A stretch of DNA of 64,000 bases from Nymphaea colorata. Lineage: Eukaryota > Streptophyta > Magnoliopsida > Nymphaeales > Nymphaeaceae. Both the position numbers and the translations under genes were made by a program. The notes beneath the pieces are model-generated. The model had not been told where the DNA came from. It worked only from the letters and a program-made list of their open reading frames with translations, and did no database searches. This document shows, in pieces, positions 1-64,000 of this stretch. The stretch is taken from positions 19,012,854 to 19,076,853 of the forward strand of contig NC_045147.1 in assembly GCF_008831285.2 (NCBI RefSeq), read 5' to 3'. The stretch's first letter is position 1. Every line of letters begins with the position of its first letter.

Positions 1-299
1 CTCCGTGTACTGAAGAAGAAGAAACAGGACCTGGTACCCATGGCAATGCCCTTTGCACCGAAGCGCAAGAAGCATCGAGGGTCGGTGATGGCACCCCGCA
101 GCGACCATAGCTATGCCTGCCGATATTGTCTACCACTCTTGGCAGCAAGGCTCGGACGCCATGGCTCAGTTCAAGTCTCACACTATATTTTAATTGAAGT
201 TGGTGAGTACACACCTCAAATTGGTGTATAGGAGGGGATGAGTTTTGTACCCCATAAGGGTATGTCGAGTGTGGATCATATTAGTAGCCATTTTCAAAC

Positions 300-600
300 A
301 TTACATATGTATAGATATGAAATAACAAATGAGTATCGAATAATGTTTATGAGATAATAAATGATTTATGAGATAATGAGATAACAGACGAATAGTTGTA
401 TGAGGTAATACAAAACATGAGATAATGTTTATGAGATAACAAAAGATTTATTTATGAGATAATAGATAAATGTATGAGATAATTCGAAACATAAGTATGA
501 GATAATAAAATATTTATAAGATAATAGATAAATGTATGAGATAAGGTTAAAAGTAAGTATGTGATAATACAATATTTATGAAATAATGAAAACGCTATGA
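300..600. repeat. Degenerate tandem repeat of a TATGAGATAATA-like unit
   Basis: The motif ATGAGATAA and one-base variants recur more than ten times at irregular 12-40 base spacing. The stretch lies in the presumed intron between the last two exon remnants of the nitronate monooxygenase pseudogene. It looks like a decayed minisatellite. Confidence 0.6.
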
Positions 601-1339
601 GCAAAAAGAAAATGAATTTTTTTTTACTGCTTAAAGGAATATATTGGTCATTAACAATATGCATGCATACATGAATTAACAAAATTTACTTTTATCTAAT
701 CCCCAATTCTTGTTTTTGTAGTTTTCTTTTTTGTTCTTACAAAATGTTTATTTTTATATTAAATCATGGGCATTTTTTGTCCTTAGTAAAAATAACGTAT
801 GAAATATCTTACACGGGGACGACATATATATCGAGCTTCGATATAGGAGTTGTTAATGTTCACTTTTTGAAATGATGAAAAAGCTTGTAAAAAAAAATAT
901 AAAATGTTCACTTGCTTTATAAAAAAGATAAAAAATGCACTCACCCTCATTTGGTGCATTTTTTTTTTTGGTGTGCATACAACTCGATCTGGTTTTTAAT
1001 TGAAGTTTTCATGGATTGACCCCATTGAGTCATTATTTCACACCCTTTACACCCTTGGAGCATAGTTTGCTTGAATCTACTCTAAATGTTCATAAAATAT
1101 TTACATAATGCTTCAACTGCCAAACGTCCCTTAAGAGATAATTACTCAAGAAGCTCCAAGGGCTCAACCTCAGGTCTACATCTATGAACACCATAAAGCT
1201 GGGACGTTAGTGGTGGCTTAAACTAAAGTTGATAAAATTAAGAGACTGACCGTGCCAAAGATGTGCCCTCCAGCTTCAACTTCTTGTGCAATTATGCCAA
1301 TGGCCTTTTCAGCCGCCTCCATCACACCAACCTGGATTA

Positions 1340-1791
1340 GGGATGTCAACGGATCGGATTCGGATCGGATACATCTTCAACTATATCCGTTTTTTCGGAT
1401 ATTCATGTATTCGGATTCGGATTCGAATTTAAATTTGAATAAAGCAAAGTCATATCCGAATCCGAATCCGAAATCCGATTTTACAATCCGAATCTGATCC
1501 GAATCCGATTTTTATATTTATATCTGAATGCGAATCCGAATTTCGAACCGGATTTTGCCATTTTTCAAGTATTAGATAGAAGATATTTGTCTAAAACTGA
1601 ATCCGATCCGAATCCGTATCCGAATCCGATCAGATATTCATGTATATTCGATTCCGAATCCGATCAGATGTCGTTTATTAAATCCGAATCCGATCCGATT
1701 TCTTAATCGGATATTAAATTTTTATCCATATCTGATTTTTTCGGATCGAATCGATCGGATATCCGATTCAAATCGGATATATTGACATCCA
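1340..1791. mobile_element. hAT-like non-autonomous element with ATCCGA-rich interior (452 bp)
   Basis: The left end reads GGGATGTCAACGG and the right end, reverse complemented, reads TGGATGTCAATAT, so the ends form a short terminal inverted repeat (GGATGTCAA). The flanks CTGGATTA (1332-1339) and CTTGATTA (1792-1799) match at 7 of 8 bases, as expected for an aged hAT target duplication. The interior is built from tens of copies of ATCCGA/TCGGAT in both orientations, like the subterminal repeats of plant hAT elements. No transposase is present. It sits in an intron of the nitronate monooxygenase pseudogene, directly next to the splice acceptor. Confidence 0.75.
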
Positions 1792-2479
1792 CTTGATTAA
1801 TCAATAAAGCTGAACATGACTTATTTAATATTGGTGTATGGAGAGAGAGATGGATGATGGTGGCATGGGATGAAGAACAAGGGAGCGAGACCTACCTGGT
1901 GCAAGACTTTAGCGCCATTGTTGTGAGCCTCGTCCACCAATTCCTTGGGGTAGTCAACCCAGAATACCTGCAGGCACGCCGGCTTCTCGTCGAAGATGGC
2001 TTGGACGGTGCGCATTTGTCCCATTCTGCAACCACACACAGTCCGAACACGCATTTCATACTCACTTATAATGTTGTCATGCACTCGCAGGGTACCTACC
2101 TCAACCTCAAGTAACTTTGTCATATAACTTTAATGAGATAAAGAGAGAGAGAAAGATGTAGAGAGGGAAAGAGACACTCACAGGGCTTGCCAATAAGCCA
2201 ATTCCGTCGGCATTGGTCAGAGCTAGGATTTTCTTTAGGAGCGGACCGACAGTCCAACCTCTGGATTCGGACATGGTCAAATTGAATTCAAATCCAAAAA
2301 ATACATGGTTCAATTAAAAAATTTTATTTTTTTTCATTGACTGTGGCCATGGCCTAAGCACGCCCTCCCTTCCCTCCGCCCCTGGCTACAACAACGACCA
2401 ACGTTGTGCCCGACACGTCCGGACCCATTGGAGCCAACATGATCCCATTGTCAAAGCCCAGGGTGCTAGCAGACCGATC

Positions 2480-4335
2480 TCGATAGAGTCCTAGCTAATT
2501 CACACTCTTCAAGCTGACGACTGCAATCTAAGCTGGAATTGCACGTCCTCATGGTGCCTCAGACCTCATCTGTTAGTTAGATTACCCATGAAATCCGGAT
2601 GATATATTCAACAACTAGACTTAAAACAATATTGCCCTTTAAATAATGTATTAGCAAGCTGTTCTCTTCTGGGAGTCAGAATGCCACGCAGCACAGAACT
2701 AATAAAACAAAGGAATTGATTAAGACAAGAATCAGAAGTTGGAAGATGAAAGCGACTATTAATCCCCGGTCTGACAAGCGTTAATAACGTGGGTAATTGA
2801 TGCCAAAAACTCTTCAATTGCTTCACAATTAATTAACTTGATCTCGAGCTTCCTCACCCTTTATAGCCAGTCGATGCATGAGCGGCTGTATTTTAATGCA
2901 GAATCAAATCAAAGATGTTCTGTATAGATGAGAAAAGATTCAAAATAATCAAGGAAAATAAGAGTTTCTCTACTTTTTCTTGAAAATATTAGCTAGTAAT
3001 TCAAAAAACATACCAATAATGATAGGGATAGGCAAAGTATAAGACAAGTAGATGTACCCTATTGTGAAAATCTTCGAAAACCGTTTCATTCTACATTTTG
3101 ACGTTGCTATACAGTAACTAACAAGGTGCCTTATCATATAACGAAAGGAAACATAACTTCAGAATCAAGAGTATATTTGGATGTTGATATCGATCATACA
3201 GGAGTAGAGAGAGAGAAAGTGCTTTAAAACCGTAATTTTCACATGGGTTCTGTAGACAGATAAATCTCCTGTAATACTGTGTCAGGATCATTAATAGACA
3301 AGAATACAATAGAGAAAGGAAATTAAAGGATGGATAAGACTTCACGAAATATCCCACTTCTGACAAAGGTTAACAATACGACACGAAGAAGACTGGCATT
3401 GTGGCAACGAAATTGAATGCTGCAAGTCTCTTGGAGCTGACCTCACGTTAATAAATAACTCGTTTCATTTGCATAATTTATTCACTAATACGGATATCAT
3501 CTGCATTTCATATATATTCAAACAGAAATATAATGTGGATGAAGTCTTCGTTGCCGCATTCGGTGACATTGCATTTATTTCCGTATCAATTATTTGCTTT
3601 CCCACGAGCACCACGCTGGTTTTTGGTCGGATTTGGAGTCCTGCAATGAAGGACCAGCTTGCGTGTTTTGATATAACTGAAGCTGGCAAGGGAATCAAAC
3701 AGTATATAGCGTGCCTCTAAGCTTTGGCTGGATGAACATTTCATTTCAGAAGGTTGATTGAACAAGGTGTGTGCTAAACGTCAATTTTGTCCTGCTTTGC
3801 ATTGGTTGACCAAGAACCACATAGATGAGATTAACATGTCTTAAATCGGTACTCATTCACGTTCATTTCATTAAGTATTTATGTTTCGAATATGCAAACT
3901 TCATACACGAGCACTCATTATCGTTCTCTACCCTAACGCGACAGAAAGCAAAAGTCGGACCGAAGATTCATCAATCATGCTTGACATTGAGAAGCTCAGA
4001 GAAGCATTGCTGTCCATCACATAATTGGAAGAATGCCTAACGGATCTTCCATAGTATGCAATGGTGTGACATGAAAATCCTTTAAGATGGGTAGAAGAGA
4101 TCACACTATCAAATGTTTTCTAACTCTTGTATGTTGAAGAAGACAACCTTATTTATAGACTTATGAGAATCCCAATGATGGTTTTGTCCATCACAAACCA
4201 GATATGGATTCTCTTTGATTTTACACAAACGATCTATATTAAATGATATAGATATAGATTTATTAGATCTTCGATTAGCTCTATTTATACAAATAGTCTA
4301 TAATGTATGATAATCGACATATATATAGACCAACT
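2480..4335. other. No gene recognised
   Basis: AT-rich sequence. Short open frames (for example 3469-3720 on the plus strand, 83 codons) show no domain, no exon neighbours and no family resemblance that I recognise. Confidence 0.5.
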
Positions 4336-4339
4336 TGAT

Positions 4340-5107
4340 AGATTTCTAACACATCGCACTATCATAAGACGATGTCCACAACCGTGTAAGGTTTATTTTT
4401 CATAGTCTTCTTCAACTGCATATGGTTTTTCTTTTTTTTCTTCGGCTTTAAAAAAAATTAAAGCAATTCTAACAAGGAGGGCACTTTTGTAGCCGGCAAC
4501 CCCTCTCCCCATCGGTAATCAGACGGCGCCCATGGCCACTTTACCCTGTACCTGGTACTTGCATCAATAAAGTGACTGCTCAGTGCAAAATCACCAGAAC
4601 AAGGTGACCAACCAGCAAGTTGATGAAGCCGGCAATGTTTGAAAGCCTCCTTCCATGGCCTACCAAGATACGACTGCACTTGCCACTGCAACCTCCAGCT
4701 TTGGGGTGGCCAAGATATTGCCACTTATAATGGCAATTACATGGCAATGCCTGTGTTATGATGTGAATTTACTGTCCCCTGAGCGTGACCATGTTCGCGT
4801 GGGCCAACAATGGCACCCGACCATAGATGTTGCAGAGTTGGAAGACTGCTGCTGCGTCGCCGAAGATGAAGTCGACGGTGACGATGTTGCATTCCCGGTA
4901 GAACTGGCGGGAGGAGTAAACACTGAGAGCGTCTTGGTATCCCTGGAAGCTGCACTGGTATAAGACAGATCTGTCGCCGCCGTTCAAGACGGCCAGCGCC
5001 TGGGTCATGGCAGGTCCTGCCGTGTTCCGGATAGTTATGCCTATGGCTACGAAGTTCTCTTCCAATACAGCGTAAAGGAATATGGGGGCCTTTCCATGGT
5101 GAGACAA
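4340..5107 (-). pseudogene. Pectinesterase exon-2 remnant, inverted copy of the 7990-10278 gene
   Basis: On the minus strand 5107-4769 reads through the pectinesterase catalytic core: ENFVAIGITIRNTAGPAM, then GYQDALSVYSSRQFYREC, then TVDFIFGDAAAVFQLCN. After a one-base loss near 4780 it goes out of frame. 4690-4458 then recovers QSYLGRPWKEA, AGWSPCSGDFALS and LPATKVPSLLELL before a stop. Several deletions are visible against the plus-strand copy at 9581-10278. One removes about 10 bases around the intron-1 acceptor (after TTTACGCTGT). Others shorten the region after GRPWKEA. Homology continues past the stop to about 4340. The catalytic Asp codon (4871-4873) is intact here although the gene is clearly dead. 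No exon 1 is found for this copy. Confidence 0.85.
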
Positions 5108-7430
<2,323 letters not shown>

Positions 7431-7529
7431 TTCCAGAAAATATGAAATGAGTGTAGTGCTGTTGTGGAAAAAGCAAAAAAGAAGAAATATTCTTGCGATG
7501 TAAGGTGAAAACCCTAAAGAAACATAAGA

Positions 7530-7911
7530 AAATTCTTGCAAAATGAGGTGAAAAATGAAAATAGAAGAAAGAAACTTCATGAAGCAATGAGGTACAGCTA
7601 TATTCATATGTATCTCGACTAAAGTGAATCTATTTATAAGCTTAACTGAATGTGGAGATCTCATCCGACCAATTGATTGTGACATATTCTCTATTTGCGT
7701 ATTCATTTGTCTTTATTAATTTTGCTTCCTTTCTCACTCTCTCGGGGCTATTTCTCTTTCGAGTTTTTGGTTTCGTGTGAGTAAGTGTGCTGTTTAGACA
7801 GACCTGATTTTCAGTTCCTTCGTTGGTAGGTTGTTACCTTTGTATTCCTTGTTCTGGTGTTCACTGTGTTTCTCGTTCGCCCTTTCTTTCTGTGACTAAT
7901 GGAGAGAACTT
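7530..7911 (-). repeat. Left arm of near-perfect inverted repeat around pectinesterase exon 1
   Basis: Its reverse complement matches 9087-9475 with only a few mismatches over about 370 bases (shared landmarks: the CACAGAAAG start, GAACACCAGAACAAGGAATA, TTATAAATAGATTCAC, CACCTCATTTTGCAAGAATTT). Weaker collinear similarity to the intron continues to about 7430. The right arm lies in intron 1 of the plus-strand pectinesterase, so this arm looks like intron sequence of the inverted copy. Confidence 0.93.
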
Positions 7912-7989
7912 GGATTCTCTCGATGTTTGGTGTTGAAGTGCAGTTCTTCTGAGTTCAGCATACACAGAGAAAGAGAGAAGGAGAAGGAG

Positions 7990-10278
7990 ATGAAGATATC
8001 CGCTGTCCTATTGACAGCCACTTTCTTCTGGACCCTGGCGGTGTCCTCTCCCTCAGCTGACTTCGCCGCCAGTGACGCATGCCGGCTCACCAGGAACAAG
8101 TTCTGCAAGTCGGTTCTTCTGCTCAATCAATCCCTCGGCTACTCAGCAAGGGTCTCCGACCTCATCCGGCGAGTTATTATTGGAAAAAGCCACGCCAGAA
8201 TCCGGCGCATGGCTGGGGGCTCTCGAGAACTGCCTCCTCCTTTCCCAACTCAACACAATGTACTTGAATTCTACGTTTGCCACCCTCAACGCCGTTAATA
8301 AATCTGCAGAGCTAGCTATCGAAAAGGCCGACGACGTTCACACCCTTCTGAGCGCCATCGTCACCACCCAAGAGACGTGCCACGACGGGTTGCAGACAGC
8401 ATCCTGGCTGCAAGAAAGAGACGCCCTCCAACAGTTGGTCGCCAATGAGTCCCCGTTCTATCGAGCCTCCCTCGCCATGTTTCCCCCGAAGGACCCCAGA
8501 AAGCGTGAACTCGGTCGGGATCTACTACAGGAGTTGAAGGTGAGGCGAGACGGCCTGCCTCATTGGGTTAATGACAAGAAATTCTTCCAAGTTGGTTCGG
8601 GTTCGGGTGTGAGGTCGGGGGAGGAGCTGTTTGATGTACGCGGATTGCTGATGCATGGGAAAGTGGTGGTCGCTCAGAACGGGAGCGGCAACTTCCGGTC
8701 GATCAACGACGCCATAGCCGCTGCTCCTGAGGATTTGCATCCGAGCGACGGCTACCATGTGATTAAGATCAAGGCAGGTGTTTATGAAGAAAATATATGC
8801 ATAGGGTCGAGCAAGAGAAATATTATGATGGTTGGAGATGGAATTCAGAAGACCATCATCACAGGGAGACGGAGTGTGGCAGGTGGCGCCAGCACCTACA
8901 ACTCGTCCACACTTAGTGAGATTTCTTTTGCCTTTCTGACTTTGCATTTCGTAGATTTCTGCTTTGCTGTACCGTCTTCCTTCGGTTTTTCGCCTCACTT
9001 CGCATGAATTTTTTTTTTCACCTCACTGTGCATGAATTTTCTTCCTCGCTTTTGATTTTTCCACAACAGTGCTGCACCCATTTGTTATGTTCCTCTCTCC
9101 ATTAGGCACAGAAAGGAAGGGCGAACGAGAAACACAGTGAACACCAGAACAAGGAATACAAAGGTAACAACCTACCAACGAAGGAACTGAAAATCAGGTC
9201 TGTCTAAACAGCACACTTACTCACACGAAACCAAAAACTCGAAAGAGAAATAGCCCCCAGAGAGTGAGAAAGGAAGCAAAATTAATAAAGACAAATGAAT
9301 ACGCAAATAGAGAATATGTCACAATCAATTGGTCGGATGAGATCTCCACATTCAGTTAAGCTTATAAATAGATTCACTTTAGTCGAGATACATATGAATA
9401 TAGCTGTACCTCATTGCTTCATGAAGTTTCTTTCTTCTATTTTCATTTTTCACCTCATTTTGCAAGAATTTCCTTCCATTTATTTTGGTTTTTCAACTTA
9501 CTTTGCATCAATTTTCTTCCTTTTTTTTTTTTTTTTTTTGCTTTTTAAAGTACCCATATTCTTTTACGCTGTGCATGCAGTTGTATTGGGAGAGAACTTC
9601 GTAGCCATAGGCATAACTATCCGGAACACGGCCGGACCTGCCATGGGCCAGGCGGTGGCCTTCTTGAACGGCAGCGACAAGTCTGTCTTACACCAGTGCA
9701 GCATCGAGGGATACCAGGATACTCTCTACGTTTACTCCTTCCGCCAGTTCTACCGGGAATGCAACATCTTCGGCACCGTCAACTTCATCTTCGGCGACGC
9801 AGCAGCAGTCTTCCAACTCTGCAACATCTATGCGCGGGTGCCATTGTCGGGCCAGGAGAACATGGTGACGGCTCAGGGGAGAGTAAATCCCTATAAGCAA
9901 ACAGGCATTGCCATTATACATAGCAACATCTTGGCCACCCCAAAGGTGGAGGTTGCAGCGGCCCGCGGCGAGGAGCAGTCGTATCTTGGTAGGCCATGGA
10001 AGGAGTACTCGAGGACGGTGATCATGCTCTCTAACATTCGCGGCTTCATCAACCCTGCTGGTTGGTCAGCTTGGTCTGGTGATTTTGCGCTGAGCACTTT
10101 ATACTACGGGGAGTACGGGAACAGGGGCGCAGGTGCAAGTACCAGGAACAGGGTAAAGTGGCTTGAGTACCATCTGATGACCATAGATGATGCCAGGAAT
10201 TTTACTGCAGGTAGTTTTATCGATGGAAGTACGTGGTTGCCGGCTACAAAAGTGCCCTTCTCATTAGGATTGCTTTAA
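7990..10278 (+). pseudogene. Pectinesterase with PMEI pro-domain, two exons, frameshifted and active-site altered
   Basis: Exon 1 is 7990-8915 and exon 2 is 9581-10278 (donor CTTA|GTGAGA, acceptor GCATGCAG|TTGTATTG, rejoining as STLIVLGENF). Product length would be about 540 aa, usual for type I pectinesterase. The start ATGAAGATATC opens a signal peptide (MKISAVLLTATFFWTLAVSS), then a PMEI-type pro-domain (DACRLTRNKFCKSVLLL, later GALENCLLLSQLN and KADDVHTLLSAI). The catalytic domain has VVAQNGSGNFRSI, AGVYEE, MGQAVAF, GYQDTLY, a DFIFG equivalent and LGRPWKEYSRTV. Defects: the frame changes between DLIRR and ELLLEKATPESGAW (near 8170-8185), and the family's nucleophile Asp in DFIFG is Asn (AAC, 9781-9783). 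Pectinesterases act in the wall on methyl-esterified pectin; this copy is probably inactive. A sequencing error could explain the frameshift but not the substitution. Confidence 0.85.
9087..9475 (+). repeat. Right arm of the inverted repeat, inside pectinesterase intron 1
   Basis: Partner of 7530-7911. It lies wholly within the 665-base intron 8916-9580 and includes TATAAATAG at about 9363-9371. Both sides of the arm hold diverged copies of a TTTTTCACCTCA...TGCATGAATTTTCTTCC block (near 9000-9060, 9440-9475 and 9490-9515), so the intron also has internal duplication. Confidence 0.93.
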
Positions 10279-10578
10279 TTTTTTTGAAAATCGAAAAAAA
10301 AAGAGACAGAAAGTATGCAGTTGAATAAGAAGAAGAAAAAGAAACCTTAGACTCTCGTGAACTTAGTGTTATGATAGTGCTATGATCCTAAACCTTTTTG
10401 TGTTATGTTCAAATTTTTCTCACGTTTTTGCCAATGCAATACCAGTGTTGCGTCATGTTCATGTGCTTCGTCTTGTATTCTCCACTGGTATTTTGGTTTG
10501 TTTTTATCCTTCTCAGTATAAACATGGATTGGTCACTTATTCGCGTACTATTTGAAGGAGAAAGTGTGCTTGATATAC

Positions 10579-10790
10579 ATAAGGATTCAAGTGTATGATA
10601 TAATGAATTGCTTTAACAACCATGGTTACTCAAACTCCAGTGGATGATATAATGGATTTACATGAGGATTCAAGTGGATGATATAATGGATTACTTGAAC
10701 AACCATGGTTACCCAAACTCCAGTGGATGATATAATGGATTTACGTAAGGATTCAAGTGGATGATATAATGGATTACATAAGGATTCAGC
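10579..10790. repeat. Tandem repeat, about 82-bp period
   Basis: CCATGGTTAC(T/C)CAAACTCCAG recurs at about 10620 and 10702. The submotif GTGGATGATATAATGGATT recurs several times within each unit, followed by ...AAGGATTCAAGTG. The unit is therefore a higher-order repeat made of shorter related pieces. Confidence 0.85.
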
Positions 10791-10868
10791 CGCAGGTGTC
10801 GATATGTATTTGAAAAACGCGGGCCGTCCGATGGAGATAGACCGGGCAGCTCCCTCTCTGTCACCGAT

Positions 10869-10908
10869 CTATATATATATATATATATATAGTAATATAG
10901 ATATGTCA

Positions 10909-10969
<61 letters not shown>
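10869..10969. repeat. Compound (TA)n / (TG)n / (GA)n microsatellite
   Basis: TA run at about 10870-10891, TG run at about 10910-10928, then GA run to 10969. Confidence 0.95.
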
Positions 10970-10972
<3 letters not shown>

Positions 10973-13900
10973 GCGATGCCCTTCAGATATGCAGCAATGG
11001 TTGGCCTGTATGGGGAAATGGCAGGAAAGGTATTGATTTCAGATAAACTATGGAGAAAACGTGGTCGTCGATAAAAAATCCAAAATTTTCTGCAGTCCAA
11101 ACAGGGGAAGTTGTCTTCCTTGGGCTTTGGTTGGAAATGGCTTCGCTGGAGTAAGTTTTCTTCCAACACAGACAACCTGCAAACAAAACAAAACAGACCT
11201 AGAAACCCAGACGACAAATCCACCTAAAGAACTACACATTGTGCTAAAGAAAACGACGGCGAGAGAAGACGAGATGGGTTCTAGTCCCGCGATGGAACTG
11301 CTTCTGATCTGCACCTTTGTTCCTTTCAATATATAGAGAAATCAGTAGGCTGCAAATCGAGAATCCCAAGATTTTCTTCCTCCTTTCTTCCTTTTTCATT
11401 AAAATTCAAATAAGAAAAGGAAAGCAAGTTTTTTGCATTTAAAATAAAATCATGCAAAGGAGAAGATATAGGCAGTTGCATCTCAGAATTTCAAAAATTC
11501 ATGGTTCTTATATTAAATCTTCTCTCTTATCTTTTACGCACATCACAGATCCACGTGGAAAAAAAAAAAAAGTATCCGCTTCAATCAAATCCAGTTTTCA
11601 CTGCTTACAGAAAAAAGTTGAAATTTGATCCCGTAAGATTTGAAGCAAATTAATAGGCAAAACACCAACCATCTATCTCAGATTCTCAACACTTACAAGA
11701 GCTAACGCCCTCTTCAATCTCAACGCTATGAATTGTTTTGGCTCATCCATGCACGGAAAATTTAGCATTCAAAACCTAAAAAAATTTCATGAATTATAGA
11801 TTCATATAATTAGCCGACTTATCATCTCATTTTTACCATTTCTAGTGAAACGGAACTAAATGAGACCGAAAGATCCTTTTAAATGAATGGGAAAATCCTT
11901 CCAGACAAGTGTTATTGTCTATCACTGCTACATCAATAGCTTCATAAGAAAATTTAGCTAATTAGACTTCTCAATTCTTAACCGAGAGAGAGAGAGAGAG
12001 AGTGAGAGAGAGAGAGATTATTTACATCTTAAAAGAATCAAATCAGTTTTGGTCTTGCAATTTGATATGTAGGCGGCTTTTGTTTGCAATAGGAGTTTTT
12101 GCAGTGTGGTTATGTGCACAAAAAAAATGTATACATGAGTATGTAATGACTAAAATACCTTTGACTAAAGTAAAAATAGACTTTTTCACAATAATAGAAA
12201 GTGGTCATGCAAAAAAACCTTTTGTGCAATTTATGTCATTCTATTGGCTCAATCTTTGCCTTCCCTTTTCAAGGACGTCTGTCCGACTCTATGAATAAAG
12301 ACCTCGGTGTGCATGTGGATCAAATTTGCCATATTTGTTTCAGATCCGTATCAATATCTGATCCAGAATGTACATCTACTGTAAACGTCATGCTCATTTA
12401 GACCTTCTACCGGACAAAATGTGTTTTAACACATACATTCAGTCGAATCCGGTAATATCATAAACATTTTTGGATTCAAATTTGATTTATTTAATGAGTT
12501 TTTTGCTGGCAGAAACAGATGCAGATTTAATAAATGGCATATCAGATCAGGATTCAGATATATGAGACTGCAGTCTGAATTAATGCAACCCCTTTTCACC
12601 TCTAACGTGAGTAACATCGCCTTAATTAATTGCTCACTGGCCACCGGCCTTATATGATGAGAAACAGCTCTTGCTCGTCATTATATGATGAGATATGTGT
12701 GGAAAAGATACAACAGATCTTCACAATGATATCTGGAGTTATTATATTAATTTATTTACGATCTTAAACTCCTCACCGGTTCCTTGACTTTCTCCATTAT
12801 CCATCTCAGCTATACCGACACATAATTCTGGATAAATTATGCTTTATTTCCTATGGAATTGATCTTGGTCTTCATATATTTTGTCAATAAGCAAGTTCTT
12901 TATACCTGGACCGCTGTCTGTTTAGTTTTAATTAAGTCATGAAAAAACTCAAACGGGTTCCTGTATAAACTAATATTGTTCCCATATTTGTTTGCTATAA
13001 GCTTTTCACATTCTGGGAAGAACGAGAAGACAGTGAGAAGCGTCGCTTTGGGGGGCGATACTCTATGCCAAGTGGTGTAGCACAACCTGTGAATCGGTTG
13101 ACTGTTGCCGACTGATTCTATAATTACTTTTGATATTTATACAGAGATTGGCACGCGCAGAAAGCAGGTCGCTGGGGGAAAAATAGCAATTAATAAGACA
13201 TATTTCTGCCAAATTTCTTTCCTAGCTTTTTCTGCTGTAGGTTAAATCATGACTTCACAGAAATGTCAAAGAGAACTGATTGGATTTTCCCTTTTAGTGA
13301 TCTTACATATGTTTTTGTAGAAACCAAAACTTGGAAAAGTAATTGACAGAGACAAATTAAACTGATATATATTCCAAGGCCAAGGAAGAGAGTGATTAAC
13401 AAACACGACGTATTCGTAGCTTGTGTTTTTGGAGGAAAGTTCTGTAACTTGGACAAGTATTGTGAAAGCATTCTTCGTCTTCAATTTGCAATTTTCTTTC
13501 TCCCTTGTTGAGAATTCAATAAAACTACTAGTTCTCACTATCGCATGGCCTAGGCTAGGAGCGGTCTGTTGGGCTATTTCTTTATAGAGTGCATATGCTG
13601 ATATACAGTACGCAATATGATTTTTGTGGAATATTGAGTCTGTATCATGCATCTGCTCTCATTTCTCCAAGTATTCAGTGGCCTCTTTAGTACATGTAAG
13701 GTTGATGACTCCTTGCCATCGGCTGATAATTTAATAAACTTGCATTTTTCCAAAGAAAAAAAAAAGACAAGAAATATATTCCCTTATGTATTCTATCTGT
13801 CGATGTTTACCAAAACCAAACCACTTCACATGGTACAGGACTTCCAGTCTGGCTTGACTGACCATTGATTATGTATATTCACCTTCTACTGCACATTTTG

Positions 13901-16637
13901 ATCACTCGAATATCTGCTACTATATAATCTGATCAACCCTTTACGTTTCCAGAAATTATGTACGTCTTTACGGCTAGCTATATTACATACATTCAACTTC
14001 TGCTGCACATTTTTCTATGGATGCTATGCTATAACCTGATGTCAGTTACTGAATAGGCATGCATCAGGGCGTATTTAAATGGCGAAGGAGAATGTCTGAG
14101 ACATAATTGGTGGAGAGTGTCCCTTGAAACCATCTGCCATTTCCCTTTTATAAACGAATCCCTTCTCCAAGAAACATCTGTCACACCACACATCTCTGGA
14201 CGTCATCCACCATTCGTCTCTAACCACGATACCATTACTGCTACCTGACATAGAAGTGGAAGTCTGCTTTGTTGATTGTGAAATAACGACAAGAAAGACA
14301 GAAATGGAGACTAAGAATTCAATTGATGAATTAGATTATATATTTTTGTTAAGGCAAAAAGCGGTTAGGCCTAACCATCAGGCTAGCTATGTGGGTACTT
14401 CTTAGCCAGACAAATGGCAGTGTTTTTGGGAGAAAAGAGAGAAAAAGCCGGCCATGACCACTTAACAAGTGCTTCGCAGGTCAATGGAGCCAGCCTTTCT
14501 CTGTTACAGAACTACATTTTTTATATGGTGAACAGTACTAAGGCTAAGATCTGCAATTTGTTGTTTATTGTGACAGGTATATTATATTTTCATGGTACTT
14601 ACAATTTCGGAAACCGATACCCCATTCGTAGGTATCAACCGTGGAGATCACGTCTGTACGCTTAGAAAACTGAGATCAGAATGCTTGAAATGTTAACTTC
14701 TGATGTTCAATTGCACAAATTCTTGTGAAATCGCTATGAGCTTGATCTATTTATCTCCACATAATGCAGAATACTTTGTCCCACATGGAAAACTTGTACT
14801 ATCTTTTTCATAGGGAACTTGGTCTTTTTGCACGAACAGTACATTGTAGCTGGATGTGGAACAAACTGTCCGGCCTAATTAGTAACTCTTCGGTTTATTT
14901 GTCAACATCAATGGCCTAACTTTCCAAGTTAATGAGAAAATTGCGCTTTCTAATATCCTCCCTCTTATTTCACAGGAAAGCTGTCCTATTTTTTCCCTTG
15001 TAAAGTCCGTGCTCCTCTGTGGAGGGTGAAGTGAACTACAGTAACCAGCAAATGAGAAACGGATCAGTTAGCTGTGGACGCATGAAGAAGGTTGGAAACA
15101 TGAGAACATGCTAGATGGTAGCCTTGGAAACCACCAAGAAGCTGATTGGCAGGGGAAGCTTTTCCCATGGGAAAGATGATATCAGCCGTCTCTTTTTTCC
15201 AATCTGCCGTACCTCCTTTCACAGGGAATTCCATGTACCAAACTGATTACCCCGAATCCATTAAAACAGAGAGAAAATAGCTGTGGAAAATGGTGCCCAA
15301 AATGTCAACATAGTAGCTGCTAATAATTTTCTTTCATCTGCGCGTTTTTCCAAAAAATGGCCTCCATGAGCCAACCACCAGAAGCCATTGTCATCCTAAT
15401 TCTTCTACTCTTGTTTGAATGCTTCAAATTTCAACACCTTACTGCTTGACTGATCAAAGAATATGCTTGATATAATCAAAGATACGGTCAGAAAATCACC
15501 TCTGGTTTCGAGTTAATCTGGATCGAGGGAGGCTCGTTTTTCTCATTGCGTGTGAGGCTGTCAAAGGCTGGATTGAGGAACATGAAAGCAAGTCATGGTG
15601 TGTAGGTCCCAAGGCAAACCACCCACATGGAATTTCTTGTAAGATCAATAAATATTGCATGACTAAGTGCCCCCATTGACAAATTCGAGCCTTTTCATGA
15701 TGAATATTTTAATCTTCTCTGTGCAGTCTTTTTAGTTGTCCTTATGATTAGGGTATTAAACAAGTGGGCATTACACTAAGGGCCAGGCCTTTTGAATTTG
15801 GCCCTTGAGAGAGAATATGACCTTCAGTTTGGGCCCATTTTAGGTGTTTGCATGGATAAGCATCGAATCTGTTGATGGTAATTTCTAATTACTTGGTTCA
15901 AACAAGAAGACGAGAGAATTGAAAATATCTGAGTATTTAGAAGTCATGAATGAAATTACTGCATAATCTTATGCTAAAAAAAAAAAGTGAAAGTTCTTTC
16001 AAAGCTTATAATATGTCCATGATTAGGACCTGAGTTTTTTGTAGCAGACAAGAATGGCCCACTAATTGATAAGGCGGGGAATCCTATGACCAATTTTTGT
16101 TAAATAAAGCACCATTTGCTTTCTCGCTTGCATTTGATCGTTGATGCAGTTAATGAAACTTTGGATATTTTAATTTCATTAGTTAACTAAAAGAGTCGCT
16201 TTTATAAAGCCAAGTCAATGTTATATTTAAAAGTTGATATGCCGTTATATTCACTTTCAGCCTTAGGTATAAATATAATGCATTAATTTGGATGCTGTGG
16301 GACTCTCAAATTCGAAATCCAAGACCCGGTACAAAGCCTACCTATATAGTGGAGATGGATCGGGTCTGGTTGGTGTTGGTACCGGGCCCATCGCCGGCAG
16401 CCAACTGAAAGCCAAGTCAACATGGCAGCAAATGACAGGTGTCTCTTTGCAGGTGGAGCCCATCCCAATAATGCAATTTGACATCCCCTTCTCTTCTCTT
16501 ATTTTGTCGGTATGAACGGAGAAATCTTGCGGCATGATTGTCGATGCAATGTATTTAATTACATTCATCCAATACATTTCTTTTCAGCCTCTCACAGCAT
16601 ATTATTGCTTGATACTTTTGCATCGACGGCGCGCGCG

Positions 16638-16669
<32 letters not shown>

Positions 16670-19217
16670 GTTCTAACCCCTTTTAATTAGGCCCCAACAA
16701 AAGCATGATGAAGATGTTTTTGTTTCTATTTGAGTTTTGGCATTTGGTAGCAAAGATGTATTACCTAAATTATTTTAGATATTCATACATATTTTCCAAA
16801 ACATGAGAGCCTATACCGACTTAGATTACAAAACACAATCATACAAAACACAAGTTTTGTCTTTATACTAAGTTGGTTAAAAGCAATTTTTTGTTAAGTA
16901 CTACAAAACACATCCACATGATTTGGTTGGATAAGGACACTTAAGGATGGGCAACGGGCCGGATACCCGATGGGTAGTTGGGCAACCAGCCTTTAATGGG
17001 CCGGGCTTTGGTTAGTTTTTGACTCTTGGGCCGACCAAATAAAAAAATTCGCCGGCCCAGATTGACCTGAGTCTAGTATTGAGGGCCCGATATATAATAT
17101 ACTTAGAACTCATCTTCCACATTTCTTTTTTGCAATATATATATATTCATTGGCATGCGACACTAAATGTCAGCTTACTTAGAAACTTTTGGTGCATCTT
17201 CAATGATTTCCTTAAAAACTTTTATGTATTGTTGATGACACCCTTACAAACTCTTTATATGTGGCCCATGGTACTCTTAAAAGCTCTCAGCATATCTTTA
17301 AGAGTTTTTTAGATATTAAAATATAAGATATTAAGGGTTTCAAAAATATAAGTGGACATTGAACCGAGTATCCAACCAACATATAGATTTATGAATTTTT
17401 TTGTTTAGGTTTAGATGAAAAAAATCGTCCAACCTCTAACAATATACCATCCAATGCAATGGATGAGATAATGTGTGTGTATATATATATATATATATGC
17501 ACCGCGCCTACCAAATACTGGAGTTGGGTCAGATTCACTCCATTGACCAGTCAATTTAACACCCAGTTGTCGTTGCGCCATGTATATATATTATATATAA
17601 TCCAATGCTCATTTAAGTAACTTGACGTAATTTATAGTAGTTAATTAATGCTCACGTCATGTGATTATAATATGTAAGCAGGTTTTTCATAACCAACAGA
17701 AATCAAATGGTTCATGACATATGAAAATCTGATGACTACTAAGATCAAGAAGACATTTCAAAAATGTGTAGTCTAAGAACAGACATATGTTGAATTGACC
17801 ACGATATTCAACCGGTTTGATTTCAATGAAATGACGGCTCTCTCCACCAAGTGGAGTTGGTGACAATTGAATGAAAGCAATCTCGGGACTTTTGTAAATG
17901 AGAGTTTCGAATGAGAGCCTTGTATTGGTGTACTGCGAACCATCTTTCCGTGCATTATGCATCAATATTCAGCTAATATATCAAGCGCTACTTTCCAAAG
18001 TCAATCGATTATTATATATAAATCTATTCATATGGCCAAATTTTGACAAAGTGGAAACAAATCGACCATTGACAGACACTTGCAGGCCTTTTAACTGCCA
18101 GCCTTCTATGTTCATATATATATATATATGATTGACCATAATAGAAGTAACCACTCAAAAGCGTAGCTATGTATGAACACATTTTTTTCTTTTTACTTGT
18201 CTAAGGATCAAAGTTTCGAATTACTTTTTGAGAATAAAACCGTATACCTGCGTTGGAGAACAAGTTACTTTACGTCGTTTTGATCCCAAAGTTTTTAAAC
18301 AAGCAGGTCACATTTATTCACTAACTTTAAAATCGTTCAAAAGAGCCCAAGACTATGATGATAGTCCAAGTCATTTCTCTCTCTCTCTCTTTCTATAATA
18401 TATTTATGTTTGTATTCATTTCTCTCTCTCTTTCTATAATATATTTATATTTGTATGCATATGTGTGTGCATATTCATATTTATAAGGTTGGTCCATCTC
18501 CTTTGTGCTAGCTTGGGGCAAGATGCGCATTTTCTTCGGTTTTTGTCATGTAAGTGATAAATAATTGGTCATAATGTATCCAATCAGATGATCAGGTCGG
18601 CATATAACATGATCGCAAAAGAAAACCAAGGCTTTCCAATAAATCAATTTAATATCATTCAATGGATAGTAAAAACTCAAGAACAACCATATATAATTAT
18701 ATTTATTTCAGGAGATCAAAATCAGCCGGCAGGTGGATGTGGCCGGATTATTACAAACTTATAAACTGTTGCTAAAGTTTCCGGCATTCCCTCTTCTGGG
18801 AAAGCAAGCTCATGTGAAACGCCTCGCCTGTTATCAAAAGAAATCGATTTTCCATGAGAGGAGTTCCAAGAGAGCAGAGAGCGAGAAAGTGGTACTCTTT
18901 CGTGTGGAAGAAAGTGTGTTTCCTACTACACCTTGGGGGTGAAAACTGGGTCTCCTTTTGCCGACTTTTGAAGGCTTGTGTTGATCCTTGGCCAAGTTGT
19001 CTTGTCCGGATCATCGGTGGACAAATTGTCCCCAGATGCCTTTAATCGTTGGATATGGACTTGATTTGGACAGACATTGACGTTTCGACGTCCATTATTA
19101 GAGCAGAAATGAGCAAAACCTATTGTAAATATATTAATATTACCCGAATAGGTGACGAGCTGTTAGAAGAAGTCAGGGAAAAATGTGCGTCAAAGAAAAG
19201 AAAAAATGCAAGGCACG

Positions 19218-19325
<108 letters not shown>

Positions 19326-20329
19326 ATTTTTTTTATCTATATTCAGCAATAAAATATAGAAGACAGTTGTGGCTCAAATGTGAACAACTCATTACCTGTC
19401 ACATGAGACCAGCATGGCCGACTACAAATAACCAAAAAAAAAAAAGAACCAGAAAAAAAAAAAATTTAGGTGGCCCTAAGCTGGCAAGTCTAGATTGAGA
19501 CTTTTGACAAATACCAGAGAAAATGGGACGACATTTGGTAGTGCTAGCCTCCAATCCGGGTAAGACCTTAGCAGTTACCCATTTCTATCATTTTGGGTTC
19601 GACACATCGGCTTCCGTAGATAGTCCCCGAATAACATCACAAAGCAGTCATGAACCCTAGAAAAGAAAAAGGCGAAGGCGAAGGCCAAGGGAGCCTTGGC
19701 TCTTTGTTGAACCTTCTAAAGAAGGTCTGCTTAATGCTAAACACCAAAGATCATAACAACTAAAAAAGTTAAGCCCTTCAATTCCAGATTTAAGAGTATC
19801 TAAACGATGGGCTCGTGTACAATAGTAACAAGTGGAGAAATTAATTGAATAAAATTAACCATTTAAAACGAGTATGATTGATCACATTTAAACACAGCAA
19901 TTAATAGAAAAAGGTGCACATGGTAATTCACATACTTGTCTCCGGAGTTATTTTATTATCTTCTTGAACTGCTCTTCTCGGGAACCATAAAGAACGTAAC
20001 TATTTGGAGGTTACCATTATTCAAAGTTTCAAAGGCAAAAAAGAAAAAGGTTCAAATCTAGCAGTGTTTGCGTGAAAGAATAGAATCCCGATTGCCTGCA
20101 ATGCAAGCATTGACTGATATAACTTAAAATCTTTGGGAGTATGTTTGTTTCTTGTTTGCGACCTGATTTTCAGGATATTCCTTATGTTTTGTGATCGAAG
20201 AAATACAAGTTATGGAAAAATGTATCTTGATTTTACCGTTGATTTATGCCGAACGTTAAAAAGTGAGACAAAAAAAAGTATAAGGCATAATATCGACGCA
20301 GCTTCTTGGACAAAGCGTCCGGTGCACTT

Positions 20330-21200
20330 TACTTGAGCGGCTTAAACGCGGGTAAAAGGAAAAGTGGGGAAAAATCTCAAAATTCCCAGGAAAATCCGGG
20401 ATTTTCCCACGCCGACGGACAAGCAATCGCCAGAAAATCCCGGATAAGGCCCCGCTCTCCGGCGACCGTCACGGCCGCTGGTCATAAGAAGATGGACGGC
20501 CAGGATGACGCCTTCTGGCTTGAAGGCATCAACAACGTGAACTGCACCTTGGCGTGCTCTTCAAGAACTTCAAATTCCAAGCAAAGCGGACCACCAAAAA
20601 GGACAAATCTTTCCCCGAAATGACAAGAAGGTCCCCAGCTGCAGCTGCCGGGAAATTTCGCTGGGTTCCGTAATATTTTCTAAATCCGAGGGGCGGGCGT
20701 TTATGATCGCCGTTACGCGCCAAGATCACAGTGCTCAGCCGCCGCCGACGGCTCGGAGAGGGCGATTCCCCGTTCCGTTCCCGTCCTCCTCTTGTCCAAA
20801 ATACCCTCGATTGCCTCGGTACGATCTTTTTCGAGGCCTCGGGGTGCGGGTTGGACCGAGGACCGGTCCCAGCCCCCAGGTCCTACGGGCTTTGAGCCTT
20901 TGACTGGCGCGGTCAAACGGTCTCCAGTCTTTGCTCCAGAGCCGGCTCCACTCGGGCCCGCTGGTTCAAGTATCCGCAATCGGACTGATCCGGGTCGGTT
21001 CACTGATTTTTCGACCCGAAATGTCCAGCCAAAAGAGTTCAGTGTTGAGTATCGTATCGGCAGATGCACTATACTAACTCGTACCGTTTCGAATCTCCGA
21101 TACGGAAACGAAGCGGAGGCCCGGACTTTGTCGGAGCGAATTAAATCAGGCGGAGCGATCAGCTTTGGGTTCCGGAAAGCACGGGAAAAAGGTTAAAAAG
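20330..21200. other. GC-rich region upstream of the kinase, no gene recognised
   Basis: Markedly more GC-rich than its surroundings, with open frames on both strands (for example 20792-21196 plus and 20713-21069 minus) of Pro/Arg/Gly-rich composition. No domain is recognised. It may be part of the promoter-proximal region of the kinase gene, or a decayed element. Confidence 0.4.
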
Positions 21201-21399
21201 ACGAATATTCTTTTTTTTTTTTTGCAGAAAAAATAAAAAGGAGGAAAAACTAAAGATTGAAAATGAAGGGGGAGAGAGGGAAGGTGAAGAACGGTCAAAA
21301 AAGGAGTGAGGGGGAAGAGAAAAGCGGGAAGGGTGCTGGAGGGATAATTAGGGCATTTGACCGTCAACTCCGAGGCCAACGACCGTCATCTTCGTCATT

Positions 21400-22850
21400 A
21401 TCATCATGGTGATCATGCATTTCTTCCCTTTGTTTTTGTTTCTGTGAAGGAGAGAAGAGGAGGAGAGTAAGCCAGCAAGAGGAAGCATTTTTAAATCTTT
21501 CTGGTTAGTTTAGCATTTGGCGTTCTTGGTGTGTTCTCTCTATGGTGTGGTTCTCTCTCTCTTCTTCTTCTTCTTCTTCTTCTTCTTTTATGGTTACCTC
21601 TTCTGATTTTTTTTTCTACATTTGATGTTTGAAAAGCTTTTCCCTTGAAATTTTGGTTTTTAGACTTGTGGTTGATATTTGATTCTTGTGTGCTTATTTT
21701 GTTCCTTTCTTGTTATTCTCCCTTCCTGTGAAATGTTGTCTGTGACTTCTCTTCTTGATTTGTTCTGCTTTGTTGGAGGGGATTTGGGGATTTCTTTGGC
21801 ATGGTAATCAATGCTATTAATTTGTTCCTTTTATTCTCTGTTATTAACATGCCTTATTCCTGCGGATGAAAGCCTTGGATGGGTATTTATTTTTTTGGAA
21901 AGTCTTGGGTTACCGTCTTACCGATGTCTGTAGGATTCCGTATAACTTTTTCTTTTAAGTTTCCATCAGCTTTTCCTGCAGATTAGTGTGTAGTTTGGTA
22001 GAAGGATATATGAAAGTAAGATAAGAGGGAGGACTAGCAGGGTGTTGCCTTCGGCTGGGTTCGTGTCTGGAAAGATCAAAGATGTCTTCATCTACTTTCC
22101 TTCTCTTTTATTTGGTAGTGCACTTTGCGATGCTCCTGTCGCCCTGCAGTTCAAACACCCAAGAGCCAGTCCGCTCAGCTACGGATATTAGGTCATTAAG
22201 CAGAAATGTCGTACTGCCGTCTTTTTTCTCATTGTAGGTTGCTTTGCTGCCTTTCTTAGACATGAACTGGGTGCAGCAGCTGGCCTGGAACGCAAAGGCG
22301 AGAGCCCATTAGATTATGCTGGATTACCCCCTTAATCTCTATTTTTCAGTCCCTTTTCGTTCTGTTGGCTGGTAAAAGTTGTCAGTTGATTATATAGAAA
22401 TCAAGGCGTTGCCTGTGCCCTTGGAAATGGTGGCAGAAGCACTGTATTTTCTTCTCGTTTGTGTTATGGTTGCATGTGATCGGCCCTAGTTGATTCGGTT
22501 CGATTTAGTTACTTGCTGTTGCTTGTGATCGTCTTACTCTTGTTCTCGCCACCATAACTTGCCATCTTTCAGCTATTAGTTTCTAGGGTGCGAACTCAGA
22601 GGTATCTTTTGATGATAGATTCAAAATGCCTTTTTACTGAAGATAGTTGTCTGAGTATGTTTTATGCAAAAACTTGTCCAATGCATGAAGCTTGTATGCT
22701 TGCTCCTTATTACTTTATTTTTTGTTTCATTTTGTGCTGAAGTGCTGCACTTTCCTTTTCTTCAGGTAAAGGCTTGATGTTGTTCAGTTGAAAGACAACA
22801 GTAAAAAATTTGGGAGTTGGGGAACGGTACATAAGCTGAATTGTCTAAAT
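21400..22850 (+). promoter_or_regulatory. Probable 5' leader of the kinase gene with a leader intron and small uORF
   Basis: A leader exon probably begins near 21400-21510 (purine-rich then CTT-rich). A clear acceptor TTTCCTTTTCTTCAG ends at 22765, so 22766-22850 is an untranslated exon segment before the ATG at 22851. This segment contains a five-codon upstream frame (22777-22791, ATG to TGA). Start and donor of the first exon could not be fixed by eye. Leader introns are common in plant GSK3 genes. Confidence 0.45.
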
Positions 22851-26101
<3,251 letters not shown>

Positions 26102-27601
26102 TGTGACTCGTGTTACTGTTGGTGGATGCTCCATAGTGGTACGACGGAGCTTTTCTCAGGCAGCATTTTCCACAGGTTGCTATGGCCAGCCCGTGAACTG
26201 CCATATGTGTAAACATCTTCTCCTTTATCTTCTCCCTTGTTGTGTTCTTACGTGAAGGCAGCTGGAAATCGGTTGGTTAACCTGTATCAAGAGAAAACTA
26301 CACTATGGGTCTGCTGACCCTTGTTTAACAGACAACAGCTTGTAAAAGTACATGAAACACGAAATTAGCTTTTCTTCTAGGTAATTTATCTTATTAAAAC
26401 AACTTTCAGCTTGTAGAAGCTAAGCTGCAAGGGTCATACGATTGCCCTCTGATAAAGTTCTAGACCTATGGATTTTTCCTTGGGTTCACACACACACACG
26501 CGCACACACACACACACACAACAACAACAACAACAATAATAATGCAGAGAGAGAGAGAGAGAGAGAAGGGGGGTGGGGGTTTGGAATTTTAGGGTCGTGT
26601 TAAAAAAAAAAAAAGCTAGAATGGATTTCATGGTGAAGGTTGATTTCCTTTCACTTGTGATTGATAGAGTCGGAATCGCTTTCATGAGCATGAATGCACA
26701 TTCAAGTTGCGCCATTTTAGCAACCAAATAAGTCGCATCTATGTGGTCTTATTTGTTTCTTTTGAGATGTTGACGCCACTGCTTTAGTGCAGTCTACTGG
26801 TGCTCCGTCTTTGTGGTCCCTAATGTCTTTTTTTACTCTGCGGTGCCATGTGACGACAAGACCCTAAAACTTTCTATTGAAGAGTAGGTGTCATCCCTTA
26901 TAGGTGTATAATTGTAAGTGATACTGTCAGTGGAATAAATCCGTTGAACTAGGCGCCTTGTTCGCACTTCTATGTTAAGAAAGCCGTCTCGCTTTTTTCA
27001 GTAAGGCATTTGGTGCCTTTTTTTCAGACTGGAAAATCATTAAGGTCTTGGTAATAACATCTGTGTGAAATCATTATTCTCAATGGAAATGATTTCTTTC
27101 TGCAGCCCTATGGTTTATATTCCGTCCTTCATTTCGTTATTTTCTAAGAATGTCTATGCAAGGAGGTGGGAAGTTATAATATTCAAGAAAAACCTTCATA
27201 TGTCTACTGAGGAGGATTTTTTTAGGTTGAGGAGATTGATGAATGGTGAGTGTTTAGCCGCGTGAATCCCTTGGATCGTTAATTAAGAAATATAATTATC
27301 AGGGCGTCGTTAAAACTTTTACTAAAGCGAAGGAGATTTTGTGAATGATGAACGTTGAAAAAAAAAAACTGGAAGTTCCTGCAACATGAGAAAGGATGAA
27401 AATTCAATTCCGCGGCAGCTTTAAGTGGGATGGTTGAATGAGTCACAGAAACACTACTTTTGTTGAATAACAGGAAAACTTCCCATGAATCAAAGCTCTG
27501 CCGGTCCGCCTAGCCCCAGGTTCGGTCGATAAAAGATAAAAAAGCACCAATTTTCAGAGATTCCAAGAGTATCTAGCTTCTGTTGTCATCGGATTTCAAA
27601 G

Positions 27602-27911
27602 TAAGCCTGGGCAATGGGACGGGCCGGCCCGGCCCAATCGGACCCGGTTCTGGGCTGGGGAAAACCTGGCCCGGGCCGGACCTGGGCCCGATATGCCGGC
27701 CCGACTCACTCCCTCCCCCTTCCTCCCAACTCCCTCTCCCTCTCCCCCTCCCAACTCCCTCTCCCTCTCTGCTCCCGTTCCCCCTCTCTCTCCGCTTCCC
27801 CTCTCCCTCTCTACTCCCCCTCTCTCTCCCTCTCCCTCCTCCTCCCTCTCCCTCTCCATCCTCCTCTGTCTGGATCGGGCCGGGCCTGGGCCGACCTGAT
27901 GGCCAGGCCTA
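27602..27911. mobile_element. hAT-like GC-rich miniature element with pyrimidine-tract core
   Basis: The left end TAAGCCTGGGCAATGGGACG and the right end, reverse complemented, TAGGCCTGGCCATCAGGTCG form an imperfect terminal inverted repeat followed by GGCCCGG-type subterminal repeats. Between them lies a CTCCCTCTCCC-rich tract (about 27710-27868). A clear 8-bp target duplication is not visible (TTTCAAAG versus TTGTAGAG), so the ends are approximate or the copy is old. The open frames here are low-complexity artefacts. Confidence 0.6.
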
Positions 27912-27957
27912 TTGTAGAGATGTGATTGGATATATGAGAATTGTAGAGATGTGATTG

Positions 27958-27990
<33 letters not shown>
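27911..27990. repeat. 29-bp direct duplication followed by (GA)n
   Basis: The block ATTGTAGAGATGTGATTGGA plus TATATGAGA is present twice in tandem (27911-27939 and 27940-27968) and runs into a GA microsatellite. It abuts the right end of the GC-rich element. Confidence 0.9.
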
Positions 27991-27991
<1 letters not shown>

Positions 27992-28729
27992 GCCATTGCA
28001 GTACAAATAAGGCATGAGTAAATCCCACAATCCAAGTGAAGGTTTCTCACATGTTTTTAGGGTTTCCTTTTATGCTTCAACTTGCATTGTGAGTTTTTTT
28101 ATGCTTCAACTTGCATTGTGAGTTTGAAATGGAGATTTGACTATTTACCAACTCTACTTCAACTTGTACATATTGGGAGTTTGAAAAAGAGATTACCTGC
28201 CTACCAACTCCTGCCTGCGTTGCTTGTTGTGCCAAACTCTTCAAAGATAAAACACATAAATACTTTTGACTGAACCAGTTTTGTTTTAAATGAGAACATG
28301 CTACTATCGTGAAATCCTGTAATCGGAGTCTTAATTTGGATCACCTGGTCAAGATCATTGTCTGCAGAGTTGGAACTCTAGCGGCAGCTTTGATCCTTTC
28401 TTCATTCATTTACGCCAAATGAATAAATGCATTTGGTACTCACGTCAGATGTTATTCCTTTGTTCATATTATTTCTTGGGCCACGATGCTGTGTTGACAC
28501 ACGCTTTTTGTTATTTGGTTGAGAAATGTCTCAAGAAACTGCTATAACTTTTCCAGAATGGGGACGCTTTGTCCCCGTGCCGTGGTCATGTTTAATTATC
28601 CTTTTCCGCCCTTCAAAATGAGGACCTCAATTTGGCTTTCGTAATGCTTCCTAGATAGTTTGTCTTTGAATTGGGCATAGACACATAAAAATCTATCTAG
28701 TGACAGTCACAGGGGCTGATCTCCTCAAA

Positions 28730-28903
28730 CAGGGTGAAGCTACGTGTGGGTATGTGTGTGGGCAACTGCCCATACCATCCAATAAAAATCCCTTATCCAC
28801 ATATTGGTTAATATCATTTTTTTTTTTGCATATTTACATGTAAAATGCCCCCTCAAATATATAATGAGTGCCCATCAGCTATACATGCCGGGCTTTGCCA
28901 CTG
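28730..28903. mobile_element. hAT-like MITE remnant (CAG-GGTGAAGC family)
   Basis: The left end CAGGGTGAAGCTACGTG and right end reverse complement CAGTGGCAAAGCCCGGCATG are related inverted ends. The interior carries TGTGTGGGCAACTGCCCAT, shared in form with the copies at 31290 and 60859. The target duplication is decayed. Confidence 0.45.
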
Positions 28904-31289
28904 TCCTTAGCCGCAGCTCTAATGCCACAATGGAAAAAAAATAGTTCCCCACAAAAGCAAAGAAAATGGATGATGGAAGAAAAGAGAGTAGATCACCTCA
29001 TCTGCCAAATCCCATTTTCTAAAGGGATCACTTGCAGTAATTGATCTCATTCAACCATTCCTAGCATAATTAAGTTGCAGAGATCTGTCTAAACTTGCAT
29101 GATTAATAGTCATAATGGTGACCGCTTACCATTATAATTTATATGGACTCTAGATATTGGCTTCCACTCGCGGGAGAGCAGCCTTCTTCTAATGTTCTAC
29201 ATGAAGATTTAGCAGGGTCCATACAACCTTCGTTTTTGCATATGAAAATGAACACCAGGTTGACAAACCTAATATTTGCACCCATGTTATCAAAATCGGC
29301 CTGAATCAGTTGGTTCAAGCAAAAATCAATCAAAGGTGCAATGCGTCCTATACTGTTCAATTCTTTTATTATTTAACATATTTTTTTAGTGTTTCTTAAG
29401 TTAGGTTATTTGTATAATATTCTTGACCAATTCATAATTAATTCCAAACTAGCAGATCGACTGGCCAATTCTGTAGAATTTTCTGTTTGATAACGCTGGT
29501 TTTCACCAAGCCACCTGCCCTACGGCTTTTCTCATCCACTATCCTGACCACATATCTTCCTCTCTCTATCTTTCTTTCATGAAATGTGTCCACTAAAAAA
29601 AGGTGCCAACTGAATCAATCACAACTTCCTCTTATGGTCATTCGTTCACCCTTTTCTCAAAGAAGGAAGGAAGGAGAAACCCTTCACGTTTTGAAAACAT
29701 CTTTTTTGAGAACCACACACTTAGCGCGATTGTAGATTCTAAGGCTGAACTGCTGTTTTTGGCTAGGCCTTACTCATGTGGCCAACTAAAGTTGCTTCTT
29801 CTTTTTTATATGGCCAGTTGGGCAGTTGGGTGGTGCCGGATCAGAAAATGCAAAGTATTGATTAGCTGCCAGCTAACCATTATTAGATGGGCTCTTGGTC
29901 AATCCAACTCCCGCAAGTTGCTACCTCTTAATCTTCCTCCCTCTTAAATCCGGCGATCAACATAAATGCTTCAATTAATGCATGTTCTAGAATTGCAACT
30001 TCCCCTGCCTGGAGATAATTCCTATATGTTTCTTACTGTTCGGTGAAATTGACAGGAGTCTCTGTAAAATGAGTCGAGATTTGATGGGCAGATCGATATG
30101 CTTAATCGGTATGAGGAAAATAGTAAATGCGTACTTAATTTGTCCCATTCCCTATGTATTCATGTGGATAGAAGTATCTTTGGTGCAGAGCAGAACAGAC
30201 ACAAAGCCTTTGTCTTCTATGCCTCAGAGGTGCCTCTAAAATATGCGACATGCAGTCATTTCATAACCATAAACCGAGCAATATGTCTGAAAACACGGCC
30301 TCTCGCATTTCGGTGTTCATGAATCAAGAAAAACTGTTGCCCTCAAATTTGGTGTTTTGTCTGCTCTGCAGGTCCGCCATTGTCATGTTCTTCGTTTCTT
30401 GCAAGAAGTTAATCATCTCAACTTTCAAGTTCTTGACGACAAAGGATTTTCATGCACATGGGCAGGAGCTTGGACTGAAGAGCATTGAATTGGAGGAGGC
30501 CAAACGCTCAATACCCGGAGAGAGTTGTCTCTCTTCGCATAATCTCGCTCACGTAATCTGCTGCTGGTCTGGTCTGTCTGTAATGTCAGCTTGTTCATCA
30601 GGAAACAAGAAAGCCAGGATTAGTTTTCTTCAGGAATAAGAAAGAAAGGCAATAAGCGAATTTACATTATAAAAAATTAAAAAATTATGATATAGATTTT
30701 TCTTGTTTCACATTTCAATCTGATTATATAACCATCTCAAAAAACAGAAACAGAAATAATTCAAGAGTATATCCATTTTAAATCTAAAGGGGACATCCCT
30801 AATAGACACTTTTTTAGTTAATACTTAGAAAAGTTATTTTGGTTTTTAATTACATTTTTGCCAATATTTTGGCTCAACACTTGGAATTTCAAAATAAAAG
30901 TAAAAGACTTTTTAATTGGTTAAAACATTAGGGGAATTCACGACCTTGGGGTTCCAGAAAGATTTCGAACTTGTAAACAAGATTCGCATCATGTGTCCAT
31001 TTCCTTCCATCGCTGATTCGCTATTGCATCAAACCCTCCTTCTGCATGGTACCAAACTTCGCTCATGCTCGAAATTAAAGAGCAGGAAGATATTTACATT
31101 CAAAATGTTGGACAAGAAAGTGATATAAATCATGAATCATGTTACTTCCAGGCAAGTTAAACAAACAGAGAGTTGGCGACAAGAAGGAAATGCAAGAGAT
31201 GTTCAAGTTGAAAACCTTAGATCAATTAAGAACCTACATCATTATGCTACTTACAATCAGTATGTATGTATGTATAAATTGATTAAGAG

Positions 31290-31466
31290 CAGAGACAGAA
31301 ACAGGTGTAGGCATGGTGTGGGCAATTGTCCACAATGGCCACAAAAGTGTTTATTTTCATTTCATGACAGTTTTTTTTTTCTTTAATTTACATACATATG
31401 CTCCATAAAAATTTTAAATTATATAACTAATGGCACTTCAAACCAAAATTTTCTGACTCCGCCCTT
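31290..31466. mobile_element. hAT-like MITE remnant, same family
   Basis: The stretch GGCATGGTGTGGGCAATTGT then CATGACAGTTTTT and ATTTACATACATATGCT is shared with 60859-61016 (GGCACGGTGTGGGCAATTGA, ATGACAGTTTTT, ATTTACATACAGATGCT). The right end TCTGACTCCGCCCTTG resembles the right end of the 50331-50530 element. Confidence 0.5.
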
Positions 31467-34400
31467 GAATTAGATCAACAGTCTTCACTGTAACACTTGG
31501 CTAAAGAGTCGGGTTGATTTTAAGTTCCTACTTCCTTCAACTAACAAAGACAAAATATAGGACTGATGCCAACAGTTCATTATTCGCAAACAGTACTGAC
31601 TCAACAGGATGGGATGGTGGAATGCTCTTGGTGGGTTGTCACTTAGCACCTGCTCTGCAGTATCTCCCTGTTTCCATGGCAGGGAAAACAACAAGAAAAC
31701 AAATGCAACTCGAATTTTTGAGAATCAAAATTCAGGGTGTTATGAGGTATGGGACGGGGAACAATAAAAGGTCAAACGATATCGGACAAATCCGGAACCT
31801 TTTTTTAACTTCATTTTGCTAAGAACTGTTCTTTTCAAATGGAATTATATGCTTACATTCTTAGAACAAAGTACATTCTTGTTTCTAATATTACTAATTG
31901 AAAATTCTTCGTTGCTCTTTCCAATCTTTTGCAGACTCCATTAATGAATTTGAAATTGAGTTCCTGGTACTAAATTGTATAAGAATGCAGAGTATCGTAG
32001 GAGCTAGGTCGGTTCTGACATTGAGGGTCAGAGTATCCACGTTGCCATTCACGGGCATGTTTTCAACCCACTCATGCATAACAACTAAAAAATTACAAGA
32101 TGTTGTTATTTAACACTTGAGCAAATAAACAATCTCCGTTCAACTTTTAAAAGTTAACAAATAGGCCCTTTAACTTTTGATATAAACTTTGTTAAGGCTA
32201 ATTTAAAATTAATATAAATGACATAAATAACCCTCATGCGATTGCAGGATTTCCACTATAGATTCAAGGCTGGTCATGGTTCGTTAAATGAAATTCCAAA
32301 GAGTCTAGAAGCGGAAGCTGGTGAATAAGATAAGAATTAAGCCGTTCTGGACCTTACCCATATGTATGAATGCAGCGTTACCCACGGGGAAAGTTCAACT
32401 TCAAGCCACTAGTCTGGACGTGTCTTGGTGAGAAAATTGCATGAGAAAACATGATCTGGTAAACCTCTTCCCCCAACCTTGCTACTAAATCTCCTGCAAT
32501 ATTGAACAAATTAACAACGGGACGGTATAACGTGTCCGAAAGTTGAAGCACGCTTATAAGATAAGAAAACCTGAGAGAAAAAGTGGAGTTGGAGAACAGA
32601 TCAAGGATAAGTGGGTTGGGAAAAATTTCCCAAGAAAAACATTCACCAGAGTCCATGAGCAGGAGCCTGGTGTGGTGTCCATGAAAGCAAGTAGCTGCCA
32701 TGTCTCTCAAGTGGAACCGTCAGCGTTTCTGAGCTCTCTGACATCGCCATGTGAGTCTCGCGGCCGGTGCTTCCGGATCACTCGGCAACCCCTTCGGCTG
32801 CTTGGATTGGCAGGCCTGTTAAGAGCTTATTCAACCTTGTGAAATGGTCGACAGTGCAAAATTGAATCTTTCCAATGGCAGGAAACTATACATGTTTAGC
32901 TGCTTTTTGCCTCATGCTTGTATCACAGTTAGTTAATTAAGATGCAATGCGATGACTTTTCGCTTTTTACTGCTGCTTAGAGAATGTGTGTTGATGTTCC
33001 ACCATCGAAGTGTATGTTAATCTGCGTAAATGGTTCAATTCAAAATTTGACTTCATAAATAGTTCAGATGCTAAGGCTTCCAGTTTTAGATGATCAAAGT
33101 TCATAGCAGATTAAGCTTGATCCGCACATCGAGCTCGACATAATCACTGGCTAGATGAAGAGCTTGACTTGTTTCACAAACAAATAAACCAAGGTTGAAC
33201 ACCTCGAACTCTGCTCCTCCAGCTCGTTATGTCTTATTTGTGTTCTTCTCCGTCTGTGTGTGGACGGCAGAAAATCCAAGAGCGCTATCCAGGCGTGAGA
33301 TCCATGGTACGTGATCTGTTCTACATCATGGGTTGCATTTTATATATGTACAATAATGCAGCCGGCTCCTCTTGTTTAAATCGCCTTGAGCAGAAGCAGT
33401 CTTCTCTGGAATCATTTGAGCATTGCGGACAATCGATTGAGCGAGCTTCAGATCTAAAGCACTGACACATTATATTCAAAGATCACATTTCGAAGACCTA
33501 CAGTGCTACACGTCCAACAACAACTCCAAGGCTTACGATGCATGAGCAGAGAGGATGAGGACCACTAGCTAGGATTTTGATTCCCCCAAGAAGGTCGGTC
33601 CATCCTGCTATTGCCTGACCTCCATTTCCCTAAAGGCTTTCTGAATTTCACTACCCATCACCTAAAAAAGATTCACGACAATGTACTCCTCGATTTGCTC
33701 ATTAGAATCATGTGGCTAAGATCTGTAGCAGTACCCACCGTTTCATTAATTTATAAGAGATTACAATTCACTTGAATTTTATTATAAGATCTTTACTTCA
33801 TCAAAATGTTATCTTTAGATCTGATTGTACAGAACAAATGCTGCAACATTTGACAGGCATGTCTTGGTCGGTGTCCAGGGCTTGCGTACGTAGCATCTAA
33901 TGGGGAAAATGAAAAAAAAATTCTTTACTTTTTGGCATGGTAGTCCTTCTTTCTTGGCATATTTTTTTCTTTGAAAACACGTTTGGCTGTTCTTAATCTT
34001 CCGTGCTTTTCTTCTCACTGCCAAAATATGTTCATCCACAGCTTATTTTCACTGTTCAAATTCTGAAGTTAATGGCAGATGCAGAAAGGGGTGGCATAGG
34101 AAGGTGAGCTTTGGGGTTCACGTGGGCAGCCATGGTCAAACCCTCATGGGTGTCATTTTTTGTGTATGCAGAAACTATATAGGTATAACGCTTGAGGTGG
34201 AGGAGGTACACTCGAGAGGTCCTATTCGCTGCTCTCAAAAGAGCTTCGGTTTCGGAATGAGGATCCCTGATGGCTGCCGCAGAACTGCGTGAAGCCAATG
34301 GCACTAGAAACAAGTATTCATTAGAAGCGCATTCTAGGCGTTCTGTCTCCCACCATAGAATGTCTGCAATGAAACTGATCGTTTTCTGCCTAATCCCCCA

Positions 34401-36611
34401 TTCCGTGAAGCAAGAAGAAAACTTAATCACAGACCAATCTGTGACGTTCAAGAAAAGATTACAGCAAATCAAGATAAGAAGCAGGAACGAGTTTCCCTTT
34501 GAACTCGATCCGAAAAGAGTAAACCTGGGAAGTGTCCGAGTTTGCCTTCCATTCCGAAAAAGAAGTATATAATAGTATCAAGGGTCACGTACTTAAAGTT
34601 GTTGGAAGAACAAATAGAGAATTGTCTCTGCTCCCTGTCACCATCTTAAGAAAACTTTTGTTGCAGTGTAATTAGCTGTTCCCTCCCACCAAAGAAAACC
34701 TGGGTCTCTCTCCCTCTATCACTCTCTCTCTCTAGAGAATGAAATATAACATTTTTTTTATCCAAATCTCGTGAACCTCAGGTTGCTTTCTCCGGATTCC
34801 TCTCCAACATCACATATCATGGGCCCTGTTGTTTTTCCAAAGCAGTCCCCCCTTCCCTGCCTTTTGAGAACCCGTGACACCTTATTAATGCATTTGTCCT
34901 CACACGTCCCTTTTCCTAACCAAACCTGGTGTATCTGTACAACACTTTTTCACGAGACCAACTACCAAACAAATCGCCCTCTCACCACCCTCCTCAATTC
35001 CATAACCCAATCCTTCACCATATATTAAAACCTCACAACTTGGAAAGAACACATATTCACATCGACCTCGCCTTTCCATCTCTTCAGCTTTTGCACCATT
35101 ACTTTGTGAAACGAAAATTGGATCTGTTGCACCTTCTTTATTCATAAAGCACCGCGATATCACACTCTGCCCATTTGCATATTACCCTCTTCTCTGTTCA
35201 ACATTCAAAGATGATTAGTTTATTTAATCAACTCGCCGATACAGCATAAAACAAAAGGGCCCAACTTGCAGATTCACGCGTGTACTTTTATGATTGTCTT
35301 TCTTTTTAAGCATGCACTATGAACTATGAAGCAATTGTAAGGAACAATGGGTACAACTGAATTTTAAACTAAATAAACAACAAAGAAATAAGGTTTGTTT
35401 TTCACTGGATTGTAAGTCCCTGTTTAGTGCTGGAGCAGCGCTTGTGACTCGGTATTGCAGAATCCTCATTCACGAACACCTGTTCTTGTCTATAGGAATA
35501 TCATCTAAAGCAGCACAGAAGCAACAGCACCAATAATATACTAGTATTGATTGAGAGCAACTTGTCTAGAACTTTCTAGAAAATGTGCGGGAGCATATTG
35601 TTGTGTATCAATTCTTGGGCTATCTATTGCCTTACACAGAGAAAGGGAGAAAAGAATTTGGGGCACATGCTTGCCGAATAGTCTACAGTGTTTTAGCACT
35701 TTATATCGGATGTAAACATTCCGTCCTCTTTCTTTCTCTCCCGCTCTCTCTCCTTTCCTCGTTTTCTCTTTCTCAAATACAGACATACATACAGACATAT
35801 AAAACCAACTGAACTATGGCTTTCTGAAATGTGAAAACTGATATTTGTCGCATTTCAATCTTTCCTTTCTTGCAAGATTGACCGTGGGATTGTCGTCTAG
35901 GTGATTGATTGTGCAAGATTCCGCACTTGGTTTGATCAATTAGAACGCATTATATGTTCTTGCAAATATTTGAAAACCAGTCATTCAAAAATTTCTGTAA
36001 TATCCTAACCAAAAACATTTGTATCATAAAAAACATAAGCCTTCTATTTTCATCAAAATCATGAACTGTAATAGACATATTTTTAGACTTGTAGTGTCCA
36101 TTTTGTAGAAGAAACGTCCACTGAATCTACAAATTTCCGCCGTTATATTTCCATTAGTCACATTTTCAGTTGTCACGGTCCGGTTTCTCCATATTCTCCT
36201 CTTCCCAACGACATGACTGCTTCAGTTCTGTTGTTGTTATTGTTGATGGTGCCGTGACGCTGGTGGCGGTCAAAATGTAAAGAATGGGAAATCAATCAAC
36301 TCACACCTCATCAGTGTCATGAATGAGGCACACTTGAAACCAGACCGCTGCTTGATGGGCTACTTCACCGGTTCTTATTGTCAATGTTGATAACTGAACT
36401 GAGATCCGTGACCCTTCACAAGCTTGATCCTTCCAAGGAGCCACTCACATACCACAAACTCTGCAGCATTGCAGATGAAAGCCAATAGTTTTTCCAGAAC
36501 ATTCAAATGGCAACTCAGCCTGTGACCTACACATGTCAACCGGTGGAAAGGTGGACCCTGCCATGAGGGATAGCCGATAGATGACCACACAGCCACAAGC
36601 CCAGTGTAGAG

Positions 36612-36619
36612 TATAAATG
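36612..36619 (+). promoter_or_regulatory. Possible TATA box of polygalacturonase 1
   Basis: TATAAATG, about 390 bases upstream of the start codon at 37003. It would imply a leader of about 360 bases or a leader intron; weak evidence. Confidence 0.25.
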
Positions 36620-37002
36620 AGTGGTTGCATGTCTTGTTTGCTCCAGTGCCTTTACCCGTGACACACACACATATACCTACTCTGCTTCTGTCTTCTGCTC
36701 TTCTTATTGGTAACCTTGAGCTGTAGCGTTTTCTTTCTTAACTAAGTGTTAAGAGTGATACCATCTCAGATCTTTCCTTCTCTACCATCAATTTTATGAT
36801 TAGTAGAAGCTACGGAGCATTAACATTGGTAACCGCTCAGTAGTGCTACCTCAAATCAACTGCAGAAAAAGGTGGTGCCCGTGTGCTGGTTCTTTGTAGT
36901 CATTCTAGTGACTCTCCTGCCAAACTTAGAAGACAAAGTTAACTCAGCAGAAAACAAGCCAAATTAGAGATTACCTTCCTTATTTAGAGCTTCCTACAAG
37001 AT

Positions 37003-38871
37003 ATGGGTGTCACCAATGCTACCGTTTTGGTGTTGATCATCGTCTTCTGTTCTCTGTTGGAAGCCAGCTTTGTGCTGGGAAGAGTCCATAGACACAGTAA
37101 GAAGCATCATGATCCTGACTCCGGTCTTTATGGTTCTATATCTCAACCACCTGCTTACCCTCCCTCGGAATCTCCAATTCCTGGTGATGGTGGTAATTCG
37201 AGCTCGGACTCCAGTACCTTTGATGTGAGATCTTTCGGTGCAGTCGGAGACTGCGTGACAGATGATACAAGTGCATTTAGATCAGCTTGGGAAGCTGCCT
37301 GTAAAACTGAGTATGGTGTCCTTCTTGTTCCTTCTGGCTACACTTTCACAATCACCTCTACCATCTTCTCAGGGCCTTGCAGGAATGGATTCATATTTCA
37401 GGTGAGTGCAACTTGTTGATATCTGGGCATTAAGACAATGTTATGCCTGTTACCTTATACTAGAATTCACAGGGTTCTGATTTTTCTCTGTTCCAAATGA
37501 GAAGGTAGATGGAGTGCTAATGCCACCAGATGGACCAGATAACTGGCCTAAAGAAGACAGTCCACGACAGTGGCTTGTGTTCTACAAGGTAGATGGAATG
37601 ACTCTTCAAGGGGAAGGACTAATTGAAGGCAATGGACAAAAGTGGTGGGATCTTCCATGCAAACCACACAGGGTATCATAAATTATCATCCCTCGTCAAT
37701 TTCATTTTGATTTTGTCACTACATTTTCTAAAATCAAATGGCATTGACTAGATTTTGTTCTTTTACACTTTTCAGGGCCCAAATGGATCTACATTACACG
37801 GGCCATGTGATAGCCCCGTAGTAAGTAATGAACAAACTCTTCTTCGAGATGAAAATCTAAACACAGAGTAAACCTGTTTCTAAAAAATCAATCTTTGACT
37901 ACAGGCCATTCGATTTTTTGAGAGCTCGAACTTGACATTAAGGAATATCAGAATCCAAAACAGTCCGCAGTTTCATGTCAAATTTGATGCATGCGATAGT
38001 GTGCTTATCGACAGTGTTTCCATTTCCTCCCCTGCATTGAGTCCCAATACCGATGGAATCCATATTCAGGACTCAAAGTATGTTGGAATATACAATTCAC
38101 TCATAAGAAATGGTAAGGATGGTTATCAGTTAGTATGATTAGCATGCTTTTATCTTTTGTTTCAATTTTTTAGTCTGAGTCAAATTCAATGCTGGAACAG
38201 GTGACGATTGCATATCAATTGGACCAGGCTGCTCAGATGTCGACATAGAAAATGTGACGTGTGGACCTAGTCATGGCATTAGGTACATTAGTTTCTTTTC
38301 CCTTCTTACGCTTCTCTTCATTCTTCCAACAGTCTTTACTCTGTTCTAATGTGGGATATCAATTGCCAGCATTGGAAGCCTCGGATACCAACATTCACTG
38401 GCCTGTGTTCGGAACATATCAGTCTCAAATTCAGTAATTCGGAATTCAGACAATGGTGTTAGGATCAAAACATGGCAAGGAGGGATGGGGACAGTGCGAT
38501 CCATCACCTTCACCAATGTTTTTATGGAGAATGTAAGGAATTGCATCATTATAGATCAATACTACTGCTTGTCAAAGGAATGTAGGAACCAGACATCTGC
38601 TGTACAAGTTGCAGATGTTGCATACAGAAACATTAAAGGAACGTATGATGTCCGGAGTCCGCCGATTCATTTTGCATGCAGTGATGCCATGCCCTGTGCC
38701 AATATAACACTGGGAGAAGTGGAGCTTCTCCCTGCAGAAGGAGAGATGGTAGCAGATCCTTTCTGCTGGAATACTTATGGCGGACTGGAGACTCTCACTA
38801 TTCCCCCCATATCATGCTTACAGGATGGAGCTCCTCTATCTCTCACGGAGGGGTTTGCTTATGGTTGCTGA
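37003..38871 (+). CDS. Polygalacturonase 1 (GH28), secreted, six exons
   Basis: Exons 37003-37401, 37505-37672, 37776-37820, 37905-38112, 38201-38282 and 38370-38871 join into 467 aa with GT-AG introns. The N-terminus is a signal peptide ([21 protein letters not shown], cleaved near VLG) followed by a His/Lys-rich and Pro/Ser-rich stretch ([20 protein letters not shown]). GH28 landmarks: NTDG (252-255), GDDC (274-277), SHG (297-299) where most members have GHG, and RIK (332-334). The catalytic Asp residues and the His are all present. The overall plan, including the basic linker, resembles the Arabidopsis At1g48100 (PGX3) group. The enzyme hydrolyses de-esterified homogalacturonan in the wall. 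It faces the same way as the second polygalacturonase 8 kb downstream. It looks intact. Confidence 0.96.
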
Positions 38872-38879
38872 AGTGCTGA

Positions 38880-41800
38880 GCGCTGCTAGGATTGGTTTGT
38901 GAGATCATTTTAGGAGAGTCACAGAATATAGTAGAGTGTAAAGAAAAGGTTGGCATTTGTATAATTCGGTCCATGTGATGGATAAAGATGAGTGAAATAA
39001 TTTCTTATTGCCTTTTCACTCTGTAATGCTCCAACAAATTGTAATGGACCTTTTCTTGAATCCATTATATAACATCGTGGAGCAAACATCTCGTCATAGA
39101 GTTACATGTACATGATTTGGCAAGTCTCTCAAATATATGAAAAATGGTACTGCTAAACATATAAAAATTGGCTTTAAAGTGACAGTTAATTGAATTATCT
39201 GTATAGAACTGACTACATAGCGGAGTTGTTTCCGAGAAAGGTACCACCTTCGTACATACTTTTAGAAAGGTACCTATTTGGTCATACCATAGAAAAACTT
39301 AAAGGCAGAACAACAATAGCAGAAAAATGTGAGCATCACCATGAGAATCTAATCAATATAAAGAACAGTGATTCACGTGTTCTTATGTCAATAGTATGTT
39401 GTTTAAAAGAAATTAGTGGACTGTTTTTCCAGTATACACTGGCTGCATTCTTCAATAGAAAAATTACAAGGGAACACGAGCATTTAGAGAACAAAAAGTA
39501 GAAAACAGAGTTTGTCTGCTCACTTCTTCACCTGCAGCTCCCTTCCCTGTTTCTGATACAGAGAAATATTATTTGTACTATTGGAGATTTGGTCTGTTAG
39601 ACGAATTTAGCCCCCTTATTTCCTAATCACTTCTTGTGTTATCTTCCTGAAATTAAAGAGGGGACACTACCTATCTAGGCAATTCACAGTTGCTACTGGC
39701 TCATCTATTAAGAACAAAGTTTTGGTTTGCAACTGTGGACACCGCCAAATGTTTTCAATTGGCAGAAAATGATGAAGTTATGATTCTAGAAACAGAAGTA
39801 TTGGTAGTTTTACTTTCTAAAGACAAACGAAGCCGAGTTTTCTGGGATGTGCAAGTCCTGCCGCTCTGCAGTTTTGAGCTACCTTGTTGGTTGGTCCACT
39901 GTACAGGACTCGCATGTTCTTCCTCAGGCTTGAAAGCTTTCAGCAAACTCTTCCAGCCAAGTGTGTGGAGCCCATTGGAACATGGCCCTCCATAATTGTG
40001 TATGTCAGTTTTCCCTTTTGGTGAAACTTGATGTCAGTCCAATTAATTTATTGAATCCTGTAGGATGGATTTCTGGCCAGAGGTTGTGATGGAAAAGCCA
40101 ATTCTGGATTATGTTAAAGGATCACAAGATTTTATGTGGATGATGGGAACATTTTCTATGTTGGCATATTGTATTAAATATGTCTCTTGGACCCCATCAA
40201 ATTACCAATGCTATATATGTTATATATGAACAAGAAATTGAACATAATGCATTAGAATAAGCAGTTCTGCACTTGTATTTATTTATCAAGTTGTTGGAAA
40301 AGTTGGCTACAAGTTGTAATGGACGGCAGAAAGCATAAAAGAAGCTAAAATTACAGATTCTGAGAAGACGTTTAAGATGGTCATGTCTGATGTAATAATT
40401 TTAATCTATCATTCTCTCTCTCTCTCTATTTCTCTCTCTTTCGACCATACGTTTACTCTGCGGAAGTAGCACAGACTGAGATCCATAATTGGAGTAACAC
40501 ACAGGTAAACAGTTGGCAGATCATGAGCCAGGGCCCATGGGTCTTTCATGAATGGGTCCCCACAGAGATGAACTATGCGATCCGTGATGTGTCCGTGTAT
40601 GTATATGCACGCACGCAATGTGGGAATGTGGCCTCTGTCTTCTCCGATTGTCATCCCTACCTTCATCCCCACAAAATTTTCACCGCATGTTTCCTTTTCC
40701 TTTCTTCTTTAATTAAAACGGACCATTCAAATTGAAATCATCACACCTTTGTTTACAGGGTTTGGGAGAAGATACCTCAAAGAAGACGAAGCGCTTTCCA
40801 TTTTTAGAGGGTTTCAGACTGGATGGAAAGCTATATACTGGACACCCATCAACTAAAGTATGACACATCTACCATTTGCAGTCCAAAAGCTCATGGAAAT
40901 CGATCTGACGGCCAGATTTTTCCCAACCCACCAATCTGACCAGCTACGTTATGCTCCTCTAAACTTGAGCTGTCGTGGTGACATTGCATCGGATCAATCT
41001 ATTAGCTTTAAGCGTAAAGAAATTATTATCCTGTTTAATTGTGGCCGATAGGCAGTACCCATTCATGGTCTTTTACCTTGACACATTTCACTTAGTTTTT
41101 GGTATTCCATGATCGGCCTTTTGGGAATCTATGGTCGATCTGTGGCCTGTATGCTACAGAAAAACCATGCATTTTTAAAATTATTGCAGGCATGATGTGA
41201 ACCAAGTAGGTGCAGAAGTTTATATGGCAGTTGCTAGTTGCTCAAATAATGCCATCTGATCTGATCTCCGATCCCAGCTATTGTCCTTCAAGTAGTAGGT
41301 TGAAGGGTTCATACATTTTAATCAATGATAATGCTACACCATGAAAGTTACATACACTAGATTCAAAACCAAGATCTAACTGCATGTTAAAAACTCTGTG
41401 CTGCAATGAGCATCATGTCGGCTAAAACTCCTAACGACTCGCATGGGAACAAAGATCTCAACTTTTATTTTAAGCAAATGATACCGTAGCACTCCCATTT
41501 ATCTATTATAGACTTGATTGTAAGTGTAAATTAGGATATAATTAGCATTAAGACATAAAAAATGCTGTAATATTGTGCTCAATCCTATCAAGTAAAACAC
41601 CATTATGTACATTCTAGCGGGATGAAATTGTCGTTTGATTGGCAACTTTTATAGGTCACGAGTTATCAATGAACTTTTCAATCTATGACTGTGACTCTTT
41701 TAAGCCATTTCATGTTAGGCCAGGTTTCTCACATTGTGTGAAGTGGTGGAGCCACACATGGTGGTGCCCATTGGCAGCATAAAGGGAGACGCCCTCGCTC

Positions 41801-44800
41801 GAACTAGCAACCTGTCCCACCAGTGCACCAACCTCGTTATTTAAAAGAAAAAAAACAAGGACACCGGCACTTTAGATGGTGGCATATTCAGTGGTTGGTA
41901 GCCCGTGACACCTTCGGGCCCATCAATGTCAAAAGGCCGTGATTCATTTGTGCGTCACGTACCTTTATTTACTGATGATTGAGTTCCCCATGATGATGAT
42001 TCAATTCAAGCATCACTGAAGGTAGCCAGCGTTTCTAGCATCGCATATTTGTACCTGTGGCAATACTGCGTGTCGCCTTCTCTGTTGGCTGCGTGTGCTA
42101 AAGTGGGATTGCAGTGTCTAAAGGCACAAAAATGGTGACCCGCATGGGTAGATTGAACAGTAGATTAACTCAAAAGTGCGTCCTGCATATTGCTTTTGAA
42201 GAAACAGTTGTCCCAAATGCCTTTATTGAGTGCGCTTTTCTGGAAGAGAATTGCATTTTCATGGTGGCTGTCCTTCCCTTATGTTCTCACTAAGGGTTTT
42301 CTTCTTGCTACAGATTTAGATGACGCAATTAAACCTGTTTGGACTAGCAGATGATGGTGAAATTTACGGAAAAAAAATGTTCCGACCTCTAAATATTATG
42401 TGGATGTCATGTATCAATTTGTCAATTATGACTGGCCATCAACTTCAACTTAGAGCCTTTTGATTGCTCAATTAGTGAAGCAGGTTCGTCTCCCATTGTG
42501 CTTAGCCGATCTAAACTCATCTGTTTTGCACCCCCCTTGTCAGGGCTTGAGTTTTATGGCAACATAATTTCTCATGCCAAGAGGATTATGCTTAGGGTTT
42601 ATTGGAAGCCAAACTAGGGATTATGTTGAAGAGGTTTGGCCTTGAATCAACTAGTTATTTGATTTGGATTGGATTATGTAAGAAGGAAAAAAAAAAGGAT
42701 CGAAAGCCCTATGGTGCATAAGATTAGTCAGATTCATGACTGCTAAATACATTAAAGATCAGATTAGTAGTACACGAGAGACAAACTCCCTTCCCTCAAA
42801 CCTAGGGTCCAGAGTTGCTTCAGGACCTCGGTTGGCATATACCACTTTTTATAGTTTAGAGGAGTAAAACCCATATCGAGAACTTATCATTTGATGATCT
42901 TAGGCTGACCAGCTATGCTATGGCCTTGAGGGCATTAGAAGTCGAGTTGTAATTTTATCTTGTACCATATGAAAAGGCCTGAAACCCTCGCACCATGTAC
43001 CGTCAATTTGCAACCCTAGATCCAATCCATTTCCACCGCTATCCATGCACAACATATATAAGCAAACCTGCCCTTCTCATGGAAATAAGGTCACTAGTAA
43101 ATAAGCCGATGCACCAGCATGTCTAAGATGGGTTCGGTACGACGACCTGAACTCAAACCTTACTCTCATTTTGGTGGTTTCTGGGGTTTTACATAGGTTG
43201 TACGCATGTGCACAAACAGCTCTTATCATTTTCCGATCCTTGGTATTAGACCCAGATTCAGATCCAATAATGACTTTGCCCACAAATATGAAATCTTGGA
43301 GGATCGTCAAGTGTTTGTGTTCGTCAACAAAAAAATATAGATTTCTTCACATTGGTAGGTGCTTAAACTGGATTACCATGGACTTTTGATATGATTCTTT
43401 GGGCACTGAACGGGAATAAGAGATGATGCTTTTTCAAAGGAAAATGTTTTCCATGTTAAAAAACCATACAAAGTGGTCTATGAACACGCGTTTGGGACAC
43501 GAGAACCAGTGACAAAGTGTAGCTAATTCTACAAGAAAGTACGTATTTCCATACAGTAGGTAGATGTGAAACATGCTATCTGTTTCGTATGGAAATTATT
43601 TCTCTTTCCCAGGGAAATGTCCTCTTTCAACTTTCAAGGGTGTAAATATTCAATCTTCCCAAACGCAACGATATTGGCTCTTGTGTGTCGATGAACCGGG
43701 GCCCTGGATCTGAATCCAGCTGCTGTGCTATGTTTAACCAGAAAAGGCAAGCTTATTCTGCATCCGGTTTTGGCTTCCCATGCGATAATTCGGAAGGTTA
43801 TGAGGATTAATCGCTACGGTAATTTCGTTTAATGGTTTGTGATTCATATCCACTTCCTGCAATTTAAGTATTGGCACCATCAACACCTATATGAAATTCA
43901 ACTTAGATGCATGTGTTTAGACTCCTCGAACCATTCACATGGATCATATGATATATATGACCCAAATCTGACTCCTTGTTTAGTGGGATTTGCAAAGCAA
44001 CTAGAATATGACTACCAATAATCTGGTCCAGATTTGTTGTATTTATGCGGAACGAATTCGTCCAAATGCATTACCCGTAGCACTATATTATTTTCCAAAA
44101 TTTCCTGCTTGCTTTCCTTCATGCATCACCTCCTATCTCCCTTCACTTAGTCTTGTATAAGTATGCTCGGTACAGTAGCCCCCCTGGTTCCGGTTAGATA
44201 TACAAAATGAGTGTTTGATAAAAATAACATTATAGTTAATCCTAATATAGATATAATTAAGAACATTACATTCTTGTTTCAAGAAGCATGATGTAATTAT
44301 GAATGCCGTTTTTAAATTTAATAACAAAATACTGAATATAATTACACAATATTCCTTAAAATAAGAATATGGTATTATTTAGAATACATGTTATAAGAAC
44401 ATAAGTTCTAGAAACAGGATCACATTTGAGAGGGATGCATCGAACCGAAGTGTTGGTTCTCAAACAGTGCAAAGAATTCCTCTCCCCTTATTACTGAACA
44501 AGGTTCCGCTGTGACATTTCAAATATCAACAGACTGATGCAACATCGGAAGTAAGAATCCCGGAGACAAATTAAAAGTGACAAAATGATCCCAACAAAGT
44601 GGAAAAGGAAGAGACTGTACGCCCTCCTTTTGATGCATGCAAGCGCACTCACCATCGAAGGAGGAACTTTATTAGGTATCGGGAATCACGACCCCTGAGG
44701 CCGTGAGATTTACAGAAACACAGGAGATGTAGCAGAAGCAAACGTGAACGAAGAAGTGGTCTGCCCTTCAGAACAGGGTCTGATATCTTGATTCAGGACA

Positions 44801-45181
44801 CCAACCAGCGACCCTTCCCCAAACCAAAGAGAGAGTTGAGAATCCTTTCCTTGTTTGCTTGAAGACTACTGATCTTAGAATACCGCTAAGATTTGATTTT
44901 ATGCATTAAATTTTTGGTTTCCTTTAACTTAGAGTTTCTGCGTCTGTGTACACACGTACATCTTCGTTCATGGTTACATCAGCCTGGCTGATACCCGTTT
45001 CAAACAATTTGAAACTTCGTTGGAAACGACGGAACCAAGCTTGGCATTTTCTTCACTTGGCAGCAACCCTTTGCAAAACTTTAGTGTAATTTGTTGGAGA
45101 ACCTGACTTGCTTTTCGAGACACCTGAAATCACATGAATGATCGTGCGCCTAAAAGAGTTCAATCTTTGATTGACGACTGC

Positions 45182-45225
<44 letters not shown>

Positions 45226-46700
45226 TAGACCTTCCAACCATCCTAAGTTTTGTCTAATCATAGTGGTTCTAAGCAATGTATCTAAGTGACTTGATTAAAT
45301 ACACTGCCCGATACATCTCGGGCAGAAGCTACAGAATTTTTCTTTTCAAACCTAGTAATATATATATACTTACGACCTTCCAGTTGTCCTATGTTTTGTC
45401 TAACCATAATAGCCCAAAGCAATGTATTTAGGTGACTTAATTAAATACACATCTCGGGGTAGAAGTTGGAGAATTTTTCTTTTCAAACCTAGTTAAAAAA
45501 AAACTGAAGATAATATATATATATATATTGTGTGTGAATAGATTAAAGGTGCACATGTGTGTGGGTGTGAATATGATAAAAGTGCACAGGTATACACAGG
45601 TACCGGTGCATGTGAAGCTCTTTTTATGTAATCCTGTACAAAGCCGTTTTGCCTGATCATTTTCTCGGGTTTCTGGCCATAATAGGCGGCCCTGCGACTT
45701 GCATCAAAAGAGGAGAGACGGTTGTTCGTTGGAAAGGTTAGAGGTCTGCAGGCTACCGCTACCTTACCCTTGAATCTTTACTAGTTAACACCTATCCCTC
45801 AATGAAAATCTAATCTATCCATCTAAATTTCACGATTTTTTCAGACGTTGAAACACATGTTTTTAGAACTTAAATCTGGCCTACATTACCATTGTTTAAA
45901 TATAAGTAATTGGTAAATGCAAAGTCCAGTTATGAATTTTTTCATTAGGATGGTCAAATCACTTACCCGGTAAGGGATGTCTCAAGAGATGGAAAACATA
46001 CCTTTTAAATCTGTGTAGAAAAGCATTTTAAACAAAATGTGAACCTTCTTCTAATGTATTTATGAACACTAATTTTATATAAATAATGTTTTCTACTATC
46101 AAAATCTTAATGCACAAATTGTTATTTTTATATATTGAAAAGCATTATTAAATTAAAAAATAACTAAATTAATATGGATTTCTCACTGAATCTTTTCTAA
46201 AATCATGTTATAAAGTTAGATTACAAAAAAAATTTAATAAGTCCGATGCTCTGGTTGTGACTAATTTTCCTGCAGTTAAAAGATTCATAGGATGGCATGT
46301 GAGGTAGGAGGGAGACTGTTGAAGACCGAGGGGCTCAACTGCCATGACAAGCTGAAAAGCGAGAATTGCAGCTGCACCATCGCTATATTCACCAATCATT
46401 CCCATTATTGGGCCTCTCAATTCTTCGTTTGTCGTACACTTTGATGTGACACAACGATCCACAAGAACTACGACCCGTGACGGCTGCACGTGATCCACGG
46501 GCCCCGCCCTCTCCGTCCGTCTTCCGGCCACGCCCACCATCCCATTTTATGCTGCAATCAAGGAAGAAGAAGAAGAAGAGGATAAAAAAGAAAACCTGTA
46601 AAAAATCTCACATCGATGCTTCACCTGTGGTCACATGATCTCTTAAGAAACGGAATGTAGCATTAAACTCCAAACACCTCTCTCTCTCTCGAGTCTCTCC
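38880..46700. other. No gene recognised between the two polygalacturonases
   Basis: 38872 to about 39060 is probably the 3' UTR of polygalacturonase 1. The rest is AT-rich with a TA run (45187-45219) and a duplicated block at 45222-45492. Reading frames are short and without known domains. 41745-41850 on the minus strand has a faint tRNA-like look (see findings). Confidence 0.5.
45222..45492. repeat. Diverged tandem duplication of about 130 bp
   Basis: Two copies (about 45225-45357 and 45374-45492) share GACCTTCCA, GTTTTGTCTAA, AAGCAATGTAT, GACTT(G/A)ATTAAATACAC and GAATTTTTCTTTTCAAACCT in order, separated by a short TA run. Confidence 0.85.
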
Positions 46701-46714
46701 CTCTTTCGCTTTTC

Positions 46715-46734
46715 TATATATATATATATATATA
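46715..46734 (+). promoter_or_regulatory. TATA-type run upstream of polygalacturonase 2
   Basis: A 20-base TATATA run about 75-95 bases upstream of the start codon at 46809; its position suits a TATA element, but it may simply be a microsatellite. Confidence 0.35.
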
Positions 46735-46808
46735 GAAGAATATACTCGTTGCTTCATTGTACTTACTTCGTCCTGGCCGCTTTCCTGTGGCCTGATAAAT
46801 AGTTAGAT

Positions 46809-49800
46809 ATGGTTGAGGTGTGTGCAGGGAAAATGACAGCCTCTAGGTTGAGGAGATGCTGGCTGCTCTTCCTTGTTGTGCTTGTCTGCTGCTTGAGCTT
46901 CTCAGTGCATGGCCATAGATCTTCTCCTCCTTCCGTTGGTGTTCACCGCAGGAAAAGTCATGGTGGCGATATCGGTGGAAAACATGGAGCGTCCAAGAGG
47001 AGAGGACACAGACAGAGTCACGGTGGCAACACCGGCGTCTCCGGTGCCGCTGCTGGTCGTGCTGATGGCGGTCCGGGTCTTGGCGGCAGCGGGAAGGTCT
47101 TCAACGTCGTCGAGTTCGGCGCTGCTGCCAATGGAGTGACCGACGACACCAAGGTCAGCTGCCCTCTCTCTCCCTGTCATTCATGAATACGGATCGTAGC
47201 TTGGTAACGTGAAACGCCACCAGAACAACTCATTTTCAGGTTAAGTTGCATGAAAGAGCAGGTGGCCGGATTTCCGGCCAAATCTTCTTTCTCCATATTA
47301 ATTCTTAGTCCTGTAAAATGGCAACATTGCAGGCATTCCAGTCAGCATGGGCAGCTGCCTGCAAAGTCGCAGGATCGACTGTCCTAATCCCGGCCAAGCA
47401 TGAGTTCCTTGTTGGTCCGATCTCCTTCTCCGGACCTAACTGCCAACCTAACATCAATTTCCAGGTAATGTGTGAGATTGTCCCGTTCTTTATCATGCAC
47501 AATATCAGCAGAATGCACGCCGATTTCTCATTTCATATATATGTGAACTTCATGATCTTATATACCATCCTTGTGTTCTATTCATTCGTGTAGTCATAAA
47601 AGCATTCTGTTGAAACGTATTTAATACAAAAATAGATATACAGAACTTCACAAGTTGATTATCTACGTGAATATTTCCACGATAGTTCTTCAACTAGTTG
47701 GTGATCAAGCACAACTGTGAAGAGTGGACACCCGTCTCATTTCTTATGGAATAAACATAACGTCATTCTTGAAAGACAGCGAAAACCCAGGTAGCTGCCT
47801 CTCGTGATACCACGCTTTTTGCCTCCTCTTTTTTTTGTTGGAAAGCCGAACGGCAGCTCGTGATCTTCCTTGCTATTCTCTCCTCATTGTCGTCAGCAGA
47901 ATTTTTGAATGCAGCAATGGCTTTCTTACTTCCTTTTCGTTAAGGCACCAAGAAAAAGAACAAAGGCGATTACCTTTAGTACTATTCTTAAAGCTGGCCC
48001 TTAGTAGTTTCTCTTTTCTGAAGGACTGCAAATTGTTCATCCACTTGGTAGCAGGTAACAGATCAATGTCATCCAACGGGTGCTTTTATTTTCTCTAAGG
48101 TGAATGAAGGTCAAGTGTGTAAAGATTTATATAAAGTTACAGATTACAGATGAGTTCAAACTTTGATATTGCATGTTGCATACACAAAATAACATTTCTT
48201 CACATAAATGCTATACATTGGCAGACTTTTATGCGTCCAACTTGATGTAAAGATGCATTGTTTTTTAAGTATACGTCGAGGTAGGGTTATTTTTGGGTGT
48301 CCCACACCTCATGGACTTGCTTTTGGACAGAGGGCACATGGGCCTCGAGCCCCACAAAGTCAGATTATTGTCTAGCATCTCTATGTTTTTGTCTTCACCT
48401 CTTTTGTCACCCCATACATTCGGAATTATAAACTGCTGATCTTAAGTTTGTGTTGTTCTAATCTTGCGCATTGAATGCGTTCTTGTTTGTTCTTTCTATG
48501 TTTTAATTTATATTATGTTTTAATTGATGAAAATATAACATAGTTGGTCGAATTGATGGATCATATGTCGTTTGTTTAATTTTCATTGAACGTATAACTC
48601 TAAATTCCGTCCAAACTCCGTGAGAAAGGAACTACACTTAGGTCTCGATGCAGCCCACTTCTTCTTCCACTAAATTCACCAACAACCAGCATTTAATTAT
48701 CGTGAAGTTAAAAACCATAGAAAATGTCCAACAAATAAAACTATTAGTAAAGTTTTTCTTCACTTACCGGTTCTTTAATTTTTCATAAATTCATACTTAG
48801 AACATTTTCTTTTCAGTGTTTTGTCTTCATGAATATCAATGTATGAATCCGCCGGTAAGCGGTTAGGATTGTAGACCGGGGCGGGCTCAGTCAGGACGTT
48901 GCTCACAATTGCTTTCTTCTTAGCAGGTGGATGGAATTATCTACGCGCCTGCCGACCGTAAGGCGTGGCGTGGGTTCGAATTGCTTCAGTGGATCCAATT
49001 CACCAAGCTAAGGGGGATAACCGTTACCGGACAGGGAACCATTGATGGCCGCGGATCTGCTTGGTGGGGCGAAGCCAAGATCCAAGACCCGGTAAATTCT
49101 TCGTTCATATACAAGTAAATTCTACTACATGCCAACGTATGTGATACTGGCCTCATCACTGCTACTCCTATGTAACTTTGAAAATAATGCGAATCCGATT
49201 TTGTTAATGAAATATCATCAAGCTTTATGACCCGACCCGTTTTCAAGCCGCCAGATCACATTCTAAACGGACCTGAATCTCATCCGTTCATTCTTAGTGA
49301 TGAATGATTACCATTGTTCACAATACGGAGCAAAGAAATACTGGATTTTACCATTATACAAGAAAAAAAAACGCATTTGAGATCTTCAGTATGTGTAGTA
49401 AACAGATGCTTCTTAATTTTCTACATGACACTGAATTTGTATTTGTTGTTTTGCAGGTTGATGATTATATTTCGACAGTAGAAATCGCAGAGACAAGGCC
49501 AACGGTGAGATCGTAATCTAAACCACAATTTGAATGTTAATAAGCATTCATCTTTCGTCTTTGTTTGCATGATGAGTTCTTATTAATCACACTTAACATT
49601 GGGAACCAGGCGCTTAGATTTTATGGGAGCTTTGATGTGAGCGTGACAGGGATCACCATTCAAAACAGCCCACAGTGCCACCTCAAGTTCGACAGCTGCA
49701 CCGGCGTGACCGTCACCAATGTCTCCATCTCCTCGCCGGCGACCAGCGCCAACACCGACGGCATTCACCTCCAAAACTCAAAAAGTGTTCTTCTTCATCA

Positions 49801-51117
49801 CTCCAAAGTGGCCTGTGGTATGAAACACTTCTACTTTTTCTTGTGTTTCTTTTCAAGTCATTCAGTTAATATGATTGGATAACTCACAAGCTGGTATGAC
49901 ACAAGTAAGTAATGTTTTTCAAAGACAAACAAAATGCAAGTCATTCAATGAAATTGTTTTCAAGGCAAATTATTTTATGTGCAACATCAAATATTCTGCT
50001 AAGTTAAACAACTATATGTTTAATTGCCAAAGAACATAAAAGTGGGGAAAGGAAATGGGTATTTAGATATTCATGCTTGAGTACTCGTTAAACTACTCAA
50101 ACAACCCCATGCCTGCTACAACTATACACTCCTCAAAAAAAAAGGGAGGATTTGGGTATTTTAGAAACTTTTTATAATGAAGTGTATTTTTTTAGTCTTT
50201 TACTTTTGTTTGCAATCCTTTTTTATGTTTTTAAAGACTTATTTTTTCATTGTACAAAGGGTATTTTGGTCATTACACACTCCTCAATCAATTTATGTCA
50301 CTAGTATTCCTAATGCCTTGCATAGGTGATCAGGGACAGAGCTAAGGTAGGGTCCGTTTGGGCCATGGTCACACCTTTAATATATATATATTTTTAAAAA
50401 TTACATGTAAATTTTAAAAAATTTCACTTGTTCTATATAAAAAATTTTGAAAAATTATATTTAGGTCCTAGTCAAAATTTAGAAACTTTAATTTAAACCG
50501 TCTCGTGAAAAATTTCTGACTCCACCTCTGTAGGTGACGACTGCGTATCGATCCAAACTGGCTCCTCCAACATCAACATCCGCAACCTAGATTGTGGCCC
50601 GGGCCATGGCATAAGCATCGGTGGGCTCGGCAGGGACAACACCAGGGCCTGTGTTTCTAACGTCACGGTCCGCGACATCAACTTGTATGGGACGATGACA
50701 GGAGTTAGGATCAAGACCTGGCAAGGTGGGGCTGGCTGGGTTCAAGGAGTGACATTCTCTAACATTGTGGTCTCTGAGGTCCAGTTTCCCATTGTAATAG
50801 ACCAGTACTACTGTGATAAGGCCACCTGCAAGAACCAGACCTCCGCCGTCGCCCTCGCCGGCATCACCTACCAGTGGATCAGGGGATCCTACACCGTGAA
50901 ACCGGTGCACCTGGCTTGCAGCGACAGCGTGCCGTGCAACGGCGTCATCTTGAACAACATACAGCTTCATCCTGCGCAGGCGGCGCGGCGCATAGCCCAG
51001 CCCTTCTGCTGGAGGTCATTTGGGATCTTGCAAGGCCCTTTGGAGCCTCCAATTCCATGTCTGCAAGTAGGGAATCCATTCAAGGGCCACATCCAATCTA
51101 GCATGGATATGTGTTGA
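46809..51117 (+). CDS. Polygalacturonase 2 (GH28), secreted, six exons
   Basis: Exons 46809-47153, 47333-47464, 48927-49091, 49457-49504, 49610-49817 and 50534-51117 join into 493 aa. An alternative start at 46833 would shorten the N-terminus by 8 residues and put the signal peptide (RRCWLLFLVVLVCCLSFSVHG) closer to the start. A Gly/His/Arg-rich linker follows (HRRKSHGGDIGGKHGASKRR). GH28 landmarks: NTDG (278-281), GDDC (300-303), GHG (323-325) and RIK (358-360), all complete. Exons 5 and 6 have exactly the same coding length as the matching parts of polygalacturonase 1 (208 and 584 bases). It has an intron after DDTK that gene 1 lacks, and lacks the intron that gene 1 has inside GIS. The last intron (49818-50533) ends in a hAT-type insertion whose target duplication carries the acceptor. 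The reading frame is intact. Confidence 0.96.
50331..50530. mobile_element. 200-bp hAT-type MITE at the 3' splice site of polygalacturonase 2 intron 5
   Basis: The left end CAGGGACAGAGCTAAGG and right end reverse complement CAGAGGTGGAGTCAGAAA form an imperfect terminal inverted repeat. The flanks TAGGTGAT (50323-50330) and TAGGTGAC (50531-50538) match at 7 of 8 bases. The interior is AT-rich with ATTACATGTAAATTTT-like sequence. Each target duplication contains TAG|GTGA, i.e. the splice acceptor and the first codon bases of the GDDC exon. No coding capacity. Confidence 0.85.
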
Positions 51118-51129
51118 GCACTACCCTTC

Positions 51130-51860
51130 ATATATTAATGCTTGGTTGGTTTACTAGAAAGGGAAGAGTTAATATGGATATGTTAAGTACCATTTATACA
51201 CATCTTGTACATATGATATGGCCTTCAGTATTCTTTAGATGGCCAGAGAGTGAGTCTCACTGGTATTGGATATGGTTTGAGGGAGTTGTAACCTGCTATA
51301 TAGAAAGGCATAAATAAAGTCCAATTTTTCTACCCTTTTCTTTACACTGCATCAAGTTGGAAACTTGTTCTTGGGATGCTTAGTTAGTCTTTCATGTTTA
51401 AAACGTTATTCACCAGTCTGCTCTGATCAATTGGAGCTTGATCAGATTGATTTTCTGAAATTTTTATTGATAGTGAGTTTCACTTTGGTTTCTTCTTTTG
51501 AGTTCATGAGTAGCTTTTCATTTTGATGAAGAGATTAGACAAGGCCAGCACCGCTTCGTTGGTTCTTTTACCAAAATCTGATCAACCGAACTTGTCTGAT
51601 ATTAAAAGAAAACCGAAAAGCGTGGCCCGTCGAAGAGAAATTTGAAGGGAGAGAGTAAGATAATATATGAATTAGTATTGAATAATATATTATTAGATTA
51701 GTTAATATTAATTGATATATTAACTAGTGATTAGCAAAATATCTTTGGGGCCTGTTTGATCGAATTCACGGTTTGAAGGCAAAAAATAAATTTAGGCCGA
51801 AATTCTTGAATCCACAGCGGTTGGTGAACATGCTATCGAGTTATTTTCGCCTCTCACTAT
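51130..51860. other. Intergenic spacer between polygalacturonase 2 and the zinc-finger gene
   Basis: The 3' UTR of polygalacturonase 2 lies at its left. No gene is seen; an AT-rich patch at 51660-51730 repeats ATTAGTTAATATTAATTGATAT-like words. Confidence 0.5.
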
Positions 51861-51862
51861 CG

Positions 51863-51869
51863 TATATAA
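51863..51869 (+). promoter_or_regulatory. TATA box candidate of the zinc-finger gene
   Basis: TATATAA, about 85 bases upstream of the start codon at 51953, a normal spacing for a short-leader plant gene. Confidence 0.5.
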
Positions 51870-51952
51870 CAACATTGCGTTTCTATGAAAGCTTTTCATT
51901 TCTATCAACCTTCCTTCTTCCCGGGAGAACTTGAGGGTGAGCGGGAGAGGCG

Positions 51953-54069
51953 ATGCCGCTCGGCAAGTACTACTGCGACTACTGCGACAAGCAGTTTCAG
52001 GACACGCCCTCGGCGAGGAAAAGGCATCTGCAGGGCCTCCAGCACCAGCGGGTTAGGGCCCTGTGGTACGACTCCCTTTCCCGGCCCTCTCCCTTCAACG
52101 ATCTGCCTCAGTCCGAGAAGCCAATCTGCAATTCATTCGCTAGGACGGTATTATTTGATTCCTTTTATCTTGTCATTCGCATTTCATTTTGTTGGTCGTC
52201 CTTTAATTGTCCTATTTCATTGCTATCCGGATCATTTGGGGCATGAAATTTGATTTCTCTAAGTGAGCCCGTATATGGGTGTTTCTTTTCTCTTGCTTTT
52301 GTCTCAGCATAGATGGTAGTCTCGAGTCTTGACTTTAGAAGAACCACGATTACTCTGTTCTGGTTTTTGCTTCACGAATGTCATGTTTTTGACATTTAGA
52401 CGAGGACATTCGTATACGAAATGATGATAGTGGACTTCGACTAGAGGAAAAGGAAATGATGGCGACTGTCCTTTGGAAGTTTACTTGAATGCCTTTCATC
52501 TAACGAACGTTTTCAATTTCAACGAGTCTTTTAGTTTTTACGCTTTTCCTTCTTGTTATTAGACACCATCGGCTTGGTATTCGTAGGATGTTGGTTTCTA
52601 TTTGCCTTCATACGTGGTAGTGAGATTTTTAAAAATCTGAACTTCATCTCCTTGTTCCTTTGGTTCTTTAAAGTTCTGAATTTCATTTACTTCGGTTGGT
52701 TAAGATTTTTAAGGTTCTGAAGTTCATCTCCTTGTTCCTTACGGTTCTGTTGTTACTTTTACTCTTCCGTTTGGGGATTGAAGGGGTTCTGTCGGTACGG
52801 CGATGGGTGCAAATATTTTCATCCTAAGCAGAATCTTCAACCAAGTGGCCAAGCTATGCCAGGCAAGTCCTTTCTGAATGCTTCAACTTTTATAGCTGCA
52901 ACTCTTGTTTATCGATATGCATTGTTGAAACCTGTGTATGAGTTCCTTCACACGAGTATCTACAAATATGAAAATTAGTATGTACGTGCTTGGATGATTT
53001 ACAACTTCTTCCCTGCTCCCCTCCCCTCCCCAACAACTTCTTTTGTGTGTGCATGATTCATGCCTTATAGCGTATGTATTGAAATTTTTTGGTTTCAAAC
53101 ATAAGATCTTGTTCTCTAACCTCCACCAGTCTTGTTTTGTTTACTTGACCTGGTTGACATCCATTTAGTATGCGAGAATTATCTTGAAAATTTGAAACTG
53201 TTACATTTGCTGTAGACAACATAAATATTGTGAAGTTAGAGCAGTCTGCTTTAAAACACTTCATGTTGTTTTGGGACCTTAACATTTTTTTTAATAATCT
53301 TTAGATTCAATCATGATATTTTCTGAAGATTTCTGGATGTGTATTTATGATACTAGTTTATCTATGATCTCTCCTCACTCCCTAAGTACCTCATTGGTTC
53401 AATTGGTATATTGATCACTGTTATCGGAACGATATCCTGCATATAGTTAATTCTGGAAGAAAAGGAGTGTCTTGAATAGCTTAAGTGAAAAATGGGATAT
53501 GTGGGGACTGGGGGTAGATATGGTGGATAAAAAGTGAGTCACACGTGACATGTCAAATACAACACAGAGCAGGTCGCGTAGCTGGTTGAGCTAGGGGCCT
53601 GTATTAAGGCAGGTCTCTAGTTCGATTCCCGTGGGCGCTATGTTCCTGTGTCTTAAGGCGGTAGGGCGCGGCATCTAAGCTGAAGGGTGCACCGTTGCTA
53701 TCGCTGACACCGACGCAGCTCAGGACCCCGGAGGCAGGGAGAATGGGGGGGCCTTCGGGCCTTTTTCGGGCGGTGGGATTAATACCCCTTGCTCACCCGG
53801 AAATACAACACAGAGCAACAAGCTTCGGTGTACCTTGTTGTAATGCTTTCTTTTAAGTTCCTATAAAAATAACTCATCATGTCTAACACAACATTATTAT
53901 TTCTGCCCTCTTTCTTCTCTTTAGGTTTGTTTCCTTATATCTACTTTTTGGGTGTGCAGGGAGTCTGATCAAAGATGGCATGGGCATGTCTCTAGCAAAT
54001 TTACCCCCTTCATTGATGCCTCCTCCCGATGGAGGGTATCCACCCCTGCCTTTCATAGACTGGGGGTGA
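51953..54069 (+). CDS. ZMAT5 / U11-U12 snRNP 20 kDa-like protein (C2H2 U1-type plus CCCH zinc finger)
   Basis: Exons 51953-52147, 52784-52862 and 53960-54069 join into 127 aa. Residues 1-40 (MPLGKYYCDYCDKQFQD, then RKRHLQGLQHQR) form a U1-type C2H2 finger as in U1C and ZMAT5. Residues 59-79 form a CX8CX5CX3H finger (CNSFART|GFCRYGDGCKYFH) that is split by intron 1. The tail ANLPPSLMPPPDGGYPPLPF then IDWG is the conserved Pro-rich end of plant members, which supports the last exon. Human ZMAT5 is the 20K protein of the U11/U12 di-snRNP, so a role in minor-spliceosome intron recognition in the nucleus is inferred. Intron 2 (52863-53959) starts with GC (CCAG|GCAAGT) rather than GT and contains a SINE. 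The reading frame is intact across all junctions. Confidence 0.93.
53555..53817 (+). mobile_element. tRNA-derived SINE (53572-53800) with perfect 17-bp target duplication
   Basis: AAATACAACACAGAGCA occurs at 53555-53571 and again at 53801-53817, bracketing a 229-bp GC-rich body. The 5' part looks like a tRNA: an A-box-like GCGTAGCTGGTTGAG, then a B box AGTTCGATTCCCG about 35 bases on, with GTGGGCGC closing the stem region. The 3' part (GGGCCTTCGGGCC, GGGATTAATACCCC, CACCCGG) resembles in style the 3' region of Au-type plant SINEs, but there is no poly(A) or T tail. It lies inside intron 2 of the zinc-finger gene in the sense orientation. Perfect flanking repeats imply a fairly recent insertion. 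Confidence 0.88.
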
Positions 54070-56285
54070 ATCTCACCAATTTGTGTTTTTTCATCCACAA
54101 TTCCAACCTAAACCTTATTGCAGAGATGGTTGAATTGTGATTTTACTGGCAACCTAATTCTGTGTCTTTGGACAAGTTCTGTTCAGCCACGATTTCCTGT
54201 GCAGCTTCACCCATCTTATCTGCTTTCAGATTAGTCATTCACTATTGCATCTTGGATCTCTCTCCTTTTCTTTTTTTTCGTGTAGATGATAGTTTGCCAG
54301 TTGCTTTTTTAATGTTTTAAGTTTTTAATATTGTGATAATCTTTCTGGTGTTGGAAACATGGCAAAAGAAAAACCTTTAGCTTGTGTAGTAAACTGAAAA
54401 AAGAAATGCCCTTTTCATTTTCTTTTCTTGCAGTCTTAATATCAGAGCCTCCTTTTTTGTTCATCTTTCTAGGATCAGAACAGCAATCATGATAGTTGTA
54501 GTTTTCTTATTACAGGCCATCTTTTTGAGTAATTTCATGGTTTTCTTCTCTTGTCTCCGTAGAGTGTTCTAGTTATAATTGAGTCAGGTACCTTCTTGGT
54601 GTTCCAACTTTTTGACATAACCATATTGTAACTTACTTTAAAGAAAGCAAGTTCTTCTTGATTCATTTAAGGTCAGGTGGGAGATCTAGTTAATCAAGGT
54701 GAAGTCTTTGCAGCTGAGTTGCAGCTGAGCTGATTTTGTTGTAGGCAGTTCTTTGTATGACTGTCTTCGATATCAATTCTGTGGAAATGGCTCAAGATAG
54801 CATGCGTTTCTGCCAGACTGTTTATTGTCTGGTTGATGGCACGTATTTTTGTTATAGATGTTTAAGAACTTAGGTGTGCCTGTTTCTCCATTTTTAGTTA
54901 TAAACCAAACAGTTGGAGTATTTTTATTTTACAATATCTGTCCTTCCCATCTCAAGTGAATGCCTTCTTCCGTACTTAACAGTGCCTTGCTTTCCAAAGG
55001 GACATGGTGACTGGTCAATTCTTGGATCTCTTAGCCCCTTCCTCTTCCCTACATCTCTCTCTTTGGCGTTGGATGTTTTCTTATAATCCAAACCAGGGAG
55101 CTTAGAAATATATACTAGGGAAACCAGATTAACCACCTGACTTGCTATTCGAAATTTTGACAATCTTCGTCATCTGGATACAAACAAAGCACATGGGCAC
55201 ACCATTTCTCTGTAATTCTATGTTAAAACTGGGATGCACATGACATCCAGGTATTTGGAGTTTCCCTGTGACAGAGACATGCATCAAGATACCAGTATTT
55301 GGATCTGAAGAACATTAGGTTTTTGTTACAGCAAAAAGAAAATGGTTCACCGACTTACTGTTGGCAGTTTGCAATGGTCAATTGTCAGTATTTGTTTACT
55401 GGGGAGTTTGGATAATAGGAAGTTAGGTTTTTCCTTTCGAGAATGTAATTTTTATTAGGGACTTGTCCTTTTTAGTCTCAAAGTTGTAACATGAACAGGA
55501 GCAGGCATCTGCTGACTGAGTTGTGTATTCGTATGATATTTAAGGCATGCAGATCGGGGTTAGGGAAAGACCCATTAAATGATCTGCTCCTTGGAGAATT
55601 TCTTGCCAGTAACAGAAAAAGAAATGGAAATTGTACTGCTTTATCCAATTTTTGTATGACTCCAAATGGATAAGCATCTTCCCCACTTACTCTGGGTGAA
55701 CTTTGTACTCACACCCCGGAAAAAGTTCAAGAAACAAGTGATTGGAATAATTTGGTGCTTGGAATATAGGAACCCCAGAAAAATTTATCAACTGACAGCT
55801 CTGTGGCAGGCTACAGAAAAGATTATTCATGAATGAAACTCATTGTCTGCCAGTTTAAACACATAATCTGAGGCAATACGAAGTTTCCAACGTCATACTT
55901 AGGAGCCTGCTTTTCCATGTTCAGTAATTCGAATCCAACTATCAACTGTCATTACCATACCGAAAATGCATTCATAACGATGAACCATATAATCTGGCTA
56001 AAGATTAGAACAGTCAAAGTTAAATTCCTAGTTTCCAACCTTCTGCAATAAGAAGCACGTGAGGAAACCCCATAACCTTCATTATGATTCCCAAGAAGCT
56101 TCAATCTTCGCAACAAGAATCTGATCCTGTTGGCTAGGGAGTTTGACTTGATTCCCTCAATTCGAAGACAACGAAGAGTTGAACACCTGGTATTCATCTT
56201 TGTTAACATTATCTGGCTCGTCTGTTTAACCCAGTTTGCTGGTCATTCGTTTATTTATAACCAATTATTACTGACTAACCAATAA

Positions 56286-56465
56286 ACATTAAGCTTGTTG
56301 TGATGAGACGATCTTATTATGAAACCATAATCAAGATTTATCAATGTGCTCTGACTGTAAACCCAAAATTTCATCCAATAAACGTTAAGCTTGTTGTGAT
56401 GAGACGATCCTACCATAATCAAGATTTATCAATGTGCACTAAGCCCAAAAATTCATCTTCATCCA
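56286..56465. repeat. Tandem duplication, about 90-100 bp
   Basis: TTAAGCTTGTTGTGATGAGA, ACGATC, CCATAATCAAGATTTATCAA and TGTGC recur in order in two adjacent copies (about 56290-56350 and 56388-56437), the second about 20 bases shorter. Confidence 0.9.
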
Positions 56466-59400
56466 ATAGAAGGAGGACGAGGCTGTTGCTTTCTGCCAAC
56501 ACAAACTGGAAGAAATCCATTTGGTGGGTGAAAACATGGTCCCCTTGTGCATGTCACATGCCGATCAACTTTCGCTTGATCAAGCATATGGCAGCATTTT
56601 ACAGGGCTTACTAATGTCATCGATATTGTTGATTCCACGACGACTTCCTGCCATGTAATTGGGCAAGCCAAGGGTAAGGAGAAAAAAGTCTCTTGTTTGT
56701 TTAATGGTCCCTCTTCTTCATGCTTTCACTCCATTCTGTAGTGGCTGCCCCATTTACACAGTGCGTTACGTAAATAAAACAGTGCTCCTTTTCTTTTCTA
56801 ACTTGCAGAAGACCACAAGAAATTAAGAATTGCATAGTCGTACTGGGTACCAACTGGATTAAGCGAGAGAAGTTGCACTAACTTGACCGACTGTCCCTTC
56901 TCCCCTAATGTTTAGCGATGGGCTTTCCGAGATTTAATATCTCAAGCTTGAGAGGTTCAGTCACACGGGGGGACCTCACGCTCTCTTTCACCCATTGATA
57001 TTGATGGTGAGAAAAAGGAGAATCTCTCTTGCTCTCAATGTTCGATATCTTGGCAAAATATTAAAACCAAATGCCAAAGAATGTAGAGAAAAGGGACCAG
57101 CAATGATGAAAGACAGATGCTCGTGGACCCTTTGGAGGCACTTCTCCTTCCACCTTTCATGGCCACCGCCCACCGGAAAAATAAGCAGCAAAAGGGATTC
57201 CCTTCCACTTCGTCTTCAACGTTGCTTGAAGAATTGAAGTTGGATTCTGCTGGTTTGAGTTAAAATCCAAGCAACCCGGAAAATAGGCACACTGCTAGCA
57301 ATAGGTCGGCCGGGCCAGTGACCCCTCCCTCAGGCTTAGGTCGGCTCATGACTTAGTGGGTCCAACATAATATGGCAAGCGACAGGTCGAGATGGGTCGG
57401 TCTAGTTTTTCCCCTTTTCCTTTTCTTATGTCCATGCGTGTTCGTCGCCCTTTTCTTATGTGCATGTCGCTCCTCCTGATATCAGAACTCGCAAATTCTC
57501 AGTCCTCATAATTCACATTGTCGCAATATATATATATATATATGTAGAAAATCTTAAACACTAATCCATATTGAATAGCAATCTTGACATGTACAATATG
57601 AATTTTTTAAAGGTGCCCACTCCAGTGTGCAGGAACAAAGTTTCCAAAACTTTTTCCCTGGTTGAAAAGGACGCACGCGTTGAGTATGGTACTTGTGTCC
57701 TTCAACTTTAACGCTTTTAAGTCGGCCACCATAATCTTTGTATGGCAAAGGAAAGGACGCACCTCGGCATGGAGCTGGATCACCAACTTTAGTGCTTTTA
57801 GATCCAACCCAGCCTTATGAGCAATCATTCGATACGGTGTTAGTTACCACAGCAAAGAAAAAGAGGGATGGAAGTTTAGAAAAAGGTAGTAGAAGCTCGG
57901 CTTATCTTCTCAACCCCACAGGACATGGGATACCTGGTTAGATTGGTGGGCCAATAAAAATCCATTCATTAGTTATATTTTCTGGAGTGCTACTCATTTG
58001 AACTGAAAATAGTGGCAAGTGTTACTTTCTATTTGAAACGAGTAAGCGTAAGTTCGCATGGTCTCGAAGTAGCCCTAAACCCTTTGAGCAAGAATAAGGA
58101 AAGAAAAGGTTTAAGATATCTCCTCTCTCTCTTCACAACACACACACAGTGACACAGTTAAAGGGCGGGGGAAAAATGATGAGCGGAACAAAATGTCTTT
58201 CTTATATAAGGTGTTGAGTAAGAAATGTATTTTGTTATCCAAGACATGCTCCTACCATACATGTTCCAAGGATATGAACATGCTATATATATATATATAT
58301 ATGTGCTATGTTTTTTCTGAACATGAATCTGATGTTCAATATAATATTTTTTGAAACAAGTACCATATGAGTATGCGTTCAACATAATGTCCTTTTTACC
58401 AAATATCTTTATAGAATATTAATCAATACAAAATCCATATAGGCCAAATTGGCCTATATCAGCTAACACTGACCCGATGAGATAATTACAAAATAATATT
58501 AAGAAGAATCATTTTTATGTTCACTTAATTTATCATGGATAATAGGCCTCGATATAGGCCGACGGGTATGGGCTACGACATAATGTTGTTTAAGTTCTTG
58601 ATACTAAAGGCATTTGTTGGTTAGTGCTGGTCCAGGTTTGGAAAGGAACTGCATTTATAAAGTTTGCCATGTTTCCCTTCTAACTTTTGCATTAATAAGG
58701 AGTTGCTTTTGTTCCCCATAAGAGCATTTGGGAGGAAGAATAATATGTTAAAAAAAAAACACACACACATCTCAAGAAGGCCACGTTCTTGTTCTGTTAA
58801 ATTATAATTTGATTATGTCAAATCAAAGATTTGATTGCTAGAAAATATATTTGAGATGTTAAAACACAGACTTTTTTAACCTTGGTTGAGGAGAATTCTT
58901 CAATTTTCCACAAGATTCATTTTGCGTTTCTACTTCAACCTGCTTGAAAATCTGACACCTTTCAAAACACTAATGTTCTTCCACTCGCGCTTCTACTTCT
59001 GTAGTTTTTAAACATCAATATATGTAACCATGGTGGCGAACTGGCCAAGTCTGGTATTCAAAGTACAATTATCAAATTTTTTCATGGTATAACTCCAAAA
59101 TTTTTCCGGCTCCAAAATTTTTCCGGCAGAACTCCGAAATACTTGATCAGCTATTTCGAACAAAACCGAGATATTGAATCATCATATGGGGCCTACGCCG
59201 CATGCACGCTTTTCCTTTTGTAAGTTTTAAGCCATTCTTTTACATATTCTTAAAAAAATAAAAGGTGGTCGAAATGTTTTCAAGATGGAACTCTAGTCAG
59301 GCGAAATGACAGATACAGAAAGATTCCGGCGACTCCAGATACAGAATGATTGTGTTTTGAAATCGCCACCGTCCATTAATGCCATCGATGAACGCCGGCG

Positions 59401-60858
59401 TCGTAATTAGGACAGCACTAAAAAACTTGATGTCTTGGCTCCTAATGGTTGACGCTTGACGCAGAATTTTCATGTACTGTCACATCACCTAATCTGAGTT
59501 CCCGAAAGATTCATTGGCTTCCCACTTTAAGAACAGTACCCGCCACTATATCCGGTTCTAATCACTTTTAGATTTTCAGAACTGAAGCCTTAAAAATTGA
59601 CAACAAAGAATTCAGGTTTTTGTTTTTGAATGAAAAATCAAAAACTAAAGAAAGCTTTTGATAACAAAAATGACTGTGTCCTGTAAAATAAATTAATTGA
59701 AGAGCAGCATATTCTTATGTCAGAAGATCTGAGAGAACTTCGGATATTGTTTCTAGATTTTGCCGTCAAACTTTAGATATAATAAGAACATGATGTTCTT
59801 GAAACAATAGCACTAGAAAATGCGTCTTTTTTACCTCCTTTTCCGTTTTTTCTTTTATCATTTTCCATGTTTTATATTTAATTTCACATTTTTTCACTTT
59901 TCATTTTTTATGATTTTGGTCTCCTCCTTCTTCTCACTGAAAGATTAATTGTTTTAAAATTTGAAAAAAAAATCTCAAAATTTTTTTAAAATGAAATAAC
60001 TTGTTATTTTATAAATTTCGTAATATAAAACCTGAAAACAATATTTGTGGATAGTTGAGATAACACCCACAGCAGCTTTCTTTAATCATACCAAATAAGT
60101 CATGCGCTTTGTCGTGCATGAAGTAAGAAAAAATGGACCTCTTTCTCTTTCCTTAGATTTAGGGACTTTTTGTCTTCAAATTTTGTTATGAATTCTCATT
60201 TTATCGGCTCTCCCCCTCTCTTTAATTCACTTGTTTTTTAATGTTCAATAAACAGTTACCACTACCAATAATAGCTACAGTTCTTTCATCAATTAGCAAA
60301 ACTCGTAGAAGAGATAAAACTAGGCTTTACCGTCAATTGGGTAGTCAAACTTAGGTGCTTCAAGTTGAAATCATGAGATGAGAGTTGATGATTTGTTGAG
60401 TTTGATGATCGGTGCGCAATAGTTTCAGCATAGATTTATATACGTTTTCCTGATTAAGAAGAACAATTTTCCTCATATTTTATTGCACAAAATTTGTCCA
60501 CCATCCTATTGTGAAAAGATTAGTTGCAACATCGGGTATGTATATGAAGATTATTCACTTTCTCAATCAAAAAAAGATATTGGGCACTACTACAAACATC
60601 AAGTTTGGTAAATGAGCACAGAATGGCAGAGACTTGATCAACCAATTAGAGGATATTATGCAGATGGTTGTCTTTTTCTTTTCTTTTCTTCTTTTCTCTT
60701 TCTGTTGGCAATCGGTTGCCGCATTATGGTGAAAGAGGAGGACGATTACTTTGTGGGCAGGGTGGGCAGTTCCCCACCGATGCACTTGGATACTACTGCA
60801 AATTTCAACTGGGCCTTTGTCACCATTAAGCCTACTGAGAACATAAGCATATTCTGAC

Positions 60859-61016
60859 CAAGGATGAAGGTAAGTATAGGCACGGTGTGGGCAATTGACC
60901 ACATAAGCTCACAACAAGTGTTTATTTTATATTAAAATTTTATGACAGTTTTTTTCATTTACATACAGATGCTATTTAAAAATTTAAAACTTAGCTAAAA
61001 TCTGGCTTCACACCTG
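60859..61016. mobile_element. hAT-like MITE remnant, same family as 31290-31466
   Basis: The left end CAAGGATGAAGGTAAGTATA and right end reverse complement CAGGTGTGAAGCCAGATTTT are related. The interior matches the 31290 copy over several blocks (TGTGGGCAATTG, AAGTGTTTATTTT, ATGACAGTTTTT). No convincing target duplication is left. Confidence 0.5.
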
Positions 61017-61496
61017 ACCCTCAAAAGGGTGATTTAGTTGCATGCGTCATATGGGCATGCAACCTACATATCGAGTAGGAGTAAGGGGACATTTTAGTAA
61101 TTTAAAAAAATGTATATACTTTGTTGTCTATCTACTTTTTTCGATTTTCATTTTTATCTTTTCAAAAAGTCTCCTTTTTCTTGTGAATGGGAATATTTCC
61201 TTCATACAATATTGGTGCACAAAATGTCATGCACATGTAACTAGGTTCAATCAAAAAAGTACATAGAATGCATAGGATCAGGCAAATTGAGAGAAAAGGA
61301 GAGAGGGAGAGGACATAATTTATGTGGATTGCAAGGGCCAAAGCAAAAAAGATAGTGACTTTCTTGCAAATGTTCTGATTCTGATGCTATCTTATTAATT
61401 TTTAAGAATTATAAATTATTTTTATGGCTACTTTTCACACACTTTAAAATTAAAAAAAAAAATCATTTATTTATTAAAAAGTTCAAAAAATCCACT

Positions 61497-61872
61497 GTTT
61501 GAACCATTGTCACAAAAAACGCCGTTTTTTTAAAAAAAACGCGTATTTAACGCCAAAAACAGTCCTGCCGTATAATACCCGTATTATTCCCGTTTTTTTT
61601 TAAAAAAACGTCAAAAAACAAAAAACGCGTATAATACCCGTTTAATACCCGTATAATACCCGTTATTTTCCGTTATTTTCCCGTTTTTTGCTGTTTTTTT
61701 ATTAATTATTATTTTTTATAATTTTTAAGATGTATTAAATGTTTAATTTTTAAAAAAAATTTGCCCAACTTTTCTCGTTTTATTCCCGATATATAAAACT
61801 TTGCCGTATTATACCCGTTTTTTACCTCGCCGTTTAATACCCGTCCCCGTTTTTTGTGACAATGGTTTGAAC
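61497..61872. mobile_element. hAT-type MITE (61505-61864) with perfect 8-bp target duplication
   Basis: GTTTGAAC at 61497-61504 is repeated exactly at 61865-61872. Inside, CATTGTCACAAAAAACG and CGTTTTTTGTGACAATG are a perfect 17-base terminal inverted repeat. The 360-bp body is made of ATAATACCCGT-type words and A/T tracts, resembling hAT subterminal motifs. There is no open frame for a transposase. Confidence 0.92.
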
Positions 61873-62329
61873 TAGTGCCAGAACTCCCTTTGGGTCATGC
61901 AAAAATGCCGATCCAGTGGCTGGGCATTATACATGGCACTGGGCACGGGGAGAAGTTTGGACGAGTGGAAGTTGGAATGGAGAGGCACTAAGAGGAGCTA
62001 CTCAACGGCCGTCCAATTGTGCAGATCGAACGGCTGATGTTGCTGCTACCAACTCCGCCCAGAGGACAGCACTTTTGGCAGTTTCTTTTGAATTTCTTTT
62101 ATAAAATCTAACAGTACAGATGAGACATATATGTATATGGAACATGTCCAGTTTCTGTAAGAAGCATGTCCTTCTTCCCACGACGGGCTCAGGGGGAGTT
62201 GGTGGTGAATTAGAGATCAACTATCTGCAACTGATCATGTAATTCAAGCCTCAGGAGTTTTACATTATTTTTCAAAACCATCCAACTTTTTAGCTTTTCA
62301 CAGTTGTTTCATGTATTTGTGTTTTACAC

Positions 62330-62500
<171 letters not shown>

Positions 62501-63325
62501 CGAGGTGCTTTTTGTTCTTTCGGAACCATCGAATGTGCTCCCCATTGTTTATTTACTCACACGCGTGCAATGGATTAGATTCGTCTGATAGAAAATCTTT
62601 AGAGATGTCCTTTTTTCTTGTCGCATTTTGATGCAATCTAAGCCAACGTTTTTTACCTTTTTAAAGACCAAATGTTGCCATTCATCAAATTAAATATAAA
62701 ATCCAATACATGTTTTCCAGTAAGCAATCAATATATAAATATATAAACGGACACACGTAACAGAGAGAGAGAGATGCAGGGATGTCGATTTTGACACATG
62801 TCAATTTGTTGTTTAGATTATTACAAGAGGAAAAATTTTCATATGTTCGTATGGGATTGTGGAAGGCTAAAGCAACCTCATCCCCATGATAAGAAAATTG
62901 ACGACTAAAAGCATAGCAATTAATAATAGCTACGGCCGAAAGCACAGAAATGCATGCTTCTCAGGCCCGTTCACTGTAGATGTCCATTAAGCACGGCCGT
63001 CTCCTGAATTCTTTGCCACCCATGCCCACTACCATCTGGCCTACCTAATCATCACCGTCTACTTCTCTACCTGCATTCTGAACTAAACTATCCAAAGAAA
63101 AATGTTAGTTGCTATGGTGCCAAGTATCAGAGAAAGAGAGAGAGAGAGAAGGCATGATAAGTTGCTGTCATCAACCTCTCTTTTTCTGTTTTTTCTTTTG
63201 CTTGAGATTCAGCAGTGTCCACTCCACACAGCATAAGTCGTACCTGAATGGAGTTGGTCGGTTTCTTCACTTGCAAAAGTGGGGATTGCATAACAGCCGA
63301 AAAGCAACTGCCATGGAAGATGTTC

Positions 63326-63333
63326 TATAAATG
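63326..63333 (+). promoter_or_regulatory. TATA box candidate of the extensin-like/polygalacturonase gene
   Basis: TATAAATG, about 250 bases upstream of the ATG at 63579. Confidence 0.4.
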
Positions 63334-63578
63334 GCCTTCTGCCCGGCCTTCGAATCCATGCCACTGGTCTCTGGAGCTGCTCCTGGCAACAAGCAATCAC
63401 AGGCCACAAGACCAGCCCTTGAATGCGTCAGCTCATCCTAGTACGCATCATTCTCTCTGGACTCAGCCTATACCAACCTCAACTCGGCCCTTCATATTTG
63501 AAGTACTCCTCAAGTTTTTAGCTTCGCTTCTGCAAATACAGTATTCCTTACCTTACTGCAGTTTAGAGCTTAGGAGCC

Positions 63579-64000
63579 ATGAAAACTACCCCAATTGTCA
63601 CACTGGTTTTCTTCATTTTTTTTCTTCTGTCACCATGCCTAGAAGGTCGTGCACACCATCATGGAAAACACTGGTATCTTCGTCATCGAGGACCCCTTTC
63701 TTCTTCCTCAATCCTGGCCCCTAATAGTGAACCTCCTTACTCTCCATCTGAGCCCCCTAGTGCCGAACCTCCTTACTCTCCACCCCAACCACCCAGCTCT
63801 ACACCTTCTTACTATCCACCCAGTCACCATAGTTCTGAACCTTCTTCCTCTCCACCCCATTCCCCTAGTACTGTGCCATCTCACTCTTCAACCCATCACC
63901 TCAGTGCTAAACCTTACTATTCTCCACTTCCTCCACCCAGTACAGCACCAGCTTCCTACTCTGCACCCCATCATCAAAGTACTAAGCCTTATCACTCTCC
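63579..64000 (+). CDS. Secreted proline-rich extensin-like protein, 3' end outside window; possible third polygalacturonase N-terminus
   Basis: The frame from ATG 63579 stays open to the window edge (140 codons). It begins with a signal peptide (MKTTPIVTLVFFIFFLLSPC, cleaved near LEG) and a short His/Arg-rich linker (RAHHHGKHWYLRHRG). A Pro/Ser/Tyr/His-rich region follows with a degenerate 13-residue period (SEPPYSPSEPPSAEPPYSPP, PPSSTPSYYPPSH, PSTVPSHSSTHH, LSAKPYYSPLPP). The order signal peptide, basic His-rich linker, Pro/Ser-rich stretch is the same as in polygalacturonase 1 and, less so, 2, which lie upstream in the same orientation. Alternatives are a plain extensin or a chimeric extensin. 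No catalytic domain is within the window, so the polygalacturonase reading is inference from layout only. Confidence 0.7.
   Translation, partial: MKTTPIVTLVFFIFFLLSPCLEGRAHHHGKHWYLRHRGPLSSSSILAPNSEPPYSPSEPPSAEPPYSPPQPPSSTPSYYPPSHHSSEPSSSPPHSPSTVPSHSSTHHLSAKPYYSPLPPPSTAPASYSAPHHQSTKPYHS

Follow-up and report, generated by a model that had tools for sequence, protein, structure and literature searches.

In maize, exon insertions of the hAT element Ds, for example in waxy alleles, are spliced from the mRNA and give several aberrant products. The terminal inverted repeats of hAT transposons are short and follow a CAGRG-type consensus. Introners, as characterized in a 2022 paper, use splice sites that are recruited wholly or partly from the target duplications of DNA transposons (PMC9860276). 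Another candidate precedent, PMC3014980, was set aside, as it concerns maize p1/p2 rearrangements, and titles and abstract openings, mostly outside subscription journals, yielded no description of a MITE that duplicates an existing acceptor.

The case described here comes from Nymphaea colorata, for which 409 Mb, 14 pseudo-chromosomes and 31,580 genes are given in the genome paper (PMC7015852). The window, i.e. the whole stretch of DNA that was analysed, is 64,000 nucleotides long (G000:C10:19012854-19076853), and the genome searched comprises 408 Mb in 783 contigs, with contigs C1-C14 at 12.6-44.0 Mb. The reading that we prefer, with a probability of roughly 0.82, is that a MITE landed on an ancestral splice acceptor of a polygalacturonase gene, that the right-hand acceptor, built by the target duplication and the end of the element, is the main productive splice site, and that the gene is constrained.

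A polygalacturonase gene with an element at an ancestral intron border

The features are as follows, in window positions:

46809-51117, + strand: polygalacturonase gene (GH28), 6 exons, 493 aa; hand-drawn model with a predicted start codon
46809-47153, 47333-47464, 48927-49091, 49457-49504, 49610-49817 and 50534-51117, + strand: its exons
49818-50533, + strand: intron 5, 716 bp, phase 1, with the element inside it; donor TGTG/GTATGA, acceptor TGTAG/GTGACG
50110-50284, no strand assigned: second high-copy repeat in intron 5, unrelated to the MITE; 39 further scored places at 73-81% identity
50323-50330, + strand: left target-duplication copy TAGGTGAT, with the original-side acceptor AG at 50324-50325; direct reading
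50331-50530, + strand: hAT-like MITE, 200 bp, 71% AT; ends in agreement with the family, composition measured
50516-50530, + strand: element end CTGACTCCACCTCTG at the place of the right acceptor's upstream tract; 11/15 pyrimidines
50531-50538, + strand: right target-duplication copy TAGGTGAC, with the predicted productive acceptor AG at 50532-50533

The gene model was drawn by hand from homology and splice signals. Its spliced 493-aa frame is open from ATG to stop, all five introns are GT-AG, and the product matches Pfam Glyco_hydro_28 (PF00295) with E=1e-84. In agreement with membership of GH28, the translation contains NTDG, GDDC, GHG and RIK, of which we take NTD(G), (G)DD(C), GHG and RIK to be catalytic or typical motifs of polygalacturonases. 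In the C2 and C11 paralogues an intron lies at KTWQ/GG, and in PG1 and PG3 one lies at GHGI/S; the last exon of the present gene (50534-51117) has neither, so that an intron must have been precisely lost or gained at least once near the MITE. Among tandem neighbours, PG1 lies in the window (about 36988-38871), and a third polygalacturonase gene follows just past the right end (G000:C10:19077879-19078932, in L041). Elsewhere in the window there is the start of a gene at 51953-52150, presumably of the U11/U12 snRNP 20K (ZMAT5) zinc-finger type, and a long (TA)n microsatellite (>120 bases) at 62369-62496.

The element is bounded by worn terminal inverted repeats (CAGGGACAGAG / CTCCACCTCTG), and the 8-mers on its two sides are identical at 7/8 bases, the single mismatch being T against C; pairs of 8-mers 208 bases apart that agree at 7/8 or better occur at 46 of 63,784 window positions. 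Across the intron 5/exon 6 border, the duplication takes in the last three bases of the intron and the first five of the exon. The sequence-only reading had placed a 200-bp hAT-type MITE at the end of intron 5, with an 8-bp target across the intron/exon border and an acceptor on each side of the element, and all of this was borne out: the coordinates are correct to the base, the family has hAT-like ends, and the junction 49817/50534 is reproduced in the gene model. The unrelated repeat at 50110-50284 stops about 40 bases before the left acceptor and, since the MITE is also present, intron 5 is host to two insertions.

The loci read contain 23 distinct GDDC sites, including that of the present gene (the count covers loci read, with polygalacturonase matches that have no locus left out). 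An intron at the same codon position is found in 10 of the 22 other sites, each ending CAG/GN-GAY, and in the remaining 12 the sequence continues as exon. Because these 10 paralogues splice at the identical codon position, the border is to be regarded, on sequence comparison, as ancestral. The present gene has TAG in both duplication copies, versus CAG in the 10 paralogues; since both copies share it, the change from CAG to TAG would most simply predate the insertion. The T/C mismatch is synonymous, GAC and GAT both encoding Asp. It had been suggested that the left copy, with T for C, has already diverged. The mismatch itself is real, and this polarity is possible but only weakly favoured, as the Asp codon of the 10 intron-sharing paralogues is GAC in five and GAT in five, yet the two nearest have GAC.

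The MITE family and the probable source of the splice signals

A genome search with the element gave 2750 first-look candidates, of which the best 40 were scored, and the resulting listing holds 40 places, some full-length and some partial, as well as 8 fragments. The 39 other places among these best-scored candidates are 78-86% identical to the element; all of them were taken and aligned, and a consensus was built on best-scoring matches. In local alignments that are blind to the ends, the first base of the element (+/-1) is the alignment start in 27/39 other copies, and its last base (+/-1) is the alignment end in 21/39. The alignments of three copies reach beyond the start of the element, by 2, 2 and 6 bases, and those of two copies run 3 bases past its end, the remainder being short. 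Flanking 8-mers are identical at 6/8 or better in 21/39 other copies (1.9% when shuffled) and at 7/8 or better in 14/39 (1.0% when shuffled); among the 18 copies that fall below 6/8 at alignment-set ends, several are truncated or misaligned at one end.

The family ends, CAGGGGCGGAGCC...CTCCGCCCCTG, are short terminal inverted repeats of CAGRG type, and the majority form is CAGGGGCGGAGCCAAGG...GAAAAATTTCTGGCTCCGCCCCTG; CA opens 26/39 copies and TG closes 32/39. The copies are short, non-coding and numerous, with an 8-bp target duplication, as is typical of hAT-type MITEs. By its ends and the length of its duplication, the element is best classed as hAT-like.

At the right acceptor, the upstream tract is transposon-derived (AATTTCTGACTCCACCTCTG/TAG), with 14/20 pyrimidines at -23..-4; the left acceptor has 12/20. 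Such composition is common in the family: the last 15 bases of the 39 other copies have a mean pyrimidine content of 71% in the present orientation and 74% in the opposite one, the window standing at 52% (SD 17), and 60% or more is reached by 38/39 and 39/39 copies respectively, against a background of 37%. TG ends occur in 32/39 copies in this orientation and 26/39 in the reverse. Given these counts, an insertion in either orientation would put a pyrimidine-rich stretch, usually with TG, ahead of a duplicated YAG. The tract at 50516-50530 may act in splicing. A branch site built into the family as a general feature was considered and ruled out: CTGAC lies 15 bases before the end of the element, the family majority there is CTGGC, and CTGAC is present there in 5/39 other copies too, which makes it neither the rule in the family nor peculiar to the present copy. 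A scan for CTRAY at -60..-13 (the CTGAC site falls outside it) found the motif in 1/39 copies in either orientation, versus 13% of background windows. As a ground for the choice of the right site, base composition gives mixed evidence. Windows of 100 bases favour the right acceptor, where AT content drops from 74% to 42%, the change at the left one being from 69% to 68%; windows of 50 bases do not tell the two apart (left, 62 to 42%; right, 64 to 46%); and when steps of 60 bases are ranked, the right site (0.18) exceeds the left (0.12), but is itself exceeded by an AG within the element (0.20).

The proposed course of events is a composite one. The sequence shows that a non-autonomous hAT-like MITE inserted at TAGGTGA(C/T), a target straddling the ancestral intron 5 acceptor, and that the target-site duplication left TAG/GTGA on both flanks. 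The right copy runs into the intact exon, and the left copy and the element would now in effect form the 3′ end of intron 5, lengthening it by 208 bp. The AG and the start of the exon would come from the duplication; the right inverted repeat of the element would contribute a tract rich in pyrimidines, the TG that precedes TAG and perhaps a branch site. Most productive splicing thus probably runs from 49817 to 50534, and the gene seems to have been under coding constraint ever since the insertion, as the age of the element and the open frame suggest. The earlier claim that the duplication restored the splice site holds for the AG and the exon start (8 bases), and fails as regards the duplication being the sole source, since the upstream tract is the transposon's inverted repeat; credit for the border would be shared, duplication and transposon end jointly restoring the site.

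Two acceptors, probable coding constraint and competing readings

Joining 49817 to 50534 gives an uninterrupted 493 aa that reads ...VACGDDCVSIQTG... and includes GDDC, and with 49817 joined to 50326 the frame closes after 305 aa, short of GDDC (...VACGDQGQS*), in keeping with the earlier claim that only the right acceptor of the two yields GDDC. The Pfam GH28 scores are 284.9 bits for the right product versus 105 bits for the left, and use of the left acceptor would result in a truncated protein of 305 aa without the catalytic Asp pair. The stop of this left form sits in the last exon of the gene model, because the gene is without the later introns of its relatives. Nonsense-mediated decay (NMD) by the exon-junction rule spares last-exon stops, though a long 3′ untranslated region may also set off decay; with no later intron in the model, the exon-junction rule would not apply to the left form. 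The left acceptor is the original one, intact and first in order, and it retains an upstream tract of its own, together with a CTAAT motif, so that some or much splicing may use it.

The K80 distance between the element and the family consensus is 0.186 (0.166 outside CpG/CHG), the fourth highest of 40 rows, and a quick tree built from 40 copies gives the element a terminal branch of 0.118. It is thus old, at about 0.12-0.19 substitutions per site, a rough figure because the consensus comes from best-scoring matches and the true parent subfamily may differ. Neutral decay of the 1482-nt frame was simulated with point changes only (4000 runs each at 0.118 and 0.166), and the frame stayed stop-free in 0.8% and 0.2% of runs, respectively; smaller ages are far less telling, with 6.6% stop-free at 0.06 and 25% at 0.03. 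Since so few neutral runs stay open at the age of the element, the right acceptor has probably been in working use since the insertion. That the insertion has long been tolerated, as the sequence-only reading had it, agrees with these figures (0.118-0.186 substitutions per site, frame open). The dN/dS ratio to the C2 paralogue is 0.07 (NG86, 262 codons), which is weakly useful, as dS is saturated at 3.0 and the ratio mostly reflects time before the insertion; it covers C2, dS to C11 not being computable.

Three other readings bear on these observations. The insertion may have damaged the gene, leaving a young pseudogene that still looks intact, and the intact, ancestral left acceptor would suit such an outcome; a divergence of 0.118-0.186 in the element, with a 493-aa frame that has neither stop nor frameshift, and the 0.2-0.8% of neutral runs that stay stop-free make it quite improbable. 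Still harder to credit is a chance 7/8 match around an element that merely lies within the intron: one mismatch in eight is what such a coincidence could look like, but the match falls exactly at the boundaries set by the family, and 8-bp duplications (6/8 or better) accompany 21 of the 39 other copies, which leaves this account with next to no standing.

Use of both acceptors is compatible with the preferred reading and is a tangible possibility, although one that we would bet against. The insertion would then have made two alternative acceptors, separated by 208 bases, out of one constitutive site, and the truncated protein of the left form would be inactive and serve as a damper of dosage. 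Both acceptors read TAG/GTGA, with similar tracts and YTNAY motifs at similar distance, and a message whose stop lies in the last exon would escape NMD under the junction rule; on the other side, no sign of conservation of the left copy was found in this one genome.

Expected frequency and comparison with known systems

With 31,580 genes (PMC7015852) and an assumed 3-5 introns per gene, the chance that an acceptor AG falls inside the 8-bp target of a random insertion is 0.16-0.27%. This corresponds to 1.6-7.5 acceptor cases before selection per 1000-2750 insertions, where 2750 refers to candidates, not confirmed copies; with that many expected, a single such insertion is unsurprising and, on rough arithmetic, an expected kind of event.

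A pattern search for the element end followed by YAGGT, with up to 3 mismatches, gave 51 matches including the present copy. YAGG stands right at the element end in 9 others, of which 7 were read, and these represent about 6 independent places, because L086 and L087 have near-identical flanks. The duplication is clear in two of the seven, L085 (8/8) and L088 (7/8), where the frame after YAG is at most 24 codons, and in two more, L082 and L084, the frame after YAG is open for 50 and 54 codons, respectively, but neither a left end nor a duplication stands out. Pfam searches with E up to 1 gave no match for the frames of these four, and among the seven copies read, a small sample with short frames, there was no second family copy at a convincing exon border. 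The 50-codon open frame of L082 (G000:C6:8751700-8752120), which we take to resemble plastid ycf2, lies immediately next to the element end there, Pfam giving no match.

The locus illustrates cleanly how a splice-border insertion can be made survivable by a duplication of just 8 bp, and it separates the share of the duplication (AG and exon start) from that of the transposon end (upstream tract). A wider idea, which we put forward as speculative and unlikely to hold, is that this hAT-like family carries latent 3′ splice sites in its inverted repeats, whichever way a copy is oriented: a pyrimidine-rich end with a final TG would give TGYAG/G wherever the duplicated target opens with YAG/G. Insertions at acceptors would then be systematically buffered, and the family would be enriched at the 3′ ends of introns compared with donors. 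If other hAT families are alike, genome-wide counts of acceptor versus donor insertions would test such a buffering rule.

Among described systems, maize Ds shares with the present element its hAT nature, the 8-bp duplication and the contribution of splice sites by both element and target; it differs in that Ds lies in exons, whereas the present MITE sits on an acceptor that was already there. Intronic hAT MITEs of plants are alike in size, ends, length of target-site duplication, copy number, AT-richness and lack of coding capacity, and unlike in that the present copy lies exactly on the acceptor. The likeness to introners, as described in PMC9860276, is that a non-autonomous element with the marks of a DNA transposon is associated with splice sites that are part target and part element. 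Introners, in the same source, create new introns in many copies, whereas the present MITE has lengthened an existing one: intron 5 is not a new intron in coding sequence, because it is shared with 10 paralogues.
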